Positions 1-64,000 of a stretch of DNA of 64,000 bases are shown here, one piece after another. Each line of letters opens with the position of its first letter. The stretch's first letter is position 1. Under the pieces are notes generated by a model. It saw nothing but the letters and a program-made list of their open reading frames with translations, searched no databases and had not been told where the DNA came from. Source of the DNA: Flavobacteriaceae bacterium CG2_30_31_66 (GTDB lineage Bacteria > Bacteroidota > Bacteroidia > Flavobacteriales > Flavobacteriaceae). The position numbers and the translations under genes were made by a program. The stretch is from assembly GCA_001873065.1 (NCBI GenBank), contig MNYM01000005.1, positions 26,805 through 90,804 of the forward strand, read 5' to 3'.

Positions 1-801
1 AGAGGAAGTTCATTATCAACAAGAATTATTGATTTATTTTCTCCAATTGGAAAAGGCCAACGTGGAATGATTGTCGCACAACCAAAAACAGGAAAAACAA
101 TGCTTTTGAAAGACATTGCCAACGCAATTGCTTCAAATCATCCAGAGGTGTATCAAATTGTTTTATTGATTGATGAACGACCTGAAGAGGTTACTGACAT
201 GCAAAGAAGTGTTCGTGGAGAAGTCGTAGCTTCAACATTTGATGAGCCTGCTGAAAAACACGTTCGCGTGGCAAATATTGTGTTGGAAAAAGCAAAAAGA
301 TTGGTTGAATGTGGTCATGATGTGGTCATACTTTTAGATTCAATTACACGTTTGGCAAGAGCTTACAATACTGTTGCACCAGCTTCTGGGAAAATATTAT
401 CTGGAGGTATTGATGCCAATGCGTTGCACAAACCAAAACGTTTTTTTGGAGCCGCAAGAAACATTGAAGGCGGAGGTTCATTGACAATAATTGCAACTGC
501 GCTTACAGAAACTGGTTCAAAAATGGACGAAGTAATTTTCGAAGAATTTAAAGGAACAGGAAATATGGAATTGCAATTAGATAGAAATATTTCAAACAGA
601 CGAATTTATCCTGCGATTGATTTGATCAAATCATCCACAAGAAGAGATGATTTATTGTTAGATGAAAAAACAGTCCATAGAATGTGGGTTTTGCGAAAAT
701 ATTTGGCTGATATGAACCCCATTGAAGCTATGGAATTTATCAATGACAAAATTAAATTCTCTAAAAATAATGATGAGTTTTTGATTTCAATGAATGGATA
801 A
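1..801 (+). CDS. rho: Transcription termination factor Rho, C-terminal part (5' end outside window)
   Basis: This is the C-terminal ATPase half of the hexameric RNA helicase that ends transcription. Frame 1 is open from the first base, so the gene begins upstream; the ATG at 67 in the ORF track is internal, because the codons before it already read as Rho (IGKGQRG just before the P-loop). Visible motifs are the Walker A loop PKTGKT, the [13 protein letters not shown] strand, [11 protein letters not shown], and the [17 protein letters not shown] region that contributes to the RNA-binding Q/R loops. A hairpin terminator follows directly. Identification is secure; only the N-terminal RNA-binding domain is missing from view. 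Confidence 0.97.
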
Positions 802-820
802 AAATCTTTTTCCTAAATAA

Positions 821-857
821 AAAAAGTCCGTTTAAAAGATTTTAAACGGACTTTTTT
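821..857. terminator. Bidirectional intrinsic terminator between rho and the histidine kinase
   Basis: A perfect long stem (AAAAAGTCCGTTTAAA pairing with TTTAAACGGACTTTTT) with an AGAT loop has an A-run on the left and a T-run on the right, so it can act on both strands. It sits between two convergent genes. Its core closely resembles the hairpin at 23341-23380. Confidence 0.9.
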
Positions 858-872
858 TATGAATTTAAATTT

Positions 873-3800
873 TTAATGTTCTACCCAAAAGGAAATTTTA
901 TGAAGAAATTGTTCCTCTTCAAATGGTTTTGATAAATAATCAGACATTCCTGCTTCAAGACATTTTTCTTTTTCTCCTTTGATGGCATTTGCGGTTAAAG
1001 CTATGATTGGAATATTTAATTTTAACTCTTCTCTGATGGCTTTAGTTGCCATTATACCATTCAAAACAGGCATTTGAATATCCATTAAAACCAAATCACA
1101 TTCGTTATTTTTTAAAAAATTAATAGCTTCTAACCCGTCACCTGCCTCAGCAAATTGAACTTCGTATTCTTTTAAAATAAATGTTGCCACCATTCTGTTT
1201 AATAAATTATCATCAACCACCAATATTTTTTTCCCTTTTAAATTTTTTACAGATATAAATTGATTGTCTTTTTTTGGAAGATCTTTTGCTGTGCCTTTTT
1301 CGAATCTTATTCGAATCATCATTTCAGTGCCTTTATTTTTCTCACTTTCTACAATGATTTTTCCGTTCATATTGTCGAGAAGCGATTTTGTAATGCTCAT
1401 TCCAAGACCAGTTCCTCCATAATTTTTAGCAATTGTTTTATATTCTTGACTGAATTTTTGAAATAAATTGTTTAAGAATTCTTTTTCCATTCCAATGCCA
1501 GTATCAACAACTTTTATTTCGATTTCTTGGTGTGATTTTTCATCTTTTAAAACACTACAACTTATTTTTACACCACCAACTGCCGTAAATTTTATAGCAT
1601 TTGAGATAACATTTAACAAAATTTGATTAATACGAAAAGGATCGCCCAAAAGAATAGGATGAATTTTAGAATCAAAAAAAGTATTGATCAACTCGATTCC
1701 CTTTTCTTCAGCTTTGTGCATCATCACTTGTAGAGCCCTTTTAATGACAATTTTTAGTTCAAAACCGATTTTTTCAATAGACAATTTTCCAGCTTCTAAT
1801 TTGGCAAGGTCTAAAACATCATTGATAATTACGAGCAGGTTTTCAGAAGCGTTTGTAATATTATCCAAATAACTTTTTTGTTCTTCGGTCAATTTTGATT
1901 TTGATAATTGACGACTCATTCCCATGATTGCGTTCATTGGAGTTCTAATTTCATGGCTCATATTTGCCAAAAAATTGTGTTTCGCATTTGCCAATTCTTC
2001 AGTTACTTTTTTGGCTTTTTTTAATTCTTTTTCAACCAAAATACGTTTAGAAATATCTACGGCAAAACCAATTACATAGGGTTCTTTTCCTAGTTCTTCT
2101 TTGAGATAATTGTTATAAAGCGTATAAACAATATGACCGTCTTTGTGCAAAACTCTGAAAATTCCTGTCGCTTCTTTTTTAATTTTTATTTTATCTAAAT
2201 AGTTGATATTAAATACTTTTTTATCTTCTTCAATCATAAAATCAGTCAAATAATGACCAATAAATTCCTCATCAGTATAACCAAATATTTTTTTAATCAT
2301 TGGATTGGCATTTAAAAATTTGCCATCCATATCATGAGTTGTGATGATTGCCAAACTATTATCAATAATTTCTTTGTATTTCTTTTCGCTGTCTTCTTTT
2401 TGTTGTTGAATTAATTTTATGTCTGTGATATCAACACCATAACCAATAACCAAATCTACTTCGTTTTGATTATTTAATAATGGATACATATTTCTGAGAA
2501 TAAATTTACTAGTTCCATCGAGCTGTTTTAGCTCTTCTTCCCAACTTTTTAATTGTTTCGATTGGATGATATCGTTGAATAATTTTCTTCTTTTTTCAAA
2601 AATTAAAGGTGATTTTCCACGCATTTGAATGTAATCTTCATCTCGTTTTCCAATAATCCAATTTCGTGTCTCTGCGTCTTTAATTCCTGTTGGATTAACG
2701 TATAAATAATGATGTTCTTTATCAAAAACAGCAATATCAGAAGGAATATTGTCTAAAATTTTCTCGTAGAAAATTCGCAAATCTTCCATTTTTTTATTAG
2801 CTGTAATTTTTTCTGTAATATCAGAATACATCCACAAGTGACCTTCATAATTGCCTTCATTCCATATTGGAATAAAACTTCTCTCTAAAATATTGCCATT
2901 GATAAGCGTTAATTGTTCTCCAATAACGAGCGATTTATTTTTGATTAAAGCATTAATATTATTTTCAAAATTTTCAGGATCACTGAATAAATGTTTTGAT
3001 TCTTGCGCCATTTTTGAAAAATCGAAACCAATCATTTGCTCCGGAGTTATTGGGATATTGAACATTTCGCAGAAACGATCGTTCACAAATTCAATTTTTT
3101 GAGAATCGTTTTCGAGTAGAATGCCACTTTGAAGATTAGAAATTAGCGAATACATTCTACTTGATGCCGCTTTGATTTTTTCTTGGGATTGTTTTTCGAG
3201 TGTAATGTCTTCTTCGATAGCGAAAAAATTGGTTAAATTTCCTTTACTATCAAAAATTGGTTGCCCATTAATTCGCAACCAATACATTTCTCCAGACTTT
3301 TTATAATTTAATATTTCACATGTAAAGGGTTCGCATTTTTTTATTTGCGCCTTCATGTATTGAACCGTTTCCTTGTTGGTATCTTTTCCTTGCAGAAAAA
3401 ATCCAGGTCTTATTCCTTTCACCTCCTCAAGAGAAAACCCTGTCAATTTTTCAAAAGATTTGTTTACCCAATCAATATTTCCATCAGCATTTGTGATAAT
3501 GACTGCATTCATTGTTTGTTGAACAATGAGCGATAATTTTTCAAGTTCTTTCTGATTTATTTTTTGTTGGGTAATGTCTCTACCATAAATATTGATATAT
3601 CCATCTTGTGGCATTGCAACGCAATCAAAAGAATAGTCGATTTTGTTAGAGCCTGCTTCAAAACTCCATCGTTTTGATTCTTTGTCAATACCCTCAACTA
3701 TATGTTTAAAAAAAATATCGTTCCTGAAGGTTTTTCCATCATAATCTATAAAATCTAGATTAGATGCTGCAGGATTGTTTTGCAAAACATCACCTTCATA

Positions 3801-4355
3801 ATTGATTCTTATATTAGGATCAGGATTTTGTTTTGGAAAAAGTGCAATATTGTAAAGGTCATTATTTTTTTGTTCTAATTCTTCAACATATTTGCTTTTT
3901 GAATCAAGTAAAGCTTTTAAATCATGATTGTTTATCTCAGCATTTTTCAGTAAACTTAAAAGATTTACATGAAAATTAGTTTTTAAGAAATTGTCATCAG
4001 CAATGGTTTGATTTTTAAAATATTCAAAAGTGTCAAATATTGGGGAACCTAGAAAAAGCATTTCATCTGATTGCTCCATGAATTCAAACTGACCACGAAA
4101 TTGAATTTTAGCATTAACAATAGATTTGATAAAAACCAACTGACTTTGTAATTGAAATAATTCGGCAAAAGTTTGAAATCCTTTGGAAAAAGACGAAACC
4201 GAAAAAATATTTTGAAAACTTATTCCTGTTTTAAAATCTCCAAATTTTAAAATTGATTTTCCCAAATCAGTAATAATCAAATCTCTATTAATTTTGATGA
4301 AAAAAGGGAAAATCCTTTCGAACTGTTGGCTATTAAAATAGAAATGATTCGACAT
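873..4355 (-). CDS. Hybrid sensor histidine kinase with HNOBA-like N-terminus, several PAS domains and a C-terminal receiver
   Basis: A 1160-residue multidomain signalling kinase without obvious membrane segments, so probably cytoplasmic. Residues 1-120 resemble the HNOBA domain (heme-NO-binding associated: FPFFIKINRDL, then LFLGSP). Roughly 150-265 is a divergent PAS-like region, and four further PAS/PAC units follow at about 270-390, 395-515, 530-650 and 655-775. The catalytic core has the H-box MSHEIRTPMN (His801), the N-box (NQILLNVISNAIKFT), G1 DTGIGM and G2 GGTGLGMS. The receiver (about 1042-1158) keeps VVDDN, phosphoacceptor Asp1092 (MDIQMP) and Lys1143 (SKPF). A FIST-domain gene lies 54 bases upstream on the same strand, which suggests co-transcription and a shared stimulus. 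A free Hpt protein and a lone receiver are encoded in the neighbouring polysaccharide locus. The ligand is inferred, not shown. Confidence 0.92.
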   Translation of the reverse strand: MSNHFYFNSQQFERIFPFFIKINRDLIITDLGKSILKFGDFKTGISFQNIFSVSSFSKGFQTFAELFQLQSQLVFIKSIVNAKIQFRGQFEFMEQSDEMLFLGSPIFDTFEYFKNQTIADDNFLKTNFHVNLLSLLKNAEINNHDLKALLDSKSKYVEELEQKNNDLYNIALFPKQNPDPNIRINYEGDVLQNNPAASNLDFIDYDGKTFRNDIFFKHIVEGIDKESKRWSFEAGSNKIDYSFDCVAMPQDGYINIYGRDITQQKINQKELEKLSLIVQQTMNAVIITNADGNIDWVNKSFEKLTGFSLEEVKGIRPGFFLQGKDTNKETVQYMKAQIKKCEPFTCEILNYKKSGEMYWLRINGQPIFDSKGNLTNFFAIEEDITLEKQSQEKIKAASSRMYSLISNLQSGILLENDSQKIEFVNDRFCEMFNIPITPEQMIGFDFSKMAQESKHLFSDPENFENNINALIKNKSLVIGEQLTLINGNILERSFIPIWNEGNYEGHLWMYSDITEKITANKKMEDLRIFYEKILDNIPSDIAVFDKEHHYLYVNPTGIKDAETRNWIIGKRDEDYIQMRGKSPLIFEKRRKLFNDIIQSKQLKSWEEELKQLDGTSKFILRNMYPLLNNQNEVDLVIGYGVDITDIKLIQQQKEDSEKKYKEIIDNSLAIITTHDMDGKFLNANPMIKKIFGYTDEEFIGHYLTDFMIEEDKKVFNINYLDKIKIKKEATGIFRVLHKDGHIVYTLYNNYLKEELGKEPYVIGFAVDISKRILVEKELKKAKKVTEELANAKHNFLANMSHEIRTPMNAIMGMSRQLSKSKLTEEQKSYLDNITNASENLLVIINDVLDLAKLEAGKLSIEKIGFELKIVIKRALQVMMHKAEEKGIELINTFFDSKIHPILLGDPFRINQILLNVISNAIKFTAVGGVKISCSVLKDEKSHQEIEIKVVDTGIGMEKEFLNNLFQKFSQEYKTIAKNYGGTGLGMSITKSLLDNMNGKIIVESEKNKGTEMMIRIRFEKGTAKDLPKKDNQFISVKNLKGKKILVVDDNLLNRMVATFILKEYEVQFAEAGDGLEAINFLKNNECDLVLMDIQMPVLNGIMATKAIREELKLNIPIIALTANAIKGEKEKCLEAGMSDYLSKPFEEEQFLHKISFWVEH

Positions 4356-4409
4356 GTTTTAACAATTTACTTTGACCAATAAATAAGTTTTTTTATTTTA
4401 ATTTTTATA

Positions 4410-5549
4410 TTAATCTTCATAAAATGAAGTAATAGTCATGGTTTGGTTGTGCAATTGGCAACTTCCACCATCATTAAAAGGAGAAATTTCTCCATAAGAA
4501 TAAAATCCTGCTAGCAGAGTTTCGTCATTAAAAGAGCTACTTACAGCGGCTACTTCTTCGGAAGTTTGAGAACCAAGAATAAGTTTTCTTCCAACACAAC
4601 TTATCAATAATGAAAAAACAGGTTTGTCATGACGATTTATAGTAGTTTGGATTGCTGCACCCGAAGCTGCTTCTTTTATGTTTTTAAAGTTAGCCTTCAT
4701 AAATCTTACTTCAGATCCTACAGGAACGTCACCAGCAAAAGTCATGGTTTTGTCTTCTTCATTTATAGACAATATTGTGCGCACAATAGGTTTTGTAGCT
4801 CCAGGAATAATCACTGATAATGGATATAAAAGTGCAGCGCCAGGAAGATTTTTAGACTCAGAACCTAAATATTTTTTATACAACTCTAAGGCATTTTGCC
4901 CTTCTAACTCGTACAAAACATTCCCAGATGAATTGGTGACTCTTTTTTCTAAACCAAAAATATCCCAACCACCTTGAGAACCATTGGTTACTATCAAGTT
5001 TTTTCCATAAAATCCAATTGCAATAATTTCCCCTTCTTTTGGCTGCTCATTTAAACCTAATAAAGTAGATTTAAAATCTGTTCCATCACCGGCAAGACCA
5101 CCAGTTACCAAAATATTTTTATCAATTTGAGTTGATAATCCTTTCACAAGTTCACTTCCGTTTACCATACTTCCATCTGAAAAAATCATCACATAAGTCA
5201 GATTTTCTTTTGGAATTTTTTTTGCCAAACCTATAGCCGCACTATAACTATTACTGTAATCTTTGACATTTACTCTTGAGGTTTCAATAGCTGTTTTTTG
5301 AAAATCAAAGGCAACAGCTATTAATGATTCATTAAAAACACTGTCTTGATAAATTTCTCCTGCAGTACTGCAAAAAGCGATTTGTGAAGTTGGAAATTTT
5401 GATTGAACTGTTGCATAAATATTATCGACTCGCAACATTGAGTTGGAACCAAAACACAACACCAAGTTTACTGAGTTTTCGTCAACTAATTGACTTTTTG
5501 AATGTTTAGACCATTTGTTCTCTAAAAAATGGTAAAGAGCTGTCTTCAT
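4410..5549 (-). CDS. FIST-domain signal-sensing protein (NosP-like)
   Basis: A 379-residue soluble protein with a FIST_N region (CFGSNSML, FCSTAGEIY) and a FIST_C region ending in GFYSYGEISPF and LHNQTMTITSF, which are typical of the family. FIST domains are intracellular sensors; the NosP subgroup binds haem and nitric oxide and controls a partner histidine kinase usually encoded next door. Here the partner would be the hybrid kinase 54 bases downstream, whose N-terminus resembles HNOBA. Haem binding cannot be read from the sequence, so the NosP assignment is inference from family and context. Amino-acid sensing is the alternative proposed for other FIST proteins. Confidence 0.85.
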   Translation of the reverse strand: MKTALYHFLENKWSKHSKSQLVDENSVNLVLCFGSNSMLRVDNIYATVQSKFPTSQIAFCSTAGEIYQDSVFNESLIAVAFDFQKTAIETSRVNVKDYSNSYSAAIGLAKKIPKENLTYVMIFSDGSMVNGSELVKGLSTQIDKNILVTGGLAGDGTDFKSTLLGLNEQPKEGEIIAIGFYGKNLIVTNGSQGGWDIFGLEKRVTNSSGNVLYELEGQNALELYKKYLGSESKNLPGAALLYPLSVIIPGATKPIVRTILSINEEDKTMTFAGDVPVGSEVRFMKANFKNIKEAASGAAIQTTINRHDKPVFSLLISCVGRKLILGSQTSEEVAAVSSSFNDETLLAGFYSYGEISPFNDGGSCQLHNQTMTITSFYED

Positions 5550-5983
5550 GAAATTATATAATAAGGTCTTAATAATTGAAAACTCAAATTTTATTTAAAA
5601 TCTAACGAAAAAATAAGGTACTTAAAAAATAATTTGTTGCGTTTAAAAATTTTTTTTCACTTCAAAAAAAATTTCAAAAAGTAGTAAACTTGGGGAAATA
5701 TTTATCGATATGACAAAAAAATAACTATATAAATTATTTTTCAATAACCAATGCAAGATAAACAATATTTTTAAAATTAAATAGCTTTTACTTTTCATAT
5801 TTTTAACGTTATTTTTATGAATCGCTATTAAAAAAATAACTTTTGAAAAAAAATCATCATAAGTGTTTTACACCAAAAAAAGAAACAATAGAAAATGAAT
5901 AAACTTTGAAAAAAAAATATTAAGAAATATCTAAGAAATATATTGTATATTTATGCTTGAAATTAACCTTAAAAGAATTTATA
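5550..5983. other. Gene-free AT-rich spacer between divergent signalling and polysaccharide genes
   Basis: This 434-base stretch is extremely AT-rich, with many A and T runs. No credible coding frame is present; the minus-strand ORF at 5920-6111 is a shadow of the dehydrogenase. It must hold the promoters for the FIST gene (leftward) and the polysaccharide operon (rightward). Only imperfect matches to the TAnnTTTG element are seen, for example TATATTTA near 5946, so no site is assigned. Confidence 0.5.
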
Positions 5984-7312
5984 ATGAAAGTTACAATCGT
6001 TGGAAGTGGATATGTAGGACTTGTTACAGGTGCTTGTTTTTCTGAAGTTGGTATTGATGTTATTTGTGTTGACATTGATGCAAAAAAAATTGAAAATTTA
6101 AATAACGGCATTATACCTATTTACGAACCTGGTCTTGAGGAGATGATCATCCGTAATATGAAAAAAGGACGTTTGAATTTTACGACCAATATTTCTGGTG
6201 CTGTGAAAGAATCGGAAGTGGTTTTTATCTCAGTAGGAACTCCACCAGATGAAGATGGAAGTGCTGATTTAAAATATGTATTAGCAGTTGCAAGAGAATG
6301 TGGTAAAAATATGGACGATTACCTATTAATAGTCACAAAAAGCACGGTTCCTGTTGGTACTTCAATAAAAGTAAAAAAAGCGATTCAAGAAGAACTAGAC
6401 AAGCGAAATGTTGATATCCCATTTGATGTTGCTTCTAATCCTGAGTTTTTGAAAGAAGGTGCTGCCATCGCAGACTTTTTAAAACCTGACAGAATTGTGA
6501 TAGGTCTTGATTCGCCGAGAGCCGAGGACTTAATGAGAAGTTTATACAAACCATTTACTATGAATGGTCATCCAGTTATTTTTATGGACATTGTTTCTGC
6601 TGAAATGACAAAATATGCCGCAAACGCAATGCTTGCGACAAAAATTAGTTTTATCAATGACATTGCCAATCTTTGCGAAATAGTTGGCGCTGACATTAAT
6701 TGGGTAAGAAAAGGAATTGGCTCTGATACAAGAATTGGTTCTAAATTTATTTATCCAGGCATTGGTTATGGAGGTTCTTGTTTTCCAAAAGATGTTCAAG
6801 CATTGATAAGAACCGGAAATGATTACGATTATCAACTAAGAATCTTGAAAGCTGTTGAAGAAGTTAACAAAGATCAAAAAGAGATTATTTTCAATAAAAT
6901 AAATACCTATTTTAAAGGAGATTTAAAAGATAAGACCGTTGCAATTTGGGGACTTTCTTTCAAACCTCAAACTGATGATATGAGAGAAGCACCTGCATTA
7001 ATTGTTATTAAAAGGCTATTAGACGCTGGCGCAAAAGTAAATGTTTATGATCCTGTTGCAATGAAAGAAGCCAAACATCATTTTGGCGAAACTGTTTCTT
7101 ATTTTGAAGACCAATATGAAACTTTAATTGATGCTGATTGTTTAGCAATACTTACTGAATGGGCTGAGTTTAAAATTCCAAATTTCAAAATTATTCATAA
7201 ATTATTGAGCAATCCTGTGATTTTTGATGGACGAAATATTTATGACAAAGATGAAATGAAAGACAATGGATTTAATTATCATTGTATTGGTGTTGATACA
7301 TCAAAAAAATAA
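5984..7312 (+). CDS. ugd: UDP-glucose 6-dehydrogenase
   Basis: A 442-residue NAD-dependent enzyme that oxidises UDP-glucose to UDP-glucuronate, the precursor supply step of the polysaccharide locus. It has the N-terminal Rossmann motif GSGYVGLV, the KSTVPVGT and [11 protein letters not shown] blocks, the central dimerisation segment, and catalytic Cys266 in [10 protein letters not shown]. The ORF track starts at a TTG (5957); the ATG at 5984 is preferred because the conserved protein begins MKVTIVGSG directly before the Rossmann loop. It is the first gene of a long run of plus-strand genes, and the next gene uses its product. Confidence 0.95.
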
Positions 7313-7354
7313 TTGAACTCAAATAAAATTTAATTACCCAAACTTATAAAAAAT

Positions 7355-8296
7355 ATGAAAACCTCTAAAAAGATTCTTGTTACAGGTGGTGCTGGTTTTG
7401 TTGGCTCACATCTTTGTGAACGATTGTTAAATGAAGGAAATGAAGTGTATTGCCTTGACAATTTTTTCACAGGACAAAAGAAAAATGTATTGCATTTGTT
7501 GGACAATCCTTTTTTCGAATTGATAAGACACGATGTTACAACCCCTTTTTTTATTGAAGCAGACGAAATTTATAACCTTGCATGTCCTGCATCTCCAATT
7601 CATTACCAACACAATCCCATCAAAACAGTAAAAACCTCTGTGATGGGCGCAGTAAATATGCTGGGACTTGCAAAAAGAATCAATGCAAAAATATTGCAAG
7701 CCTCAACAAGTGAAGTTTATGGAGATCCACTTGAGCATCCACAAAAAGAATCTTATTGGGGAAATGTGAACCCAATTGGCGAACGCTCTTGTTACGATGA
7801 AGGAAAACGCTGTGCAGAAACTTTGTTTATTGATTATCACAAACAAAATAAAGTAAAAATTAAAATCATCAGAATTTTCAATACTTATGGACCAAGAATG
7901 CATCCAAATGACGGAAGAGTTGTTTCTAACTTCATTGTTCAAGCATTAAAAAACCATGATATTACTGTTTATGGCGAAGGCCAACAAACCAGAAGCTTTC
8001 AATATGTTGATGATTTAGTTGAGGGAATGATTAGAATGATGGCTTCACCCAATCATTTTATAGGGCCTGTAAACATGGGAAATCCGAATGAATTCACGAT
8101 TCTTGAATTGGCAGAAAAAGTAATAAAACTTACTGGCTCAAAATCTAAAATCGTTTACAAACCAGCTCCTTCTGATGATCCAATGATGCGTCAACCAGAT
8201 ATTTCTATTGCAAAAAAAGAATTAGATTGGGCTCCAAAAATAGAATTAGAGGAAGGTTTGATTAAAACTATTGAATTTTTTAAGTCTATCATTTAA
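7355..8296 (+). CDS. UDP-glucuronate decarboxylase (UDP-xylose synthase)
   Basis: A 313-residue extended short-chain dehydrogenase that converts UDP-glucuronate to UDP-xylose. Visible are the NAD-binding [10 protein letters not shown], the active-site triad elements STSEVYGDP and Tyr147/Lys151 (CYDEGKR), and the family-typical [10 protein letters not shown] and GEGQQTRSF blocks. Length is normal for UXS. It lies 42 bases after the UDP-glucose dehydrogenase, so the pair makes UDP-xylose from UDP-glucose. This suggests that the polymer contains xylose, glucuronate or both. Other NDP-sugar epimerases share the fold, but the motifs and pairing favour UXS. Confidence 0.92.
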
Positions 8297-8360
8297 AAAA
8301 ACTTCAAAAGATTTTTTATCATCAAATAAAAAATTTAAACTTAAAGTAAATCTTAAAAAA

Positions 8361-8723
8361 ATGAGTGATAACATCCCCCAAGAAAAACTGTATGATCTTC
8401 AAATAATACATCAAATGTGTCGTGGAAACCATGATCAAGTAGAAAAGATGGTAGCGGTTTTTATAATCGAAGTTTCAAAAACTATTGGAGATATTGAAAG
8501 TGCACTTTCAGAAAAAGATTTTTCAAGAATCAAAAATTTAGCTCACAAAGTGAAACCAACACTCAATTATTTTGGTACAGTTTCGCTTGAAAAAGAAGTT
8601 ATTGAAGTAGAATCTTTATTGTCTAAAGATTTTAATATCAACGAACTACAATCAAAAATAGCCACAATAAGCGACATTTCAAAAAAGGTAGTTGACCAAT
8701 TAAAATCACATTTTAACTTATAA
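8361..8723 (+). CDS. Histidine phosphotransfer (Hpt) domain protein
   Basis: A 120-residue free-standing Hpt protein, an all-helical carrier of phosphate between receiver domains. The phosphorylatable His62 lies in LAHKVKPTLNYFG, the usual HxxKxxxxxxG arrangement. The ORF track starts at 8271 inside the preceding gene; the ATG at 8361 (MSDNIPQ) is preferred because the extra 30 residues are lysine-rich and not family-like. It is followed 19 bases later by a lone receiver. The hybrid kinase at 873-4355 is the only visible phosphodonor in the window, so a kinase-Hpt-receiver relay is a reasonable inference. Confidence 0.9.
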   Translation: MSDNIPQEKLYDLQIIHQMCRGNHDQVEKMVAVFIIEVSKTIGDIESALSEKDFSRIKNLAHKVKPTLNYFGTVSLEKEVIEVESLLSKDFNINELQSKIATISDISKKVVDQLKSHFNL

Positions 8724-8742
8724 ATTATAAATCTTTAAATTT

Positions 8743-9129
8743 ATGAAGAAAAAAATATTAATAGTAGATGACGAAAAAAGTATTTGTCTTTTATTAGAAA
8801 ATTTTCTGGCACAAGATTATGAAGTTGTCTCATTTAATGATGGTATTGAAGGATTGGTATGGCTTGAAAAAAATCTCCCTGATTTAATTATCAGTGATAT
8901 TCAAATGCCAAATATGGATGGTTATGAGTTTTTGACAAGCGTTCGTCAAAAAGGTTTTACGAAACACACTCCTGTTATCATGTTATCAGGAAAATCTGAA
9001 AGTAAAGAGCGTATAAAATGTTATAGACTTGGTGCGCAAGATTACTTAACGAAACCATTTAATCCTGAAGAACTTGAAGAGTTAGTAAAGAAAAACATGT
9101 TTCCAATTCACTTTGCAATAGAATGGTAA
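8743..9129 (+). CDS. Single-domain response regulator
   Basis: A 128-residue CheY-like receiver with no output domain. It has the acidic pair in LIVDDE, phosphoacceptor Asp52 (SDIQMPNMDG), Ser/Thr in VIMLSGKS and Lys104 in YLTKPF, so it should be phosphorylatable. It sits directly after the Hpt gene and before the sugar-1-phosphate transferase, which itself carries a receiver-like N-terminus. It probably acts by protein-protein contact; the partner is unknown. The adjacent pseudo-receiver enzyme is one candidate. Confidence 0.92.
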   Translation: MKKKILIVDDEKSICLLLENFLAQDYEVVSFNDGIEGLVWLEKNLPDLIISDIQMPNMDGYEFLTSVRQKGFTKHTPVIMLSGKSESKERIKCYRLGAQDYLTKPFNPEELEELVKKNMFPIHFAIEW

Positions 9130-9172
9130 TGAATTGATAGTCAATTTTTAAAATAACCATACACAAGCTAAA

Positions 9173-10375
9173 ATGACAAACCCTACTCTTACAATAATGT
9201 ATATTGGCAAAACATCATCGTATTTTGAGAATATCAAAATACGAAATGAAATCTCGCTAGTTTCAATGGAAAATAGCATTGCCGCCACAAATTACCTCAA
9301 TGAAAATAAATCACCAGATGCCATTATTTGCGAATATAATTTGGCAGGAAATAATGGGTTATTTTTTTTTGATTGGATTAAAAAGCAAGAAAAATTTCAT
9401 GGAGTGCCATTTATCTTGTTGACCAAAGAATTTAGTATTGATGTTTATAAACTCTCTTTCACACAATCTGTTGACGATTATTATGCTACTTCGGTCACAA
9501 AACCTGAGGATATTATAAACAGAATTGAATTTTTCAATAAGTACATAAAAAATAATATTAAAATAAATACTCCAAGAGACAAAGAAGAAATTTTTAAAAT
9601 GCCACTTTCAAAAAGAATTTTTGACATTTTTGTAGCCTCATTTGTACTTTTGGTTGCTTCTCCTTTTTTACTATTGATACTACTTGCAATAAAATTAGAA
9701 TCAAAAGGAAAAGTATATTACATCTCAAAAAGAGTTGGCAGAAAAACATTTGATTTTTATAAACTAAGATCAATGAGAACAGGCTCTGATGAACTTCTTA
9801 AAAAATTAGCTGCAGAAAAAAATCAATACAACACCCAACCTAAAGCTAACGAAAACATTTTTGATATGCCTTGCCCAAGATGCAGCAAATTAACAATAGG
9901 AGAAACTTGTTCGCCATTGATGTATATTGAAAATCATCAAATTTGTGACTATTGGTACAATCATCAAAAAAATGAAGCCGCAAATAATAGTGCCACATTT
10001 GTAAAAATTGTAAATGATCCACGAGTTACAAGAGTTGGAAAATTCATCAGAAATACAAGTATTGATGAATTGCCTCAACTTATCAATGTTTTAAAAGGCG
10101 ATATGTCTATTGTTGGCAACAGACCATTACCAGTTTATGAAGCTGAATTGTTAACTGCAGACGCTTTATCAAACCGATTTTTAGCTCCAGCAGGAATCAC
10201 AGGCTTATGGCAAGTAGAGCTGAGAGGGAAAGGAGGAAACATGTCCGAAGAAGAAAGAATTAGATTAGACAACGAATATGCAGAGCATTTTAAGGGTGAT
10301 AATTATTCATTTTGGTACGATATGAAACTTATTTTGAGAACCATTCCTGCTTTGCTTCAAAAAGATTCTGTTTAA
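9173..10375 (+). CDS. Pseudo-receiver / polyisoprenyl-phosphate sugar-1-phosphate transferase fusion
   Basis: A 400-residue protein that should attach the first sugar phosphate to undecaprenyl phosphate, starting the repeat unit. Residues 1-130 fold like a receiver but have lost the active site: the phosphoacceptor position reads IICEYN (Glu54) and the N-terminal acidic pair is absent. The transferase starts near residue 143 (LSKRIFDI), with a hydrophobic membrane segment at about 152-174, then FYKLRSMR, catalytic Asp-Glu in SIDELPQL, MSIVGNRPLP and the GLWQVE end. A cysteine-containing insert (Cys234, 237, 246, 258) interrupts the domain between the LRSMR and KFIRNTSIDE blocks, a possible zinc site. 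The sugar donated cannot be read from sequence. Confidence 0.93.
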   Translation: MTNPTLTIMYIGKTSSYFENIKIRNEISLVSMENSIAATNYLNENKSPDAIICEYNLAGNNGLFFFDWIKKQEKFHGVPFILLTKEFSIDVYKLSFTQSVDDYYATSVTKPEDIINRIEFFNKYIKNNIKINTPRDKEEIFKMPLSKRIFDIFVASFVLLVASPFLLLILLAIKLESKGKVYYISKRVGRKTFDFYKLRSMRTGSDELLKKLAAEKNQYNTQPKANENIFDMPCPRCSKLTIGETCSPLMYIENHQICDYWYNHQKNEAANNSATFVKIVNDPRVTRVGKFIRNTSIDELPQLINVLKGDMSIVGNRPLPVYEAELLTADALSNRFLAPAGITGLWQVELRGKGGNMSEEERIRLDNEYAEHFKGDNYSFWYDMKLILRTIPALLQKDSV

Positions 10376-10398
10376 TAAAAAATTGAGACCAGAAAAAC

Positions 10399-11142
10399 AT
10401 GAAATTAAGCTTAAAATGTATAGTAATTGTTGTGATAAATTTTTGTTGCAACTGTTATTTATCCGCACAAAATACCCCAATTGAAAAAGTTATCGCAATA
10501 AAAAGTAAAATAAATATTCCTCCTTTGAACGTTATTATTGATTCTGTCTTAAAAAATAACGCAATGCTTAAATTCCGAAAACAAGGGATAGGTGTAAAAG
10601 AATCAACACTAGAGTCAGAGAAAATTTATTGGACAAGAAATTTGGGTATTCAAGCAGAAACGAGATATGGAACTTTAAATAGCTTTTCAACAAGTGCTGA
10701 CGGAAATTCAACAGCCGCTTTTGCAACAACTGCCACTCAATTTAATTATAGTGCGGGAATATATTTGAAGTTTCCCGTTTTTGATTTTTTGAACAGAAAA
10801 AAGCAAATAACGCTTGCAAGACTTGAAATTGAACAAGCAATAAGTATTGAGCAATCTTTAAAAGATGAAATAAGACAAAATGTGATAAAATTATATCATG
10901 ATTTACTATTAAAACAAAGAATACTTCAAATACGATCTGAAAGTTTGGGAAGTGGACGAGTTAATATGCAAATGGCTGAAAAAGAATTTAGAAATGGAGT
11001 CATTCAAGTCACAGAATATGCTCGAATTTCTGGAATTACTTCAAATTTAGAGGCAGATTATGAATTCGCAAAGTCAGAATTTATCATCGCTAAAAGTATC
11101 TTAGAAGACATGGCAGGATTTAATTTTGGCATCACTAATTGA
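10399..11142 (+). CDS. TolC-like outer-membrane factor, half length
   Basis: A 247-residue secreted protein with a signal peptide (hydrophobic core followed by LSAQ). The body has the alternating beta-strand and long-helix pattern of TolC proteins, including a strand segment near FNYSAGIYLKFPVFD and amphipathic helices rich in E, K and Q. TolC-family members usually hold two such repeats in about 420-490 residues; here only one is present, and the frame ends cleanly. It lies between the initiating transferase and the Wzz-like gene, the place where an OPX/Wza export protein is often found, and no OPX gene is seen in the locus. An export-channel role is inferred. Confidence 0.72.
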   Translation: MKLSLKCIVIVVINFCCNCYLSAQNTPIEKVIAIKSKINIPPLNVIIDSVLKNNAMLKFRKQGIGVKESTLESEKIYWTRNLGIQAETRYGTLNSFSTSADGNSTAAFATTATQFNYSAGIYLKFPVFDFLNRKKQITLARLEIEQAISIEQSLKDEIRQNVIKLYHDLLLKQRILQIRSESLGSGRVNMQMAEKEFRNGVIQVTEYARISGITSNLEADYEFAKSEFIIAKSILEDMAGFNFGITN

Positions 11143-11149
11143 AAAAAAA

Positions 11150-13537
11150 ATGAATATTATTGAATTTTTAAGACTCATTATAAAGCATTTAAGGCTGTTG
11201 ATTATTGCGCCTTTTTTGCTTGCTATTTTGGTTATAATGCTCACGATGAAACCTAGTTTTAAATATTCATCCCAAACCATTTTATATACAGGTCTTGCAA
11301 CAGGCAGCTCTATTGAAATGGAAAAAACGTTTAATTATTTTGCCACAAATTCTGCTTTTGACAATTTAATTAACATCATAAATTCAAGAGAAACCCAAGA
11401 AGAAGTTGCCATCAGATTGTTAACGCAACATTTAATGCTTCCTGGGGCAAATCCAAAGTATATATCAAAAAAATTATATGACGAATTTAAAATAAAAATT
11501 CCGAGTCACATTTACAATTACATCGAAAAAGATGAGATTACTGATGTTTCAAAAAAAGATTCAATCGAAAACTATTATAAGAAAAAACCACTATTTCCCA
11601 GAGAAATAAATCCTATTAATTATGAAAAAACAGTTAAAAATTTGACAGTTTTAATGAGAAGTAGCAATGATAATTTTATTTATGAAATACTCAATTATGA
11701 AGATGACCATTATTCTTTGAAAGAATTATCAACCATAAGTGCCACTAGAATCAATTCAAGTGATTTGGTAAAAATGAGTTACACCACAAACGACCCAGGA
11801 ATTTGCCAACAAACATTGGCAATTTATAATGAAGTTTGCATCAAAAATTATAAAAATATCAAAGAAAATAGGTCTGATGCTGTTGTCAAATATTTTGAAG
11901 AACAACTCGTAGAAGCCAATAAAAAACTTAAAATCGCAGAAGATAAATTATTAGAATTCAATAAATCCTACAATATCATCAATTACTATGAGCAAAGTAA
12001 AGCTGTTGCAGTAGTAAAGGAAGATATGGAAGTAGATTATAATAATAAAAAAGCAAAATTGGCTGGAACGATTGCAGCAACAAAAAAAATTGAAGAAAAA
12101 CTAGAAATCCAGAAAAAAATTCAAATTTTAAACAATGAGGTTTTAGATAAAAAGAAAAAACTGGGCAATTTGAACTACGAAATTGCAATTAATGAAACAA
12201 TGTTAACTTCGGATAAAAACCAAACAATTGCCAAAGAATTAATTGCATTAAAAAGTGAAAGAGAAAAACTAACGGACGATATTCAACAACAAGTTAATCA
12301 AATATATCAATTTGAAAATTCTATTGAAGGCATTCAAAGAGGAAAAGCACTCCCTGAATGGTTAGATAATGTGATTGAAACCGAAAATTTGAAAGCAAGT
12401 ATTGGCGTGATGGATAAACGCAACAAAGATTTCAAAGAGCAATATTCCATTTATGCTCCTGCTGGGGCAAATATCAAAAGAATTGAACGCGAAATTTCGG
12501 TTTCAGAACAAGGCTATTTAGAAATTTTACATGGATTAAACTTAGCCAAACTGAAACTCCAAGACAACGAATTATCATCCAATTTAAAAACAATTGATGC
12601 ACCATACTATCCATTATCTCCAATTCCAGGAAAAAGAAAAATTCTTGTTGTGGCTGCTCTGTTTTTAGGAACTATATTAATTTTAGCTATCATTTTATTA
12701 ATGGAATTTTTTGACAACACGCTGAAAAATTCAGAAAAAGCAACAAAAAAATTAGGGTTAAAATCATTGGGAATGATTCCGAAAATTTTATTAAATCCTG
12801 GAAATATGAATTTTCAATTTATTCAAAATAGATTAATAGAAATCATCACTCAAAATATCAAACAATTTATAAATACACATTCAACAGCAAATGAGGTTAA
12901 AACCATAACTATTTTTAGTACTCAAAAAATGGAAGGAAAAACAGTTTTAGCTGGTAATATTTTAAAAATTTTAAAAAAAGAAGGAAAAAAAGTACTATTT
13001 TTAACCTATTCTGAAAAACAAAAAGCTTTATTTCAATCAAAAAAATCTCCAATAATTAATAAAATTTTTGGTTATCCTGATCCACGAGTTGATGTTGATA
13101 ACATTTTTTTGGCTGACGTTTCATCTTATCTTGAAAATCGAGAAATCAGAATCTATAATTTGAATGAACAATTTGATAAAGTGTCAAATTATACTGATAT
13201 TTTAGAACAAAGTAATTTAAAAATTGATTATATCCCTGATTATGTGATGATTGAGTTACCTGCAATGATTTATAATAATTATCCAACAACTTTGATTAGC
13301 AATGCCGACTTTAATATTTTGACTTGTAGATCAAATAGAACTTGGGCAGAAGCAGACAAAACAATTCTCGAAAATTTGTTGCAATTATCCCCTTCAAAAA
13401 TTAATTTTATTTTGAATGGTGTAAATATCAACGAAATTGAGGCTGTTCTTGGTGATCTTCCTAAAAAAAGAAGTACCATTAGAAAAAAAATAAAATCTAT
13501 ATTTAAGTTTCAATTTTTTTCTAAAAATCAAATTTAA
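11150..13537 (+). CDS. Wzz/GumC-type polysaccharide co-polymerase with degenerate tyrosine-kinase-like domain
   Basis: A 795-residue inner-membrane protein. Transmembrane segments at about 20-38 and 497-520 enclose a periplasmic region of about 450 residues with long coiled coils (about 245-400). The cytoplasmic C-terminus resembles the BY-kinase ATPase but is decayed: the Walker A region reads STQKMEGKT, the Walker A' strand VLFLTYSE lacks its acidic residues, and the Walker B position reads VMIELPAM. No C-terminal tyrosine cluster is present. The TTG at 11126 in the ORF track would overlap the previous gene; the ATG at 11150, 7 bases after its stop, fits better. It is expected to control chain length and to bridge to the outer-membrane exporter. 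Confidence 0.85.
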   Translation: MNIIEFLRLIIKHLRLLIIAPFLLAILVIMLTMKPSFKYSSQTILYTGLATGSSIEMEKTFNYFATNSAFDNLINIINSRETQEEVAIRLLTQHLMLPGANPKYISKKLYDEFKIKIPSHIYNYIEKDEITDVSKKDSIENYYKKKPLFPREINPINYEKTVKNLTVLMRSSNDNFIYEILNYEDDHYSLKELSTISATRINSSDLVKMSYTTNDPGICQQTLAIYNEVCIKNYKNIKENRSDAVVKYFEEQLVEANKKLKIAEDKLLEFNKSYNIINYYEQSKAVAVVKEDMEVDYNNKKAKLAGTIAATKKIEEKLEIQKKIQILNNEVLDKKKKLGNLNYEIAINETMLTSDKNQTIAKELIALKSEREKLTDDIQQQVNQIYQFENSIEGIQRGKALPEWLDNVIETENLKASIGVMDKRNKDFKEQYSIYAPAGANIKRIEREISVSEQGYLEILHGLNLAKLKLQDNELSSNLKTIDAPYYPLSPIPGKRKILVVAALFLGTILILAIILLMEFFDNTLKNSEKATKKLGLKSLGMIPKILLNPGNMNFQFIQNRLIEIITQNIKQFINTHSTANEVKTITIFSTQKMEGKTVLAGNILKILKKEGKKVLFLTYSEKQKALFQSKKSPIINKIFGYPDPRVDVDNIFLADVSSYLENREIRIYNLNEQFDKVSNYTDILEQSNLKIDYIPDYVMIELPAMIYNNYPTTLISNADFNILTCRSNRTWAEADKTILENLLQLSPSKINFILNGVNINEIEAVLGDLPKKRSTIRKKIKSIFKFQFFSKNQI

Positions 13538-13548
13538 ATTAAAATTTT

Positions 13549-14931
13549 ATGAAAACCCTCAAAAAAATTATTCGCGAAGATAATTTTCTTTCATTAACAG
13601 GAAATGTTGTAATTGCTATTTTAGGAATTGCAAGTTTTGCTTTGCTTGCCAGAAGTTTGTCTTTGGAGGTTTTTGGTGAATGGGTTTTATTTATTGCAGC
13701 AGGTTCATTTGTTGAAATGTTTCGTTTTGGAATTACCAATACTGGACTCATAAGGTATTTATCTGGCGCAGATGATTCTTCAAGAATTAAATTGATTGGT
13801 TCAAATGCTTTGATTGGTTTTGGAGCTACAACCCTAATTGCCATAATCATTTATGTATGTAATATTTTTTTCTACGAATCAATCAACAATGCTGGTTATG
13901 GATTGTTTTTTAAATGGTATCCATTATTGGCATTTTTAAATTTACCATGGAATAATGCCTTGGTTGTATTGCAAGCAGACAGAAAATATGCACAAATTCT
14001 ACTCTTAAAAACAATCAATAGTGGCGTTTTCTTTTTAGTAATTGTAGCTCATTTTAGTAAACTTAATTTGAGTTTAAATCAATTGGTTATTGCATTATTG
14101 ATTATTAATGCTATGACTTCTTTGATCAGTTTAATTTTGGGTTGGGACGGCATAAAACACGTTGTAAAAGCAACAAATGAAACCAGTAAAACTTTATTAA
14201 ACTTCGGAAAATACACCACTTTCACGCTGATTGGCACCAATTTATTGAGAAATGTTGATACGTTAATTCTTAGTTTAAGCCCTCTTGGAAATGCTGCTGT
14301 AGCTTTGTATAGTATTCCATTAAAACTCACTGAATTGCAACAAATTCCTCTGAGAAGTTTTGTGGCAACTGCATTTCCTAAAATGTCAAAAGCCAGCGTT
14401 CAAGGAAAAGCGGAGGAAGTAAAAGAGTTGTTTTATCAGTATTCTGGGGCATTATCTTATCTATTTGTTTTCATAAGTCTCTTTACATTCATTTTTGCCG
14501 AATTTTTCGTTCAATTACTCTCTGGAAATCAATATCTAGAAACTAGTCCTAACGGATTTAATGTGGTAAATATCGTACGTGTTTTTTCACTTTACGGACT
14601 TTTATTACCTATCGATAGAATGACTGGGATTGCACTTGACAGCATCAATAAACCAAAAATAAACGCAGTTAAAGTATTCATTATGTTGTTTGCAAATATT
14701 TTAGGTGATTTAGTGGCAATTTTTATTTTTAAATCATTGATGCTAGTTGCAGTTGCTTCCATTGTCTTTACTGCCATCGGCATCTGGATGGGAATGTATT
14801 TTTTAACAAAGGAAATACCATTGTCTTACAAAGAAATTTTTTCTTCTGGTATCAAATTTTACCTTTCTATGTTCAACAAAATCACAAAACATCGATATGA
14901 AAATATTGTAAAACTTGAGAGAAAATTTTAA
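13549..14931 (+). CDS. Polysaccharide flippase (Wzx-like, MATE/MOP superfamily)
   Basis: A 460-residue integral membrane protein with about 12 hydrophobic segments. It begins with a short charged tail followed by LSLTGNVVIAILGIASFALLA, cut here to the family-like start pattern of polysaccharide biosynthesis proteins. It should turn the lipid-linked repeat unit across the inner membrane. The gene starts 11 bases after the Wzz-like gene and ends 3 bases before the polymerase gene, a tight Wzx/Wzy arrangement. The substrate is unknown. Confidence 0.88.
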   Translation: MKTLKKIIREDNFLSLTGNVVIAILGIASFALLARSLSLEVFGEWVLFIAAGSFVEMFRFGITNTGLIRYLSGADDSSRIKLIGSNALIGFGATTLIAIIIYVCNIFFYESINNAGYGLFFKWYPLLAFLNLPWNNALVVLQADRKYAQILLLKTINSGVFFLVIVAHFSKLNLSLNQLVIALLIINAMTSLISLILGWDGIKHVVKATNETSKTLLNFGKYTTFTLIGTNLLRNVDTLILSLSPLGNAAVALYSIPLKLTELQQIPLRSFVATAFPKMSKASVQGKAEEVKELFYQYSGALSYLFVFISLFTFIFAEFFVQLLSGNQYLETSPNGFNVVNIVRVFSLYGLLLPIDRMTGIALDSINKPKINAVKVFIMLFANILGDLVAIFIFKSLMLVAVASIVFTAIGIWMGMYFLTKEIPLSYKEIFSSGIKFYLSMFNKITKHRYENIVKLERKF

Positions 14932-14934
14932 ACC

Positions 14935-16416
14935 ATGGAAACAGAAAGTAACATCAATCCATTTGAAAATTATTCAGGGTCAAACAACCTTGCAAAACCA
15001 GGATTTTTACTTTCTGTTTTGGCTTTTATTGCTTTTGTGGCAATTGTCATAGCAAAATTTCAAATCATTGGCATTGGACTATTTTTTGCAGTGGTTATTG
15101 GAATTGTTTACTTGAATTATATTTTTAATCATCCAATAATTGGTTTTTATACAGCTATTTCACTCAATTTTATTTTATTGGGTTTAGGGCGTTATGTTAC
15201 AGGTTTACCTCTTGGATTTGGCATTGATGGCATTCTTATCTTGACTTATGTTGCACTATTTTTTAATAAATTTAAAGAGCGAATAGATTTAACTCCTATC
15301 AAAAAAGATGTCACAATTTTAGTGATAATTTGGTTTGGATATTCCATTTTACAACTTGCAAATCCCGAAGCAAGAAGCGTTTCTGCATGGATTTCAGGTA
15401 GAGGAATTGCTTTTTATCCATTGTTGTTTGTTCCTCTCACACTCTACTTCATTGATACTCACAAAAAATTAAATATTTTTTTATATGTTTGGGCTATTTT
15501 CTCAATACTCGCTACTTTAAAAGGCATTATGCAACTGTATTTTGGCGTTGATGCGGCAGAACAAGCTTGGCTTAATGAGGGGAGTTACAAAACTCATATT
15601 TTATTTGGCAAACTTCGGGTATTTTCATTTTACAGTGACGCAGGACAATTTGGTGCAAATCAAGGATATACAGGAGTTGTTTTCTTGATATATTCACTTT
15701 CACAAAAAGAATTACTATCTAAAATATTTTTCATTTTAGTAGGACTTTTAGGGATTTATGGTATGGTAATTTCCGGAACAAGAGGTGCATTGAGCGTTCC
15801 AATGGCTGGCTTTATGACGTACTTTTTTTTGAGTAAAAATATAAAAGTATTGAGTGCTGGTATTTTATTTTTAATTTGTGTTTTTATATTTTTTAAGTTT
15901 ACCATGATTGGTCAGGGAAATTCCCAAATACGAAGAATGAGAACTGCTTTTGATCCAAATGATGCCTCACTTCAAGTCCGCTTAAACAATCAAAAAATAC
16001 TAAAAAATTATCTTGCATCAAGACCTTTTGGGGGAGGAATTGGTCATGGAGGAACAAAAGCCCAAAAATATTTACCAAATGCTTTTCTATCAAATGTAGC
16101 AACAGATAGTTGGTATGTTTTAATTTGGGTTGAACAAGGAATTATTGGATTATTACTTCATTTAAGTATTCTTTTCTATATCATGGGAAAAGCAAGTTTC
16201 AATGTAATGTTCAGAATTCGCGATCCAATTTTAAGGTATAAAATATCAGCTTTGATTGCCGGAATGGCAGGAATCATGGTGGCTTCTTACGGAAATGCAG
16301 TTTTAGGTCAAATGCCAACTGCGCTTCTAATTTATGCAACAATGGCAATCATCTTAAATACAAAAGTCATAGAAGATTCAGAAAAAAATTCTGAAGAAGC
16401 AATTTTAAAAAAATAA
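14935..16416 (+). CDS. O-antigen polymerase/ligase-like membrane protein (Wzy-like)
   Basis: A 493-residue protein with about 11-12 hydrophobic segments and a large soluble loop (about residues 330-390) that includes SRPFGGGIGHGG, resembling the Wzy_C region of O-antigen ligases and polymerases. GTRGALS before the loop is a frequent family motif. In this locus it most likely polymerises repeat units in the periplasm. A ligase role cannot be excluded from sequence, since both groups share the fold. Confidence 0.82.
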   Translation: METESNINPFENYSGSNNLAKPGFLLSVLAFIAFVAIVIAKFQIIGIGLFFAVVIGIVYLNYIFNHPIIGFYTAISLNFILLGLGRYVTGLPLGFGIDGILILTYVALFFNKFKERIDLTPIKKDVTILVIIWFGYSILQLANPEARSVSAWISGRGIAFYPLLFVPLTLYFIDTHKKLNIFLYVWAIFSILATLKGIMQLYFGVDAAEQAWLNEGSYKTHILFGKLRVFSFYSDAGQFGANQGYTGVVFLIYSLSQKELLSKIFFILVGLLGIYGMVISGTRGALSVPMAGFMTYFFLSKNIKVLSAGILFLICVFIFFKFTMIGQGNSQIRRMRTAFDPNDASLQVRLNNQKILKNYLASRPFGGGIGHGGTKAQKYLPNAFLSNVATDSWYVLIWVEQGIIGLLLHLSILFYIMGKASFNVMFRIRDPILRYKISALIAGMAGIMVASYGNAVLGQMPTALLIYATMAIILNTKVIEDSEKNSEEAILKK

Positions 16417-16460
16417 AATATTTACGATTAATCATTCAATAACCCTAAAATAATTACCTC

Positions 16461-17399
16461 ATGAACTACAGAAATATAACAGCCCTTAACAATATCATTC
16501 TCAAAAGATTAAGTATTATTCCACGTGATTTTGATTTGATAGTTGGTGTTCCTAGAAGTGGTATGCTTCCAGCAAATTTGTTAGCACTTTATCTAAACAG
16601 ACCATACACAGATATTCATTCGTTTTTGAATGGTCACATTTATAAAGCTGGTGCAAGAAGTCAGTTTTTTGATATTTCTGAGTTTAAAAAAATCTTAGTA
16701 GTTGATGATAGTATTGCTTCTGGTTCAGCAATGATTGAGGTAAAAGAAAGTCTAAAACACTTAGAATCAAAGTTTGATATTAAATATTGTGCGGTTTATA
16801 TCATTCCAGGAAAAGAAAAAATGGTTGATTATTTCTTTGAAATTGTGCCACTTCCAAGATATTTTCAATGGAATATTTTGAATCATACAACACTTGAAAA
16901 AGCGTGTTTTGATATTGATGGTGTTTTGTGTGAAGATCCTTTACCAGAACAAAATGATGATGGTGAAAAATATATTGATTTTATTTTAAACGCGCCACCA
17001 TTATTTATTCCTGGAAGTAAAATAGGTACAATTGTCACTTCAAGATTGGAAAAATATCGAAAAGAAACCGAAACGTGGCTAAAAAACAACAACATCAAAT
17101 ACAATGATTTGGTAATGCTTGATTTGCCAAACATGGCTGCTCGTCAAAAGGCAAACAATCATGGAGACCATAAAGCAAAAGCATATATGGCAAAACCTTA
17201 TGTGCTATTTGTTGAAAGTGAACTTCATCAAGCAATTGAAATCAATAGAATTTCTAAAAAACCAGTTTTGTGTACAGCAAATTTTGAAATGATTTTTGAA
17301 TCTGAATCTTTTATGTACAATCTTAAAAGCGGAAAACACCTTCCTTTTTTAAGAAAATATGGATTAAAATTGAGAGATTTTCTAAAAAAATTCAAATAA
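16461..17399 (+). CDS. Type I phosphoribosyltransferase fused to a HAD-like domain
   Basis: A 312-residue two-domain protein. Residues 1-135 look like a type I PRTase: VGVPRSGMLPANLLA, then the PRPP-binding loop VVDDSIASGSA (80-90). Residues 148-290 look like a HAD phosphatase: catalytic DIDGVLCEDP (Asp151/Asp153), a motif II-like VTSR, and a lysine segment (HKAKAY); the motif IV region reads FVESE rather than paired aspartates. PRPP-dependent transfer followed by dephosphorylation is a known way to add ribofuranose to bacterial polysaccharides, so a role as a ribofuranosyl-adding enzyme is an attractive inference given its place between polymerase and glycosyltransferase genes. It is unlikely to be a housekeeping nucleotide enzyme. 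Confidence 0.8.
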   Translation: MNYRNITALNNIILKRLSIIPRDFDLIVGVPRSGMLPANLLALYLNRPYTDIHSFLNGHIYKAGARSQFFDISEFKKILVVDDSIASGSAMIEVKESLKHLESKFDIKYCAVYIIPGKEKMVDYFFEIVPLPRYFQWNILNHTTLEKACFDIDGVLCEDPLPEQNDDGEKYIDFILNAPPLFIPGSKIGTIVTSRLEKYRKETETWLKNNNIKYNDLVMLDLPNMAARQKANNHGDHKAKAYMAKPYVLFVESELHQAIEINRISKKPVLCTANFEMIFESESFMYNLKSGKHLPFLRKYGLKLRDFLKKFK

Positions 17400-17446
17400 A
17401 TCTCTCCAATGAAAAACCCTAATATTCATTAAAAATTAGCTGATTT

Positions 17447-18649
17447 ATGATGACACTATTTAATCTTATCCAAATTCTGCTCCTTGTTTTACTTGGATTG
17501 GCAACACTTTATATTTTTATTTTTTCAATAGCTGGAATTTTTTACAAACAAAAACCATATTCTTTAAATGGAAAATTAAAAAAAATTGCAGTACTTATTC
17601 CTGGTTATAAAGAAGATGCTGTGATTATTGAGGTTGCAAATGCTGCTTTGCAACAATCTTATCCATCAGATTTTTTTGATCTAGTGATTATAGCAGATTC
17701 TTTTCAACCAAAAACTATTGAATCTCTAAAAAAATTACCAATTAAAGTGATTGAAGTTAGTTTTGAAAAAAGTACCAAATCAAAAGCACTAAATGCAGCA
17801 ATGGCATCATTAACAAAAAAATATGAAATTGCAGTGGTTTTAGATGCTGATAATGTGATGGAAAAAGATTTCTTGCACAAAATAAATACGACTTTCGAAC
17901 AGAATTTTATCGCAGTTCAAGGGCATAGAACTGCAAAAAACACCAATAATTCTTGGGCAATTCTTGATGCAATTAGCGAAGAAATTAACAATCATATTTT
18001 TAGAAAAGGTCACAGAGTCTTAGGACTTTCATCTGCAATTATTGGTTCAGGAATGGCTTTTAGATACGATTATTTTAAATCGCTCATGTCAACAGTAACT
18101 GCTGTAGGTGGTTTTGATAAAGAAATTGAATTAAAAATGCTCAAAGACGGACACAAAATCATGTATTTGGAAAATGCAATGGTGTATGATGAAAAAATCC
18201 AGAAATCAGAAGTATTCGAAAATCAACGCCGAAGATGGCTTTCTGCACAATTTCATTACTTCAAAAAAGATTTTTTGAATGCTTTGAAAGATTTGATTTT
18301 GAAAGGAAATGTTGATTATTTTGATAAAGCAATACAATTTATTCAACCACCAAGAATCTTATTATTAGGAGCTGTTCTAGTATTTAGTTTACTTTTTATT
18401 ATTGTAAATTATTTTTTTGAAAATTCAATTCCTTACTCAAAAATTTGGATTTTAATTTGTATTCTCTGTGTTTTATCATTCGCTTTTGCAATTCCAAGAT
18501 CATTTTATAATCGGAAAACACTTAATGCTTTGGCAAGTTTGCCAAAAGGAATGTTGGTGATGTTGCTGTCTTTATTTAAATTAAAAGGCGCAAATAAAAC
18601 ATTTATTCACACAGAACATACTTCAACAAACGAAAAATCAAAAACTTAA
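17447..18649 (+). CDS. Membrane-anchored family 2 glycosyltransferase
   Basis: A 400-residue processive-type GT2. An N-terminal membrane helix (about 7-30) is followed by the GT-A domain: VLIPGYKEDAVI, the nucleotide-sugar acidic motif VVLDADN, and QRRRWLSAQF, equivalent to the QxxRW motif of cellulose and hyaluronan synthases. Two or three membrane helices follow at the C-terminus. It acts at the cytoplasmic face of the inner membrane. Donor and acceptor are unknown. The presence of the QxxRW-like motif does not prove that it is processive, because many single-addition enzymes in Wzy-type loci share it. Confidence 0.88.
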   Translation: MMTLFNLIQILLLVLLGLATLYIFIFSIAGIFYKQKPYSLNGKLKKIAVLIPGYKEDAVIIEVANAALQQSYPSDFFDLVIIADSFQPKTIESLKKLPIKVIEVSFEKSTKSKALNAAMASLTKKYEIAVVLDADNVMEKDFLHKINTTFEQNFIAVQGHRTAKNTNNSWAILDAISEEINNHIFRKGHRVLGLSSAIIGSGMAFRYDYFKSLMSTVTAVGGFDKEIELKMLKDGHKIMYLENAMVYDEKIQKSEVFENQRRRWLSAQFHYFKKDFLNALKDLILKGNVDYFDKAIQFIQPPRILLLGAVLVFSLLFIIVNYFFENSIPYSKIWILICILCVLSFAFAIPRSFYNRKTLNALASLPKGMLVMLLSLFKLKGANKTFIHTEHTSTNEKSKT

Positions 18650-18671
18650 AATACAGAAATAATTCAATACA

Positions 18672-19727
18672 ATGAGTTCAAAAAGATTTGAAAAATTAGA
18701 GGCAATTAGAGGATTTGCAGCCATTTATGTGGTACTTTTCCATGTTTTGCCTCAAAAGATTTTCCTTTTTGGCATCAATATAGGAATCCTTTTTAGGTTT
18801 GGATCAGAAGCTGTGATTGTGTTTTTTATTTTGAGTGGTTTTGTAATTCGATATTCATTTGATAGATATCCAGATAAATCATTTAAATATTATTTTATAA
18901 GGCGATTTATAAGATTGTATGTCCCTTTAATTTTTATTTTTTTACTGGGTTATATTCTAAAATCGGTTCAAGAAGGAATGCTTGCAAATCCAGAATGGCA
19001 ATCATTATTTGGCAATTTATTGATGTTACAAGATGTCATTTCTTTAAAACCAAACGTAATTTCTGCCACTTATTTAGGAAATGGTGTGCTTTGGTCTTTG
19101 TCTTATGAATGGTGGTTTTACATGCTTTTCTTTTTAATTATCAAATTTTTTCCTGATAAAACTCGAAATAAATGGGTATATATATTATTGATAATTAGCG
19201 CATTATCCTATCTTTTTTTTCCATTTATCATCAATAGAGTGTTGATGTATTTTGCCACTTTTTGGATTGGTGTTTCACTTGCTGATTTATACCTCAAAAA
19301 CAAAGAAATTACCTTCAAAGCAATCCTACCATTTATCTATATTTTTGTTGGAATTCTATTGATTTTAAGTTTAAATCTTTATTTGAATTTTTCTTACACA
19401 AAAGTCTATGATTATCCTTTGGTTGCCTATCCAATTATTGAGTTAAGACATCTAACAGCCGCGTTTTTATTGATGTTTGCGGGTATCATTTGGCATCAAA
19501 TCCAATGGATTGGTTTTGACAAAATCTTTAGAATATTCAAATATTTAGCGCCATTTTCTTACGTGATTTATATTTCACATCATGATTTGGTTGTGGAAGC
19601 TACCTATTTGGATTTTATTGAAAATAAAGTCCTAAAATACAGTCTTTATATTCTAGTAATGTTGCTATTTTCTTACGTTTTGGAAGTTGTAATTTATGAA
19701 AGAATTAAAAGAAAAATAATACATTAA
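18672..19727 (+). CDS. Acyltransferase family 3 (OafA/YrhL-like)
   Basis: A 351-residue protein with about ten membrane helices. The N-terminal block KLEAIRGFAAIYVVLFHVLP has the Arg and His expected of the family active site, and RRFIRLYVPLIF matches the following conserved Arg block. These enzymes move acetyl or other acyl groups across the membrane onto sugars. Here it most likely O-acetylates the repeat unit or the polymer. It sits 22 bases after the previous glycosyltransferase, inside the operon. Confidence 0.9.
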   Translation: MSSKRFEKLEAIRGFAAIYVVLFHVLPQKIFLFGINIGILFRFGSEAVIVFFILSGFVIRYSFDRYPDKSFKYYFIRRFIRLYVPLIFIFLLGYILKSVQEGMLANPEWQSLFGNLLMLQDVISLKPNVISATYLGNGVLWSLSYEWWFYMLFFLIIKFFPDKTRNKWVYILLIISALSYLFFPFIINRVLMYFATFWIGVSLADLYLKNKEITFKAILPFIYIFVGILLILSLNLYLNFSYTKVYDYPLVAYPIIELRHLTAAFLLMFAGIIWHQIQWIGFDKIFRIFKYLAPFSYVIYISHHDLVVEATYLDFIENKVLKYSLYILVMLLFSYVLEVVIYERIKRKIIH

Positions 19728-19748
19728 AAATAACAAAAGAGGTCAAAA

Positions 19749-20909
19749 ATGAAAATAGGAATAGAAGGTCAACGACTTTTTCGTAAAAAAAAGCATGGCA
19801 TGGATATGGTTGCTTTAGAGTTGATAAAAAATCTCCAAATCATTGATAAAGAGAATGAATATTTCATTTTTGTAAAACCTGATGAAGATTACACAGCACT
19901 TAAAGAAACATCCAATTTCAAAATTATTCAATTAAAAGGAGGTCCTTATCCAATTTGGGAACAATTTGCGTTGCCAAAAGCAGCAAAAAAAATGGGATGT
20001 AATATATTGCATTGTACCAGTAATACTGCCCCAATTTTTACTGATATTCCATTGATAACTATTTTACATGATATTATTTACATGGAGAGTAGTTATTACA
20101 AAATTCTCACAGGAAGTGCATCTCCATATCAAAAGTTTGGAAACGTTTACCGAAAAATTATTGTGCCTTGGGTTGTCAAAAAAAGTGATAAAATTATCAC
20201 AGTATCTCATTTTGAAAAAAAACGAATTGCAGAATTTTTTGGAATGAAAAATGAAGGCAAACTCGATGCAATTTATAATGGAGTAAGTGAACATTTTAAG
20301 CGAATTTCCGACGAAAATGAATTGAAAAGAGTGCGAGAAAAATATCATTTGCCAGATCATTTTTTCTTCTTTTTAGGAAATACTGATCCAAAAAAAAACA
20401 CCTTAGGAACATTAAAAGCATTTTCTGATTTTTTAAAAGAGAGTAACTCCGATTATAAATTGGTGATGCTTGATTATGACGCAACTGAACTTCAAAAAAT
20501 ATTAATTGAAATTGGAGACACACAACTCATCAATCAAATTGTATTAACAGGCTACGTTATCAATACTGATTTGCCAGCAATATATTCATTATGCACCATT
20601 TTCTTATATCCATCTTTGCGCGAAAGTTTTGGAATTCCAATGCTTGAAGCTATGGGTTGTGGCGTTCCAGTAATCACCTCTAATACTTCATCAATGCCAG
20701 AAGTTGCAGGTGATGCCGCACACATTGTCAATCCTTTTCACCCACAAGAAATCACACAAGGATTGCATAAAATTATTTCTGATAAAACCTATTATCAAAC
20801 TCTTAGCGAAAAAGGACTGGAAAGAAACCAACTTTTTTCATGGAGAAACATGGCAAAAGAATATTTGAAACTTTATGAAATTATTTACACAAAACATTCA
20901 AAAAAATAG
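19749..20909 (+). CDS. GT4-type glycosyltransferase
   Basis: A 386-residue GT-B fold enzyme of the glycosyltransferase 1/4 group. The N-terminal domain begins [12 protein letters not shown]; the C-terminal domain has [12 protein letters not shown] and the retaining-enzyme signature [18 protein letters not shown] with the ExxxxxxxE spacing. No membrane helix is present. It should add one sugar to the lipid-linked repeat unit in the cytoplasm. Its stop codon is 6 bases before the next glycosyltransferase. Confidence 0.92.
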
Positions 20910-20915
20910 GCAATC

Positions 20916-22118
20916 ATGACAGAAGGTAAAAATATTATTTGCATTTCTCAAACAACTTGGTATGGAGAATTTACCAAATCAACTGTTCAATTATTATCAT
21001 TGTTAGCCGCTAAAAACAACATTTTTTTTGTTGAGTATCCATTCACGGTCAAAGATGTAATCATGTCAATTCTAGGAAAACAGCGAGCACAAGTTGCTAG
21101 AATGTTTGGTTTTAAAAAGCGAATTCAAACAATAAAAACACCTTTTGAAACAACCATAAATCACCTTGTGATGCCTCCAGTTTTACCTGTCGATTTTATA
21201 AAAAACGAAACTATTTTCAACTTTTTCTTCGGAATTAATGCCTTTATCTATAAATATCAATTAAAAAAAATTATCAAAAAATACCAACTTAATAATCCCA
21301 TAATTATTACCGCTTACAATCCAATGTATGGCTTGGCAATGGTTGGAAAATTGAAGGAATTTTTGAATATTTATTATTGTTATGATGGAATGGATACCCA
21401 AAGACACAAATCAAGAATTTATGATATTGAGACGGAATTTTGCAAAAAAGTTGACGGAATTATCACTACTTCAGATTATTTGAATTCAGAAAAATTGAAA
21501 TTAAATAAAGAAAGTTTTGTAGTAAAAAATGGTGTTGATTTTAATTTATTTGTTCCTCATGCAAAAAAATCGGTTTCTGAAAATACTCTTGAAAAAAAAG
21601 TGGGTTATATTGGAACCTTGGATTTTCGATTTGATATTGACATAATGGAATTTGCAATTAAAAATTTACCACAAGTCACATTCGAATTTACTGGTTATTT
21701 ATTGAATCATCAAATTGTTGAACGTTTATCAACTTATAAAAATGTGTCATTTTTCGGCTCTGTAAAAGCAGAAGAAGTTCCAAAATTGTTGGCAAAATAC
21801 GATGCAGGAATTATTCCATACAAGATGGATGAAGTCAATAAAAATATTTATCCATTGAAAATTAATGAATATTTAGCAGTGGGAGTTCCTGTAATTATGA
21901 CAGCTTTTGCAAATTTAACCGATTTTGAAAACATGGTTTCTTCTGCAAAAACCAAAGAAATTTTCAAAGAATGCATTGAAAATGAGCTAACTAATGATTC
22001 TCTTTCTCAAATCGAAAAACGAATTTCATTTGCAAAACAAAACTCTTGGGAAGGAAGAGCAGTAGAATTTGAAAATATTTTAGAGTATTTCATCAAACAA
22101 AAAAATAAAAAAGCTTAA
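20916..22118 (+). CDS. Glycosyltransferase, GT-B fold, divergent
   Basis: A 400-residue GT-B enzyme, more divergent than its neighbour. It begins with ICISQTTWYGEFTKS and has YYCYDGMDTQRH in the middle; the C-terminal domain has VGYIGTLDFRFD and YPLKINEYLAVGVPVIMT, equivalent to the donor-binding region of GT1/GT4 proteins. No membrane helix is present. Sugar specificity is not readable. Operon position (6 bases after one glycosyltransferase, 10 before the next) supports a role in building the repeat unit. Confidence 0.87.
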   Translation: MTEGKNIICISQTTWYGEFTKSTVQLLSLLAAKNNIFFVEYPFTVKDVIMSILGKQRAQVARMFGFKKRIQTIKTPFETTINHLVMPPVLPVDFIKNETIFNFFFGINAFIYKYQLKKIIKKYQLNNPIIITAYNPMYGLAMVGKLKEFLNIYYCYDGMDTQRHKSRIYDIETEFCKKVDGIITTSDYLNSEKLKLNKESFVVKNGVDFNLFVPHAKKSVSENTLEKKVGYIGTLDFRFDIDIMEFAIKNLPQVTFEFTGYLLNHQIVERLSTYKNVSFFGSVKAEEVPKLLAKYDAGIIPYKMDEVNKNIYPLKINEYLAVGVPVIMTAFANLTDFENMVSSAKTKEIFKECIENELTNDSLSQIEKRISFAKQNSWEGRAVEFENILEYFIKQKNKKA

Positions 22119-22128
22119 AAATAAAGCC

Positions 22129-23319
22129 ATGTTCACACTTAAAATTTTATTCTGGATATTACTTTTTATCATCGTTTACACGTATGTTGGTTATGGAATT
22201 TTATTATTTGCCATTATAAAAATCAGAAGAGTATTTAAAATTGGTCAAAAAGAAAAATATTTTCCAAATTTTGAACCTGAAGTTACCTTGTTTATTGCTG
22301 CATACAATGAAAAAGATTTTGTAGATGCAAAGATGAAAAATACTTTAGAACTTGAATATCCGAAAGAAAAATTGAATATTGTTTGGGTAACAGATGGTTC
22401 TGATGATGGAACTCCAGATTTGTTGAAAAAATATTCCAATACTCAAGTGCATCATTTGCCAGAAAGAAATGGAAAAATTGGCGCAATGAATCGTGGAATG
22501 AAATTCGTAAAAACACCTATTGTGATCTTTAGTGATGCGAATACGATGCTTGGAAAAGAATCTATCAGAAAAATTGTGAGTCTTTTTGGAAACCCAAAAG
22601 TAGGCTGTGTTTCAGGAGAAAAAAGAATTATGAGCAAAGAAAGTGATGCTGCATCTGGAGCTGGTGAAGGTTTGTATTGGAAATATGAATCCGCTTTAAA
22701 AAAATGGGATGCAGAGCTTTATTCTGTAGTTGGTGCTGCAGGTGAACTATTTGCAATTAGAACAGAATTGTATAAACACATGGAACAAGACACACTTTTG
22801 GATGATTTTGTAATCTCTTTGAGAGTGGCACAAGATGGATATACCATTCAATATGACCCAGATGCGTATGCCATTGAAACAGCTTCAGCCAATGTAAAAG
22901 AGGAATTAAAACGTAAAATACGAATTTCAGCTGGCGGCATTCAAGCAATTGTTAGATTGCGTTCTTTGTTGAATATTTTTAAATATGGGACTCTTTCTTT
23001 TCAATATATTTCTCATCGCGTTTTACGTTGGACACTGACACCTCTTTGTTTGATAATTCTAATTCCAGTATCATTTTTAGTAGCTTTTAACGAAGGAATT
23101 TTTTCTTTTAGATTCTATGCAACATTTTTTTGGTTGCATTTAATTTTCTATATAGCCGCTTTGACAGGTTGGTTTTTGGAAAATAGATCTACAAGAATTA
23201 AAATATTATTTATTCCTTATTACTTTTTTATCATGAATTTATCTGTTGTTTTAGGATTTTTTAGATACATGAAAAAATCACAATCTGTGAATTGGGAAAG
23301 AGCAAAAAGAGGAAATTAA
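22129..23319 (+). CDS. Family 2 glycosyltransferase with membrane segments, last gene of the polysaccharide operon
   Basis: A 396-residue protein with one N-terminal membrane helix (about 5-28), a GT-A domain and about three C-terminal helices. Motifs include LFIAAYNEKDF, VTDGSDDGT, the metal-binding-like IFSDANT, a catalytic-acid region LLDDFVISLR, and KRKIRISAGG in the place of QxxRW. It resembles the cellulose-synthase-like GT2 enzymes of Bacteroidota. A strong bidirectional terminator follows 21 bases downstream, marking the operon end. Confidence 0.9.
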   Translation: MFTLKILFWILLFIIVYTYVGYGILLFAIIKIRRVFKIGQKEKYFPNFEPEVTLFIAAYNEKDFVDAKMKNTLELEYPKEKLNIVWVTDGSDDGTPDLLKKYSNTQVHHLPERNGKIGAMNRGMKFVKTPIVIFSDANTMLGKESIRKIVSLFGNPKVGCVSGEKRIMSKESDAASGAGEGLYWKYESALKKWDAELYSVVGAAGELFAIRTELYKHMEQDTLLDDFVISLRVAQDGYTIQYDPDAYAIETASANVKEELKRKIRISAGGIQAIVRLRSLLNIFKYGTLSFQYISHRVLRWTLTPLCLIILIPVSFLVAFNEGIFSFRFYATFFWLHLIFYIAALTGWFLENRSTRIKILFIPYYFFIMNLSVVLGFFRYMKKSQSVNWERAKRGN

Positions 23320-23340
23320 TTGATGAAAAAATTATAAAAC

Positions 23341-23380
23341 AAAAAAAATCCGTTCAAAGAAATTTGAACGGATTTTTTTT
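23341..23380. terminator. Bidirectional intrinsic terminator at the end of the polysaccharide operon
   Basis: A perfect stem (AAAAAAAATCCGTTCAAA with TTTGAACGGATTTTTTTT) and GAAA tetraloop sits between convergent genes, with T-runs on both strands. Its core differs from the 821-857 hairpin by a few bases only. Confidence 0.93.
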
Positions 23381-23392
23381 GAGCATTTTGAA

Positions 23393-25483
23393 TTAGTTTA
23401 CAGAATAAACATTCGCTCTATTATCTTCAATTTCTGAAGCTTTTTTGATGGCTTCATATATTTTATAAGTTGCATTTTTTCTGCTATCAGCAATTCTTTT
23501 TCTGTTGATTTCATAATTAGGTAATAGAACAGGCAGCTCTTTTTTAGTCATTTTAAAAGTATAAACACCTCTATCACCAACAACTGAATTATAAATTTTG
23601 TTTGGTTGTGCAAAATACATGGCTCCAACAATTTTTGGTTCAACACCAACACCTGATAGAGTAGGACTTTTTAATGAAACGCCAACTGCAGTCATTACAT
23701 TTGTATTATTTAACTTTGCTATATCTTGCAAATTTGAACCTTCTAATTTTTTAGTTAAAGTTTCCGCTTTTTTCTCGTTAATCAAAATAGGTCTCACCGT
23801 ATTTATCGCTTTATCAGCAGACATTAAGCCTTTTTCTTGAGACGAAGTTAATGAAACAACCACATGAAAACCTTCTAAATCAAAACGTTTAAAATCGCCT
23901 GGTTTTGTATCTTTATTGAAAGCCCAAGTAACTATTTGTCTTTGGTTTCCTAAACCTGGAACATTTTCATCCAAAGCTTTAATGCCAATTGCTGGTTTGA
24001 TTGTATATGTCATTTTATTGGCAACATCCAAAAAATTATTGTCTTTTGTTACAGCCAGTGAAAACTGCTCAGCATTTCTAAAAATAGCATTTTCTGTTGC
24101 TTCAGAGGCTACAATTTTTCTGCTAAACGTAGCTAATTTCACAACGTTTTGAATATTTCTTTGATTATCAATTTTGATGACGTGAAAACCAAATGGTGTT
24201 TTCACAACCCCTAAATCTCCTTTTTTCCCTTTGAAAGTATAATCTCTAAATTCAGGTGTCATTCTTGTGTACGTAAACCAATCTAAGTTTCCTCCTTTTT
24301 CTGAATTTGATTTGTCTGAAGAAAATTCTTTCGCTAAACTTTCAAATTTATCAACTTTACTTTTTACGATAGCAAGAATACTGTCTGCTAATTTTTTAGC
24401 ACTTTCTTCAGTTCTTATTACTTCGGGGGCAACTCTTTGAGCGCCAACAAAAGGAATTAAAATATGGCTTGCTTTAACTGAATCTGGCATTCTTGAAATT
24501 TCAGTAATTTTAGAAATTTTCAGGAAACCATTGTCTTTATATGGGCCTACAACTTTTCCTTTGGCACTTGAAAAAATAGAATCAGAAACTTGTTTATTTA
24601 CTTGGGACTTGTATAAAAAATTATCTTCAATGTAAGTATCAGATTGATTTTCTGACAAAAATAAATTGTCATTGGTTGCCAATTTAAAATCTTCAATTAA
24701 TGATGAAACTTCAGTTTTTAAAGCATTTTCGTCATCAGATGTTGGAACGATTTCAAAAGTTACATAATCAATGTCTCTTGAAGCTTCCACTTCATAATCA
24801 GCTTTATGGTTTTTAATATATGATTCAACTTCCGATTTTTTTATTTTTACTAAACTATCTTGAATTGTTGTGTATGGAATATATACAAAATCTGCATTTA
24901 GCTTGGTATTTTCATACAAGTATTCAAATTCTCCCTCTTTTAAAGACGCACCCAAACCAGCAGTTATCAAATTATTATAAGTAGTTGTTGACAAATTATC
25001 TTTTAATTGCCCCATATAAGCAGCCCATTGAGCCCAAAGTTCTTTGTTGTTTTCTTTGGTATCTGCCAAGAATTGTTTGAATTTTTGTTCATCAAATAAT
25101 CCTGCTTCATTTTGATATTCAGGACTGTTTTGAACAAATGGAATCGAAATTAATTCATTCCAAACATCGGCTTCACCGATGGTAATACCAGCCTCAGACA
25201 ATTGATTCTGGTAGATTTTTTTTCTTAAAATATTTTCCCAAACTGCGTTTACAGCCTGCATTTCAGAGACATTGCTCCCAACTTGTTGTTTGTAACTTTC
25301 TAATTCTTGGATAAATTCTTGTCGAGTAATAGCTTCTCCATTAATTTCTCCTACTTCATTGATTTTGTTAGAGCTAAAAAAATCTTTTAAAGTAGAAGGA
25401 TCCAATACGAAAGCAAAAAGTGCCAATCCAATAATAATGATTAAGAACATTGAACGTTCTCTAATTTTTGATAAAACTGCCAT
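23393..25483 (-). CDS. PpiD-like periplasmic peptidyl-prolyl isomerase / SurA-type foldase
   Basis: A 696-residue protein anchored by one N-terminal membrane helix (MFLIIIIGLALFAFVLDPST), with the rest in the periplasm. After a SurA_N-like chaperone region comes a parvulin-type rotamase domain (about 335-445; KASHILIPF, then DWFTYTRMTPEF, and KTPFGFHVIKI) and a long C-terminal region that may hold a second, degenerate domain. This matches the SurA_N/PpiC architecture of Bacteroidota. It should help outer-membrane and secreted proteins fold. The gene is separated from the upstream CorC-like gene by 123 bases and probably has its own promoter. Confidence 0.92.
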   Translation of the reverse strand: MAVLSKIRERSMFLIIIIGLALFAFVLDPSTLKDFFSSNKINEVGEINGEAITRQEFIQELESYKQQVGSNVSEMQAVNAVWENILRKKIYQNQLSEAGITIGEADVWNELISIPFVQNSPEYQNEAGLFDEQKFKQFLADTKENNKELWAQWAAYMGQLKDNLSTTTYNNLITAGLGASLKEGEFEYLYENTKLNADFVYIPYTTIQDSLVKIKKSEVESYIKNHKADYEVEASRDIDYVTFEIVPTSDDENALKTEVSSLIEDFKLATNDNLFLSENQSDTYIEDNFLYKSQVNKQVSDSIFSSAKGKVVGPYKDNGFLKISKITEISRMPDSVKASHILIPFVGAQRVAPEVIRTEESAKKLADSILAIVKSKVDKFESLAKEFSSDKSNSEKGGNLDWFTYTRMTPEFRDYTFKGKKGDLGVVKTPFGFHVIKIDNQRNIQNVVKLATFSRKIVASEATENAIFRNAEQFSLAVTKDNNFLDVANKMTYTIKPAIGIKALDENVPGLGNQRQIVTWAFNKDTKPGDFKRFDLEGFHVVVSLTSSQEKGLMSADKAINTVRPILINEKKAETLTKKLEGSNLQDIAKLNNTNVMTAVGVSLKSPTLSGVGVEPKIVGAMYFAQPNKIYNSVVGDRGVYTFKMTKKELPVLLPNYEINRKRIADSRKNATYKIYEAIKKASEIEDNRANVYSVN

Positions 25484-25508
25484 GCGTCATTGATTTAATT
25501 TCAGTTGG

Positions 25509-25540
25509 CGAATATACGATTTTTGACTTGAATATTACAA
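25509..25540 (-). promoter_or_regulatory. Possible promoter of the PpiD-like gene
   Basis: On the minus strand TTG (25538-25540) is followed after 21 bases by TATATTCG (25509-25516), one mismatch from TAnnTTTG. It lies 26 bases before the start codon. Confidence 0.35.
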
Positions 25541-25606
25541 CCGATTTTACAGATAATCTTGTTGGGTTAAGTACTTGTTTTTGAGTAGTATTTATTAATA
25601 CTTTTT

Positions 25607-26869
25607 CTAATTAGCTTCTATTATTTTTAATTTTACTTTTTCAATTTTTGCACCACTCATTTTTAAAATTGTCATTTCAAAATCATCAATAATAATTTTT
25701 TCTTTTTCTTCGGGAATATTTTCAGTGTGGTTAATAATAAAACCTCCTAATGTCTCATAGGCCTCAGATTTTGGAATCTCTAAATCATATTCTTCATTTA
25801 AATAATCGATTTCTAGCCTTGCAGAAAAAACAAACTCATTGTCACTTATTTTTTCTTCAATAAATTCTTGAACATCATGTTCGTCTTCAATTTCACCAAA
25901 AAGCTCTTCAACAATATCTTCAACAGTAATCATTCCTGAAGTTCCTCCATATTCATCTACAACAACCGCAACGCTTTTTCGCTTTTTGATGAGTGTATTT
26001 AAAATGTCATTTATCATCATTGATTCAGGAACAATTTCTAAAGGAATTAAAATAGACTTGATAGTTTTTGGTTTTTTAAATAATTCAAAAGCATTTACAT
26101 ATCCAACAACATCATCCAAAGAGGTTTGAAAAATTAATATTTTTGACAATCCAGTTTCAATAAATAAATTTTTTAGTTTTAGAACTGAATCATGAATTTC
26201 AAGTGCTATAATCTCTGTTCTTGGAACCATTACTTCTCGTGCTTTTACATTTTGAAAAATCAAAGCATTTTGAAAAATTTGAATTTCAGAATCCATTTTA
26301 TCGTCATCGTTCCCTGTTTCTAATTGTTCGTTAATGTAGTTTTCTAATTCTTCTTTACTAAATTCAGTTTGTTGTTCATCAGGACTCACTTTAAAGATTA
26401 CTTTTAAAAAAAAATCTGAAATTGACGTAATAAATGCAGAGAAAAAATGGAACAAATAGTAAAAGAAATAAGCAGGAACCGCAAAGATTCTCAAAACATC
26501 ATTGGCATAAATTCTAAAAATGGCTTTGGGTAAAAACTCGGCTGTAATCAAGATAACTATTGTAGATATAATTGTCTGAATCAATAAGTTATAAAATTCA
26601 TTAAAGTTTTCTAGTGGCAAAAGCCTCACTAAAAATCTTCCCATATAATAACTGTAAATCACCAAAGCAATATTATTTCCTACCAACATTGTAGTAATAA
26701 ATTTTGATGATTTATGGGTAATTTTCTTTAGGATTTTCGCAATCAATCCCTCTCTTTTTTTCTCTAATTCAATATGTAATTTATTTGCAGAAACGAATGC
26801 GATTTCCATTCCAGAGAAAAAGGCAGATAATAGAATAGAAATAATAATGATAATAAGTTCGATTTCCAT
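25607..26869 (-). CDS. CNNM/CorC-family transporter-like protein (hemolysin-type, CBS domains)
   Basis: A 420-residue inner-membrane protein. Residues 1-190 form the DUF21/CNNM domain with about four hydrophobic segments. A CBS pair (about 205-330) starts at REVMVPRTEI and includes VVVDEYGGTSGMITVEDI. The C-terminal CorC_HlyC domain (about 340-418) contains EAYETLGGFIINH. The family is linked to magnesium or cobalt homeostasis; the hemolysin name is historical. GldE of gliding flavobacteria has this architecture, but no gldD lies next door, so that name is not used. Confidence 0.9.
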   Translation of the reverse strand: MEIELIIIIISILLSAFFSGMEIAFVSANKLHIELEKKREGLIAKILKKITHKSSKFITTMLVGNNIALVIYSYYMGRFLVRLLPLENFNEFYNLLIQTIISTIVILITAEFLPKAIFRIYANDVLRIFAVPAYFFYYLFHFFSAFITSISDFFLKVIFKVSPDEQQTEFSKEELENYINEQLETGNDDDKMDSEIQIFQNALIFQNVKAREVMVPRTEIIALEIHDSVLKLKNLFIETGLSKILIFQTSLDDVVGYVNAFELFKKPKTIKSILIPLEIVPESMMINDILNTLIKKRKSVAVVVDEYGGTSGMITVEDIVEELFGEIEDEHDVQEFIEEKISDNEFVFSARLEIDYLNEEYDLEIPKSEAYETLGGFIINHTENIPEEKEKIIIDDFEMTILKMSGAKIEKVKLKIIEAN

Positions 26870-26883
26870 GAAAATCTGATAGA

Positions 26884-27084
26884 CTATTTATTTTGACGAT
26901 TTCTTGTTTCTATTTTTTTTCTAAAATGTCTTTTAAAGAAAAACACTAAGGTAATCAAAATAGCGAAACCAAGAAATAAATAAGACCTTGACCTGTCAGA
27001 ATTCCAACGAACAATGGCTTCTACTGTGCAAATAAATGCAATCATTAAATATCCGTATTGAAAAAATTTCCAAAGTGTATTCAT
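26884..27084 (-). CDS. Small membrane protein of unknown function
   Basis: A 66-residue protein with two hydrophobic segments (GYLMIAFICTVEAIV and YLFLGFAILITLVFFF) and a strongly basic tail. No family is recognised. It starts 3 bases after the LptC stop and ends 14 bases before the CorC-like start, so it is translated within this operon. The context and clean gene spacing support it as real. Confidence 0.75.
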   Translation of the reverse strand: MNTLWKFFQYGYLMIAFICTVEAIVRWNSDRSRSYLFLGFAILITLVFFFKRHFRKKIETRNRQNK

Positions 27085-27087
27085 AAT

Positions 27088-27654
27088 TTAGTTTTCTATT
27101 GTTTCTAATTTTCCTGTTGTTTTTTTTGACAGATGCTGGGTTAAATCATCTTTTGATTCAAAACCTATTCCAAAAATAGTGTCTTTTTCTTTCATCAAAG
27201 TGAATGCTTTTTCCGAAATAAAATACTTTGTTTTTTCATCCCAAAAAAGTTGCTCAGTTTCCAATCGTGATTTATCTGTATGATTAATTACAATCACATG
27301 TCCTTTGATTTCAGAAATGGAAGTTTTTGAATAGCTTATCGCATATTGACCGGTTATTGTTACGGAATCAATGTCACTTTTTCTAAAATTTACAATTTTT
27401 ATGCCATTGGGAAACTCACTATAAGGATGCTCACTTCGATTGCTAAAATCGAGCATTAAAGGAGTAATCAATCTTGAAGTGATTTTTCCAGAATCTTTAT
27501 AAACATGGTTTGCATCTCTTGCGATTCCAACTGGTAAATTTTTATCTACCAAAAAATCACGTACTTTTTGGGTATCGCTTGTGCATGAAAAAAGCATTGT
27601 TGTAAAAAAAAATACAACAATGCTTTTCGAAAAAAATTGTGAAAATAGTTTCAT
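27088..27654 (-). CDS. lptC: LPS export protein LptC
   Basis: A 188-residue protein with an N-terminal hydrophobic segment ending in a lipobox-like LFSCTS, so it may be lipid-anchored; Bacteroidota LptC proteins are often like this. The body is the beta-jellyroll with SRLITPLMLDFSNRSEHPYS and FPNGIKIVNF, which carries lipopolysaccharide from LptB2FG to LptA. Its first base coincides with the last base of the preceding TPR gene, which implies translational coupling. Confidence 0.88.
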   Translation of the reverse strand: MKLFSQFFSKSIVVFFFTTMLFSCTSDTQKVRDFLVDKNLPVGIARDANHVYKDSGKITSRLITPLMLDFSNRSEHPYSEFPNGIKIVNFRKSDIDSVTITGQYAISYSKTSISEIKGHVIVINHTDKSRLETEQLFWDEKTKYFISEKAFTLMKEKDTIFGIGFESKDDLTQHLSKKTTGKLETIEN

Positions 27655-28997
27655 TATTTTCCGCTAGACTCAATGGTTACGGTTTCGTTTATCCAACATT
27701 TTATTGTATAAGGGGTTCCTTCATTTGCGCCATAAGTAAAGATTGTTTTCTTGTCTGGTAAATTTCCTCTGTAACTTGCAATATATTTTGCGGCAACTGA
27801 TGAAATACTTTGATCAATACTTGCTGCTTTTTGAGCTTGTCTGAGAGCCGCCGCATAAACCATTCTTTTTTCAAATTCGTTTTTCCCACAGTCATTTACG
27901 CTTGCTTGATATAATCTTCCAATTAACAAATACGCTTTACCATAATTAGGATTGTAACTCAAAGCTTCTCTGGCTAGGACTCTTGCATTTGCTAATTGCC
28001 CTCTTTGTTTTGCTTGTTCAGCAAAATTTAATTTATACCTCGCTTTTTTTAATGGGTCAGTTTCCAAATCAAAAGCTTTTTTTCTCATTGCTGCAGCACC
28101 CGAATTATCTCCATTTTTCTCTAAAATCCCTGCATAAAAGGAATAGGAATCAGAAGAAGGCGTTGATTCTGCATATGCTTTTGCAAGTGTTTCAAACATT
28201 GGATCTTCTTGACAACCTTTGTTAAATAATCTTGAAACTGCTCTTCTTAACCAAATTGGGTCTTTTTTAAAGGTTTCAAACTCTCTTTTGTACAATGGTA
28301 TCAATCTGTCACAAGTAGCTATATCAGAAATAATATTATCTAAACCGCCTTCAATTTGTCCTAAAGCAGCAGAATTTGTTTGATATATATTTAATAATCT
28401 TTTTTCTTTGTTATCTAAAACTTTTGTTGAGTCTTTAGTAATTTCATTGATTTTTGTGGTGTAGTCATCTAGTTTTTCTCCAATAGATTCTAAAACATCA
28501 TCATAAGTATCAAAAACTCTTTGAGGATCTGTGTCTTTAAATTTATCAGTTACTCCCTGAAAATATTTATAGATATTTTTCACACTCATATCTCTCGGAG
28601 ATATTTTATAGGCTTTTTGAAGAATTTCAAAAATCTCTTCATCGGTTGCTAGTTTATTGTCCGCTAAATAATCAGCATAATCACTGTGAACTTTTGCTGG
28701 GTTATCAGTCGAAAAATACTTGAGTCTTTGCTCATATACTTTTTTTGAAAGGATAGGATCTTTTTTTACATCTTGAGCCAATGTTGAACCATATTTGTAG
28801 ATATTTACCGATAAATCAGGACATTTATCCATTAAAAAAGTCCAATTTTCAAAAGCATCAACATATTTTTTTGATTGAAAATCTCCTTTAAATAGATTGT
28901 ATTTTATGGTACATTCTTGTGTTAAATCGTCTTGGGCATTTGTTTTTCCGATTGCAAATAATGCAATAACTGTTAGTAATAATGTAATTTTTTTCAT
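27654..28997 (-). CDS. Exported tetratricopeptide-repeat protein
   Basis: A 447-residue protein with a signal peptide (LLLTVIALFAIGKTNAQ) and helical repeats. Recognisable TPR-like units occur near the C-terminus, for example ARVLAREALSYNPNYGKAYL, and around DNSGAAAMRKKAFDLETDP. The C-terminal CGKNEFEKRMVYAAALRQAQ is a pattern seen in periplasmic TPR proteins of this phylum. It lies between an outer-membrane protein gene and lptC, so a role in envelope assembly is plausible. The exact function is unknown. Confidence 0.8.
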   Translation of the reverse strand: MKKITLLLTVIALFAIGKTNAQDDLTQECTIKYNLFKGDFQSKKYVDAFENWTFLMDKCPDLSVNIYKYGSTLAQDVKKDPILSKKVYEQRLKYFSTDNPAKVHSDYADYLADNKLATDEEIFEILQKAYKISPRDMSVKNIYKYFQGVTDKFKDTDPQRVFDTYDDVLESIGEKLDDYTTKINEITKDSTKVLDNKEKRLLNIYQTNSAALGQIEGGLDNIISDIATCDRLIPLYKREFETFKKDPIWLRRAVSRLFNKGCQEDPMFETLAKAYAESTPSSDSYSFYAGILEKNGDNSGAAAMRKKAFDLETDPLKKARYKLNFAEQAKQRGQLANARVLAREALSYNPNYGKAYLLIGRLYQASVNDCGKNEFEKRMVYAAALRQAQKAASIDQSISSVAAKYIASYRGNLPDKKTIFTYGANEGTPYTIKCWINETVTIESSGK

Positions 28998-29012
28998 TTT
29001 AGTAGGTATTTA

Positions 29013-30308
29013 TTAATCAATTTTTCTCTGTACGAACCAATTTACGTCTGTTAAAGATAAACTTACTCTTAAGTTGAAATAATTTTCTTGAATCAAATTA
29101 TTTTGCAAAGTACCTCTTTTTCCAAACTCAAAGCCCATGTTTATAGTTGATAATCTTTGTAATGGTAATCCTAATCCAAAAGATATGCCAAAATCGTCAA
29201 TTTGTGAAAAACTTGTATTACTTCCAGAGCCGTCAACCAAAAGACCCGTATTCTCAAAACGTATTCCTGCTCTATAAGTTACTCTTTCCCAGTAACTTGA
29301 GATAGAATTTACTTTTGGAAGATAAAAACCTCCAAATGACAAACGGCTCGATTTTCTATATTTATAAGCACTATCAACTCCACCAGATAACAATCCAGTA
29401 GTTGATAAAGCATCTTGAGATTCATATTCAATTCCTGCATACCAATTATCAAATTTACCGACACCAACACCAAAATTTGTGGTTAAAGGCATGTTAAAGC
29501 TTCCTGAGACGATTGTTGATGAGATAGTGTCCCTCGGAAATTCGGAGCCAGTTGCAGAAAAAGTTAATGAATAAAGATAATCATTACCTTCAACATTCAT
29601 TTTATTTGAAAGTTTTACAGTGGCACCAGTGCTTATTATTAATTTATTTTTTAACTCTTTTTGGTATTGGGCACCAACTTTTATTGATTTACCTCTAACA
29701 GTAGAAACCTCATTGTATTTGGTTGAAAGCGCAACATTTGATCTTAAAACACTGATGCTGTTTTCAATATTTCCAAAATTAAAATCTCCTTCGGCTCCAA
29801 GTGAGAAATTTTTTGTGATTTTCATACCCAAACTACTATAAATGCGATTAACGCCCCCATTTCCTTCAAAAAGGGTTATTTGAGTTAAATCGCCATTAAC
29901 ATCTAAAACCGAAGTTGTTAACGAATATCCTATGGAAGAAATAGGTTGCATTCCAAAAGAAAAACCTGCTTTTGAACCTATTGGGAAAGCCAATGCAATG
30001 TATGACAAACTTGTTGAAATACTACTTTGCTTCGTAGTTGCACTTTTGATAGTGAGATCATTATTTAACATTCCAACTGAATAGGTTGTGTATCTTAAAT
30101 CCGCGTAAGCAGCTGGATTTGTAAAATTTAAAAATTTATAATTGCTAAATGCAACTCCAATACCTCCCATGGCACTTTGCTCAACAGTTGTTGCTTTAAA
30201 TTCTTCGCCGATTCCAAAATAAGAATAGGGTGATGAATTGGTTCTTTGAGCTAAAAGTGAAATAGCAGAAATAAAAAAGAAAAAAGTTATTAGAATATTT
30301 CTAATCAT
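29013..30308 (-). CDS. Outer-membrane beta-barrel protein (FadL/OmpP1-like)
   Basis: A 431-residue protein with a signal peptide (FFFFISAISLLAQ) and many alternating amphipathic strands. The start of the mature protein (SSPYSYFGIGE, then SAMGGIGVAFSN and NFTNPAAYADL) is typical of Bacteroidota FadL/PorV-like barrels. The last residues, SLTDVNWFVQRKID, are compatible with a terminal strand. The substrate is unknown. It overlaps the pantothenate kinase stop by 4 bases. Confidence 0.78.
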   Translation of the reverse strand: MIRNILITFFFFISAISLLAQRTNSSPYSYFGIGEEFKATTVEQSAMGGIGVAFSNYKFLNFTNPAAYADLRYTTYSVGMLNNDLTIKSATTKQSSISTSLSYIALAFPIGSKAGFSFGMQPISSIGYSLTTSVLDVNGDLTQITLFEGNGGVNRIYSSLGMKITKNFSLGAEGDFNFGNIENSISVLRSNVALSTKYNEVSTVRGKSIKVGAQYQKELKNKLIISTGATVKLSNKMNVEGNDYLYSLTFSATGSEFPRDTISSTIVSGSFNMPLTTNFGVGVGKFDNWYAGIEYESQDALSTTGLLSGGVDSAYKYRKSSRLSFGGFYLPKVNSISSYWERVTYRAGIRFENTGLLVDGSGSNTSFSQIDDFGISFGLGLPLQRLSTINMGFEFGKRGTLQNNLIQENYFNLRVSLSLTDVNWFVQRKID

Positions 30309-31033
30309 TTGTTTTTATTAAAAATAAATAGTCCGTTCAATCCTTCTAAAAGGAAATTTTGATTGGCAAATATGCTACTTTTTAATTGTTTTGACAAGAA
30401 ATTTGTATCTCCTCCTGTTAAAACAATTGTTAAATCAAGATATTTTTTTTTATGCTGACCAATTACACCTTCAATTTCTTGAATTACACCGTTTACAACA
30501 CCAGAATTTATGGATTCTTGCGTATTTTGACCAATGAAATTATCGAGTAGCTTTTTCTCTAAAAGTGGTAATTTTTTAGTGAATTTATGAAGTGCTTTGA
30601 ACCTCATTTCAATTCCTAAAGAAATTGCCCCCCCAAAATAATTGTTGTTTTTATCTAAAAAATCAAAAGTTATGCAAGTTCCAGCATCAATAACTAATAC
30701 ATTTTTATTTGGAAATGATTTTGTTGCAGCCGCAATAAGTGCTATTCTATCAGCGCCAAGAGTTTTAGGAGTTTTGTAAAGATTATGAAAAGGGAGTTTC
30801 ATCGCTGATGAAACCTCTAAAAGCACAAGGATTTTTCTTAATTTTTCTAATTTTTTTTCTGAAATAAAAGCAACACTAGATATGATTGCATCATTTAAGG
30901 TGTATTTTTTCGTTATAAATTTAATTTCAGAAATGATTTTTTCAACAGGAAAAATAGTGACTTCAATTAAGTTATCTCCATGAAAAACAGCTGTTTTCAC
31001 CCTTGTATTTCCAACATCAATTGCTAAATTCAT
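30305..31033 (-). CDS. coaX: Type III pantothenate kinase
   Basis: A 242-residue enzyme for the first step of coenzyme A synthesis, phosphorylation of pantothenate. It has the ASKHA fold motifs: AIDVGNTRVKTAVF (phosphate 1), LGADRIALIAAA, VIDAGTCITFDFLD (phosphate 2) and FGGAISLGIEMR. Length is normal for CoaX. It is the first gene of a minus-strand run extending through the FadL-like, TPR, LptC and CorC-like genes, and its stop overlaps the next start (4-base overlap). Confidence 0.95.
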   Translation of the reverse strand: MNLAIDVGNTRVKTAVFHGDNLIEVTIFPVEKIISEIKFITKKYTLNDAIISSVAFISEKKLEKLRKILVLLEVSSAMKLPFHNLYKTPKTLGADRIALIAAATKSFPNKNVLVIDAGTCITFDFLDKNNNYFGGAISLGIEMRFKALHKFTKKLPLLEKKLLDNFIGQNTQESINSGVVNGVIQEIEGVIGQHKKKYLDLTIVLTGGDTNFLSKQLKSSIFANQNFLLEGLNGLFIFNKNK

Positions 31034-31053
31034 TCCTAATTTTAAATGAAGTT

Positions 31054-31061
31054 CAAAAATA
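31054..31061 (-). promoter_or_regulatory. -7 promoter element for coaX operon
   Basis: The minus strand reads TATTTTTG, a full match to the Bacteroidota TAnnTTTG element, 21 bases before the coaX ATG. A clear -33 TTG is not visible. Confidence 0.5.
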
Positions 31062-31107
31062 CAACAGATTTTTTTAAATTTTAGTTAGTAGATATAAAAA
31101 AACATTT

Positions 31108-31115
31108 TATATTTG
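31108..31115 (+). promoter_or_regulatory. -7 promoter element for tRNA-Phe
   Basis: TATATTTG matches TAnnTTTG and ends 15 bases before the tRNA. The upstream TTG element is not obvious. Confidence 0.55.
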
Positions 31116-31130
31116 CATCCGCTTAAGAAC

Positions 31131-31203
31131 GGTATCTTAGCTCAGTTGGTAGAGCAAAGGACTGAAAATCCTTGTGTCCCTGGTTCGATTCCTGGAGATA
31201 CCA
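31131..31203 (+). tRNA. tRNA-Phe (anticodon GAA)
   Basis: A 73-base tRNA with a complete cloverleaf. The acceptor stem is GGTATCT/AGATACC with discriminator A; the D arm contains GCTCAGTTGGTAGAGC; the anticodon stem-loop is AAGGACTGAAAATCCTT with anticodon GAA; the T arm contains GGTTCGATTCC. The CCA end is not encoded. A strong hairpin terminator follows within 4 bases. Confidence 0.97.
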
Positions 31204-31206
31204 CAA

Positions 31207-31240
31207 TAAAACCCAAAAACATCATTGTTTTTGGGTTTTA
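31207..31240 (+). terminator. Intrinsic terminator of tRNA-Phe
   Basis: Perfect 14-bp stem TAAAACCCAAAAAC/GTTTTTGGGTTTTA with a 6-base loop, starting 4 bases after the tRNA. The 3' arm ends in T-rich sequence. Confidence 0.85.
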
Positions 31241-31270
31241 TGTTTTTAGAAAAATAAATTACAAATAAAA

Positions 31271-31294
31271 AAAACAAGCATTTTGCTTGGTTTT
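31271..31294 (-). terminator. Probable terminator of the rluB-type gene
   Basis: Read on the minus strand, CCAAGC-AAAAT-GCTTG with a one-base bulge is followed by a run of eight T. It lies just after the stop codon of the pseudouridine synthase gene. Confidence 0.65.
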
Positions 31295-31301
31295 CAATTC
31301 A

Positions 31302-32135
31302 TTATTTCATCATTTGCAAATTGCTGATTTCCAATTGAGTGAGTTCTCTCCATCTTCCTCTTGGTAAATTTTTCTTGGTCAATTGTGCAAACACGACTCT
31401 ATCCAATTTGGTTACTTTATAGCCAATATGTTCAAATATTTTTCGAACAATTCTATTTCTTCCTGAGTGAATTTCAATGCCAACTTCCGTTTTTGATTCA
31501 CCTTCTACATAAGAAACAGCATCAATAAACACTTTTTTTCCTTCAATAATCACTTCTCCTTTTAATTTTTCTAAATCTTTTGCATCCAATTTTCTATCTA
31601 AAGAAGCATGATATAATTTACGCACATTGTGTTTTGGATGCGTTAATTTTTTGGCTAAATCTCCATCATTGGTAAACAATAATAAACCTGTAGTGTTTCT
31701 GTCCAACCTTCCAACAGGATAAATTCTTTCTTTTGTCGCATTTGCAACCAATTCCATCACTGTTTTTCTACTTCGATCATCTTCCATAGTTGTGATGTAA
31801 TTTTTAGGTTTGTTGAGCAAAATATATTTTTTTTGCTCTGGAGTAATTCCTGTTCCATCAAACTGAACAACATCTGTTGGCAATACTTTATAGCCCATTT
31901 CTGTGACTAATTTGCCATTTACTTGAACACTCCCTTGTTGTATAAAAGTATCTGCTTCTCTTCGTGAACAAACGCCTGAATTGGCAATGTATTTGTTTAA
32001 ACGAATCCCTAAAGATTCATCTGCAACAACAGTTGGTTTTATTTTTCTGAACTCTTTTTTTACAGGTTTTCTGTTCAATGGCGTACTTTTTTTTGGCTCT
32101 TGTCGTCTTCGCGACGAGTTTTTATTTGATTCCAT
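31302..32135 (-). CDS. RluB-type 23S rRNA pseudouridine synthase
   Basis: A 277-residue RNA-modifying enzyme. A basic, low-complexity N-terminus (about 1-45) precedes an S4 RNA-binding domain (IRLNKYIANSGVCSRREAD) and the catalytic RsuA/RluB domain with the active-site block GRLDRNTTGLLLFTNDGD. The end of the domain (GRNRIVRKIFEHIGYKVTKL) is typical of RluB/RluE/RsuA. RluB of E. coli modifies 23S U2605; the substrate here is assumed from the family. The ORF track starts at TTG 32153; the ATG at 32135 (MESNKNSS) is preferred. Confidence 0.88.
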   Translation of the reverse strand: MESNKNSSRRRQEPKKSTPLNRKPVKKEFRKIKPTVVADESLGIRLNKYIANSGVCSRREADTFIQQGSVQVNGKLVTEMGYKVLPTDVVQFDGTGITPEQKKYILLNKPKNYITTMEDDRSRKTVMELVANATKERIYPVGRLDRNTTGLLLFTNDGDLAKKLTHPKHNVRKLYHASLDRKLDAKDLEKLKGEVIIEGKKVFIDAVSYVEGESKTEVGIEIHSGRNRIVRKIFEHIGYKVTKLDRVVFAQLTKKNLPRGRWRELTQLEISNLQMMK

Positions 32136-32173
32136 TTTTAAAAATTTTTCCAAAAATAGGCAATTAAACCCTT

Positions 32174-33091
32174 CTAATTCAATCTATCAATCACTTTTTC
32201 TAATAATAGAGAGGTATCAATAAAAACCAAACTTAAAACACCAATCAACAATAACAATTTTAAAATGTTATGTAAAAATTGGTATTGCTTCTTTGTTTTA
32301 GATTTCCAAAGATATATGGCAACAAATAAAAGTGTAATAAGCGCTCCATAAAAATAATAGCACATAAAACCCAACTCAGGAAGTCTGAATAAAATTGCGA
32401 TGGGGAAAAAACTAAAAAGCAATAATGATATGGATAATTTCTTGGTTTTTTGCTCTCCATGAACTACTGAAAAAGTTCGGTAATTGTTCGCAATTGCACC
32501 TTTTATATTTTCCAAATCTTTGATTAATTCACGCACCATAATCACTAAAAACAAGAAAATAGCATGTACAAATATGATGTTTGAAAAATTCTTATAATAC
32601 ACAAAAATCACAAAAAAAGGTAAAATGGTAAGCATAGTTGCTGAAATCAATCCCATTAATGGATATTTTTTTAATTTATGCGAATAAAACCAAATTCCAA
32701 AAATGTAAATTGCAAAAAATAAACCTGCTCTCCACGAAACAAAAAATCCAAATAAAAACCCAAGAAAATTCAAAAAGAAATACAATTGCAAACGCGTGCT
32801 TTGTTTTACAAAAGTATCCAATCCTGTTTTTAATGGTCTGTTGATGCGATCTACTTTTACATCGTAAAAATTATTGATGATATATCCTGCAGCAACTACA
32901 CAAACTGTCGCAAGAATTATAAAATGTAAGTGAAGATCAAAAAGAACATATTTCAAAGATTTTTCGGGCGAAAAGATAAAAATAGAGGCTAAATATTGGG
33001 CAATAATTAGAACAAGAATATTATATCCTCTAATCACTGATACTAAACTCAGCATTTTTAGGATGAATCTTTTTGCTTTGAAACAAGTCAT
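32174..33091 (-). CDS. UbiA-family prenyltransferase (geranylgeranylglycerol-phosphate geranylgeranyltransferase-like)
   Basis: A 305-residue integral membrane prenyltransferase with about eight helices. The first Asp-rich motif reads NNFYDVKVDRINRP and the second DLENIKGAIANNYRTF, the pair that binds prenyl diphosphate through magnesium. Flavobacterial relatives are often annotated as archaeal-type geranylgeranylglycerol-phosphate geranylgeranyltransferases, but the acceptor is uncertain; quinone precursors are the alternative. The gene ends near rluB and starts 9 bases after the mevalonate kinase, so isoprenoid supply and use are encoded together. Translation may instead begin at an internal ATG (33055, MLSLVSVIRG). 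Confidence 0.85.
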   Translation of the reverse strand: MTCFKAKRFILKMLSLVSVIRGYNILVLIIAQYLASIFIFSPEKSLKYVLFDLHLHFIILATVCVVAAGYIINNFYDVKVDRINRPLKTGLDTFVKQSTRLQLYFFLNFLGFLFGFFVSWRAGLFFAIYIFGIWFYSHKLKKYPLMGLISATMLTILPFFVIFVYYKNFSNIIFVHAIFLFLVIMVRELIKDLENIKGAIANNYRTFSVVHGEQKTKKLSISLLLFSFFPIAILFRLPELGFMCYYFYGALITLLFVAIYLWKSKTKKQYQFLHNILKLLLLIGVLSLVFIDTSLLLEKVIDRLN

Positions 33092-33100
33092 GAATTGTTT

Positions 33101-34042
33101 TTAGAACCTGTAAACCAATTCTAATTTATAATCTTTGAGGCTTTTTTGTGCTTTTTGATAATCTTCTGTAAACCCTAAAATATAGCCACCACCACCTGAA
33201 CCACAAAGTTTTAAGTAGTAATCATTCGTGTCAATTCCTTTTTTCCAAACTTTGTGAAACGCATCAGGAATCATAGGTTTGAAATTTTTAAGCACTATTT
33301 TTGACAAACTTTTTACGTTTGTAAACAACGAAGTCACGTTTCCTTTTAAGAAATCGTCAATACAAGCGTCTGTATAAATGGCAAATTCTTCGCTCAACAT
33401 TTTTCTGAAACCTTCGTTTTTCATCTTGTTCATAAAAATGTTTACCATTGGCTCTGTTTCACCAATTTGTTCAGAATCTAATAAAAAAACCGCTCCTTTT
33501 CCTTCTTTTTGAGATGGAATTCCAGCTGGTTCAATGTTTTCTTTGGAATTGATTAAAATCGGTAAACTCAAATACGAATTTAAAGGATCTAATCCTGAAC
33601 TTTTTCCGTGAAAAAAAGATTCCATTAACGAGAAAATTTCTTTCAATTTCAATAATTTTTCTCTGGTCAAATTCTCTAAAACAGTGATTTTATCTTGCGC
33701 ATATTGATCGTAAATAGATGCCACTAAAGCTCCTGAACTTCCTACTCCATAACCTTGAGGAATAGAGGAATCAAAATACATTCCGTTGTCTAAATCTTTC
33801 TGAAAAGCCGTTAAATCAAAAGCGACTAAATCCGAATTTAAACTGGCAATATGATTGTAAAATCTTCGTAAGTTTTCGTTTGATTTTTTTGAAAATTCAT
33901 CAAAATTATCAGTAGTTTTCAAAGCGCCTCTATAAGCATTGAATGGAATTGCCAAACCTTTTGAATCTTTGATGATTCCATATTCTCCAAAAAGAAGAAT
34001 TTTAGCATAAAACAATGGACTTTTCATTTTTCTTTTTTTCAT
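33101..34042 (-). CDS. Mevalonate kinase (GHMP family)
   Basis: A 313-residue GHMP kinase. The N-terminus YAKILLFGEYGIIKDSKGLA and the ATP loop GYGVGSSGALVASIYD identify the family; the Lys/Asp region FFHGKSSGLDPLNSYL (catalytic Asp in SGLDPL) and the C-terminal glycine loop LCGSGGGGYILGF are present. It phosphorylates mevalonate in the isoprenoid pathway. The other steps are encoded nearby: decarboxylase at 34552, GYDIA kinase at 41981, HMG-CoA reductase at 42907. A second ATG at 34027 (MKSPLFYAK) is an equally likely start. Confidence 0.9.
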   Translation of the reverse strand: MKKRKMKSPLFYAKILLFGEYGIIKDSKGLAIPFNAYRGALKTTDNFDEFSKKSNENLRRFYNHIASLNSDLVAFDLTAFQKDLDNGMYFDSSIPQGYGVGSSGALVASIYDQYAQDKITVLENLTREKLLKLKEIFSLMESFFHGKSSGLDPLNSYLSLPILINSKENIEPAGIPSQKEGKGAVFLLDSEQIGETEPMVNIFMNKMKNEGFRKMLSEEFAIYTDACIDDFLKGNVTSLFTNVKSLSKIVLKNFKPMIPDAFHKVWKKGIDTNDYYLKLCGSGGGGYILGFTEDYQKAQKSLKDYKLELVYRF

Positions 34043-34053
34043 TTTAGGTACAA

Positions 34054-34109
34054 AATTACGAATTATTTGTATTCAATTGAAAATTACGAATTAACAATTA
34101 CGAATTAAC
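34054..34109. repeat. Short AATTACGAATTA repeats
   Basis: AATTACGAATTAAC occurs twice in exact tandem (34082-34095, 34096-34109); a third copy of its first 12 bases is at 34054-34065. It lies between the MORN gene and the mevalonate kinase gene. Confidence 0.8.
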
Positions 34110-34135
34110 ATTTTTTTGACTAAATTTTGAAATTA

Positions 34136-34531
34136 TCAATCATTTTTGTAAAACACTTTCCAAATACCTACTTTTTCGCCATTGGTGTATTTTCCTTTGC
34201 TTTTTATTTTTCCTCCTTTATAGTATTCTTTCCAAATTCCTTCTCTCAAACCATTTTCATAAACGCCTGTTTCTTTGAGTTCGCCAGTTTCATAATATTC
34301 ATAAAACATGCCATTTAACTTTCCTTTACTATAAAAAACCTTTCTGAATTTTGTTCTTTTTTTGTAATATAAGATAATTTCTCCGTCTAATTTTTCATCA
34401 ATTCTGTAAAAATCAGCTTTTTCTTGTGAGGTTTTCTCCAAATTTGCATCCAACCAAATAATATCTTGAGATTGTAAAGAACTCGTCAAAAAAATCAAGA
34501 AAAAAAATGAGAAATTTAAAAAATGCTTCAT
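34136..34531 (-). CDS. Exported MORN-repeat protein
   Basis: A 131-residue protein with a signal peptide (FSFFFLIFLTSSLQSQ) and about four MORN-type repeats: GKLNGMFYEYYETGELKETG, then GLREGIWKEYYKGGKIKSKG and GEKVGIWKVFY. Such proteins, often labelled toxin-antitoxin YwqK-like, are common in the Bacteroidota envelope; the function is unknown. It lies 20 bases downstream of the diphosphomevalonate decarboxylase but has no evident metabolic link to it. Confidence 0.85.
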   Translation of the reverse strand: MKHFLNFSFFFLIFLTSSLQSQDIIWLDANLEKTSQEKADFYRIDEKLDGEIILYYKKRTKFRKVFYSKGKLNGMFYEYYETGELKETGVYENGLREGIWKEYYKGGKIKSKGKYTNGEKVGIWKVFYKND

Positions 34532-34551
34532 CTGTTAATTAATAAACAATT

Positions 34552-35634
34552 TTATGATAGTTGTTTTGCTCCAAAACCTGCGTAATCGCAAATATACTCT
34601 TTTTTATGACAAAAGCTAGCCAATTTATTTTCAATAAATTGCATCACTTTATGTATTTCATTTTCTGGAAAAAGCACATGAACATTGGCACCTGCATCTA
34701 ACGTAAAACAAATATTACTATTATTTTCTGAACGATATTTCCAAATTTTATTGATGATTTCCAAGGTATTTGGTTTCATCAAAATAAAATAGGGATTGCT
34801 TGTCAGCATCATCGCATGCAACGTTAATGCTTCACTTTCTAATAAATTGATAAACGATTTGATATCTCCATTTTGAAGAATTGTTGACATTTTGGTCAAA
34901 TTATCATTCGCTTGTTGAAATCGATTTTCTGCAAAAGGATGATCAAACATCAATTCATGCCCAACAGTGCTTGACACTTGTTTTTCGCCTTTGTCAACCA
35001 ATAAAATAACATCTTGATAATTGCTAAAAATTGGATGAATTGCAAATGGAAATTTCACCCCAAACAAATCAGAACTCCCTTCAATTGCAGGATGATTTCC
35101 CCAAACAACCAAAGGTCCTTCAATACTTCTTGCAGCACTTCCTGAACCTAATCTTGCCAAAAATGAGGCTTTTTTAATCACAAAATCTGAATTTAATGCA
35201 GGAATCAATTTTTGCTCTAAACTCATCAAACACATGGCAATCGCACTCAAACCGCTTGCAGATGAAGCAATTCCACTGGAATGTGGAAATGAATTTTGAG
35301 AATGAATCATCATTTGATATTCAAAAATATAGGGACAATATTCTTTAATTCTCTGAAAGAATTTAGCAATTTTTGGCTTGAATTTTTCTTTTTTACTTCC
35401 TTCAAAAAACACTTCAAATTGAACTTCGTCCGATTTTTCAATCTTTTCAAATTCAATAGTTGTAATAGTATGGCAATTGTTTAACGTAAAACTAATGGAA
35501 GCGTTTTTTGGAATTTGAGGTTCGCTTTTTCCCCAATATTTTACCAAGGCAATATTACTTGGTGTTTGCCAAGTAAAACTCGCTTTATCAACAAACTGCA
35601 ATGACGATTTTACTAAAAATTGATCTATATCCAA
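34552..35634 (-). CDS. mvaD: Diphosphomevalonate decarboxylase
   Basis: A 360-residue GHMP-superfamily enzyme that converts diphosphomevalonate to isopentenyl diphosphate, using ATP. Diagnostic parts are TWQTPSNIALVKYWGKSE near the N-terminus, PHSSGIASSASGLSAIA (ATP and substrate loop), GSGSAARSIEGPLVVWG, and FTLDAGANVHVLF near the C-terminus. The start codon appears to be TTG: no in-frame ATG lies upstream before a stop, the next Met is far inside the conserved domain, and a TATCTTTG promoter element lies 17 bases upstream. Confidence 0.94.
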   Translation of the reverse strand: MDIDQFLVKSSLQFVDKASFTWQTPSNIALVKYWGKSEPQIPKNASISFTLNNCHTITTIEFEKIEKSDEVQFEVFFEGSKKEKFKPKIAKFFQRIKEYCPYIFEYQMMIHSQNSFPHSSGIASSASGLSAIAMCLMSLEQKLIPALNSDFVIKKASFLARLGSGSAARSIEGPLVVWGNHPAIEGSSDLFGVKFPFAIHPIFSNYQDVILLVDKGEKQVSSTVGHELMFDHPFAENRFQQANDNLTKMSTILQNGDIKSFINLLESEALTLHAMMLTSNPYFILMKPNTLEIINKIWKYRSENNSNICFTLDAGANVHVLFPENEIHKVMQFIENKLASFCHKKEYICDYAGFGAKQLS

Positions 35635-35650
35635 TGTAAAAATATTTTGA

Positions 35651-35658
35651 CAAAGATA
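35651..35658 (-). promoter_or_regulatory. -7 promoter element for mvaD
   Basis: The minus strand reads TATCTTTG, a full TAnnTTTG match, 17 bases before the TTG start codon of mvaD. A TTG lies 23 bases further upstream, within the permitted spacing. It helps fix the non-ATG start. Confidence 0.55.
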
Positions 35659-35703
35659 GGATTTCTAGTAGATTTTTATCCCAATAAATTATGAAGTCTT
35701 TCG

Positions 35704-35711
35704 TATTTTTG
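35704..35711 (+). promoter_or_regulatory. -7 promoter element immediately before thiamine pyrophosphokinase
   Basis: TATTTTTG matches TAnnTTTG but ends only 4 bases before the ATG, so a transcript started there would have almost no leader. No TTG is seen at the right distance. Confidence 0.4.
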
Positions 35712-35715
35712 ACAA

Positions 35716-36321
35716 ATGAAAAAAAATACGGTTTTTTTATTATTAGACGGAGAATCTCCCAATAATTTGCCTGATTTTTCTGATTATAGCTTGATTTGTG
35801 CTACTGATGGTGCCTATAAATATCTGCAAGAAAACCAAATTACACCAAATTTTGTGAGTGGTGATTTTGATGATGCTCATTCTATCTCTAATGATATTGA
35901 GGTAATTCAAACACCCGACCAAAATTTTACTGATTTTGATAAAATCTTACAAATTTTGTTTGAAAAAAGCTATAAAAACATTGATGTTTATGGTGCAAGT
36001 GGCAAAGAACAAGACCATTTTTTGGGAAATTTACACACGGCTATTTGCTGGAAAAACGAACTAGAAATTACATTTTTTGACAATTATGGAACTTATTTTT
36101 TGGCAAAAAAAAATACGAAGATTTCAAACTGTTTGCATAAAATAATTTCATTACTCCCATTGCCAAATGCAACTAAAATCAACACAACAGGATTGCAATA
36201 TCCTTTAAATAAAGAAGATTTGACATTTGGAAAACGCATTGGTACAAGAAATAAAGCGATTGAAAATGAAGTAACCATTTCTTTTGAAGAAGGAGAATTG
36301 GTAATATTTGTAAATGATTGA
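35716..36321 (+). CDS. Thiamine pyrophosphokinase
   Basis: A 201-residue enzyme that makes thiamine diphosphate from thiamine and ATP. The N-terminal catalytic part has LICATDGAYKYL, then PNFVSGDFDD and TPDQNFTDFDKILQ, the acidic residues that bind metal and diphosphate; YGASGKEQDHFLGNL follows. The C-terminal beta domain binds thiamine (TTGLQYPLN). Length fits the family. No THI-box riboswitch was recognised upstream, where the leader is very short. Confidence 0.93.
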   Translation: MKKNTVFLLLDGESPNNLPDFSDYSLICATDGAYKYLQENQITPNFVSGDFDDAHSISNDIEVIQTPDQNFTDFDKILQILFEKSYKNIDVYGASGKEQDHFLGNLHTAICWKNELEITFFDNYGTYFLAKKNTKISNCLHKIISLLPLPNATKINTTGLQYPLNKEDLTFGKRIGTRNKAIENEVTISFEEGELVIFVND

Positions 36322-36424
36322 AAAGAATTTAAAAGTCAAAAAGCCGAAAGTCGGAAAGTCAAAAAATCTTTGCTAAGCTATCTGATTTGACTTTAGAAAC
36401 TTTGCGGTTAATCTTTGAAACAAA

Positions 36425-36658
36425 ATGAACAGAAAAATAAAGCTACTATGGGATTTTAGAGGCGAAGATGCCTCAGAAACCGCCAAACATCACACCATCC
36501 ATTTGAAAGAATTTGCAACTTTAGAACAATTGCATTTTTATGAAATTGATGTTTCAGAAACAAATCCAATGTTGGTTTCAGCATTTATAGTTGTTGATGA
36601 AACTGATATGAGAACATTTAGAGACGCTTTAAAACCTCAAAGAGGTGAGATTGCTTAA
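36425..36658 (+). CDS. Small conserved protein of unknown function
   Basis: A 77-residue acidic, soluble protein without signal peptide or membrane segment. It begins MNRKIKLLWDFRG and contains AKHHTIHLKEFA; the two adjacent histidines and the mixed alpha/beta character are the only features visible. I do not recognise a named family. The coding frame has flavobacterial codon use and is not contained in a larger ORF. It follows the thiamine pyrophosphokinase by 103 bases. Those bases contain repeated AAAGTC words. Confidence 0.7.
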   Translation: MNRKIKLLWDFRGEDASETAKHHTIHLKEFATLEQLHFYEIDVSETNPMLVSAFIVVDETDMRTFRDALKPQRGEIA

Positions 36659-36968
36659 ACTGTTAATTTTGTTATTATTAAAATAGATTTACCCTAAAAG
36701 TTTCTGCCAAATATTTTTATTTAAGAGCAGGTATAATTCTTTTTTTTATAAATTAAAACTATTTTTATGGACTCGCATATCATTCTTAAAATATTCGTTT
36801 TAATAACAAGTAAACCCCACAATAAACAATTAATTTTCAAAACGATGGTTAAATTACAACACCAGAATCATAAATATAGAAAATACTTAACTCCAAAAAT
36901 ATCATTTTTTTAAAGATACAAGTCTCAGAATTATCCTTTAAAAATGCTTATTTAATTACTCAATTGTT

Positions 36969-36998
36969 TTGAATAAGGGTTTAAAAAATCTATTTTTG
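36969..36998 (+). promoter_or_regulatory. Promoter upstream of the SulP transporter
   Basis: TTG (36969-36971) and TATTTTTG (36991-36998) are separated by 19 bases, a very good match to the Bacteroidota TTG/TAnnTTTG promoter. The expected start of transcription is a few bases before a short ORF (37007-37114) that precedes the SulP gene. Confidence 0.65.
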
Positions 36999-37006
36999 CG
37001 ATCAAT

Positions 37007-37114
37007 ATGAAAAATATAATTTCATTTATTCTAATCACTTCGCCACAAATACCAACCCATTATCCAGAATTTCTATCAAAATTTAAATTAAATTTATTGG
37101 TGATTGAATATTAA
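37007..37114 (+). CDS. Possible 35-codon leader ORF upstream of SulP gene
   Basis: The frame reads MKNIISFILITSPQ and ends in TAA 28 bases before the preferred SulP start. It starts 8 bases after the -7 element, so it would be first in the transcript. No homology is claimed. It could be a chance frame or a leader peptide. Confidence 0.25.
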   Translation: MKNIISFILITSPQIPTHYPEFLSKFKLNLLVIEY

Positions 37115-37142
37115 ATTATCAACTCAAGAAAATATCAACCAA

Positions 37143-38720
37143 ATGAAAAAAGTATTTAATTTATTCGATTTAAAACAAAAAGTAAATTATAAAACCGAAA
37201 TTTTATCAGGGTTAATTGTGGCTATTGCCCTAGTTCCAGAGGCGATTGCGTTTGCGATGATTGCAGGATTTTCGCCATTAACTGGATTGTATGCAGCTTT
37301 CATAATGGGATTGATAACCTCAATTTTAGGAGGAAGACCAGGTATGATTTCTGGTGCAACAGGTGCAGTTGCAGTTATTTTTGTTGGATTAATCCATGAA
37401 TTGCGAACTATGAACCCAACTATTTCATCAGAAACTATTTTGCAATATGTTTTTGCAATGGTAATTTTTGCTGGAATAATTCAGATTTTAGTTGGATTTC
37501 TACGATTGGGAAAATTCATACGATTGGTGCCACACCCTGTGATGTTTGGATTTGTAAACGGTTTGGCAATCATCATTTTTATGGCACAATTCCCAAACTT
37601 TTATAAAAAAGGCACTTCTGAATTTTTAGGAAGCACCCAATTTTTAACAATGCTTGGTTTTGTGCTTTTGACCATGCTTATTATTTGGGGATTACCGAAA
37701 ATTACCAAAACTGTTCCTTCTTCTTTGGTAGCAATTTTGTTTGTTTCAGCGATTGTAATTATTTTTAATATTGATACCACAACTGTGGCTGATACGTTGA
37801 ATGCAGGTGAATCTATCAAGGGTGGCTTCCCTCCTATTACAATTCCAAACGTCGATTTTACTTGGGTAAATATCAAATTGATTTTGCCTTTTTCATTTAT
37901 CATGGCTGGAGTCGGATTGATTGAAAGCCTGTTATCATTAAATTTAATTGACGAAATTACAGAAACTCGCGGACGAAGTAATAAAGAATGTATCGCCCAA
38001 GGAATTGGGAATATTTTTTCGGGATTTTTATCAGGAATGGGTGGTTGTGCTATGTTAGGACAAAGTTTGATTAACATTTCTGCAGGTGCAAGAGCACGAT
38101 TATCAGGAATTGTTGCAGCAATCGTATTGTTGATTTTCATCATGTTTGGTTCAAGTTTGATTGAAAAACTTCCAATGGCAGCTTTGGTTGGATTGATGTT
38201 TATGGTTGCCATTGGCACCTTTGAGTGGGCAAGTTTAAAAACGTTTAAAAAAATGCCACGAGTAGATGTTATTGTGATGGTAATGGTTACTTTGATTACC
38301 GTTATTACACACAATTTGGCTGTTGCAGTGATTATTGGAGTTATTTTATCCGCACTTGCTTATTCTTGGGAAAATGCAAAACGCATTCGTGCTAGAAAAC
38401 ATTTTGATGAAAATGGTGTGAAACATTATGAAATTTACGGTCCTTTATTTTTCGGTTCGACCGCCGGTTTTGCAGAAAAATTTGATGTTTTGAATGATCC
38501 AATTGAAATCATCATTGATTTCAAAGAAAGCAGAATTGCAGATATGAGTGCTATTGAAGCTGTCAATAGTTTGACTCACAGATACGCAAAACAAGGAAAA
38601 AAAGTACATTTGCGATATTTGAGCAAGGATTGTATCAATTTATTGAACAATGCAGAGGCTATTATTGATGTGAATATTATGGAAGATCCAAGCTATAAAG
38701 TGGTGATTGATAGAATTTAA
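37143..38720 (+). CDS. SulP-family anion transporter with STAS domain
   Basis: A 525-residue inner-membrane transporter (SLC26/SulP) with about 12-14 membrane segments: IVAIALVPEAIAFAMIAGF and GLYAAFIMGLITSILGGRPG are the family signature near the N-terminus. A cytoplasmic STAS domain occupies about 430-525 (GPLFFGSTAGFAEKF, then DMSAIEAVNSLTHRY). The likely substrates are sulfate or bicarbonate; sequence alone does not decide. The ORF track starts at TTG 37104; the ATG at 37143 (MKKVFNLFDLK) is preferred because it sits directly before the first conserved segment. Confidence 0.92.
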   Translation: MKKVFNLFDLKQKVNYKTEILSGLIVAIALVPEAIAFAMIAGFSPLTGLYAAFIMGLITSILGGRPGMISGATGAVAVIFVGLIHELRTMNPTISSETILQYVFAMVIFAGIIQILVGFLRLGKFIRLVPHPVMFGFVNGLAIIIFMAQFPNFYKKGTSEFLGSTQFLTMLGFVLLTMLIIWGLPKITKTVPSSLVAILFVSAIVIIFNIDTTTVADTLNAGESIKGGFPPITIPNVDFTWVNIKLILPFSFIMAGVGLIESLLSLNLIDEITETRGRSNKECIAQGIGNIFSGFLSGMGGCAMLGQSLINISAGARARLSGIVAAIVLLIFIMFGSSLIEKLPMAALVGLMFMVAIGTFEWASLKTFKKMPRVDVIVMVMVTLITVITHNLAVAVIIGVILSALAYSWENAKRIRARKHFDENGVKHYEIYGPLFFGSTAGFAEKFDVLNDPIEIIIDFKESRIADMSAIEAVNSLTHRYAKQGKKVHLRYLSKDCINLLNNAEAIIDVNIMEDPSYKVVIDRI

Positions 38721-38842
38721 AAGAAAATTTACCAATTAGTTACATTTTTTACAGTTGCAAAATCAACAAATTAAGATTAATTTCGTTGAGATATTTTATT
38801 ACTATTATACCTAATTGCACGTATTTAAAATAAGACACAAAC

Positions 38843-38859
38843 CTGCCTGCCTCAGGCAG
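38843..38859. repeat. GC-rich inverted repeat CTGCCTGCCTCAGGCAG
   Basis: Perfect 7-bp arms (CTGCCTG/CAGGCAG) around CCT stand out as GC-rich in very AT-rich DNA, 27 bases before the DUF4139 gene. Such short GC palindromes recur between genes in Bacteroidota genomes. Confidence 0.7.
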
Positions 38860-38886
38860 ATTAGTTTCCAAAAAAAATAAACAATC

Positions 38887-40749
38887 ATGAAAAAATACCT
38901 TCCAATACTTTTTTGTTTGCTTTTCACAAGCATTTATTCTCAAAATATTTCAGAAAAAGAAGTGAAAACTGAGGTGAAAGAAGTCACTGTTTTTCTAAAA
39001 AACACACAAATTACCCGTGAAAAATCGGTAGATGTTGTATCAGGAAAAAATAGCATCAAGTTTGTGAATTTGTCACCATTTATTGATGCCAAAAGTATTC
39101 AAGTAAAAGCAAGTGGTGCAATCACAGTGTTGTCTGTGAATCATCAGCAAAATTATTTAGAAAAACGCAGCAAAGAGACAACTCTTTTAGATTTGGAATC
39201 AAAAAGTGAGTCATTACGCCAAAAAATTGAACTCGAACAAACTTATTTAGATATTCTCAATGAAGAAATCGCTTTCTTGAAAGAAAATAGAATGATTGGA
39301 GGAAAAAATGATGTTGTTACTGTCACCAATCTAAAAGAAACCGCCACTTTTTATGGCGCAAAATTGACTACTTTGAAACTAAAAGAAATCGAACGAAACA
39401 ATACAATTGCAGCATTGAACAAAGAAAAATTTGATATTGACAGTCAAATCAAAACAATTTCGGGAAAAAAAGAATATCCTTTTAGCGAAATTGTGGTAAC
39501 TATTGATGCAAAAAACGCAACAAAAGTGCGTTTTGAATTCTCATATTTGGTTGACAATGCAGGTTGGTTTCCGTCTTATGACATCAGAGCAAAAAATGTA
39601 AATGAACCCATTGAAATGATTTACAAAGCCAACGTGAAACAAGATACAAAAATTGATTGGAAAGATGTAAAATTGAAACTTTCAACAGGAAATCCAACTC
39701 TTTCCGGAGTTGCTCCTGAGCTAAAACCCTATTTTTTAAACTTTAATATTGCACCTCCAACCTATTCAACGGTTTCAAATTCGGTGAGCGGTTTTGTTTC
39801 AGATTCTCAAGCTGCATTGCCAGGAGTTTCTGTAAATGTAAAAGGGACAACAGTTGGCACTACTACTGATTTTGACGGAAAATATTCTTTGACAATTCCT
39901 AATGGCGCCAAAGAATTGGAATTTTCATCTATTGGAATGAAAACTCAAGTGGTTTCCATTTACAATAGCATTATCAATGTTGTGATGAGAGAAGATGAAA
40001 CTATGCTAAATGAAGTTGTGGTAATAGGTTATGGCAGTACGATTCGAAAAAAATCGATGGAAAAAATGGAAAGAAAAATGAGTATTTCTGAAATTAAAGA
40101 AGACGCTAGTTTGGAAATTCCTGTAGATCAAATTCAAAAACAAACTACTGTTGATTTTGAAATTCAGCTGCCATATTCTATAAAATCGGACAATAAAAGT
40201 TATGCTGTTGATATCTCAAGTAATCAATTACCTGCTGAATATCAATACTATAGCGTTCCAAAAATCAATAAAAGTGCGTACTTAATTGCGAATATTTCAG
40301 ATTGGGAGAAATACAATTTATTGGAAGGTGAAGCCAATATTTTCTTTGAAGAAACATTTGTTGGAAAATCGCTGTTGGATGTAAGATTTGCAAAAGATAC
40401 CTTGCAAATTTCGTTGGGAATTGACAAAAATATTCAAGTGGAACGTGAAAAAATAACTGATTTTAAATCTAAAAATTTCTTCGGAAGTAAAAAGGAAGAA
40501 CTCAGAAATTGGAAAATAAGCATTAAAAATAATAAAAACCAAGCTATTAATATGTTGGTTTTTGATCAAGTACCAGTTTCTACGAATGAAGAAATTAAAG
40601 TGGAATTGATGAATATTTCAAATGCCATTCAAAATTCAGAAACTGGCGAACTTAAATGGCTTTTTAAACTCAATCCAAAAGAAACCAAAACTTTTGAATT
40701 GAAATATGCTGTAAAATATCCTAAAAATAAAAATTTGATTATTGAGTAA
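38887..40749 (+). CDS. DUF4139/MuiA-like exported protein with inserted carboxypeptidase-regulatory domain
   Basis: A 620-residue exported protein (signal peptide ending FTSIYSQN). The N-terminal part with a coiled coil (about 90-190) and the C-terminal DUF4139 part (FEFSYLVDNAGWFPSYDIRA, later VPKINKSAYLIANI) match the mucoidy-inhibitor A family. Between them, at about 298-385, lies a carboxypeptidase D regulatory-like beta-sandwich (LPGVSVNVKGTTVGTTTDFDGKYSL) ending in LNEVVVIGYGS, the sequence usual at the start of SusC/RagA receptors. The role is unknown. A surface or envelope function is likely from the signal peptide. Confidence 0.85.
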   Translation: MKKYLPILFCLLFTSIYSQNISEKEVKTEVKEVTVFLKNTQITREKSVDVVSGKNSIKFVNLSPFIDAKSIQVKASGAITVLSVNHQQNYLEKRSKETTLLDLESKSESLRQKIELEQTYLDILNEEIAFLKENRMIGGKNDVVTVTNLKETATFYGAKLTTLKLKEIERNNTIAALNKEKFDIDSQIKTISGKKEYPFSEIVVTIDAKNATKVRFEFSYLVDNAGWFPSYDIRAKNVNEPIEMIYKANVKQDTKIDWKDVKLKLSTGNPTLSGVAPELKPYFLNFNIAPPTYSTVSNSVSGFVSDSQAALPGVSVNVKGTTVGTTTDFDGKYSLTIPNGAKELEFSSIGMKTQVVSIYNSIINVVMREDETMLNEVVVIGYGSTIRKKSMEKMERKMSISEIKEDASLEIPVDQIQKQTTVDFEIQLPYSIKSDNKSYAVDISSNQLPAEYQYYSVPKINKSAYLIANISDWEKYNLLEGEANIFFEETFVGKSLLDVRFAKDTLQISLGIDKNIQVEREKITDFKSKNFFGSKKEELRNWKISIKNNKNQAINMLVFDQVPVSTNEEIKVELMNISNAIQNSETGELKWLFKLNPKETKTFELKYAVKYPKNKNLIIE

Positions 40750-40772
40750 CATTCAAATAAAAATTTATGGAT

Positions 40773-41984
40773 TTAATTTTCAGCCAACGCTTTTGCACAA
40801 ATATAACCACTTGTCCAAGCATTTTGAAAATTAAAACCACCTGTAACTGCGTCAATATCCAACACTTCACCAACAAAAAATACGTTTTTATGAAGTTTAC
40901 TTTCAAAACGTTTAAAATTTATTTCTTTCAAATCAACGCCTCCTGCAGTGACAAATTCGTCTTTAAAAGTAGTTCTGCCATTGGCATTATAGATTGCTTT
41001 TGTCAATTCGTTTGCTAATTTTTCAAGTTGAATATTAGTGATATCAGCCCAATTATCAGTCACTTTTATATCCGAAAAAATCACAAATCGCTCCCACAAA
41101 CGTTTTGAAATTTCTGGAAATGGGGATTTTAACAAAACTGTTTTTCGTGCTTCACGTTGTTTTAAATTGGATAAAAAAGCAACAATTTCTGATGTAGGTT
41201 TGGAAATCCAATTTACTTCTACATTGTATTGATAGTTTTTTGCTGCTAAAAATCGGGCACCAAAAGCAGATAATTTCAAGACTGCAGGACCACTCATTCC
41301 CCAATGTGTAATTAACAAAGGACCTGAAGCTTCAAAAGTTGAATTGACAATTTTTACAGTTGCATTTGGCACAGAAATCCCTAGTAAATCTGTCAATCTT
41401 TTGTCTTTGATATTAAACGTAAATAATGATGGAACAGGTTCAATAATTGTGTGATTTAACGTTTTACATAATTCCCATATTTTATGAGAACTTCCTGCAG
41501 CAATCACTACTTTATCTGCTATAAAATCTTGATTTTTTGTGTTGATAACCCATTGATTTTCTTCTTGATAAATGGAATTTACGCCACAACTTGTCAACAC
41601 TTTTATTCCTAAGTCATCAACCGAATTTTGAAAACAATTGATGATTGCCTGACTTGTATTTGCTTCAGGAAAAACACGATTATCGTCTTCAATTTTCAAA
41701 GGAACTCCCCTATTTTCAAACCATTCAAAGGTGTCACCTGTCATAAACTGATGAAAAGGACCTAACAATTCTTTGTTGCCTCTTGGATAAAATTTCACCA
41801 ATTCTTTGGGCTCAAAACAAGCGTGTGTGACATTGCATCTTCCTCCTCCAGAAATTTTTACTTTTTGCAAAACATCGTTGCTTTTTTCAAGAATGATGAT
41901 TTCCAAATCAGGATTCATTTCTTTTGCATTGATTGCCGTAAAATATCCTGCAGCTCCACCACCAATGATAATTATTTTACTCAT
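40773..41984 (-). CDS. BaiN/HI0933-family NAD(P)/FAD-dependent oxidoreductase
   Basis: A 403-residue flavoprotein with the FAD-binding IIIGGGAAGYFTAINA at the N-terminus, the family block KVKISGGGRCNVTHA, and the C-terminal FAD-binding FFVGEVLDIDAVTGGFNFQ. It is the third gene of a minus-strand operon after HMG-CoA reductase and the GYDIA kinase; its start overlaps the kinase stop by 4 bases. The reaction is unknown for most members. Confidence 0.93.
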   Translation of the reverse strand: MSKIIIIGGGAAGYFTAINAKEMNPDLEIIILEKSNDVLQKVKISGGGRCNVTHACFEPKELVKFYPRGNKELLGPFHQFMTGDTFEWFENRGVPLKIEDDNRVFPEANTSQAIINCFQNSVDDLGIKVLTSCGVNSIYQEENQWVINTKNQDFIADKVVIAAGSSHKIWELCKTLNHTIIEPVPSLFTFNIKDKRLTDLLGISVPNATVKIVNSTFEASGPLLITHWGMSGPAVLKLSAFGARFLAAKNYQYNVEVNWISKPTSEIVAFLSNLKQREARKTVLLKSPFPEISKRLWERFVIFSDIKVTDNWADITNIQLEKLANELTKAIYNANGRTTFKDEFVTAGGVDLKEINFKRFESKLHKNVFFVGEVLDIDAVTGGFNFQNAWTSGYICAKALAEN

Positions 41985-42907
41985 AAAATCATTTTTTCAA
42001 AGCCAAGAATCGTTTCAAATCCTTTATTTTTAAAATAGCTGATCGATTTTTCATTTCCTGTTGCCAACACAAAATCTCCACCCCAAGCTCCTAAGCTTTT
42101 AATTTCTCCAAAATAATCAGGAAAAAGTTCCGATTTTACCGGTTTTTGTTGAATAATAGCACTGATTATTTTTTCATGTTCAATCATTAATTTTTCAAAA
42201 TCTAAGAGTGATTTGGCCTGTAAAAATCCATCAGAAATCATAGAAATATCATGGATTTGTTGTGAAATATTTTCTTTTTTTTCTCGAAATTTCGCGATTC
42301 CTTTTTTTGAATCTTGTTTTTGATTCAAATGGACAAAAAATAAATTTTCTTTGAAATTTGGATTAAAATCCACTCTTTCAACCAATGGTTTTTTGTATGA
42401 TAATTGATAAAAAATAGGCGAATTATTTTGAGCGCAAGCAATGTCATAACCACTTCCTTTAAACGAATTCCATAACAATTGAAATGCGTCTACTTTTGCC
42501 CACGAAGCGATGGAATTAATCAAAGTTGATGAACTTCCTAAACCCCAATTTCTTGGAAATGTTAAGGTAGTTTTTACTAAAAATCCTGCATTTGAATTTA
42601 AAAAATCAGGATTCAATTTTTTGGCTTCTGATAAAATTTCTAATAAGGTTTCTGCAATTTTGTCTGAATTTCCATCAACATCTGAATCAAATGTTGCAGA
42701 AATCAAACGCAATTTTGGCAACTCAAAAATGGCTTCAAACCAACAGTTTCCATTCAGATCAAAACTTCCCCAAATCAATTGTGGTTCTTTGATAGAAATC
42801 ACTTCTAAATCTTGCCCAAATTTCGTCGGAATTGCTAACGCTTTTGCGCCTTCCAAAACGAGGTATTCTCCTGTTAATAATAATTTTCCGTTCGAATAAA
42901 AATGCAT
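41981..42907 (-). CDS. GYDIA-family GHMP kinase, probable phosphomevalonate kinase
   Basis: A 308-residue GHMP kinase with the family hallmark GSGYDIACAQ (about residue 156), the N-terminal GKLLLTGEYLVLEGAKALA and the ATP loop FPRNWGLGSSSTLINSIA. The classical phosphomevalonate kinase is not seen in the window, and this gene is fused translationally to HMG-CoA reductase (one-base stop/start overlap), so it most likely performs the second phosphorylation of mevalonate. The substrate is inferred from this context. Confidence 0.88.
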   Translation of the reverse strand: MHFYSNGKLLLTGEYLVLEGAKALAIPTKFGQDLEVISIKEPQLIWGSFDLNGNCWFEAIFELPKLRLISATFDSDVDGNSDKIAETLLEILSEAKKLNPDFLNSNAGFLVKTTLTFPRNWGLGSSSTLINSIASWAKVDAFQLLWNSFKGSGYDIACAQNNSPIFYQLSYKKPLVERVDFNPNFKENLFFVHLNQKQDSKKGIAKFREKKENISQQIHDISMISDGFLQAKSLLDFEKLMIEHEKIISAIIQQKPVKSELFPDYFGEIKSLGAWGGDFVLATGNEKSISYFKNKGFETILGFEKMIL

Positions 42908-44640
42908 TAAATCAATTCAAATTGTTTAAAATGATGGGTAAAATGTTTGGTTTGAAACTTTTTCCAATACTCAAAATCCAATTCTCCAAAAAATGGATGA
43001 ACCACTAATTTAGAGGGATTTTTTTCAAAAAGACTTACAAAAAACTTGATTTGTGTAATCAAATCTTCAATGGCTTCTTCAATTGTCTCAAACTTTTCAA
43101 GAGCTGGTTCTTCAGCTAATAAATTGGGTTTAAAACCGATTTCCAATTCATTTTCTGTATCTAAAAAAGGTTTTCTTCTGGCTGATTTTTCATCCGAAAC
43201 AAAAGCGTTCACTTGCCAATTTCCGTTCGCAATTTGTGTAATTGCACTTAAATGTTCAATCATTTGTTGCGCATTCATGATTCCAAAAATCGGTTTAGCA
43301 TTTTTAGACAACTTCTGTAATTTTTTTCTTATAAATGTTTCATCCAAAAAATCAACCCAAACAACTTTTGGAGTTCTTAATTCATTGAACTTAGAAACTA
43401 CTGCCGCATGCGAAACTGTTTGGTTTTTGAAAAATTCAATCAAAATATTTTTTTCAGTTTTGGTTGCACCTAACTGATTTAGAATGTTTTGTAAGTGCAT
43501 TTTCATGTGCCCATGTTGAATTCCTTTGGTTGTCAAAGCGCGTAGAGCTGCAAAATTTTGTGCCAAACCAGCAGCAGCCATAATTTGCATCAACTCTTTT
43601 GCTGACGGATTTTGCAACATTTCCAACGAAATTTTTGACATGGGATGCAAAGCCGTTAAGCCACCAACAGTTCCAAGAGCTAGTGGAATTTCAATCCAAA
43701 ATTTAAAAATTCCATGATCAATGGAACAATGAGACAAACTCGTATATTTTCCTGAGCGTGAAGCAAAAGCATGAACGCCAGCTTCAACAGCTCTAAAATC
43801 GTTCCCAGTTGCCAAAACTACAGCGTCAATTCCGTTCATAATTCCTTTGTTGTGCGTCACAGCTCTATAGGGTTCAATTTCAGCAATTTTTACAGCCTGA
43901 TAAAATTTTTCAGCAAATTTTTGCGGATTTTCTACACCTAAATCTTCAATGTTACAACTCACTTCAGCACGCACCAAACACTGAGGAACGTAATTGGAAA
44001 GTATGCTCATGATGATTTCAATTTCGTCGTTTCGAAATTTATTGGCAATTGCCTCCAAACAAGAATTGATAAAATTTGCTCCCATCGAATCTTTCGTTTC
44101 AAAAGTGATGTGCAACTGATAATAATTGGCTAATTTGTTTGTTTTATCAATCAATTCAATATCCAAAATTCCACCTCCACGTTTTTCCATATTTTTGGTA
44201 ATGGAAGCAGTTGCAGCAAATAATTCTGTTTTATTTTCTTGAAAATACTTTTGTAAATCTGACTTTTTTCCAGCAAATAAAAAATGTACTTGACCAATTT
44301 TGGTAGTTCCTAAAACTTCGGATTTGAATCCGCCTTTTGTACTCCAAAATTTCGCTACCAAAGATGCAGCAGCCACAACAGAACTTTCTTCAATAACCAT
44401 TGGAATGACATATTCTTTGCCATTGATGATAAAATTAGGCGCAATTCCAAAAGGCAAATAAAAATTGGTAATGGTATTTTCTATAAAATCGTCGTGTAAA
44501 TGTTGAAGTGCTTCATTATCATTCCAATATTGTTTGATAATTTGAACAGATTCAGAAGGGTTTTGAAAGAAATTATTCGTTAACCAATCAATTTTTTCAT
44601 CCTTGGTAAACTTCGAAAAACCTGAAATAATTTTTGTCAT
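42907..44640 (-). CDS. Class II hydroxymethylglutaryl-CoA reductase with extra C-terminal DinB/DUF1569-like domain
   Basis: A 577-residue protein. Residues 1-430 are a class II (degradative-type) HMG-CoA reductase: VIEESSVVAAASLVAKFW, NGIDAVVLATGNDFRAVEAG, LGTVGGLTALHPM, and the catalytic His in GIQHGHMKMHLQN. In this genome it should run in the synthetic direction, feeding the mevalonate kinases encoded nearby. Class II enzymes are usually about 430 residues; here about 140 extra residues resemble a four-helix DinB/DUF1569 domain (FGIMNAQQMIEHLSAI, HPFFGELDFEYW, KHFTHHFKQFE). The conserved histidines are those used for metal in DinB proteins. The function of the addition is unknown. Confidence 0.92.
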   Translation of the reverse strand: MTKIISGFSKFTKDEKIDWLTNNFFQNPSESVQIIKQYWNDNEALQHLHDDFIENTITNFYLPFGIAPNFIINGKEYVIPMVIEESSVVAAASLVAKFWSTKGGFKSEVLGTTKIGQVHFLFAGKKSDLQKYFQENKTELFAATASITKNMEKRGGGILDIELIDKTNKLANYYQLHITFETKDSMGANFINSCLEAIANKFRNDEIEIIMSILSNYVPQCLVRAEVSCNIEDLGVENPQKFAEKFYQAVKIAEIEPYRAVTHNKGIMNGIDAVVLATGNDFRAVEAGVHAFASRSGKYTSLSHCSIDHGIFKFWIEIPLALGTVGGLTALHPMSKISLEMLQNPSAKELMQIMAAAGLAQNFAALRALTTKGIQHGHMKMHLQNILNQLGATKTEKNILIEFFKNQTVSHAAVVSKFNELRTPKVVWVDFLDETFIRKKLQKLSKNAKPIFGIMNAQQMIEHLSAITQIANGNWQVNAFVSDEKSARRKPFLDTENELEIGFKPNLLAEEPALEKFETIEEAIEDLITQIKFFVSLFEKNPSKLVVHPFFGELDFEYWKKFQTKHFTHHFKQFELI

Positions 44641-44665
44641 TAATTTTTAAAATTCTATAAGAGAA

Positions 44666-44673
44666 CAAAGATA
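44666..44673 (-). promoter_or_regulatory. -7 promoter element for the HMG-CoA reductase operon
   Basis: The minus strand reads TATCTTTG, the same octamer as at mvaD, 26 bases before the HMG-CoA reductase ATG. A TTG lies 16 bases further upstream. Confidence 0.55.
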
Positions 44674-44782
44674 ATTGAAACGATCAAAACAATTTTCAAT
44701 TATTAAGATTTCTAAATTTTTCAGCTTTTTTTGCTGATTTTTGCGTAAACTTGACAAACTTTTGATTTAAATAAATATTTGT

Positions 44783-46972
44783 ATGAGAAATATACTGATT
44801 TTAACAGGATTTCTATTATCGAACTTTGGAATTTCATTTTCACAAACCAATGAAACTGCACGTAAAAATTCGAAGGAAATTTCACTCACAGAGATTTGGA
44901 ATGGTACTTTTTCACCAGAAAGAATGAATGCTTTGAATTCTATGAATGGTGATTTTTATTCTTTATTGAATTACAATCGTCAAACTAGAGAAGCAACTGT
45001 TGACAAATACAGTTACAAAACTTTGGAAAAAGTAGCCACTATTGTGAGTAGTAAAGATCTTTCTGAGATGAATTCGATTTCATCTTACAGCTTTAATAAT
45101 GATGAGACAAAATTGATTTTAGGAACCAATTTTTCAGGAATTTATAGACGTTCTTTTAGCGGTACTTTTTACGTGTATGACATTGCCTCCAAAGAACTTA
45201 TTTTGATTGGAGAAAACATTCAAGAACCTATTTTTTCTCCTGATAATCAAAAAGTTGCATTCGCAAAAGACAACAATATTTTTATCAAAGATTTTGCAAA
45301 AAACACAACTACACAAATCACAAAAGATGGGTTGAAAAATAGCATCATCAACGGAATTACAGACTGGGTTTACGAAGAAGAATTTGGATTTGTGCGCGCG
45401 TTTGAATGGAGTGCAGATAGCAAACATTTGGCTTTTTTGAGATTTGATGAAACAGCTGTTCCTACATTTTCAATGGATATTGTTGGAAAAGAATTGTATC
45501 CAACACAACAAGTTTTTAAATACCCAAAAGCTGGCGAAAAGAATGCAATTGTTACCTTGCAATTATTCAACGTTTCATCTAACAAAACTCAAAAAATTGA
45601 GTTAGGAAATTATGAATATATTCCAAGAATCAAATGGTCAAATGATGCCAATTTCTTGATTGCTAACACGTTGAATCGTCATCAAAACAACTTAAAACTA
45701 TATAAAATTGATGCTCAAAAAAGCAGTTCAACTATCTTATTAGAAGAAACTGACAAAGCCTATGTAGATATTCACGATAATTTGACTTTTTTGAATGACA
45801 ACAGCTTTATTTGGACCAGTGAGAAAGATGGTTTCAATCATATTTATCAGTATGATTTTAATGGAAAACTCATCAATCAAATCACCAAAGGAAATTGGGA
45901 AGTAACTAATTATTACGGATTTGATGCCTCAAAAAAAACCATTTATTATCAATCTGTAGAAAATGGCTCTATCAACAGAGGCGTGTATTCTATTGGTTTG
46001 AATGGAAAAAACAAAAAATTATTGAGTGAAAAAGACGGGCAAAATAGTGCTGCTTTTAGTAAAAACTTGAACTTTTTTATCAATACTTTTCAGTCAACAA
46101 CAAATCCTCCTGTTTATTCACTTTTCACTTCTGAAGGAAAAAAATTAAAAGTGATTGTGGACAATGCCGATTTGAAAACCAAATTAGCTACCTATAAAAT
46201 GAGTCCGAAAGAATTTTCGACTATAGAAATCAATGGAAATCAATTGAATATGTGGATGATAAAACCGTTGGATTTTGATGCATCCAAAAAATATCCTTTG
46301 TTCATGTTTCAATATTCAGGTCCAGGTTCGCAACAAGTTGGCAATACTTGGAATGCAGCCAATGATTATTGGCACAATATGTTAGCACAAAAAGGCATGA
46401 TTGTGGTGTGTGTTGATGGTCGTGGAACTGGCTACAAAGGTGCTGGTTTTAAAAAAATAACCCAAAAAGAATTGGGCAAATATGAAGTGGAAGATCAAAT
46501 TGCAGCTGCCAAAAAATTGGCTGAATTGCCTTACATCAATAAAAATAAAATTGGTATTTGGGGTTGGAGTTATGGTGGATTTATGAGCAGCAATTGTATT
46601 TTAAAAGGCAATGATATTTTTTCAACAGCGATTGCAGTTGCACCTGTAACTTCTTGGCGATTTTACGATTCCATTTATACAGAGCGTTACATGCAAACTC
46701 CAGAAGAAAATGCAAGTGGTTATGATGACAATTCGCCCATCAATTACTCAGAAAAATTGAAAGGAAATTTCTTGTTAATTCACGGAACTGGAGATGACAA
46801 TGTGCATGTTCAAAACTCGTATAGAATGATCAATTCGCTGATTGAAGCCAACAAACAATTTGATTTATTTATAGTTCCTGATAGAACTCATGGCATTTAT
46901 GAAGGTAAAAACATGCGCTTGAATTTATATACTAAAATGACGAATTTCGTTGAAAAACATTTATTGAATTAA
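44783..46972 (+). CDS. Dipeptidyl peptidase IV-type S9 peptidase
   Basis: A 729-residue exported serine peptidase (signal peptide ending ISFSQ). Residues 30-470 form the DPP-IV beta-propeller, and the alpha/beta hydrolase domain holds Ser in GWSYGGFMSSN, Asp in GTGDDNVHVQNS and His in DRTHGIYEG. The Glu pair for binding the peptide amino terminus appears in WVYEEEFGF. It removes X-Pro or X-Ala dipeptides in the periplasm. Two peptide transporters follow, which fits a peptide-feeding unit. Confidence 0.95.
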   Translation: MRNILILTGFLLSNFGISFSQTNETARKNSKEISLTEIWNGTFSPERMNALNSMNGDFYSLLNYNRQTREATVDKYSYKTLEKVATIVSSKDLSEMNSISSYSFNNDETKLILGTNFSGIYRRSFSGTFYVYDIASKELILIGENIQEPIFSPDNQKVAFAKDNNIFIKDFAKNTTTQITKDGLKNSIINGITDWVYEEEFGFVRAFEWSADSKHLAFLRFDETAVPTFSMDIVGKELYPTQQVFKYPKAGEKNAIVTLQLFNVSSNKTQKIELGNYEYIPRIKWSNDANFLIANTLNRHQNNLKLYKIDAQKSSSTILLEETDKAYVDIHDNLTFLNDNSFIWTSEKDGFNHIYQYDFNGKLINQITKGNWEVTNYYGFDASKKTIYYQSVENGSINRGVYSIGLNGKNKKLLSEKDGQNSAAFSKNLNFFINTFQSTTNPPVYSLFTSEGKKLKVIVDNADLKTKLATYKMSPKEFSTIEINGNQLNMWMIKPLDFDASKKYPLFMFQYSGPGSQQVGNTWNAANDYWHNMLAQKGMIVVCVDGRGTGYKGAGFKKITQKELGKYEVEDQIAAAKKLAELPYINKNKIGIWGWSYGGFMSSNCILKGNDIFSTAIAVAPVTSWRFYDSIYTERYMQTPEENASGYDDNSPINYSEKLKGNFLLIHGTGDDNVHVQNSYRMINSLIEANKQFDLFIVPDRTHGIYEGKNMRLNLYTKMTNFVEKHLLN

Positions 46973-46996
46973 TCACATCAAACATCAAAAAAAATT

Positions 46997-48421
46997 ATGA
47001 GCATAACAGTAAAACAACCCCATGAAAAAGAATTATTTGGACATCCAGTAGGATTGTATGTATTATTTTTTGTGGAAATGTGGGAACGATTTTCTTATTA
47101 TGGGATGCGTGCTATTTTAACATTATACCTTGCAGCCCCAATATTATTGGGAAATCCTCAATCAGGTTTTGGTTGGTCTAATACTGAAACCATCTCATTC
47201 TATGGAACATATACCATGTTTGTGTATTTGACTTCAATTCCTGGTGGGTGGATTGCGGATAAATTTATAGGTCAGAAAAAAGCAGTAATGATTGGTGGGA
47301 TTTTATTGTGTATAGGACACGGAATTTTAGCGGTCAACTCAGAATTGGCATTTTTCTCAGGACTTATTTTCATTGTTATTGGCGTTGGTTTTTTGAAACC
47401 AAATATCTCAACAATGGTTGGCGGACTTTATAAAACAGGTGATGACAGACGAGATAAAGGTTTTTATGTGTTTTATATCGGAATCAATTTGGGTGCTTTT
47501 TTAGGAGCACTCATTGTGGGACTTGTTGCAGCTAAATATGGTTGGCATTATGGATTTGGATTGGCTGGAATAGGAATGGCACTTGGTCAAATTGTATATA
47601 TGTATGGCTTAAAATACTTAACAAATGTAGGAGAATTTATAGGAAAAGCAGGTTCACCTAATAAAGATTTGCTAAAAAAACCTTTGAATAAAGTTGAAAA
47701 AGACAGAATGTTGGTGATGTTTTTATCTTTTTTAATCATTATTGTTTTTTGGGGTGCTTTTGAACAAGCTGGGGGTTTGATAAGTCTTTACACAGAGCAA
47801 AAAACAAATAGAGTTTTATCATTTACAGTGCCACTTATTGGTAATGAAATCCCTGCAGCTGTTTTTCAATCAATCAATGCTTTTTTTATCATTGTCTTAG
47901 GAACTGCCGTTGGTGGATTTTGGTATAAATGGAAAAACAAAGGAAAAGAATCATCATCACTCTTCAAAATGGCAGTTGGAGTAATTATCATGGCTTTTGG
48001 ATTTTTCTTTATGAGTAAAGCAGCAACAGAGGTAGTTATGAACGGAAACGAAATTGTTGAAAAATCCGCAATGATTTGGCTTGTGTTGGCTTACCTTTTT
48101 CACACCATTGGTGAATTGTGCGCTTCACCAGTTGCACTTTCATTTATCACAAAATTAGCACCTATTAAATACGCTTCGTTTATGATGGGCGCTTATTTTG
48201 CTGCAACTGGTTTAGGAAATAAAGTTGCAGGATTAATTGGTGGAATGTCGGAAAATGCTGGTGATTTCGAAGTTTTTACTGGAATTGGAATTACATGTAC
48301 TATTTTTGGTTTGCTAATTCTCGCAATTCTCAAACCGTTAAAAAGATTAACTCATGGAGCTGAAGATAGAGACGAAAATTATATCAAAGAAATTGAAAAT
48401 TTAAAAGTAACAGACAACTAA
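46997..48421 (+). CDS. POT-family proton-dependent oligopeptide transporter (first copy)
   Basis: A 474-residue membrane transporter of the PTR2/POT group with about 12-14 helices. It has the FFVEMWERFSYYGMRAILTL signature (the ExxERFxYY motif) and the second signature region GGWIADKFIGQKKAVMIGG. It imports di- and tripeptides with protons. The gene follows DPP-IV by 24 bases and is followed by a paralogue with similar motifs but only moderate identity elsewhere. Confidence 0.94.
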   Translation: MSITVKQPHEKELFGHPVGLYVLFFVEMWERFSYYGMRAILTLYLAAPILLGNPQSGFGWSNTETISFYGTYTMFVYLTSIPGGWIADKFIGQKKAVMIGGILLCIGHGILAVNSELAFFSGLIFIVIGVGFLKPNISTMVGGLYKTGDDRRDKGFYVFYIGINLGAFLGALIVGLVAAKYGWHYGFGLAGIGMALGQIVYMYGLKYLTNVGEFIGKAGSPNKDLLKKPLNKVEKDRMLVMFLSFLIIIVFWGAFEQAGGLISLYTEQKTNRVLSFTVPLIGNEIPAAVFQSINAFFIIVLGTAVGGFWYKWKNKGKESSSLFKMAVGVIIMAFGFFFMSKAATEVVMNGNEIVEKSAMIWLVLAYLFHTIGELCASPVALSFITKLAPIKYASFMMGAYFAATGLGNKVAGLIGGMSENAGDFEVFTGIGITCTIFGLLILAILKPLKRLTHGAEDRDENYIKEIENLKVTDN

Positions 48422-48436
48422 AATTTTACTTTATAA

Positions 48437-48466
48437 GAACCTCATATACATAAATTTATGAGTTTC
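48437..48466 (+). terminator. Weak hairpin between the two POT genes
   Basis: GAACCTCATA and TATGAGTTTC pair with one mismatch around a 10-base loop. No long T-run follows, so this may attenuate or protect the transcript rather than end it. Confidence 0.3.
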
Positions 48467-48488
48467 TCACTTTTTAAAAAGGCTCTCT

Positions 48489-50027
48489 ATGAACCCAATT
48501 GCCAACAAAGAATTTAGCTTATTAGGTCATAAACCTGCATTATTTGTATTGTTTTTTACTGAAATGTGGGAACGTTTTTCATACTATGGAATGCGTGCCA
48601 TTTTTGTCCTTTTTTTGACAGCTTCTTTTTCTGACGGTGGCTGGGAATGGACTAGAGAACGTGCATTAGGACTTTTGGGAATCTACACAAGTTCGGTTTA
48701 TTTAACACCTTTAATTGGTGGAATTATTGCTGATAAATTGTTAGGTTATCAAAAAGCAGTGGCTTTGGGTGCTTTGATTATGACACTTGGGCATGCTTGT
48801 ATGGCATTCGAAAGTGAAGTGACTTTATACTTAGGAATTGGTTTTTTGATTATTGGAAATGGTTTATTTAAGCCCAATGTTACTTCAATTGTAAGTGGTT
48901 TGTATGACACATATCCTGAACGAAAAGATGGTGCATATACTATTTTTTATATGGGCGTAAATGCGGGTGGATTTTTGGGCGTATTACTTTGTGGATTTTT
49001 AGCCAATAATTTGAATTATTCTTGGGGATTTGGACTCGCAGGTATTTTTATGTTTTTAGGTACTCTTCAGTTTTGGTTTGGTAAAGATATTTTTGAAAAT
49101 GTTGGCACTACTCCATCAAAAAAAGAAATTATTATTGAGGATAATGCAACTTCAGAAGCCCTTGAAAATTCAAATAAAATTCAAAAAGACAGGTATATTG
49201 TTGTTGGATTATTGGCTTTTTTTACGGTTTTCTTTTGGTGGGCTTTTGAGCAAGCTAGTGGTTCTATGAACATTTTTGCAAGAGATTATACGCAAAGAGC
49301 CTTGACAGGAAATTCAGCAATCATTTTTAAAATTGTAGATATCTTAGTTTCTACAGTGCCTTTGATTATTATTTCGTGGGTTTTGATAAAATTATTTAAA
49401 CAAACCATCTCCAAAATTACCCTGTCAAATATTATTTTGGGAATCAGTTTTGTAAGTATTTGGGGAATTGTTTTTTGGAAATTAAGTGTCATTATTCCTC
49501 AAGAAAATGCTGAAATAGAAGCCTCCTGGTTTTTGATTTTAAATTCACTTTTTATCATTTTTTTAGCGCCTTTATTTTCAAAATGGTGGGAAAGCAAATT
49601 CAATCCTTCGGCTGCAGTAAAATTTGGAATCGGAATGATTTTGCTCGGTATCGGATTTGCAGCTTTGGCTTATGGCTCAAGTGGCATTCCACAAGGTGCA
49701 AAAACAGCATCAGTTAGTTTGGTTTGGTTGTTTTTGGCTTATTTATTTCATACAATGGGAGAATTGTGTGTATCACCTGTTGGCTTGTCTTATGTTTCAA
49801 AATTAGTGCCCGCCAAAAAAATTGGTATGATGTTTGGAATTTGGTATTTGGTAAATGCTTTGGGAAATTATTTAGCAGCAAAAACAGGAAGTTATATTGA
49901 TCCAATTGTCGAACAATATTCCATGTCTTTTTTCTTTTTAATTTTTACTTTTATACCAATGGTTGTGGGACTTATTTTTTTAGTTTTGCATCCGATTATT
50001 AAAAAATTAATGCACGGAATTAGATAA
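48489..50027 (+). CDS. POT-family proton-dependent oligopeptide transporter (second copy)
   Basis: A 512-residue POT transporter with the same N-terminal signature (FFTEMWERFSYYGMRAIFVL) and GGIIADKLLGYQKAVALG. It is longer than the first copy, mainly in the middle around a charged cytoplasmic linker (KKEIIIEDNATSEALENSNK) and an extra hydrophobic pair after it. Tandem POT genes suggest duplication with divergence in peptide preference. Confidence 0.94.
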   Translation: MNPIANKEFSLLGHKPALFVLFFTEMWERFSYYGMRAIFVLFLTASFSDGGWEWTRERALGLLGIYTSSVYLTPLIGGIIADKLLGYQKAVALGALIMTLGHACMAFESEVTLYLGIGFLIIGNGLFKPNVTSIVSGLYDTYPERKDGAYTIFYMGVNAGGFLGVLLCGFLANNLNYSWGFGLAGIFMFLGTLQFWFGKDIFENVGTTPSKKEIIIEDNATSEALENSNKIQKDRYIVVGLLAFFTVFFWWAFEQASGSMNIFARDYTQRALTGNSAIIFKIVDILVSTVPLIIISWVLIKLFKQTISKITLSNIILGISFVSIWGIVFWKLSVIIPQENAEIEASWFLILNSLFIIFLAPLFSKWWESKFNPSAAVKFGIGMILLGIGFAALAYGSSGIPQGAKTASVSLVWLFLAYLFHTMGELCVSPVGLSYVSKLVPAKKIGMMFGIWYLVNALGNYLAAKTGSYIDPIVEQYSMSFFFLIFTFIPMVVGLIFLVLHPIIKKLMHGIR

Positions 50028-50076
50028 AATTTGTTTTAATTTGTAAAATTGTTTTAAAATTTTCGACCGATAAATC

Positions 50077-50601
50077 ATGAAAAAAATCAATTTAATTTTA
50101 GCAACACTACTACTAAGTTTCACAGGAATATCTCAAGAAAAAGTAAATTGGCTATCGTTTGAAAAAGCCATTGAACTAAATAAAACCAATCCGAAACCAA
50201 TTTTAATAGATGTTTACGCAGATTGGTGTGGTTACTGTAAAAAAATGGACAATGAAACCTATGCAAATAATACAATTGCAAAATATATCAATGAACATTT
50301 TTATGCTATAAAGCTTGATGGTGAAGGAAAAGAGGATATTCAATATAAAGGAAAAACTTTCCAACATAGAAAAGAAGGACGGACGGAATTTCATGAACTT
50401 GCTTTGGCATTTCTGGATGGTCAATTATCGTATCCAACGACACTTTTTTTAACAAAAAACGAAGAACTCCTTCAAAAAATTCCTGGCTATTTATCCAAAG
50501 AACGATTTGAAAAAATACTTGCCTTTTTCAATACAGAAGCATATCACAATAGCACTTGGGTAGATTTTGAGAAAAATTTTAAAAGTACTTTAAATCCTTA
50601 A
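50077..50601 (+). CDS. Exported thioredoxin-like protein
   Basis: A 174-residue protein with a signal peptide (LILATLLLSFTGISQ) and a thioredoxin fold of the Thioredoxin_7 type. The redox motif is DVYADWCGYCKKMDNE, with the cis-proline in LSYPTTLFL. The active site WCGYCK is typical of periplasmic disulfide reductases of Bacteroidota. The partner is unknown. Its stop codon overlaps the convergent comEC stop by a few bases. Confidence 0.9.
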   Translation: MKKINLILATLLLSFTGISQEKVNWLSFEKAIELNKTNPKPILIDVYADWCGYCKKMDNETYANNTIAKYINEHFYAIKLDGEGKEDIQYKGKTFQHRKEGRTEFHELALAFLDGQLSYPTTLFLTKNEELLQKIPGYLSKERFEKILAFFNTEAYHNSTWVDFEKNFKSTLNP

Positions 50602-52613
50602 TCACTTTTTATAAAAGCACCTTTTTGACTTGTATTATGAAAAGGTATTTTTAATTTTTGAGCGGTTTTTTCCCAACGTGTTGCATACGACTTGTAGTTG
50701 CTACCATCCACAATTATTTGAGTTGGCTGCAAGGTTCGTATCATTCTTTCAAGATTTATTTTTGGTGAATTGTGCAGAACAACAATTGGTTTTTTAAGAT
50801 TTTTTAGCTGATAAATTCCCAAAGTATCAATAATTAAAATTGGGTTGTTTTGATAAAAATAGATGTTTGAATTCAATTTTGTAAACGATTCTTGCACATT
50901 TTCAGCAATTTTATAAGAATCCGTAATCGAATTCATGCTCTGTATGCTATCAAGGTTGTGAACAAATTCGACCTTGTTTTTATCTCTAAAACCAAAAACA
51001 GTTTGCCTTGTTTTATGAAAAACAATCCATTCATTTTTTTTGTTTTTTTGGACTTTTTCAAGCAGAAAAAGACTTTGAAAAACAATACAACTAACCAAAA
51101 AATACGTTACTTTTTTAGTATTCAAATCCGCAAAGAAACGAATCCCAAAAAATATCATTCCATAACTTGCCAACATCAACCAGAGAGACAAGGAAATATC
51201 TTCGAATAAAAAGGCCTCTTGATTGGAAATCCAATTGATAAATGTATTCATTGTTGAAATAATAAATCCGTAAATAGTAGCCATAATTGGTGGCAAAACT
51301 TGAAAAACCGATAAAAAAATAACCACAATTCCTGTTACTAAAATAATTTCTAAAAAGGGAATAATGACAATATTAGAAAGAAAAAATAAACCAGGAAATT
51401 GATGAAAATAGTACAAACTCAAAGGCAAAACTCCTATTTGAGCTGCCATTGAAACAGTGGTTAATTGCCAAAAAAAGTCGAGAATTCTTGACTTTACTTT
51501 TATAAGAGAATACAATTTTGGTTGAATTGTAATAATTCCTAAGACCGCTAAATAACTCAATTGAAAACCAACATCAAACAGAAAAAATGGGTTGAAAATT
51601 AAAAGCAAAAACATCGATGAAAAAAGTGAAAAAAGGATGATTCTTTTGCTTCCAAATTGTTGACCAATTGCTAAAAACGAGAACATGGTTACTGCTCTCA
51701 CTACAGAAGCTGACAATCCAGCAACAAAAGCAAACATCCAGAGAATCAGGATAATGATAATTGTTTTTATTGTTTTTCCGTATTTAAAATGCTCCAAAGG
51801 TTTGAAAATATTCAATAACAAAATTAAAATAATTCCCACATGCAATCCAGAAACTGCTAAAATATGAATGGCTCCTGCTCGTGAATAATCATTCAAAAGT
51901 TGTTTTGATAAATCTTGTCTTTGACCCAACAAAAGCGCCGTTATTACTGCCAATTCGTCCCTTTCAAAATGATATTTCTCCATGGAAACTTGCACCAAAT
52001 CTCGAAATTGTTCAGACCAACCTTTAATGGTTCTTGTTCCTAGACCCAAACTTTTGAACTCACTTTTGTCAAGAAAAATTTGCTGACGAATTCCTTGTTT
52101 TTCTAAATATTTTTGAAAATTAAATTGGTGCGGATTTAATGGCGCATTTACTTCCAAAAAAGTAGGTTTTGAAATCAATAATTCATTAATCTTTAATTGA
52201 TTAAGCAAACTATCCTTAGTAAGATTTAACAGAACTGTTCCTCGTGTTTTTTGGTTATCAATTTGTATAACATCCACTTGATACTTATCATGAGAAGCAC
52301 TGGATTTTAATACTTTATCAACTTTTAAAACAACACTTAAATTGTCTGTAAAAAAACGCTCGTAATAATTGGAATAATTGGCGTCTTCCTGAATAAAAAC
52401 AGTCGAAATTCCAATAAAAAAAAAGTATCCAAAAGTTAAAAAAGTAACTGATTTTCGAAAATTTATAAATAAAATAATCCCTAAAAATAACAAGTGAATG
52501 ATTGCTAAAACCTTAAAATCAAACTGCCAAATTCGAAAATAGTATTGAACACAAATTCCTAAAATTAGAAATAATGTAAAGTGGAATGGTAAAAAATACA
52601 GTAACTTTCTCAT
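50598..52613 (-). CDS. comEC: ComEC/Rec2-family DNA uptake channel protein
   Basis: A 671-residue inner-membrane protein. The N-terminal DUF4131 part (three helices, then a soluble OB-like segment) is followed by the Competence domain, with the block AGAIHILAVSGLHVGIILIL and VAGLSASVVRAVTMFSFL. The C-terminal metallo-beta-lactamase-like domain seems reduced and lacks the HxHxDH motif, which is usual in this phylum. It should carry single-stranded DNA through the inner membrane during natural transformation. Confidence 0.9.
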   Translation of the reverse strand: MRKLLYFLPFHFTLFLILGICVQYYFRIWQFDFKVLAIIHLLFLGIILFINFRKSVTFLTFGYFFFIGISTVFIQEDANYSNYYERFFTDNLSVVLKVDKVLKSSASHDKYQVDVIQIDNQKTRGTVLLNLTKDSLLNQLKINELLISKPTFLEVNAPLNPHQFNFQKYLEKQGIRQQIFLDKSEFKSLGLGTRTIKGWSEQFRDLVQVSMEKYHFERDELAVITALLLGQRQDLSKQLLNDYSRAGAIHILAVSGLHVGIILILLLNIFKPLEHFKYGKTIKTIIIILILWMFAFVAGLSASVVRAVTMFSFLAIGQQFGSKRIILFSLFSSMFLLLIFNPFFLFDVGFQLSYLAVLGIITIQPKLYSLIKVKSRILDFFWQLTTVSMAAQIGVLPLSLYYFHQFPGLFFLSNIVIIPFLEIILVTGIVVIFLSVFQVLPPIMATIYGFIISTMNTFINWISNQEAFLFEDISLSLWLMLASYGMIFFGIRFFADLNTKKVTYFLVSCIVFQSLFLLEKVQKNKKNEWIVFHKTRQTVFGFRDKNKVEFVHNLDSIQSMNSITDSYKIAENVQESFTKLNSNIYFYQNNPILIIDTLGIYQLKNLKKPIVVLHNSPKINLERMIRTLQPTQIIVDGSNYKSYATRWEKTAQKLKIPFHNTSQKGAFIKSD

Positions 52614-52649
52614 AGTGAGTGAAAGTTACTAAATTTATTAATTGAAAAA

Positions 52650-53129
52650 CTAAAAAAAAGTAACTGCTTTTGCAAAAGTATTTTTCCAGTTATTCTCATA
52701 CATCGAAGAAATAATTACACCTCTCGTGGTTGTTGAATGAATAAACTGAACTTCACCGTTTTTAACACTGGTAATTAATCCAACATGATCAATAACTTTT
52801 TTTCGATTTCTGGTGACAAAAAAGACCAAGTCTCCTTTTTTGGCATTTTTTAAAGCGACCTCTTTTCCTGCCACAGCAATGTCTCTTGAAGATCTTGGAA
52901 TGATAATATTTTGTTCTTTAAAAGCTGTAGTAACCAATCCTGAACAATCCATTCCTTTATCAGATGTTCCTCCATACCTATATTTTGTTCCCAAATAATT
53001 CAGGGCATTGTCAACGACATTTTTGGGTTTGATGATAGATTTGCTGTTTGAAGAAAATGCCTCTTTCGTAGAAGTACATGCTCCCAGAAAAAGAGAGACT
53101 ACTAATAATAAAAAAAAGATTTTGTTCAT
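52650..53129 (-). CDS. NlpC/P60 (C40) peptidoglycan endopeptidase lipoprotein
   Basis: A 159-residue lipoprotein with lipobox LFLGACTS. The NlpC/P60 domain begins near residue 38 and has catalytic Cys in GMDCSGLV, His in IDHVGLI and a third polar position near FIHSTTTRG. It cuts peptide stems of peptidoglycan. It lies 4 bases after lpxB on the same strand, as part of an envelope operon. Confidence 0.92.
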   Translation of the reverse strand: MNKIFFLLLVVSLFLGACTSTKEAFSSNSKSIIKPKNVVDNALNYLGTKYRYGGTSDKGMDCSGLVTTAFKEQNIIIPRSSRDIAVAGKEVALKNAKKGDLVFFVTRNRKKVIDHVGLITSVKNGEVQFIHSTTTRGVIISSMYENNWKNTFAKAVTFF

Positions 53130-53133
53130 TTTG

Positions 53134-54246
53134 TTATTTTTTTAACTCGCTTACAATCATTTGCGCTACTTTTTTTGAAGCTCCTTTTCCACCTAATTTT
53201 TTTTCTAAATCGTAATATTGCAAAAATAGTTTTTCTCTTTGGTTTTTTGCCAAAATTTTTGAAAGTTCTTTTTGAAGGTTCTTTTTATTGAAATCATTTT
53301 GAATTAGTTCTTTAACAACTTCTTGGTCCATGATGAGATTTACCAAAGAAATATACTTCAATGTAATGATTCTTTTTGCTATTTGATAGGAGATATTTCC
53401 GCCTTTATAACACACTAGTTGTGGCACTTTGAACAACGCAGTTTCTAAAGTTGCGGTTCCTGAAGCTACCAAAGCTGCATAAGAAACGCTCAATAAATCA
53501 TAGGTTTTATTGTTGATAAACACCACTTTTTTATTGCCAATAATTTGATTGTAAAACTCGATTTCCTGACTTGGTGCACCTGCAATCACAAATTGATAGT
53601 CTTTATAATCATCAATAATTGAGAGCATTACTGATAACATTTTGGTGATTTCTTGCTTTCTACTTCCTGGTAAAATCGCAATAATTGGTAAAGTTGACAA
53701 GTGATTTTCTTCCCGAAATTGTTGCAAACTAACTTGAGTTCTATTAGCAATTGCGTCAATCAAAGGATGGCCAACAAACGTCACTTGATAATCAAATTTT
53801 TGATAAAAGGCTTCTTCAAAAGGCAAAATAACGAACATGTGATCAATATCTCTTTTAATGTCTTTGACTCTGCCAGCTCTACTTGCCCATACTTGCGGAG
53901 AAATATAATAATTAGTTCGAAAACCTTGCTGTTTTGCCCATTTCGCAATTCGCAAATTAAATCCTGAATTGTCAATAAAAATGACTACATCAGGCTTAAA
54001 TTTAAAGATATCTTCTTTGCATAACTTGATGAATTTCAACACTTTAACCAAGTTTTTTACGACTTCAAAGAAGCCCATGAAAGCCCTTTCTTTGTAATGA
54101 CTGACTAAAGTGCCTCCAACATTTTGCATTAAATCACCACCCCAAAAACGAATATCTGCACTTTTATCTTCCTCTAAAAGTGCTTTCATCAAGTTTGAAC
54201 CATGCAAATCTCCGGAAGCCTCGCCTGCAATTATATAATATTTCAT
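53134..54246 (-). CDS. lpxB: Lipid-A-disaccharide synthase
   Basis: A 370-residue GT19 enzyme that joins lipid X and UDP-2,3-diacylglucosamine into the lipid A disaccharide at the membrane surface. It begins YYIIAGEASGDLHGSNLM, has the central FIDNSGFNLRIAKWAK and YYISPQVWASRAGRVK, and the UDP-binding block ILPGSRKQEI; VASGTATLETALFKVPQLV follows. Length is normal. Its start is immediately after the stop of the small membrane protein upstream. Confidence 0.95.
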   Translation of the reverse strand: MKYYIIAGEASGDLHGSNLMKALLEEDKSADIRFWGGDLMQNVGGTLVSHYKERAFMGFFEVVKNLVKVLKFIKLCKEDIFKFKPDVVIFIDNSGFNLRIAKWAKQQGFRTNYYISPQVWASRAGRVKDIKRDIDHMFVILPFEEAFYQKFDYQVTFVGHPLIDAIANRTQVSLQQFREENHLSTLPIIAILPGSRKQEITKMLSVMLSIIDDYKDYQFVIAGAPSQEIEFYNQIIGNKKVVFINNKTYDLLSVSYAALVASGTATLETALFKVPQLVCYKGGNISYQIAKRIITLKYISLVNLIMDQEVVKELIQNDFNKKNLQKELSKILAKNQREKLFLQYYDLEKKLGGKGASKKVAQMIVSELKK

Positions 54247-54534
54247 TTAAAAAAACTTTAAAAATAAGGTTGTTAAAGCCGTTAAAATTGTCGCCAACAA
54301 AACCCCTTTTGCTCTGAGATCTTGGTTCTTTTTAAGAAAGATAAAAAACACAAATAAGTTGGGAATTGCTGCAATTGACAATACTTTTCCGTACAATTTT
54401 CCGTCGGCTATGAGTCGTAATGTTTCATCAAAAGAATATCTAGAAAAATATTCTATATAAATAAATATTCCTCCAAAAGTGGCGAAAATTGCTACCAAAA
54501 AGCCAATCAATATGTCTTTTTTTACAACTCCCAA
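54247..54534 (-). CDS. Small membrane protein between surE and lpxB
   Basis: A 95-residue protein with three hydrophobic segments (ILIGFLVAIFATFGGIFIYI, about 48-65, and about 75-92). It overlaps the surE end by 13 bases and abuts the lpxB start, so it is co-translated with lipid A and nucleotidase genes. No named family is recognised. Similar short proteins lie at this place in other Flavobacteriaceae as far as I recall, but this was not checked. Confidence 0.75.
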   Translation of the reverse strand: MGVVKKDILIGFLVAIFATFGGIFIYIEYFSRYSFDETLRLIADGKLYGKVLSIAAIPNLFVFFIFLKKNQDLRAKGVLLATILTALTTLFLKFF

Positions 54535-55292
54535 GAATTCAGTTTTTGAATCATGTGATGTGCTGTCAAATCAAACTGAACAGGAACCACTGAAATATAG
54601 TTATTTTCTAACGCAAAAATATCAGTATCTTGCCCTTTATCTTTATTGATAAATTCGCCTGAAAGCCAATAGTATTCTTTTCCAAACGGGCTTTTCCTTT
54701 TGTCGAAAGTTTCTTTCCAAAAACCGTTGGCTTGCCTACAAATTTTCACACCTTTCAGTTCTTCTTTTTTTATATTTGGAATGTTTACGTTCAAAACAAT
54801 TCCTTCAGGCAACCCATTTAAAAGGGTATTTAAAGTGATGTTTTTGATAAAATCTTCCGCAGGTTTAAAATCAGCATGCCATTTAAAATCCAATAATGAA
54901 AATCCGATAGCAGGAATTCCTTCAATTCCGGCTTCAATTGCTGCACTCATAGTACCAGAATAAATGACATTTATTGAAGAATTTGATCCATGATTGATGC
55001 CAGAAACACACAAATCTGGCTTTCTGTTTAGAATTTCACTCACAGCCATTTTCACACAATCAGCAGGTGTGCCTGAGCAAGTATATTCTAATTGAGGCCC
55101 TTCATCAATAGTTATTGGATTACAAGTCAATACATTATCAACAGTAATAGCATGACCCATGCCACTTTGAGGACTGTCTGGAGCTACTACTACAACTTCA
55201 CCAATAGTGTTCATGATGTTGATCAATGCTCTAATTCCAGGTGCGGTAATTCCATCATCATTGGTGACTAAAATTAAAGGTCTTTCTTGCAT
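54522..55292 (-). CDS. surE: 5'/3'-nucleotidase SurE
   Basis: A 256-residue metal-dependent phosphatase of nucleoside monophosphates. The metal site is VTNDDGITAPGIRAL near the N-terminus, with SGINHGSNSSINVIYSGTM further on and Ser in APDSPQSGMGH. Length and motifs are standard. It is the first gene of the surE, small membrane protein, lpxB, NlpC/P60, comEC run on the minus strand, preceded by a TACATTTG element. Confidence 0.95.
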   Translation of the reverse strand: MQERPLILVTNDDGITAPGIRALINIMNTIGEVVVVAPDSPQSGMGHAITVDNVLTCNPITIDEGPQLEYTCSGTPADCVKMAVSEILNRKPDLCVSGINHGSNSSINVIYSGTMSAAIEAGIEGIPAIGFSLLDFKWHADFKPAEDFIKNITLNTLLNGLPEGIVLNVNIPNIKKEELKGVKICRQANGFWKETFDKRKSPFGKEYYWLSGEFINKDKGQDTDIFALENNYISVVPVQFDLTAHHMIQKLNSWEL

Positions 55293-55309
55293 AATTACTC
55301 TTTTAAATG

Positions 55310-55317
55310 CAAATGTA
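55310..55317 (-). promoter_or_regulatory. -7 promoter element for the surE operon
   Basis: The minus strand reads TACATTTG, a full TAnnTTTG match 18 bases before the surE ATG. No -33 TTG is evident. Confidence 0.5.
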
Positions 55318-55524
55318 AATTATTTTAAATGAATTTCTTTTTAACATTTTCTAAAGAGTAAAACTATCTAAAAATCTGTAACATTGTCGCTTTAATTTAA
55401 AGATAAGTAATAAAAAAAACTAAAAAATAACAACCAAAAATTTTATTGAAAAAGTACCTTAAAAAAACTTAAAATTAAAAAAATGGCACTATTTTAGTGA
55501 TTGATAAGAACAAAATATAAAAAT

Positions 55525-57675
55525 ATGATTGATAGTAGATTTATGAATACGAAATTTAAATTCAGTTTTGCCATATTTGCATTGGTGTTTTTGGTAAATA
55601 CATCAAGTTTTTTTGCAAATGAAGACAAAGAAAGTGCGGATCCTGAGAAAGATAAAGTGTTGATTTATGTACTAAAAAATATTTTGACAAGAGGTCATTA
55701 TATCACTAAAGAAATCAATGATCAATTTTCGGAGCATGTTTTTAATCACTTTATTGAAAGTTTAGACCCAAGCAAACGCTATTTTACACAAGAAGATATC
55801 AAAGATTTTTCAAAATTTAAATATCAAATAGACAATCAATTATTGAAAGATGATTTGAGTTTTTACAATTTGGTTTATGGTTGTTTTTTAGAACGAATCA
55901 AGAAAGCAAAAACGTTTTATAGTGGTATTTTGTCAAAACCTTTCAATTACAGCAAAGAGGAAACAATCAACTTAGATTACGAAAAAGTGCCTTTTGCAAA
56001 AAATAATATTGAACTATTCGATTATTGGAGAAAGCAACTAAAATTGCAAACTTTGGATAAAATTCAGCAAGAAACGGTCATTGAAAAAGACAAAATAAAC
56101 AAAGATAAAAACTATAAAGTCAAACCTTTTTCAGTTATCGAGAAAGAAGTCAGGTCAGAAGTGCTAAAAAGCATGGAAGAATTGTATATGAGAATTGATG
56201 AATTGGAACATGAAGATTGGTTTTCTTCTTATTTAAACGCTATTGTTAGCGGTTTTGATCCACACACAACCTACATGCAACCTGCTGTTAAAGAAGTTTT
56301 CGACCAAAATATTTCAGGAAAATTAGAAGGAATTGGAGCACGTTTGCAAAAAAAAGGTATTTACACACAAATTTTTGAATTGGTCTCTGGAGGACCTGCT
56401 TGGAAACAAGGAGATTTGGAAGAAGGTGATATTATTTTGAAAGTTGCCCAAGGAAATAAAGAACCTCTAGATATTGTAGGAATGCGTTTGGATGACGCCA
56501 TCAAATTCATCAAAGGTCCAAAAGGAACAGAAGTGAGATTGACAGTAAAGAAAAAAATTGATGGTTCAACCAAAGAAATTGCGATTATTAGAGATATTGT
56601 TGAATTGGGTGAAACGTATGTAAAATCGAGTATTGTAATGAAAAACAACAAGAAATATGCAATCATCGATTTACCAAGTTTTTACATTGATTTTTCCGAT
56701 GAAAACTACAGAGATTCAGCCAAAGACATGGAAAAAGAAATTGAACGACTAAAATTAGAGGGAGTTGAAGGAATGATTATTGATTTAAGAAATAATGGAG
56801 GAGGTTCATTGAAAACTGCGATTGAAATTTCAGGGTTATTTATTGATCATGGACCTATTGTTCAAGTAAAATACAGAGGAGAAAATCCTGTAATTAAAAG
56901 AGATACAGACCCAAAAATACAATGGGACAAATCATTAGTTGTATTGGTGAATGAGTTTTCAGCGTCAGCTTCAGAGATTTTTGCGGCAGCCATGCAAGAT
57001 TATAAAAGAGCTGTGATTCTTGGAGGAAATCAAACTTATGGAAAAGGAACTGTTCAAAATATTTTGCCAATCAATCAGTTTTATCCAAAATATGACAAAG
57101 ATTTAGGCTTTTTAAAGATGACTATCCAAAAGTTTTACAGAATTAATGGAGGGTCAACTCAAAAAGAAGGTGTTTATTCTGACATTGCCATGCCAACAAG
57201 ATTGAGTTATTTGAAAAACGGAGAAAGAGATTTGGATGGTGCTTTGGGTTGGGATAAAGTGGCACAAGCAGATTATAAACAAACCAATTCGTATACAAAT
57301 TTTGCAGATGTTGTCTATAACAGCAAAAAGCGAATTGCATCAGATGAAAAGTTTAAAAAAATCAATGAGTATGCAAAATGGTTGAAAGAAAGTCAAGCAA
57401 ATTCTTCTTATTCATTAAATTATCAAAAATTCATTAAAGACAACGAAAATAAAGAAAAAGAAGCCAAACAATTTTCATCTGTCTTTGAATACAAATCAGA
57501 CATTACATTTTTATCCCCAAAATATGAGGTTTCTTTAATAAAAGAGAACAAAGATTTGGCTTCAAAAAGAACAGCTTGGCATAAAAATCTGACAAAAGAC
57601 ATGTATGTTTCTGAAGCATTAAATGTATTGAGTGATTTGAAACTTAGTACAAAAGCGACAATTGTAAAAAAATAA
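55525..57675 (+). CDS. Tail-specific (carboxy-terminal) S41 protease
   Basis: A 716-residue periplasmic protease of the Prc/Tsp group. An N-terminal signal peptide (FSFAIFALVFLVNTSSFFAN) is followed by the Prc N-terminal helical region, a PDZ domain (about 225-320; GIGARLQKKGIYTQIFELVSG), the S41 catalytic core with the serine cluster FSASASEIF (about 478-486) and Lys in TYGKGTVQ, and a DUF3340-type C-terminus. The ORF track starts at TTG 55501; ATG 55525 follows an A-rich stretch, and ATG 55543 directly before the signal peptide is also possible. It trims proteins from exposed C-termini. Confidence 0.93.
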   Translation: MIDSRFMNTKFKFSFAIFALVFLVNTSSFFANEDKESADPEKDKVLIYVLKNILTRGHYITKEINDQFSEHVFNHFIESLDPSKRYFTQEDIKDFSKFKYQIDNQLLKDDLSFYNLVYGCFLERIKKAKTFYSGILSKPFNYSKEETINLDYEKVPFAKNNIELFDYWRKQLKLQTLDKIQQETVIEKDKINKDKNYKVKPFSVIEKEVRSEVLKSMEELYMRIDELEHEDWFSSYLNAIVSGFDPHTTYMQPAVKEVFDQNISGKLEGIGARLQKKGIYTQIFELVSGGPAWKQGDLEEGDIILKVAQGNKEPLDIVGMRLDDAIKFIKGPKGTEVRLTVKKKIDGSTKEIAIIRDIVELGETYVKSSIVMKNNKKYAIIDLPSFYIDFSDENYRDSAKDMEKEIERLKLEGVEGMIIDLRNNGGGSLKTAIEISGLFIDHGPIVQVKYRGENPVIKRDTDPKIQWDKSLVVLVNEFSASASEIFAAAMQDYKRAVILGGNQTYGKGTVQNILPINQFYPKYDKDLGFLKMTIQKFYRINGGSTQKEGVYSDIAMPTRLSYLKNGERDLDGALGWDKVAQADYKQTNSYTNFADVVYNSKKRIASDEKFKKINEYAKWLKESQANSSYSLNYQKFIKDNENKEKEAKQFSSVFEYKSDITFLSPKYEVSLIKENKDLASKRTAWHKNLTKDMYVSEALNVLSDLKLSTKATIVKK

Positions 57676-57696
57676 ATTTTAATTCTAAAAACCAAC

Positions 57697-57725
57697 ACCT
57701 GATGTCAAAAACATCAGGTTTTTTT
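57697..57725 (+). terminator. Intrinsic terminator after the protease gene
   Basis: Stem ACCTGATGT/ACATCAGGT with loop CAAAA and a following T-run, starting 22 bases after the stop codon. Confidence 0.9.
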
Positions 57726-57736
57726 ATTCAATAATT

Positions 57737-58177
57737 ATGAGTTTTCAAGTAACCTTTTCTACAAAATGGGCTGATTTTGACCCAAATAAACACATGCGTC
57801 ACACAGCCTATAACGATTATGCTGCAGAAGTAAGAGTTCGATTTTTTAAAAAAAACAACTTTACGATGGACGATTTTAATAGATTGAATTTAGGTCCGAT
57901 TTTGTTTTCAGAAGAAACCTATTTCAAAAAAGAGATTTTAATGGGTGAAGATATTACCGTTAATCTCAAATTGGCTGGACTTTCAAAAAACAACGAACGT
58001 TGGAAATTTACGCATGAAGTTTTTAATGAAGCAGGAAAATTATCCGCAACTATTAAAGTTTATGGTGCTTGGATTGATTTAACGAAACGCAAACTCACAA
58101 TTCCGCCAATAGAGACCTCAAACTTATTTACAGATATCGAAAAATCAGTGGATTTTGAAGAGATTTTGGTGAAATAG
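57737..58177 (+). CDS. Acyl-CoA thioesterase (hotdog fold)
   Basis: A 146-residue protein of the 4-hydroxybenzoyl-CoA thioesterase-like group. Residues KWADFDPNKHMRHTAYNDY have the family active-site pattern (Asp followed by Asn and His), and the helix AAEVRVRFFKKN is typical. It should hydrolyse acyl-CoA esters. The gene begins 12 bases after the terminator of the protease gene, so it probably depends on read-through or a promoter inside that short interval. Confidence 0.88.
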   Translation: MSFQVTFSTKWADFDPNKHMRHTAYNDYAAEVRVRFFKKNNFTMDDFNRLNLGPILFSEETYFKKEILMGEDITVNLKLAGLSKNNERWKFTHEVFNEAGKLSATIKVYGAWIDLTKRKLTIPPIETSNLFTDIEKSVDFEEILVK

Positions 58178-58213
58178 CCGACTACGAATTAATACACGAC
58201 TTTACAAAAAAAA

Positions 58214-58239
58214 CCACCCCTTAAATAATTAAGAGGTGG
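58214..58239 (-). terminator. Terminator-like hairpin, stronger on the minus strand
   Basis: CCACCCCTTAA and TTAAGAGGTGG pair with one mismatch around ATAA. On the minus strand the hairpin is followed by eight T; on the plus strand by AAAA. No minus-strand gene is recognised to its right, so the transcript it would end is unknown. Confidence 0.5.
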
Positions 58240-58697
58240 AAAATTGCTATGAAAAAGACAGAATGTCTTCGTTTCAAATATTTAAAAAATTAGAATACCA
58301 CAACCTCTTTTTATCAATATTTTTTACTCTTTTTTAAATTAGAATCAGTATTGCTAATAGTAATTTACTTATGTTTTACTATTAAACAGCATTGAATTTG
58401 TTTATGTTTAGGTCAATTAAACCATTTCTAAGAGGTTTTTTTGAAGTAACCTAACCAATTTGTGGTATTTAAGATTTTAATGCAATATAATGCGTTAAAA
58501 CGCTTTTTTAAGTAATCGCAATAGAATCAAGGGTTTACAAGGATTTTGTTTTATAAAGTATTGTTTATTAGATGATTGTGTTTTTGCTGATTCCTGCTAA
58601 AAATCGCAAAAAAGGTCAATTTGTTGAAAACTTCAAGGTTTTTGTGAATAAGTATCACTTTATTTATAAAGGAATAAGTTGCAATTTTACAAAGTAA

Positions 58698-58804
58698 ATA
58701 TATAGTGACAATGAAGGAAGCTATGAAACTTTAAAAATGTCATTGAGCAGGCTAACGAACAGTTAGAAAAAACAGAGCAATGCATTTCTATAAATTGTGA
58801 ATAA
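58698..58804 (+). pseudogene. Possible gene remnant with frameshift
   Basis: One frame reads IYSDNEGSYETLK up to about 58736. Another then continues as NVIEQANEQLEKTEQCISIN and ends at TAA (58802-58804). A single-base change would join them into one plausible C-terminus. The family is not recognised and the stretch is short, so this is tentative. Confidence 0.25.
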
Positions 58805-58861
58805 GCCATCCCCCTTTTTTTATAGTAGTTAAATACTAGCTCTCTATATTTACAGCATAAA

Positions 58862-58895
58862 AAAAAGCCTTAAAATTGGACCTTTAAGACTTTTT
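58862..58895. terminator. Bidirectional terminator-like hairpin
   Basis: AAAAAGCCTTAAA pairs with TTTAAGACTTTTT with one mismatch around an 8-base loop; T-runs occur on both strands. It lies after the possible gene remnant. Confidence 0.6.
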
Positions 58896-59221
58896 AGGTA
58901 ACACTTTGAGAAGTGTATTTGTTTTCACAAAGCAATATTACGACTCTATTCAAAGCTTACCAAAATTTATTTACAATTGTTAATAAAAAAACGGCTATCC
59001 AAGCTGTGACGGTAAAAGCTTATGAAATAGTTTCAACAAATTGAATGCGGCAAACAGTTCAAATTTAAAAAACGGTTTGTATAGAGTATCACGAAAAATC
59101 GTTCGTCTTACTGCCATATCCGGCAACATTCTTCCGAAAACGTAGAGATAAGTGTCGTTCACCAAACTCTATAACATCAAGGTGATTTTATATTTTAAAA
59201 ATTAAAAAAAATAATAAATTT

Positions 59222-59608
59222 ATGGTAAGAATTATACCTATAAGTAAGAGTAACCCGCAAGATACAACAGCGGTTAACAAGTTTTACGCGCAAGCAGTAG
59301 CAACCGGTAAAACAGATTTAGAACGATTGGCATACCTAGTATCCAATCAAAGTACAGTTAGAGAAGGCGATTGTTATGCCGTCATCTTGTCATTGGTGCA
59401 CAACATCATTGACGAGTTAAAGCAAGGACGTATTGTGAAACTTGATAAATTAGGGTCTTTCCAAATTGGTGTTAGCTCAGAGGGAGTTGCCAGCATTGAG
59501 GAAGTAGGGAGTAATCTTGTCAAAGACGTGCGTGTCAATTTTAGACCTGACCAGCGATTGAAAGACGGTATCAACATGACTACCGTTTCTTTTACCAAAG
59601 GCAGTTAA
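59222..59608 (+). CDS. HU-related DNA-binding protein (TIGR01201-like)
   Basis: A 128-residue protein of the HU-related, histone-like group found in Bacteroidota. It begins MVRIIPISKSNPQD, has a helical part (DCYAVILSLVHNIIDEL), the beta-turn KLDKLGSFQIGV seen in HU/IHF proteins, and a C-terminus with VNFRPDQRLKDGIN. Such proteins often occur in variable regions next to mobile or defence genes. It is flanked by gene-poor DNA on both sides and followed by a strong terminator. It probably shapes local DNA; the target is unknown. Confidence 0.88.
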   Translation: MVRIIPISKSNPQDTTAVNKFYAQAVATGKTDLERLAYLVSNQSTVREGDCYAVILSLVHNIIDELKQGRIVKLDKLGSFQIGVSSEGVASIEEVGSNLVKDVRVNFRPDQRLKDGINMTTVSFTKGS

Positions 59609-59644
59609 ATAGCCGTCTTTTTACAAACGAGTATTTTATGAACG

Positions 59645-59677
59645 AAAACCTCAACAGCCTTGCTGTTGGGGTTTTTT
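59645..59677 (+). terminator. Intrinsic terminator of the HU-like gene
   Basis: Stem AACCTCAACAGC/GCTGTTGGGGTT with a CTT loop, followed by six T, starting 36 bases after the stop codon. Confidence 0.9.
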
Positions 59678-59700
59678 ATTTGCCCTTTTTTTTGATGAAT

Positions 59701-59778
59701 TTGCAGCACTGCTCTTAAGAATTTGCTCAGTAGCTTTGTGTTCATTGCATTGCAGCAACACAGGCATTGCAGCACTGC
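59701..59778. repeat. Direct repeats of TTGCAGCACTGC
   Basis: TTGCAGCACTGC occurs exactly at 59701-59712 and 59767-59778, with a related CATTGCAGCAACAC between them and further TGCAG/CTGC words nearby. Several arms can pair with each other. Confidence 0.7.
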
Positions 59779-60202
59779 AACCAAATGAAAGCTGTGCAGT
59801 AATTTTTTATTGCTGCGCTGGTTTTTTTAAAGACCCATTTTGGGGCATTAAGTGGGTGTATTTTACCTAAAAAAAGACCCCAAACCTACTCTTTTAAAGC
59901 CCACAAAACGGCTTAAAGTTATGCACAAAAAACACCCATTTTTAGGCTAAAAAGTGGCTTACAATGACCTAAAACGAGACTTTTTTGGTAGTATTTGCCC
60001 TCCAAAATGCTCCTAAACCGAGTAAAAATGATAGTGAATTTGACTTTTTTTAGGGGATTTTTCCGGTATTTGGTATTGGGTTGCAGAGGGTGTTGGTTTT
60101 ATTTGTATTTTGGGAGCTGTATATGGGTTTTATATTTTTTATAAATGTTATATAAACTTGAGCATATATAGTAGTTGTAGCAAATACTAAAAAACAAACT
60201 TG

Positions 60203-62260
60203 ATGACATTACCACATAATTCAACAAATCTCAGAAACAGAGTAAAAAAACTTTATTTACCCAAGACAAAAGCTCTATATCCATTATTTGAGGTAATAAG
60301 TAATTCAATACACGCTATTCAAGAACATCAAATTTTACAACCTGATTTCAAAGGAGAAATTAAGATAATTGCAATTCGTAACGGAAATGTCGAAACTTTA
60401 AGAAAAATTTCAAACATTGAAGAATATCCAATAAATTCATTTGAAATTATCGATAATGGTATTGGATTAAATGAGGAAAACATTAAATCCTTCTCAGAAT
60501 TTGATTCTGAAAAAAAATCAGAAATTAGAGGAAAAGGGGTAGGAAGACTTATATGTTTAAAAGCTTTTAAAAAACTATCTGTAGAGAGTATATATCAAAG
60601 TGGCTTTACATACAAAATGTTGCGATTTGACTACAAAAAATCTAAAGAAGGATTCGATAATTTTGAGGATAATTTAACCACCCCAAAAACTAAAACTGGA
60701 ACAAAAGTAATATTAGAAAATTATGAAGATAATTATGACAAATATGTTCCTAAATCTTTAAAAGAAATAGCAAGACAAATTATTACTCATTTTCAATTGT
60801 ATTTTATTCAAAAAATTGAACCCGAAATAATTATTACTAACCAAGATGATGTAGAAATAAATTTAAACAATTTATTTTTAAAAGATTTTGAGAAAGAAAT
60901 ACAGGAAGATTCTTTTGAAATCTCAAATCAAGTTTTCAAAATATTTATTTCAAAATCTCATAAAGTAAAAAGTCATAAATTGCATTATTGTGCTCACGAA
61001 AGAACAGTGAAAGATGAAGGGTTATCTAAATACTTAATAGACTTAAATAATAAGATTAGTGTAGAAAATCAAGATGGGTATTTTTTTCAAGTTTTCGTTA
61101 TTGGAGACTTCTTAAATAAAAATGTAAACGAGTCTAGAACTAGTTTTAATTTCACATTAGAAGAAGATGAAGAAGAAATAGATTTAAAAGAAATTACATT
61201 ATCTAAAATTAGAAAACAAACAATTTTAAGCATAGAAAAACTTTTAAACGATTTTCTCAAAAAAGTTAGAGAAGAAAAACTAGAAGTCTATTTTCCCATT
61301 ATTGAAGAAGAATACCCAAATTATCACAGTGTAATTCATTACAACAGAGATAAAATAGAAAAGCTTCCTGCAGATTTATCAAAACAGGAATTGGATTTAA
61401 AATTATACGAAATTGAAAGCGATTGGAGGATTGAGGTTAAAACTAAAGGAATTGAATTAATAGATAAGAAAAAAGATATAACAAATTTAGAGGAATATAA
61501 AAATCTTTATAGCGACTTTCTTACTCAATTCAATGAAATTGGTCAATCAGATTTAACTAGATATGTCATACACAGACGAGCCGTAATCGACTTATTAGAT
61601 AAATTAATAGAACTAAATGAATTAGAAAAATTTGCAAATGAAGATATCGTTCATAGCCTTTTTTATCCAATAAAAGAAACTGGTAAGACAGTAACTACTG
61701 AAAAGCAAAACCTTTGGTTACTAGATGAAAGACTTACTTACAATTCGCTACTTGCGTCTGACAAATTATTTCAACATATTGAAGAAATAGATTCTAATTC
61801 CCCTAAACGTTCTGATATTATTATCAAAAAAGAAGAAGTTTTTGAAAACGCTACTTTATTTTCTGAAGACAATTACCCTTTTGAGTCTTTTACAATAGTT
61901 GAATTCAAAAAACCTGAAAGAGATAATTATAAACACGGAACTTATAAAGATGACCCAATAAAACAAGTAAGAACATATATAGAGGAAATTATAGAGGGAA
62001 ACCAAAAAGTAAAAGGAAAAAGAATTGAAGCTAATAAATTAACTCCTTTTTATTGCTATATAGTTGCAGATAAAACACCAAGTCTTGAAAAGATTTTAAA
62101 ATACGAGGGATTTGACCCAACTCCTGATGGTCTAGGTTCATTTAAATTTTATAATACAGAAACGTCTAGAGCTTATATTGAAGTTCTTCCTTTTAAAAAA
62201 ATAATTAAAGACTCTAAACAAAGGAATAAAATTTTATTTGACAAACTAAAAATGAGCTAG
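60203..62260 (+). CDS. GHKL ATPase with C-terminal PD-(D/E)XK-like domain, candidate defence protein
   Basis: A 685-residue protein. Residues 20-200 form a GHKL (gyrase/Hsp90/histidine kinase/MutL) ATPase: N-box with Glu30 and Asn34 (FEVISNSIHAI), G1 at Asp84 (IIDNGIGLNE), and the glycine lid RGKGVGR (109-115). The middle (about 200-520) is charged and helical. The C-terminus has a PD-(D/E)XK-like pattern: Asp in KRSDIIIKKE (about 538), VEFKKPE (about 567) and a following DPIKQVRTY. Standalone ATPase-nuclease proteins of this shape are frequent in defence islands. It lies 165 bases before a methyltransferase gene on the same strand. The ORF track starts at TTG 60200; ATG 60203 follows at once. 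Function is inferred. Confidence 0.78.
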   Translation: MTLPHNSTNLRNRVKKLYLPKTKALYPLFEVISNSIHAIQEHQILQPDFKGEIKIIAIRNGNVETLRKISNIEEYPINSFEIIDNGIGLNEENIKSFSEFDSEKKSEIRGKGVGRLICLKAFKKLSVESIYQSGFTYKMLRFDYKKSKEGFDNFEDNLTTPKTKTGTKVILENYEDNYDKYVPKSLKEIARQIITHFQLYFIQKIEPEIIITNQDDVEINLNNLFLKDFEKEIQEDSFEISNQVFKIFISKSHKVKSHKLHYCAHERTVKDEGLSKYLIDLNNKISVENQDGYFFQVFVIGDFLNKNVNESRTSFNFTLEEDEEEIDLKEITLSKIRKQTILSIEKLLNDFLKKVREEKLEVYFPIIEEEYPNYHSVIHYNRDKIEKLPADLSKQELDLKLYEIESDWRIEVKTKGIELIDKKKDITNLEEYKNLYSDFLTQFNEIGQSDLTRYVIHRRAVIDLLDKLIELNELEKFANEDIVHSLFYPIKETGKTVTTEKQNLWLLDERLTYNSLLASDKLFQHIEEIDSNSPKRSDIIIKKEEVFENATLFSEDNYPFESFTIVEFKKPERDNYKHGTYKDDPIKQVRTYIEEIIEGNQKVKGKRIEANKLTPFYCYIVADKTPSLEKILKYEGFDPTPDGLGSFKFYNTETSRAYIEVLPFKKIIKDSKQRNKILFDKLKMS

Positions 62261-62425
62261 AAGTAATGGTTAAAAAATCACCTATACGCAAGTGTGGGTT
62301 CCGTAGTTTTATGAAAGTTAAGTGCTAAATCCAAGTTCTCAACTTTTAATGAAGTTCAGTGCTGAAAATACCCAACTTGCCACTACCTGAATCCACTAAA
62401 CTCAATACCCCCACAAAACCAAAAA

Positions 62426-64000
62426 ATGAAATCAACCGAAATAAAACATAATGTTCAGAACCTCATTGACAATTTCTCGAAAGAAGAATTTGTCTTTGAT
62501 TTGTTGGTTGCCTACGGTATTTCTAAAACATCTGTAACTCGACTTAAAAAAGGAGATTACAATTTATCTAAGGTTGACGGAGAAATCCTTTACAAAAAGA
62601 AGATTTTCTTTAAAGTTGAAGCATCTGACAAACTGCTGAGTAGCATTGAGGATGTTTCTAAAGAAGAACGCATTTTAAAACAACAACCTAGATTTGCAAT
62701 TCTCACCGACCATAAACAAATTGTTGCTAAAGATTTAAAACTAGGCAAGAATTTAGACATACAATTAAAAGAGCTGCCCAACTATTTTGATTTCTTTTTG
62801 CCCTTAGCAGGTAGCGAAGTTTACAATGCTACCAACAACAATGAAGCCGACAGAGACGCTTCGTACAAAATGGCATCTTTATATGATTTGTTGATTGATG
62901 AAAACCCGAAAATTTACAATTCAAAAGAAAGCATTCATAATCTCAATATTTTCTTATCTCGTTTGCTTTTTTGCTTTTTTGCAGAAGATACCGAAATATT
63001 TCAGCAAGAAAGTATTTTTACCAATACACTGGCTCAACATACTGCCGAAAACGGCAAAGATACGCATGCTTTTTTAGATGATTTGTTCGACCGTTTAGAC
63101 ACTGAAAATGTAGAACATCTGCCTGAGTATCTCAGAAAGTTTGAATACGTAAACGGGGGCTTGTTTAACCAAAAAATAAACTCCCCACTATTTAATGCTA
63201 AGGCTAGAAAAACCCTTATTGAGCTTGGTGGATTGCAGTGGAAACATATCAATCCAGATATTTTTGGGTCTATGATACAAGCGGTGGTAATTCCTGAATA
63301 CCGTAGCGATTTAGGAATGCATTACACTTCCGTTGAAAACATCTTAAAACTCATAAAACCATTATTTCTTGATGAATTGTATGAAGCTTATGAAAACGCT
63401 ACAACCAATAACCAATTAAGAGCGCTCATCACAAGAATTTCGAAAATCAAATTCCTTGACCCGGCTTGTGGTAGCGGAAATTTCTTGATTATCACCTACA
63501 AAGAAATACGCTTACTAGAAATACTCATTTTAGAAAAAATTACGGATTTAGAGGGTAATGCCCCAACCATAAAATGGACTGACATACAACTTTCACAATT
63601 TTACGGTATTGAAATAGACGATTTTGCCCACGAAATGGCAATACTTTCACTATGGTTGGCAGAACACCAAATGAACAAAGTGTTTGAAGAACGCTTGTTT
63701 GATTACGGAAAATCGAAACCAATTCTTCCCTTAAAAGAAGCAGGACAAATAAAACAAGGCAATGCTACCAGAGTAGATTGGAATGCCGTATGTCCAATTT
63801 CTTCAACAGATGCCCGCACTGAGCTTAGCCGAAGTGAAGTGTATGTAATTGGAAATCCGCCTTATTTGGGAGCTCGTTTGCAAGATGCTGAGCAGAAAAA
63901 AGATATGAGAATTGTATTCAGCGGAAAGAATGGATACAATAATATGGATTACATTTCTTGTTGGTTCTTCAAAGCAAAAGGCTATATAAAAGGATTTAAT
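62426..64000 (+). CDS. Class I DNA methyltransferase, restriction-modification type (3' end outside window)
   Basis: This frame is open from the ATG at 62426 to the last base (525 codons) and is missing from the ORF track because it has no stop in the window. The N-terminus begins MKSTEIKHNVQNLIDNFS and has FVFDLLVAYGISKTSVTRLK; the methyltransferase core has the AdoMet motif FLDPACGSGNFLI and the catalytic VIGNPPYLGARL, characteristic of N6-adenine methyltransferases of the MmeI/YeeA-like group. These proteins are 900 or more residues long, so the target-recognition part lies beyond the window. Whether an endonuclease domain is fused cannot be seen. Confidence 0.92.
   Translation, partial: MKSTEIKHNVQNLIDNFSKEEFVFDLLVAYGISKTSVTRLKKGDYNLSKVDGEILYKKKIFFKVEASDKLLSSIEDVSKEERILKQQPRFAILTDHKQIVAKDLKLGKNLDIQLKELPNYFDFFLPLAGSEVYNATNNNEADRDASYKMASLYDLLIDENPKIYNSKESIHNLNIFLSRLLFCFFAEDTEIFQQESIFTNTLAQHTAENGKDTHAFLDDLFDRLDTENVEHLPEYLRKFEYVNGGLFNQKINSPLFNAKARKTLIELGGLQWKHINPDIFGSMIQAVVIPEYRSDLGMHYTSVENILKLIKPLFLDELYEAYENATTNNQLRALITRISKIKFLDPACGSGNFLIITYKEIRLLEILILEKITDLEGNAPTIKWTDIQLSQFYGIEIDDFAHEMAILSLWLAEHQMNKVFEERLFDYGKSKPILPLKEAGQIKQGNATRVDWNAVCPISSTDARTELSRSEVYVIGNPPYLGARLQDAEQKKDMRIVFSGKNGYNNMDYISCWFFKAKGYIKGFN
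63816..63836 (+). repeat. REP-like sequence inside the methyltransferase gene
   Basis: GCACTGAGCTTAGCCGAAGTG closely resembles the short repeat (CACTGAGC..AGTCGAAGTG type) scattered between genes in many Bacteroidota genomes. Here it lies in the coding frame as ARTELSRSE, just before the catalytic NPPY motif. Confidence 0.5.

Follow-up and report, generated by a model that had tools for sequence, protein, structure and literature searches.

The window analysed here, a stretch of 64,000 nucleotides from Flavobacteriaceae bacterium CG2_30_31_66 (contig MNYM01000005.1), raises the question of what a single protein joining a phosphoribosyltransferase (PRTase) to a HAD-type phosphatase does within a polysaccharide gene cluster. 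The original prediction was that it adds ribofuranose to the polymer, transferring 5-phosphoribose from PRPP and then removing the phosphate. The joining of a PRPP-binding loop and a HAD phosphatase in one 312-residue open reading frame was found as described, and its placement in a polysaccharide locus was borne out, since Ugd, UXS, a PGT, Wzz/Wzc, Wzx, Wzy, four glycosyltransferases and an acyltransferase are encoded around it.

The locus and the fusion protein

The genes of the locus are as follows:

5957-7312, plus strand: Ugd, UDP-glucose 6-dehydrogenase (sequence)
7355-8296, plus strand: SDR protein of the dTDP-glucose dehydratase/UDP-xylose synthase (UXS) type, probable UDP-glucuronate decarboxylase (inferred substrate)
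9173-10375, plus strand: polyprenyl glycosylphosphotransferase (PGT; PF02397, E=1e-52) with an N-terminal receiver-like domain (PF00072, E=7e-5)
11126-13537, plus strand: Wzz/Wzc-like chain-length protein (sequence and conserved synteny)
13549-14931, plus strand: Wzx-like flippase (weak TuaB/Wzx similarity)
14935-16416, plus strand: Wzy-type O-antigen ligase/polymerase (PF04932, E=2e-10)
16461-17399, plus strand: PRTase-HAD fusion protein, proposed two-step ribofuranosyltransferase (312 aa, ATG start)
17447-18649, plus strand: GT2 glycosyltransferase, the usual next gene after PRTase-HAD in Bacteroidota (match and synteny)
18672-19727, plus strand: acyltransferase family 3 (PF01757, E=5e-29)
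19749-20909, plus strand: GT4 glycosyltransferase
20916-22118, plus strand: GT4 glycosyltransferase, TuaH-like
22129-23319, plus strand: GT2 glycosyltransferase

That xylose or glucuronate would neighbour the ribofuranosyl residue is predicted only from the presence of Ugd and UXS in the locus. Upstream, at 8271-10375, an HPt-like protein and a response regulator precede the PGT, whose receiver-like domain apparently carries Glu at the phospho-Asp position (AIICEYNLAG). Many loci of Flavobacteriaceae retain this response regulator–PGT pair, which suggests phosphorelay-linked control of the initiation of exopolysaccharide synthesis.

The two halves recur in the same order in 50 genome loci, 41 plasmids and 13 E. 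coli genomes, so the fusion is neither a chance event nor an assembly error. A full-length AlphaFold2 model built from a 30-sequence alignment had a mean pLDDT of 87.6. Residue conservation was counted in an alignment of 64 sequences, and the parts of the protein that it highlights are listed below:

16461-16883, plus strand: type-I PRTase domain with an XGPRT/HGXPRT-like fold, about aa 1-141 (PF00156, profile and Foldseek)
16545-16562, plus strand: pyrophosphate-binding loop GVPRSG, aa 29-34 (R32 and S33 in 63/64, G34 in 64/64)
16692-16730, plus strand: PRPP-binding loop ILVVDDSIASGSA, aa 78-90 (D83 and G88 in 64/64)
16857-16874, plus strand: hood segment RYFQWN, aa 133-138 (R133 in 63/64, W137 in 64/64, N138 in 63/64)
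16896-17291, plus strand: HAD-type phosphatase domain, about aa 146-277 (motifs, model pLDDT 93, weak Foldseek matches)
16911-16940, plus strand: HAD motif I DIDGVLCEDP, aa 151-160 (D151 and D153 in 64/64)
16947-16973, plus strand: family signature EQNDDGEKY, aa 163-171 (N165, D166, D167 and Y171 in 64/64)
17037-17054, plus strand: HAD motif II TSRLEK, aa 193-198 (T193 in 63/64)
17172-17174, plus strand: HAD motif III, K238 (64/64)
17214-17219, plus strand: HAD motif IV, E252-S253 (64/64), an unusual pair replacing Asp-Asp

The Pfam model PF00156 (Pribosyltran) spans residues 15-124 of the N-terminal half with E=1.2e-9, above the curated cut-off. The nearest profile matches of this half in a PDB search were the solved purine PRTases 4z1o/4trb, and its best Foldseek match was E. 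coli XPRTase (XGPRT). The window protein has the canonical D82-D83 pair; across the alignment, position 82 is Asp in 58 of 64 sequences and Glu in five, and D83 is invariant. The Asp of the DDVADTG motif serves as the catalytic acid/base of purine PRTases. Residue 86, which aligns with it, is Asp in a single sequence and Ala or another residue in the other 63.

No Pfam model matched the C-terminal half. Its assignment as a HAD phosphatase is based on the motifs, on weak PHROG and PDB profile matches to PNKP-type HAD phosphatases and on a confident fold, the half modelled alone reaching a pLDDT of 93.3. The best Foldseek matches, themselves weak, were 4fyp and 4xru (plant vegetative storage protein, acid-phosphatase-like, and Pnkp1). 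From the motifs, D151 is predicted to be the nucleophile and D153 the acid/base. Stand-alone HAD proteins of about 140 residues from Flavobacteriales (loci L003-L013) share the HAD core and lack the EQNDDGEKY and FxES signatures.

In distant members, the HAD half is 48-61% identical to that of the window protein and the PRTase half 32-49%. The better conservation of the HAD half could be explained by a constant phosphoribosyl product or donor sugar combined with a variable acceptor.

Distribution of the family

The PRTase-HAD fusion occurs in at least six phyla. Close relatives, with 68-93% identity, belong to Bacteroidota, and distant ones (44-51%) to Bacillota, alpha- and gammaproteobacteria, Synergistota, Fibrobacterota and Elusimicrobiota, as judged by record titles. 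The 41 plasmids carrying the gene are alphaproteobacterial. Within the class to which the window belongs, it was found in four of 395 genomes, its own included, that is, in about 1% of class members; the corresponding counts, with the starting genomes included, were 6/321, 5/289 and 1/291 in the classes of loci L070, L060 and L059, respectively. It is thus an accessory gene. A viral origin was rejected, since phage records and viral contigs yielded zero relatives.

In some genomes the PRTase-HAD unit bears a further fusion, to a GT2 glycosyltransferase (L057, L068), an FkbM methyltransferase (L059) or a SAM methyltransferase (L064). Two PRTase-HAD genes occur together on a plasmid of Rhodobacter sp. 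CZR27 (L076; 10001-10975 and 12629-13579), with a flippase, a GT4 and an acyltransferase, and genome G1250 likewise has two.

Genomic neighbourhoods

In Bacteroidota the gene belongs to a cassette with the order PGT-OMF-Wzz-Wzx-Wzy-PRTHAD-GT2-(acyltransferase)-GT4-GT4-GT2, which is kept across Flavobacteriaceae and recurs, with variations, in Chitinophagaceae and Bacteroidales. In a set of loci outside Bacteroidota, GT, Wzx, PGT or related genes lay within 8 kb in 19 of 33 cases, a lower bound obtained with a small reference set, compared with none of 13 control stretches, which were taken from part of these genomes and from a few Bacteroidota genomes. Near-duplicates are present among the 33 loci (L060 and L113 denote one and the same site, and the plasmids L073 and L074 resemble each other), and one locus, L058 (Belliella), is itself from Bacteroidota. 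That the count is a lower bound is supported by annotated glycosyltransferases at L071 and L077, a WecG/TagA glycosyltransferase at L104 and the GT2 fused to the unit at L068. At the high-GC loci L105 and L106, the simple gene caller produced spurious genes.

A related Wzx subfamily is encoded adjacent to or near the gene in about ten loci (L060/L113, L072-L076, L078, L107 and L109) and also in the E. coli O105 and O183 clusters described below. In alpha- and gammaproteobacteria this placement of the subfamily, next to the PRTase-HAD gene or near it, has the look of a joint inheritance of flippase and terminal sugar.

Several relatives, such as those of Shewanella at L070 and L110, lie in places where no glycan genes could be recognised nearby. 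On Rhizobium plasmids, the members at L071 (11995-13293) and L077 (10001-11290) have glycosyltransferase and T6SS vgrG genes as neighbours, and a caspase-family gene is next door at L071. In the Selenomonadales loci L061 and L066 the gene is directly upstream of genes whose size and order correspond to IspD and IspF; the neighbours gave two IspD and two YgbB matches, and no glycan locus was recognisable there.

Relatives in E. coli O-antigen clusters

A blastn walk starting from a Shewanella gene reached the family in E. coli, where the relatives are single genes located between galF and gnd, beside wzx, in O105 and O183. Over about 280 residues, the encoded proteins share 43-44% identity with the window protein. 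The O105 type, represented by 11 genomes, has the layout galF-rmlBDAC-GT-wzy-GT-wbsX-GT-[PRTHAD]-wzx-gnd, as seen in the five of the eleven regions that were inspected, and the O183 type (two genomes) has the layout galF-GT2-GT4-wzy-GT4-GT-manC-manB-[PRTHAD]-wzx-gnd. The only sugar-nucleotide genes within galF-gnd are rmlBDAC in O105 and manB/manC in O183. Since PRPP is supplied by general metabolism, neither cluster would need a dedicated ribose nucleotide pathway.

Partial similarity of the O183 and O169 clusters was noted by DebRoy et al. (PMC4732683). In our comparison (L084 versus L086), a 9.56-kb stretch extending up to manB shows 97.1% identity between the two, and they diverge beyond it: O183 has the PRTase-HAD gene and its own wzx there, and O169 has IS sequences together with another glycosyltransferase and a different wzx. 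The O169 junction contains ISAs1-family transposase genes, remnants included. As the divergence falls at the PRTase-HAD/wzx module, the most economical interpretation is a difference of one residue between the O units of O183 and O169, which in O183 would be supplied by the PRTase-HAD protein. We predict ribofuranose in the O105 and O183 polysaccharides. The open papers that were found give beta-Ribf for E. coli O114 and O5ac and make no mention of it for O105/O183 or for S. boydii types 10/11. O169 corresponds to S. boydii type 6.

Comparison with known systems

Experiments on other PRT+HAD proteins have demonstrated the chemistry of transfer followed by dephosphorylation on which the original prediction drew (PMC11127046, PMC10299916, PMC11231755). 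Bipartite gPRT-PRP ribofuranosyltransferases include, according to PMC11127046, PMC11231755 and PMC10299916, ORF5 of Klebsiella O4, ORF7 of O7 and the Thermobacillus composti protein 7SHG. The window family resembles them in combining a PRPP-dependent glycan PRTase with a HAD phosphatase, in its occurrence in glycan loci and in the predicted two-step reaction; it differs in having no sequence-profile match to 7SHG.

The CriT/CrpP part of Haemophilus influenzae type b Bcs3 (8A0C, 8A0M) is similar in carrying a ribofuranosyltransferase of the PRTase fold and a HAD phosphatase on one chain. However, the HAD domain precedes the PRTase in Bcs3 and follows it in the window protein. In CriT, which has helical bundles, separate D680 and E818 replace the DD motif, and in CrpP the second Asp of DxD is not conserved, unlike the first (PMC10299916). 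The window protein, in contrast, has a compact PRTase of about 140 residues, an intact DxD and a canonical DD in the PRPP loop, with no CriT-type split D/E found.

The type-I PRTase fold is shared with E. coli XGPRT and Sulfolobus HGXPRT, nearest to the N-terminal half by fold and profile, but the window protein lacks the purine catalytic Asp, is fused to a HAD domain and occurs in a glycan context. Citrobacter ORF15 and mycobacterial Rv3806c PPPRS, UbiA-type polyprenyl-phosphate phosphoribosyltransferases, also use PRPP as donor, and ORF15 bears a HAD PRP domain as well (PMC11127046); they differ in their UbiA membrane fold and polyprenyl phosphate acceptor.

The suggested comparison with characterised polysaccharide phosphoribosyltransferases and phosphatases did not yield a homologue, as the sequence profiles match neither 7SHG nor 8A0C/8A0M. 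These three entries, whose presence in the searched PDB copy is unconfirmed, were absent from the best 60 PDB matches of the full-length profile and from the HAD-profile matches at E<=10. Transfer of function from the solved enzymes by sequence was therefore rejected, because the profiles fall short of the characterised ribofuranosyltransferases. The gene lies in a glycan locus, as in gPRT-PRP and CriT-CrpP, although this does not hold for every member of the family. By analogy, it is well supported that the family would work like gPRT-PRP and CriT-CrpP, while membership in either is not supported by the sequence comparisons. Part of the PRTase-HAD family may already figure in the survey of Kelly et al. 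2022.

Proposed mechanism and alternative functions

The best available explanation, which we regard as probable, is that the protein is a cytoplasmic PRPP-dependent two-step ribofuranosyltransferase. The N-terminal XGPRT-like half would bind Mg-PRPP and move 5-phosphoribofuranose from it onto a hydroxyl group of a lipid-linked oligosaccharide; the linkage formed would presumably be beta, through inversion. The HAD half at the C-terminus would then remove the 5-phosphate, leaving a ribofuranosyl residue acceptable to the flippase and polymerase. The acceptor, the ribose in the product, the inversion and the order of the steps are what we infer here. The evidence for this explanation comprises the residue invariance, the galF-gnd placement, the O183/O169 divergence, the fusions to GT2 and methyltransferases, the conserved Bacteroidota cassette, the 19/33 versus 0/13 count of loci with glycan genes, the difference in conservation between the halves and, by analogy, the chemistry shown elsewhere. 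Against it stand the missing homology to characterised enzymes, the E-S pair of motif IV, the members lacking glycan neighbours, the T6SS context in Rhizobium, where glycosyltransferases are nonetheless present, and the fact that the nearest solved relatives are purine PRTases. The claim that one protein would carry out both steps fits the catalytic residues of the two halves, the glycan neighbourhoods, the additional fusions and the missing purine Asp; it finds no counterpart in recognisable sequence homology to characterised enzymes.

An unlikely alternative is that the phosphoribose ends as something other than ribofuranose, be it arabinofuranose after epimerisation, a retained ribose phosphate or a product on a non-glycan acceptor. 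Sequence fixes neither the acceptor nor the final sugar, and the atypical motif IV and the isolated members would fit such an outcome. However, no dedicated epimerase recurs beside the gene in the loci inspected, and candidate residues for all four HAD motifs are conserved.

Slightly harder to sustain, and in our view improbable, is a function as a PRTase for purine or other nucleobases coupled to a nucleotidase, which would produce a nucleoside by salvage chemistry, the glycan locus being incidental. The XGPRT/HGXPRT-like fold and profile matches and the retention of W137 in the segment aligned with the purine hood agree with this. However, all but one of the 64 sequences lack the DDVADTG Asp, and the gene is accessory and recurs in O-antigen and exopolysaccharide loci and in fusions to GT2 and methyltransferases.

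Synthesis of a lipid-linked donor (undecaprenyl-phosphate ribose) for use outside the membrane, as in three-component pentofuranose systems, shares the PRPP and HAD logic of Citrobacter ORF15 (PMC11127046) but is very improbable, since ORF15-type enzymes act through a membrane domain of the UbiA kind, whereas Pfam shows no UbiA match in the window protein, which is modelled as a soluble alpha/beta protein, and the examined genes of the locus included nothing recognisable as a dedicated GT-C or DprE-type epimerase.

Implications

The joining of PRTase and HAD in one protein is genuine and conserved, and in several phyla it has a strong link to polysaccharide synthesis. More tentatively, with the chances a little below even, it could represent an independently recruited class of glycosyltransferases, in which an XGPRT-like salvage PRTase that formed N-glycosidic nucleotides was turned to O-glycosylation of polysaccharides with its own phosphatase permanently fused, spread over at least six phyla and accounting for a ribofuranose in O105 and O183. 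The proposed two-step function is directly testable, since relatives occur in two E. coli O-antigen clusters, one of which differs from its sister serotype essentially at the PRTase-HAD module. If true, it would assign a role to proteins whose annotation goes no further than hypothetical or phosphoribosyltransferase, would allow ribofuranose to be predicted from the sequences of many exopolysaccharide and O-antigen clusters, and would reveal a second route from a nucleotide-salvage fold to a glycosyltransferase.
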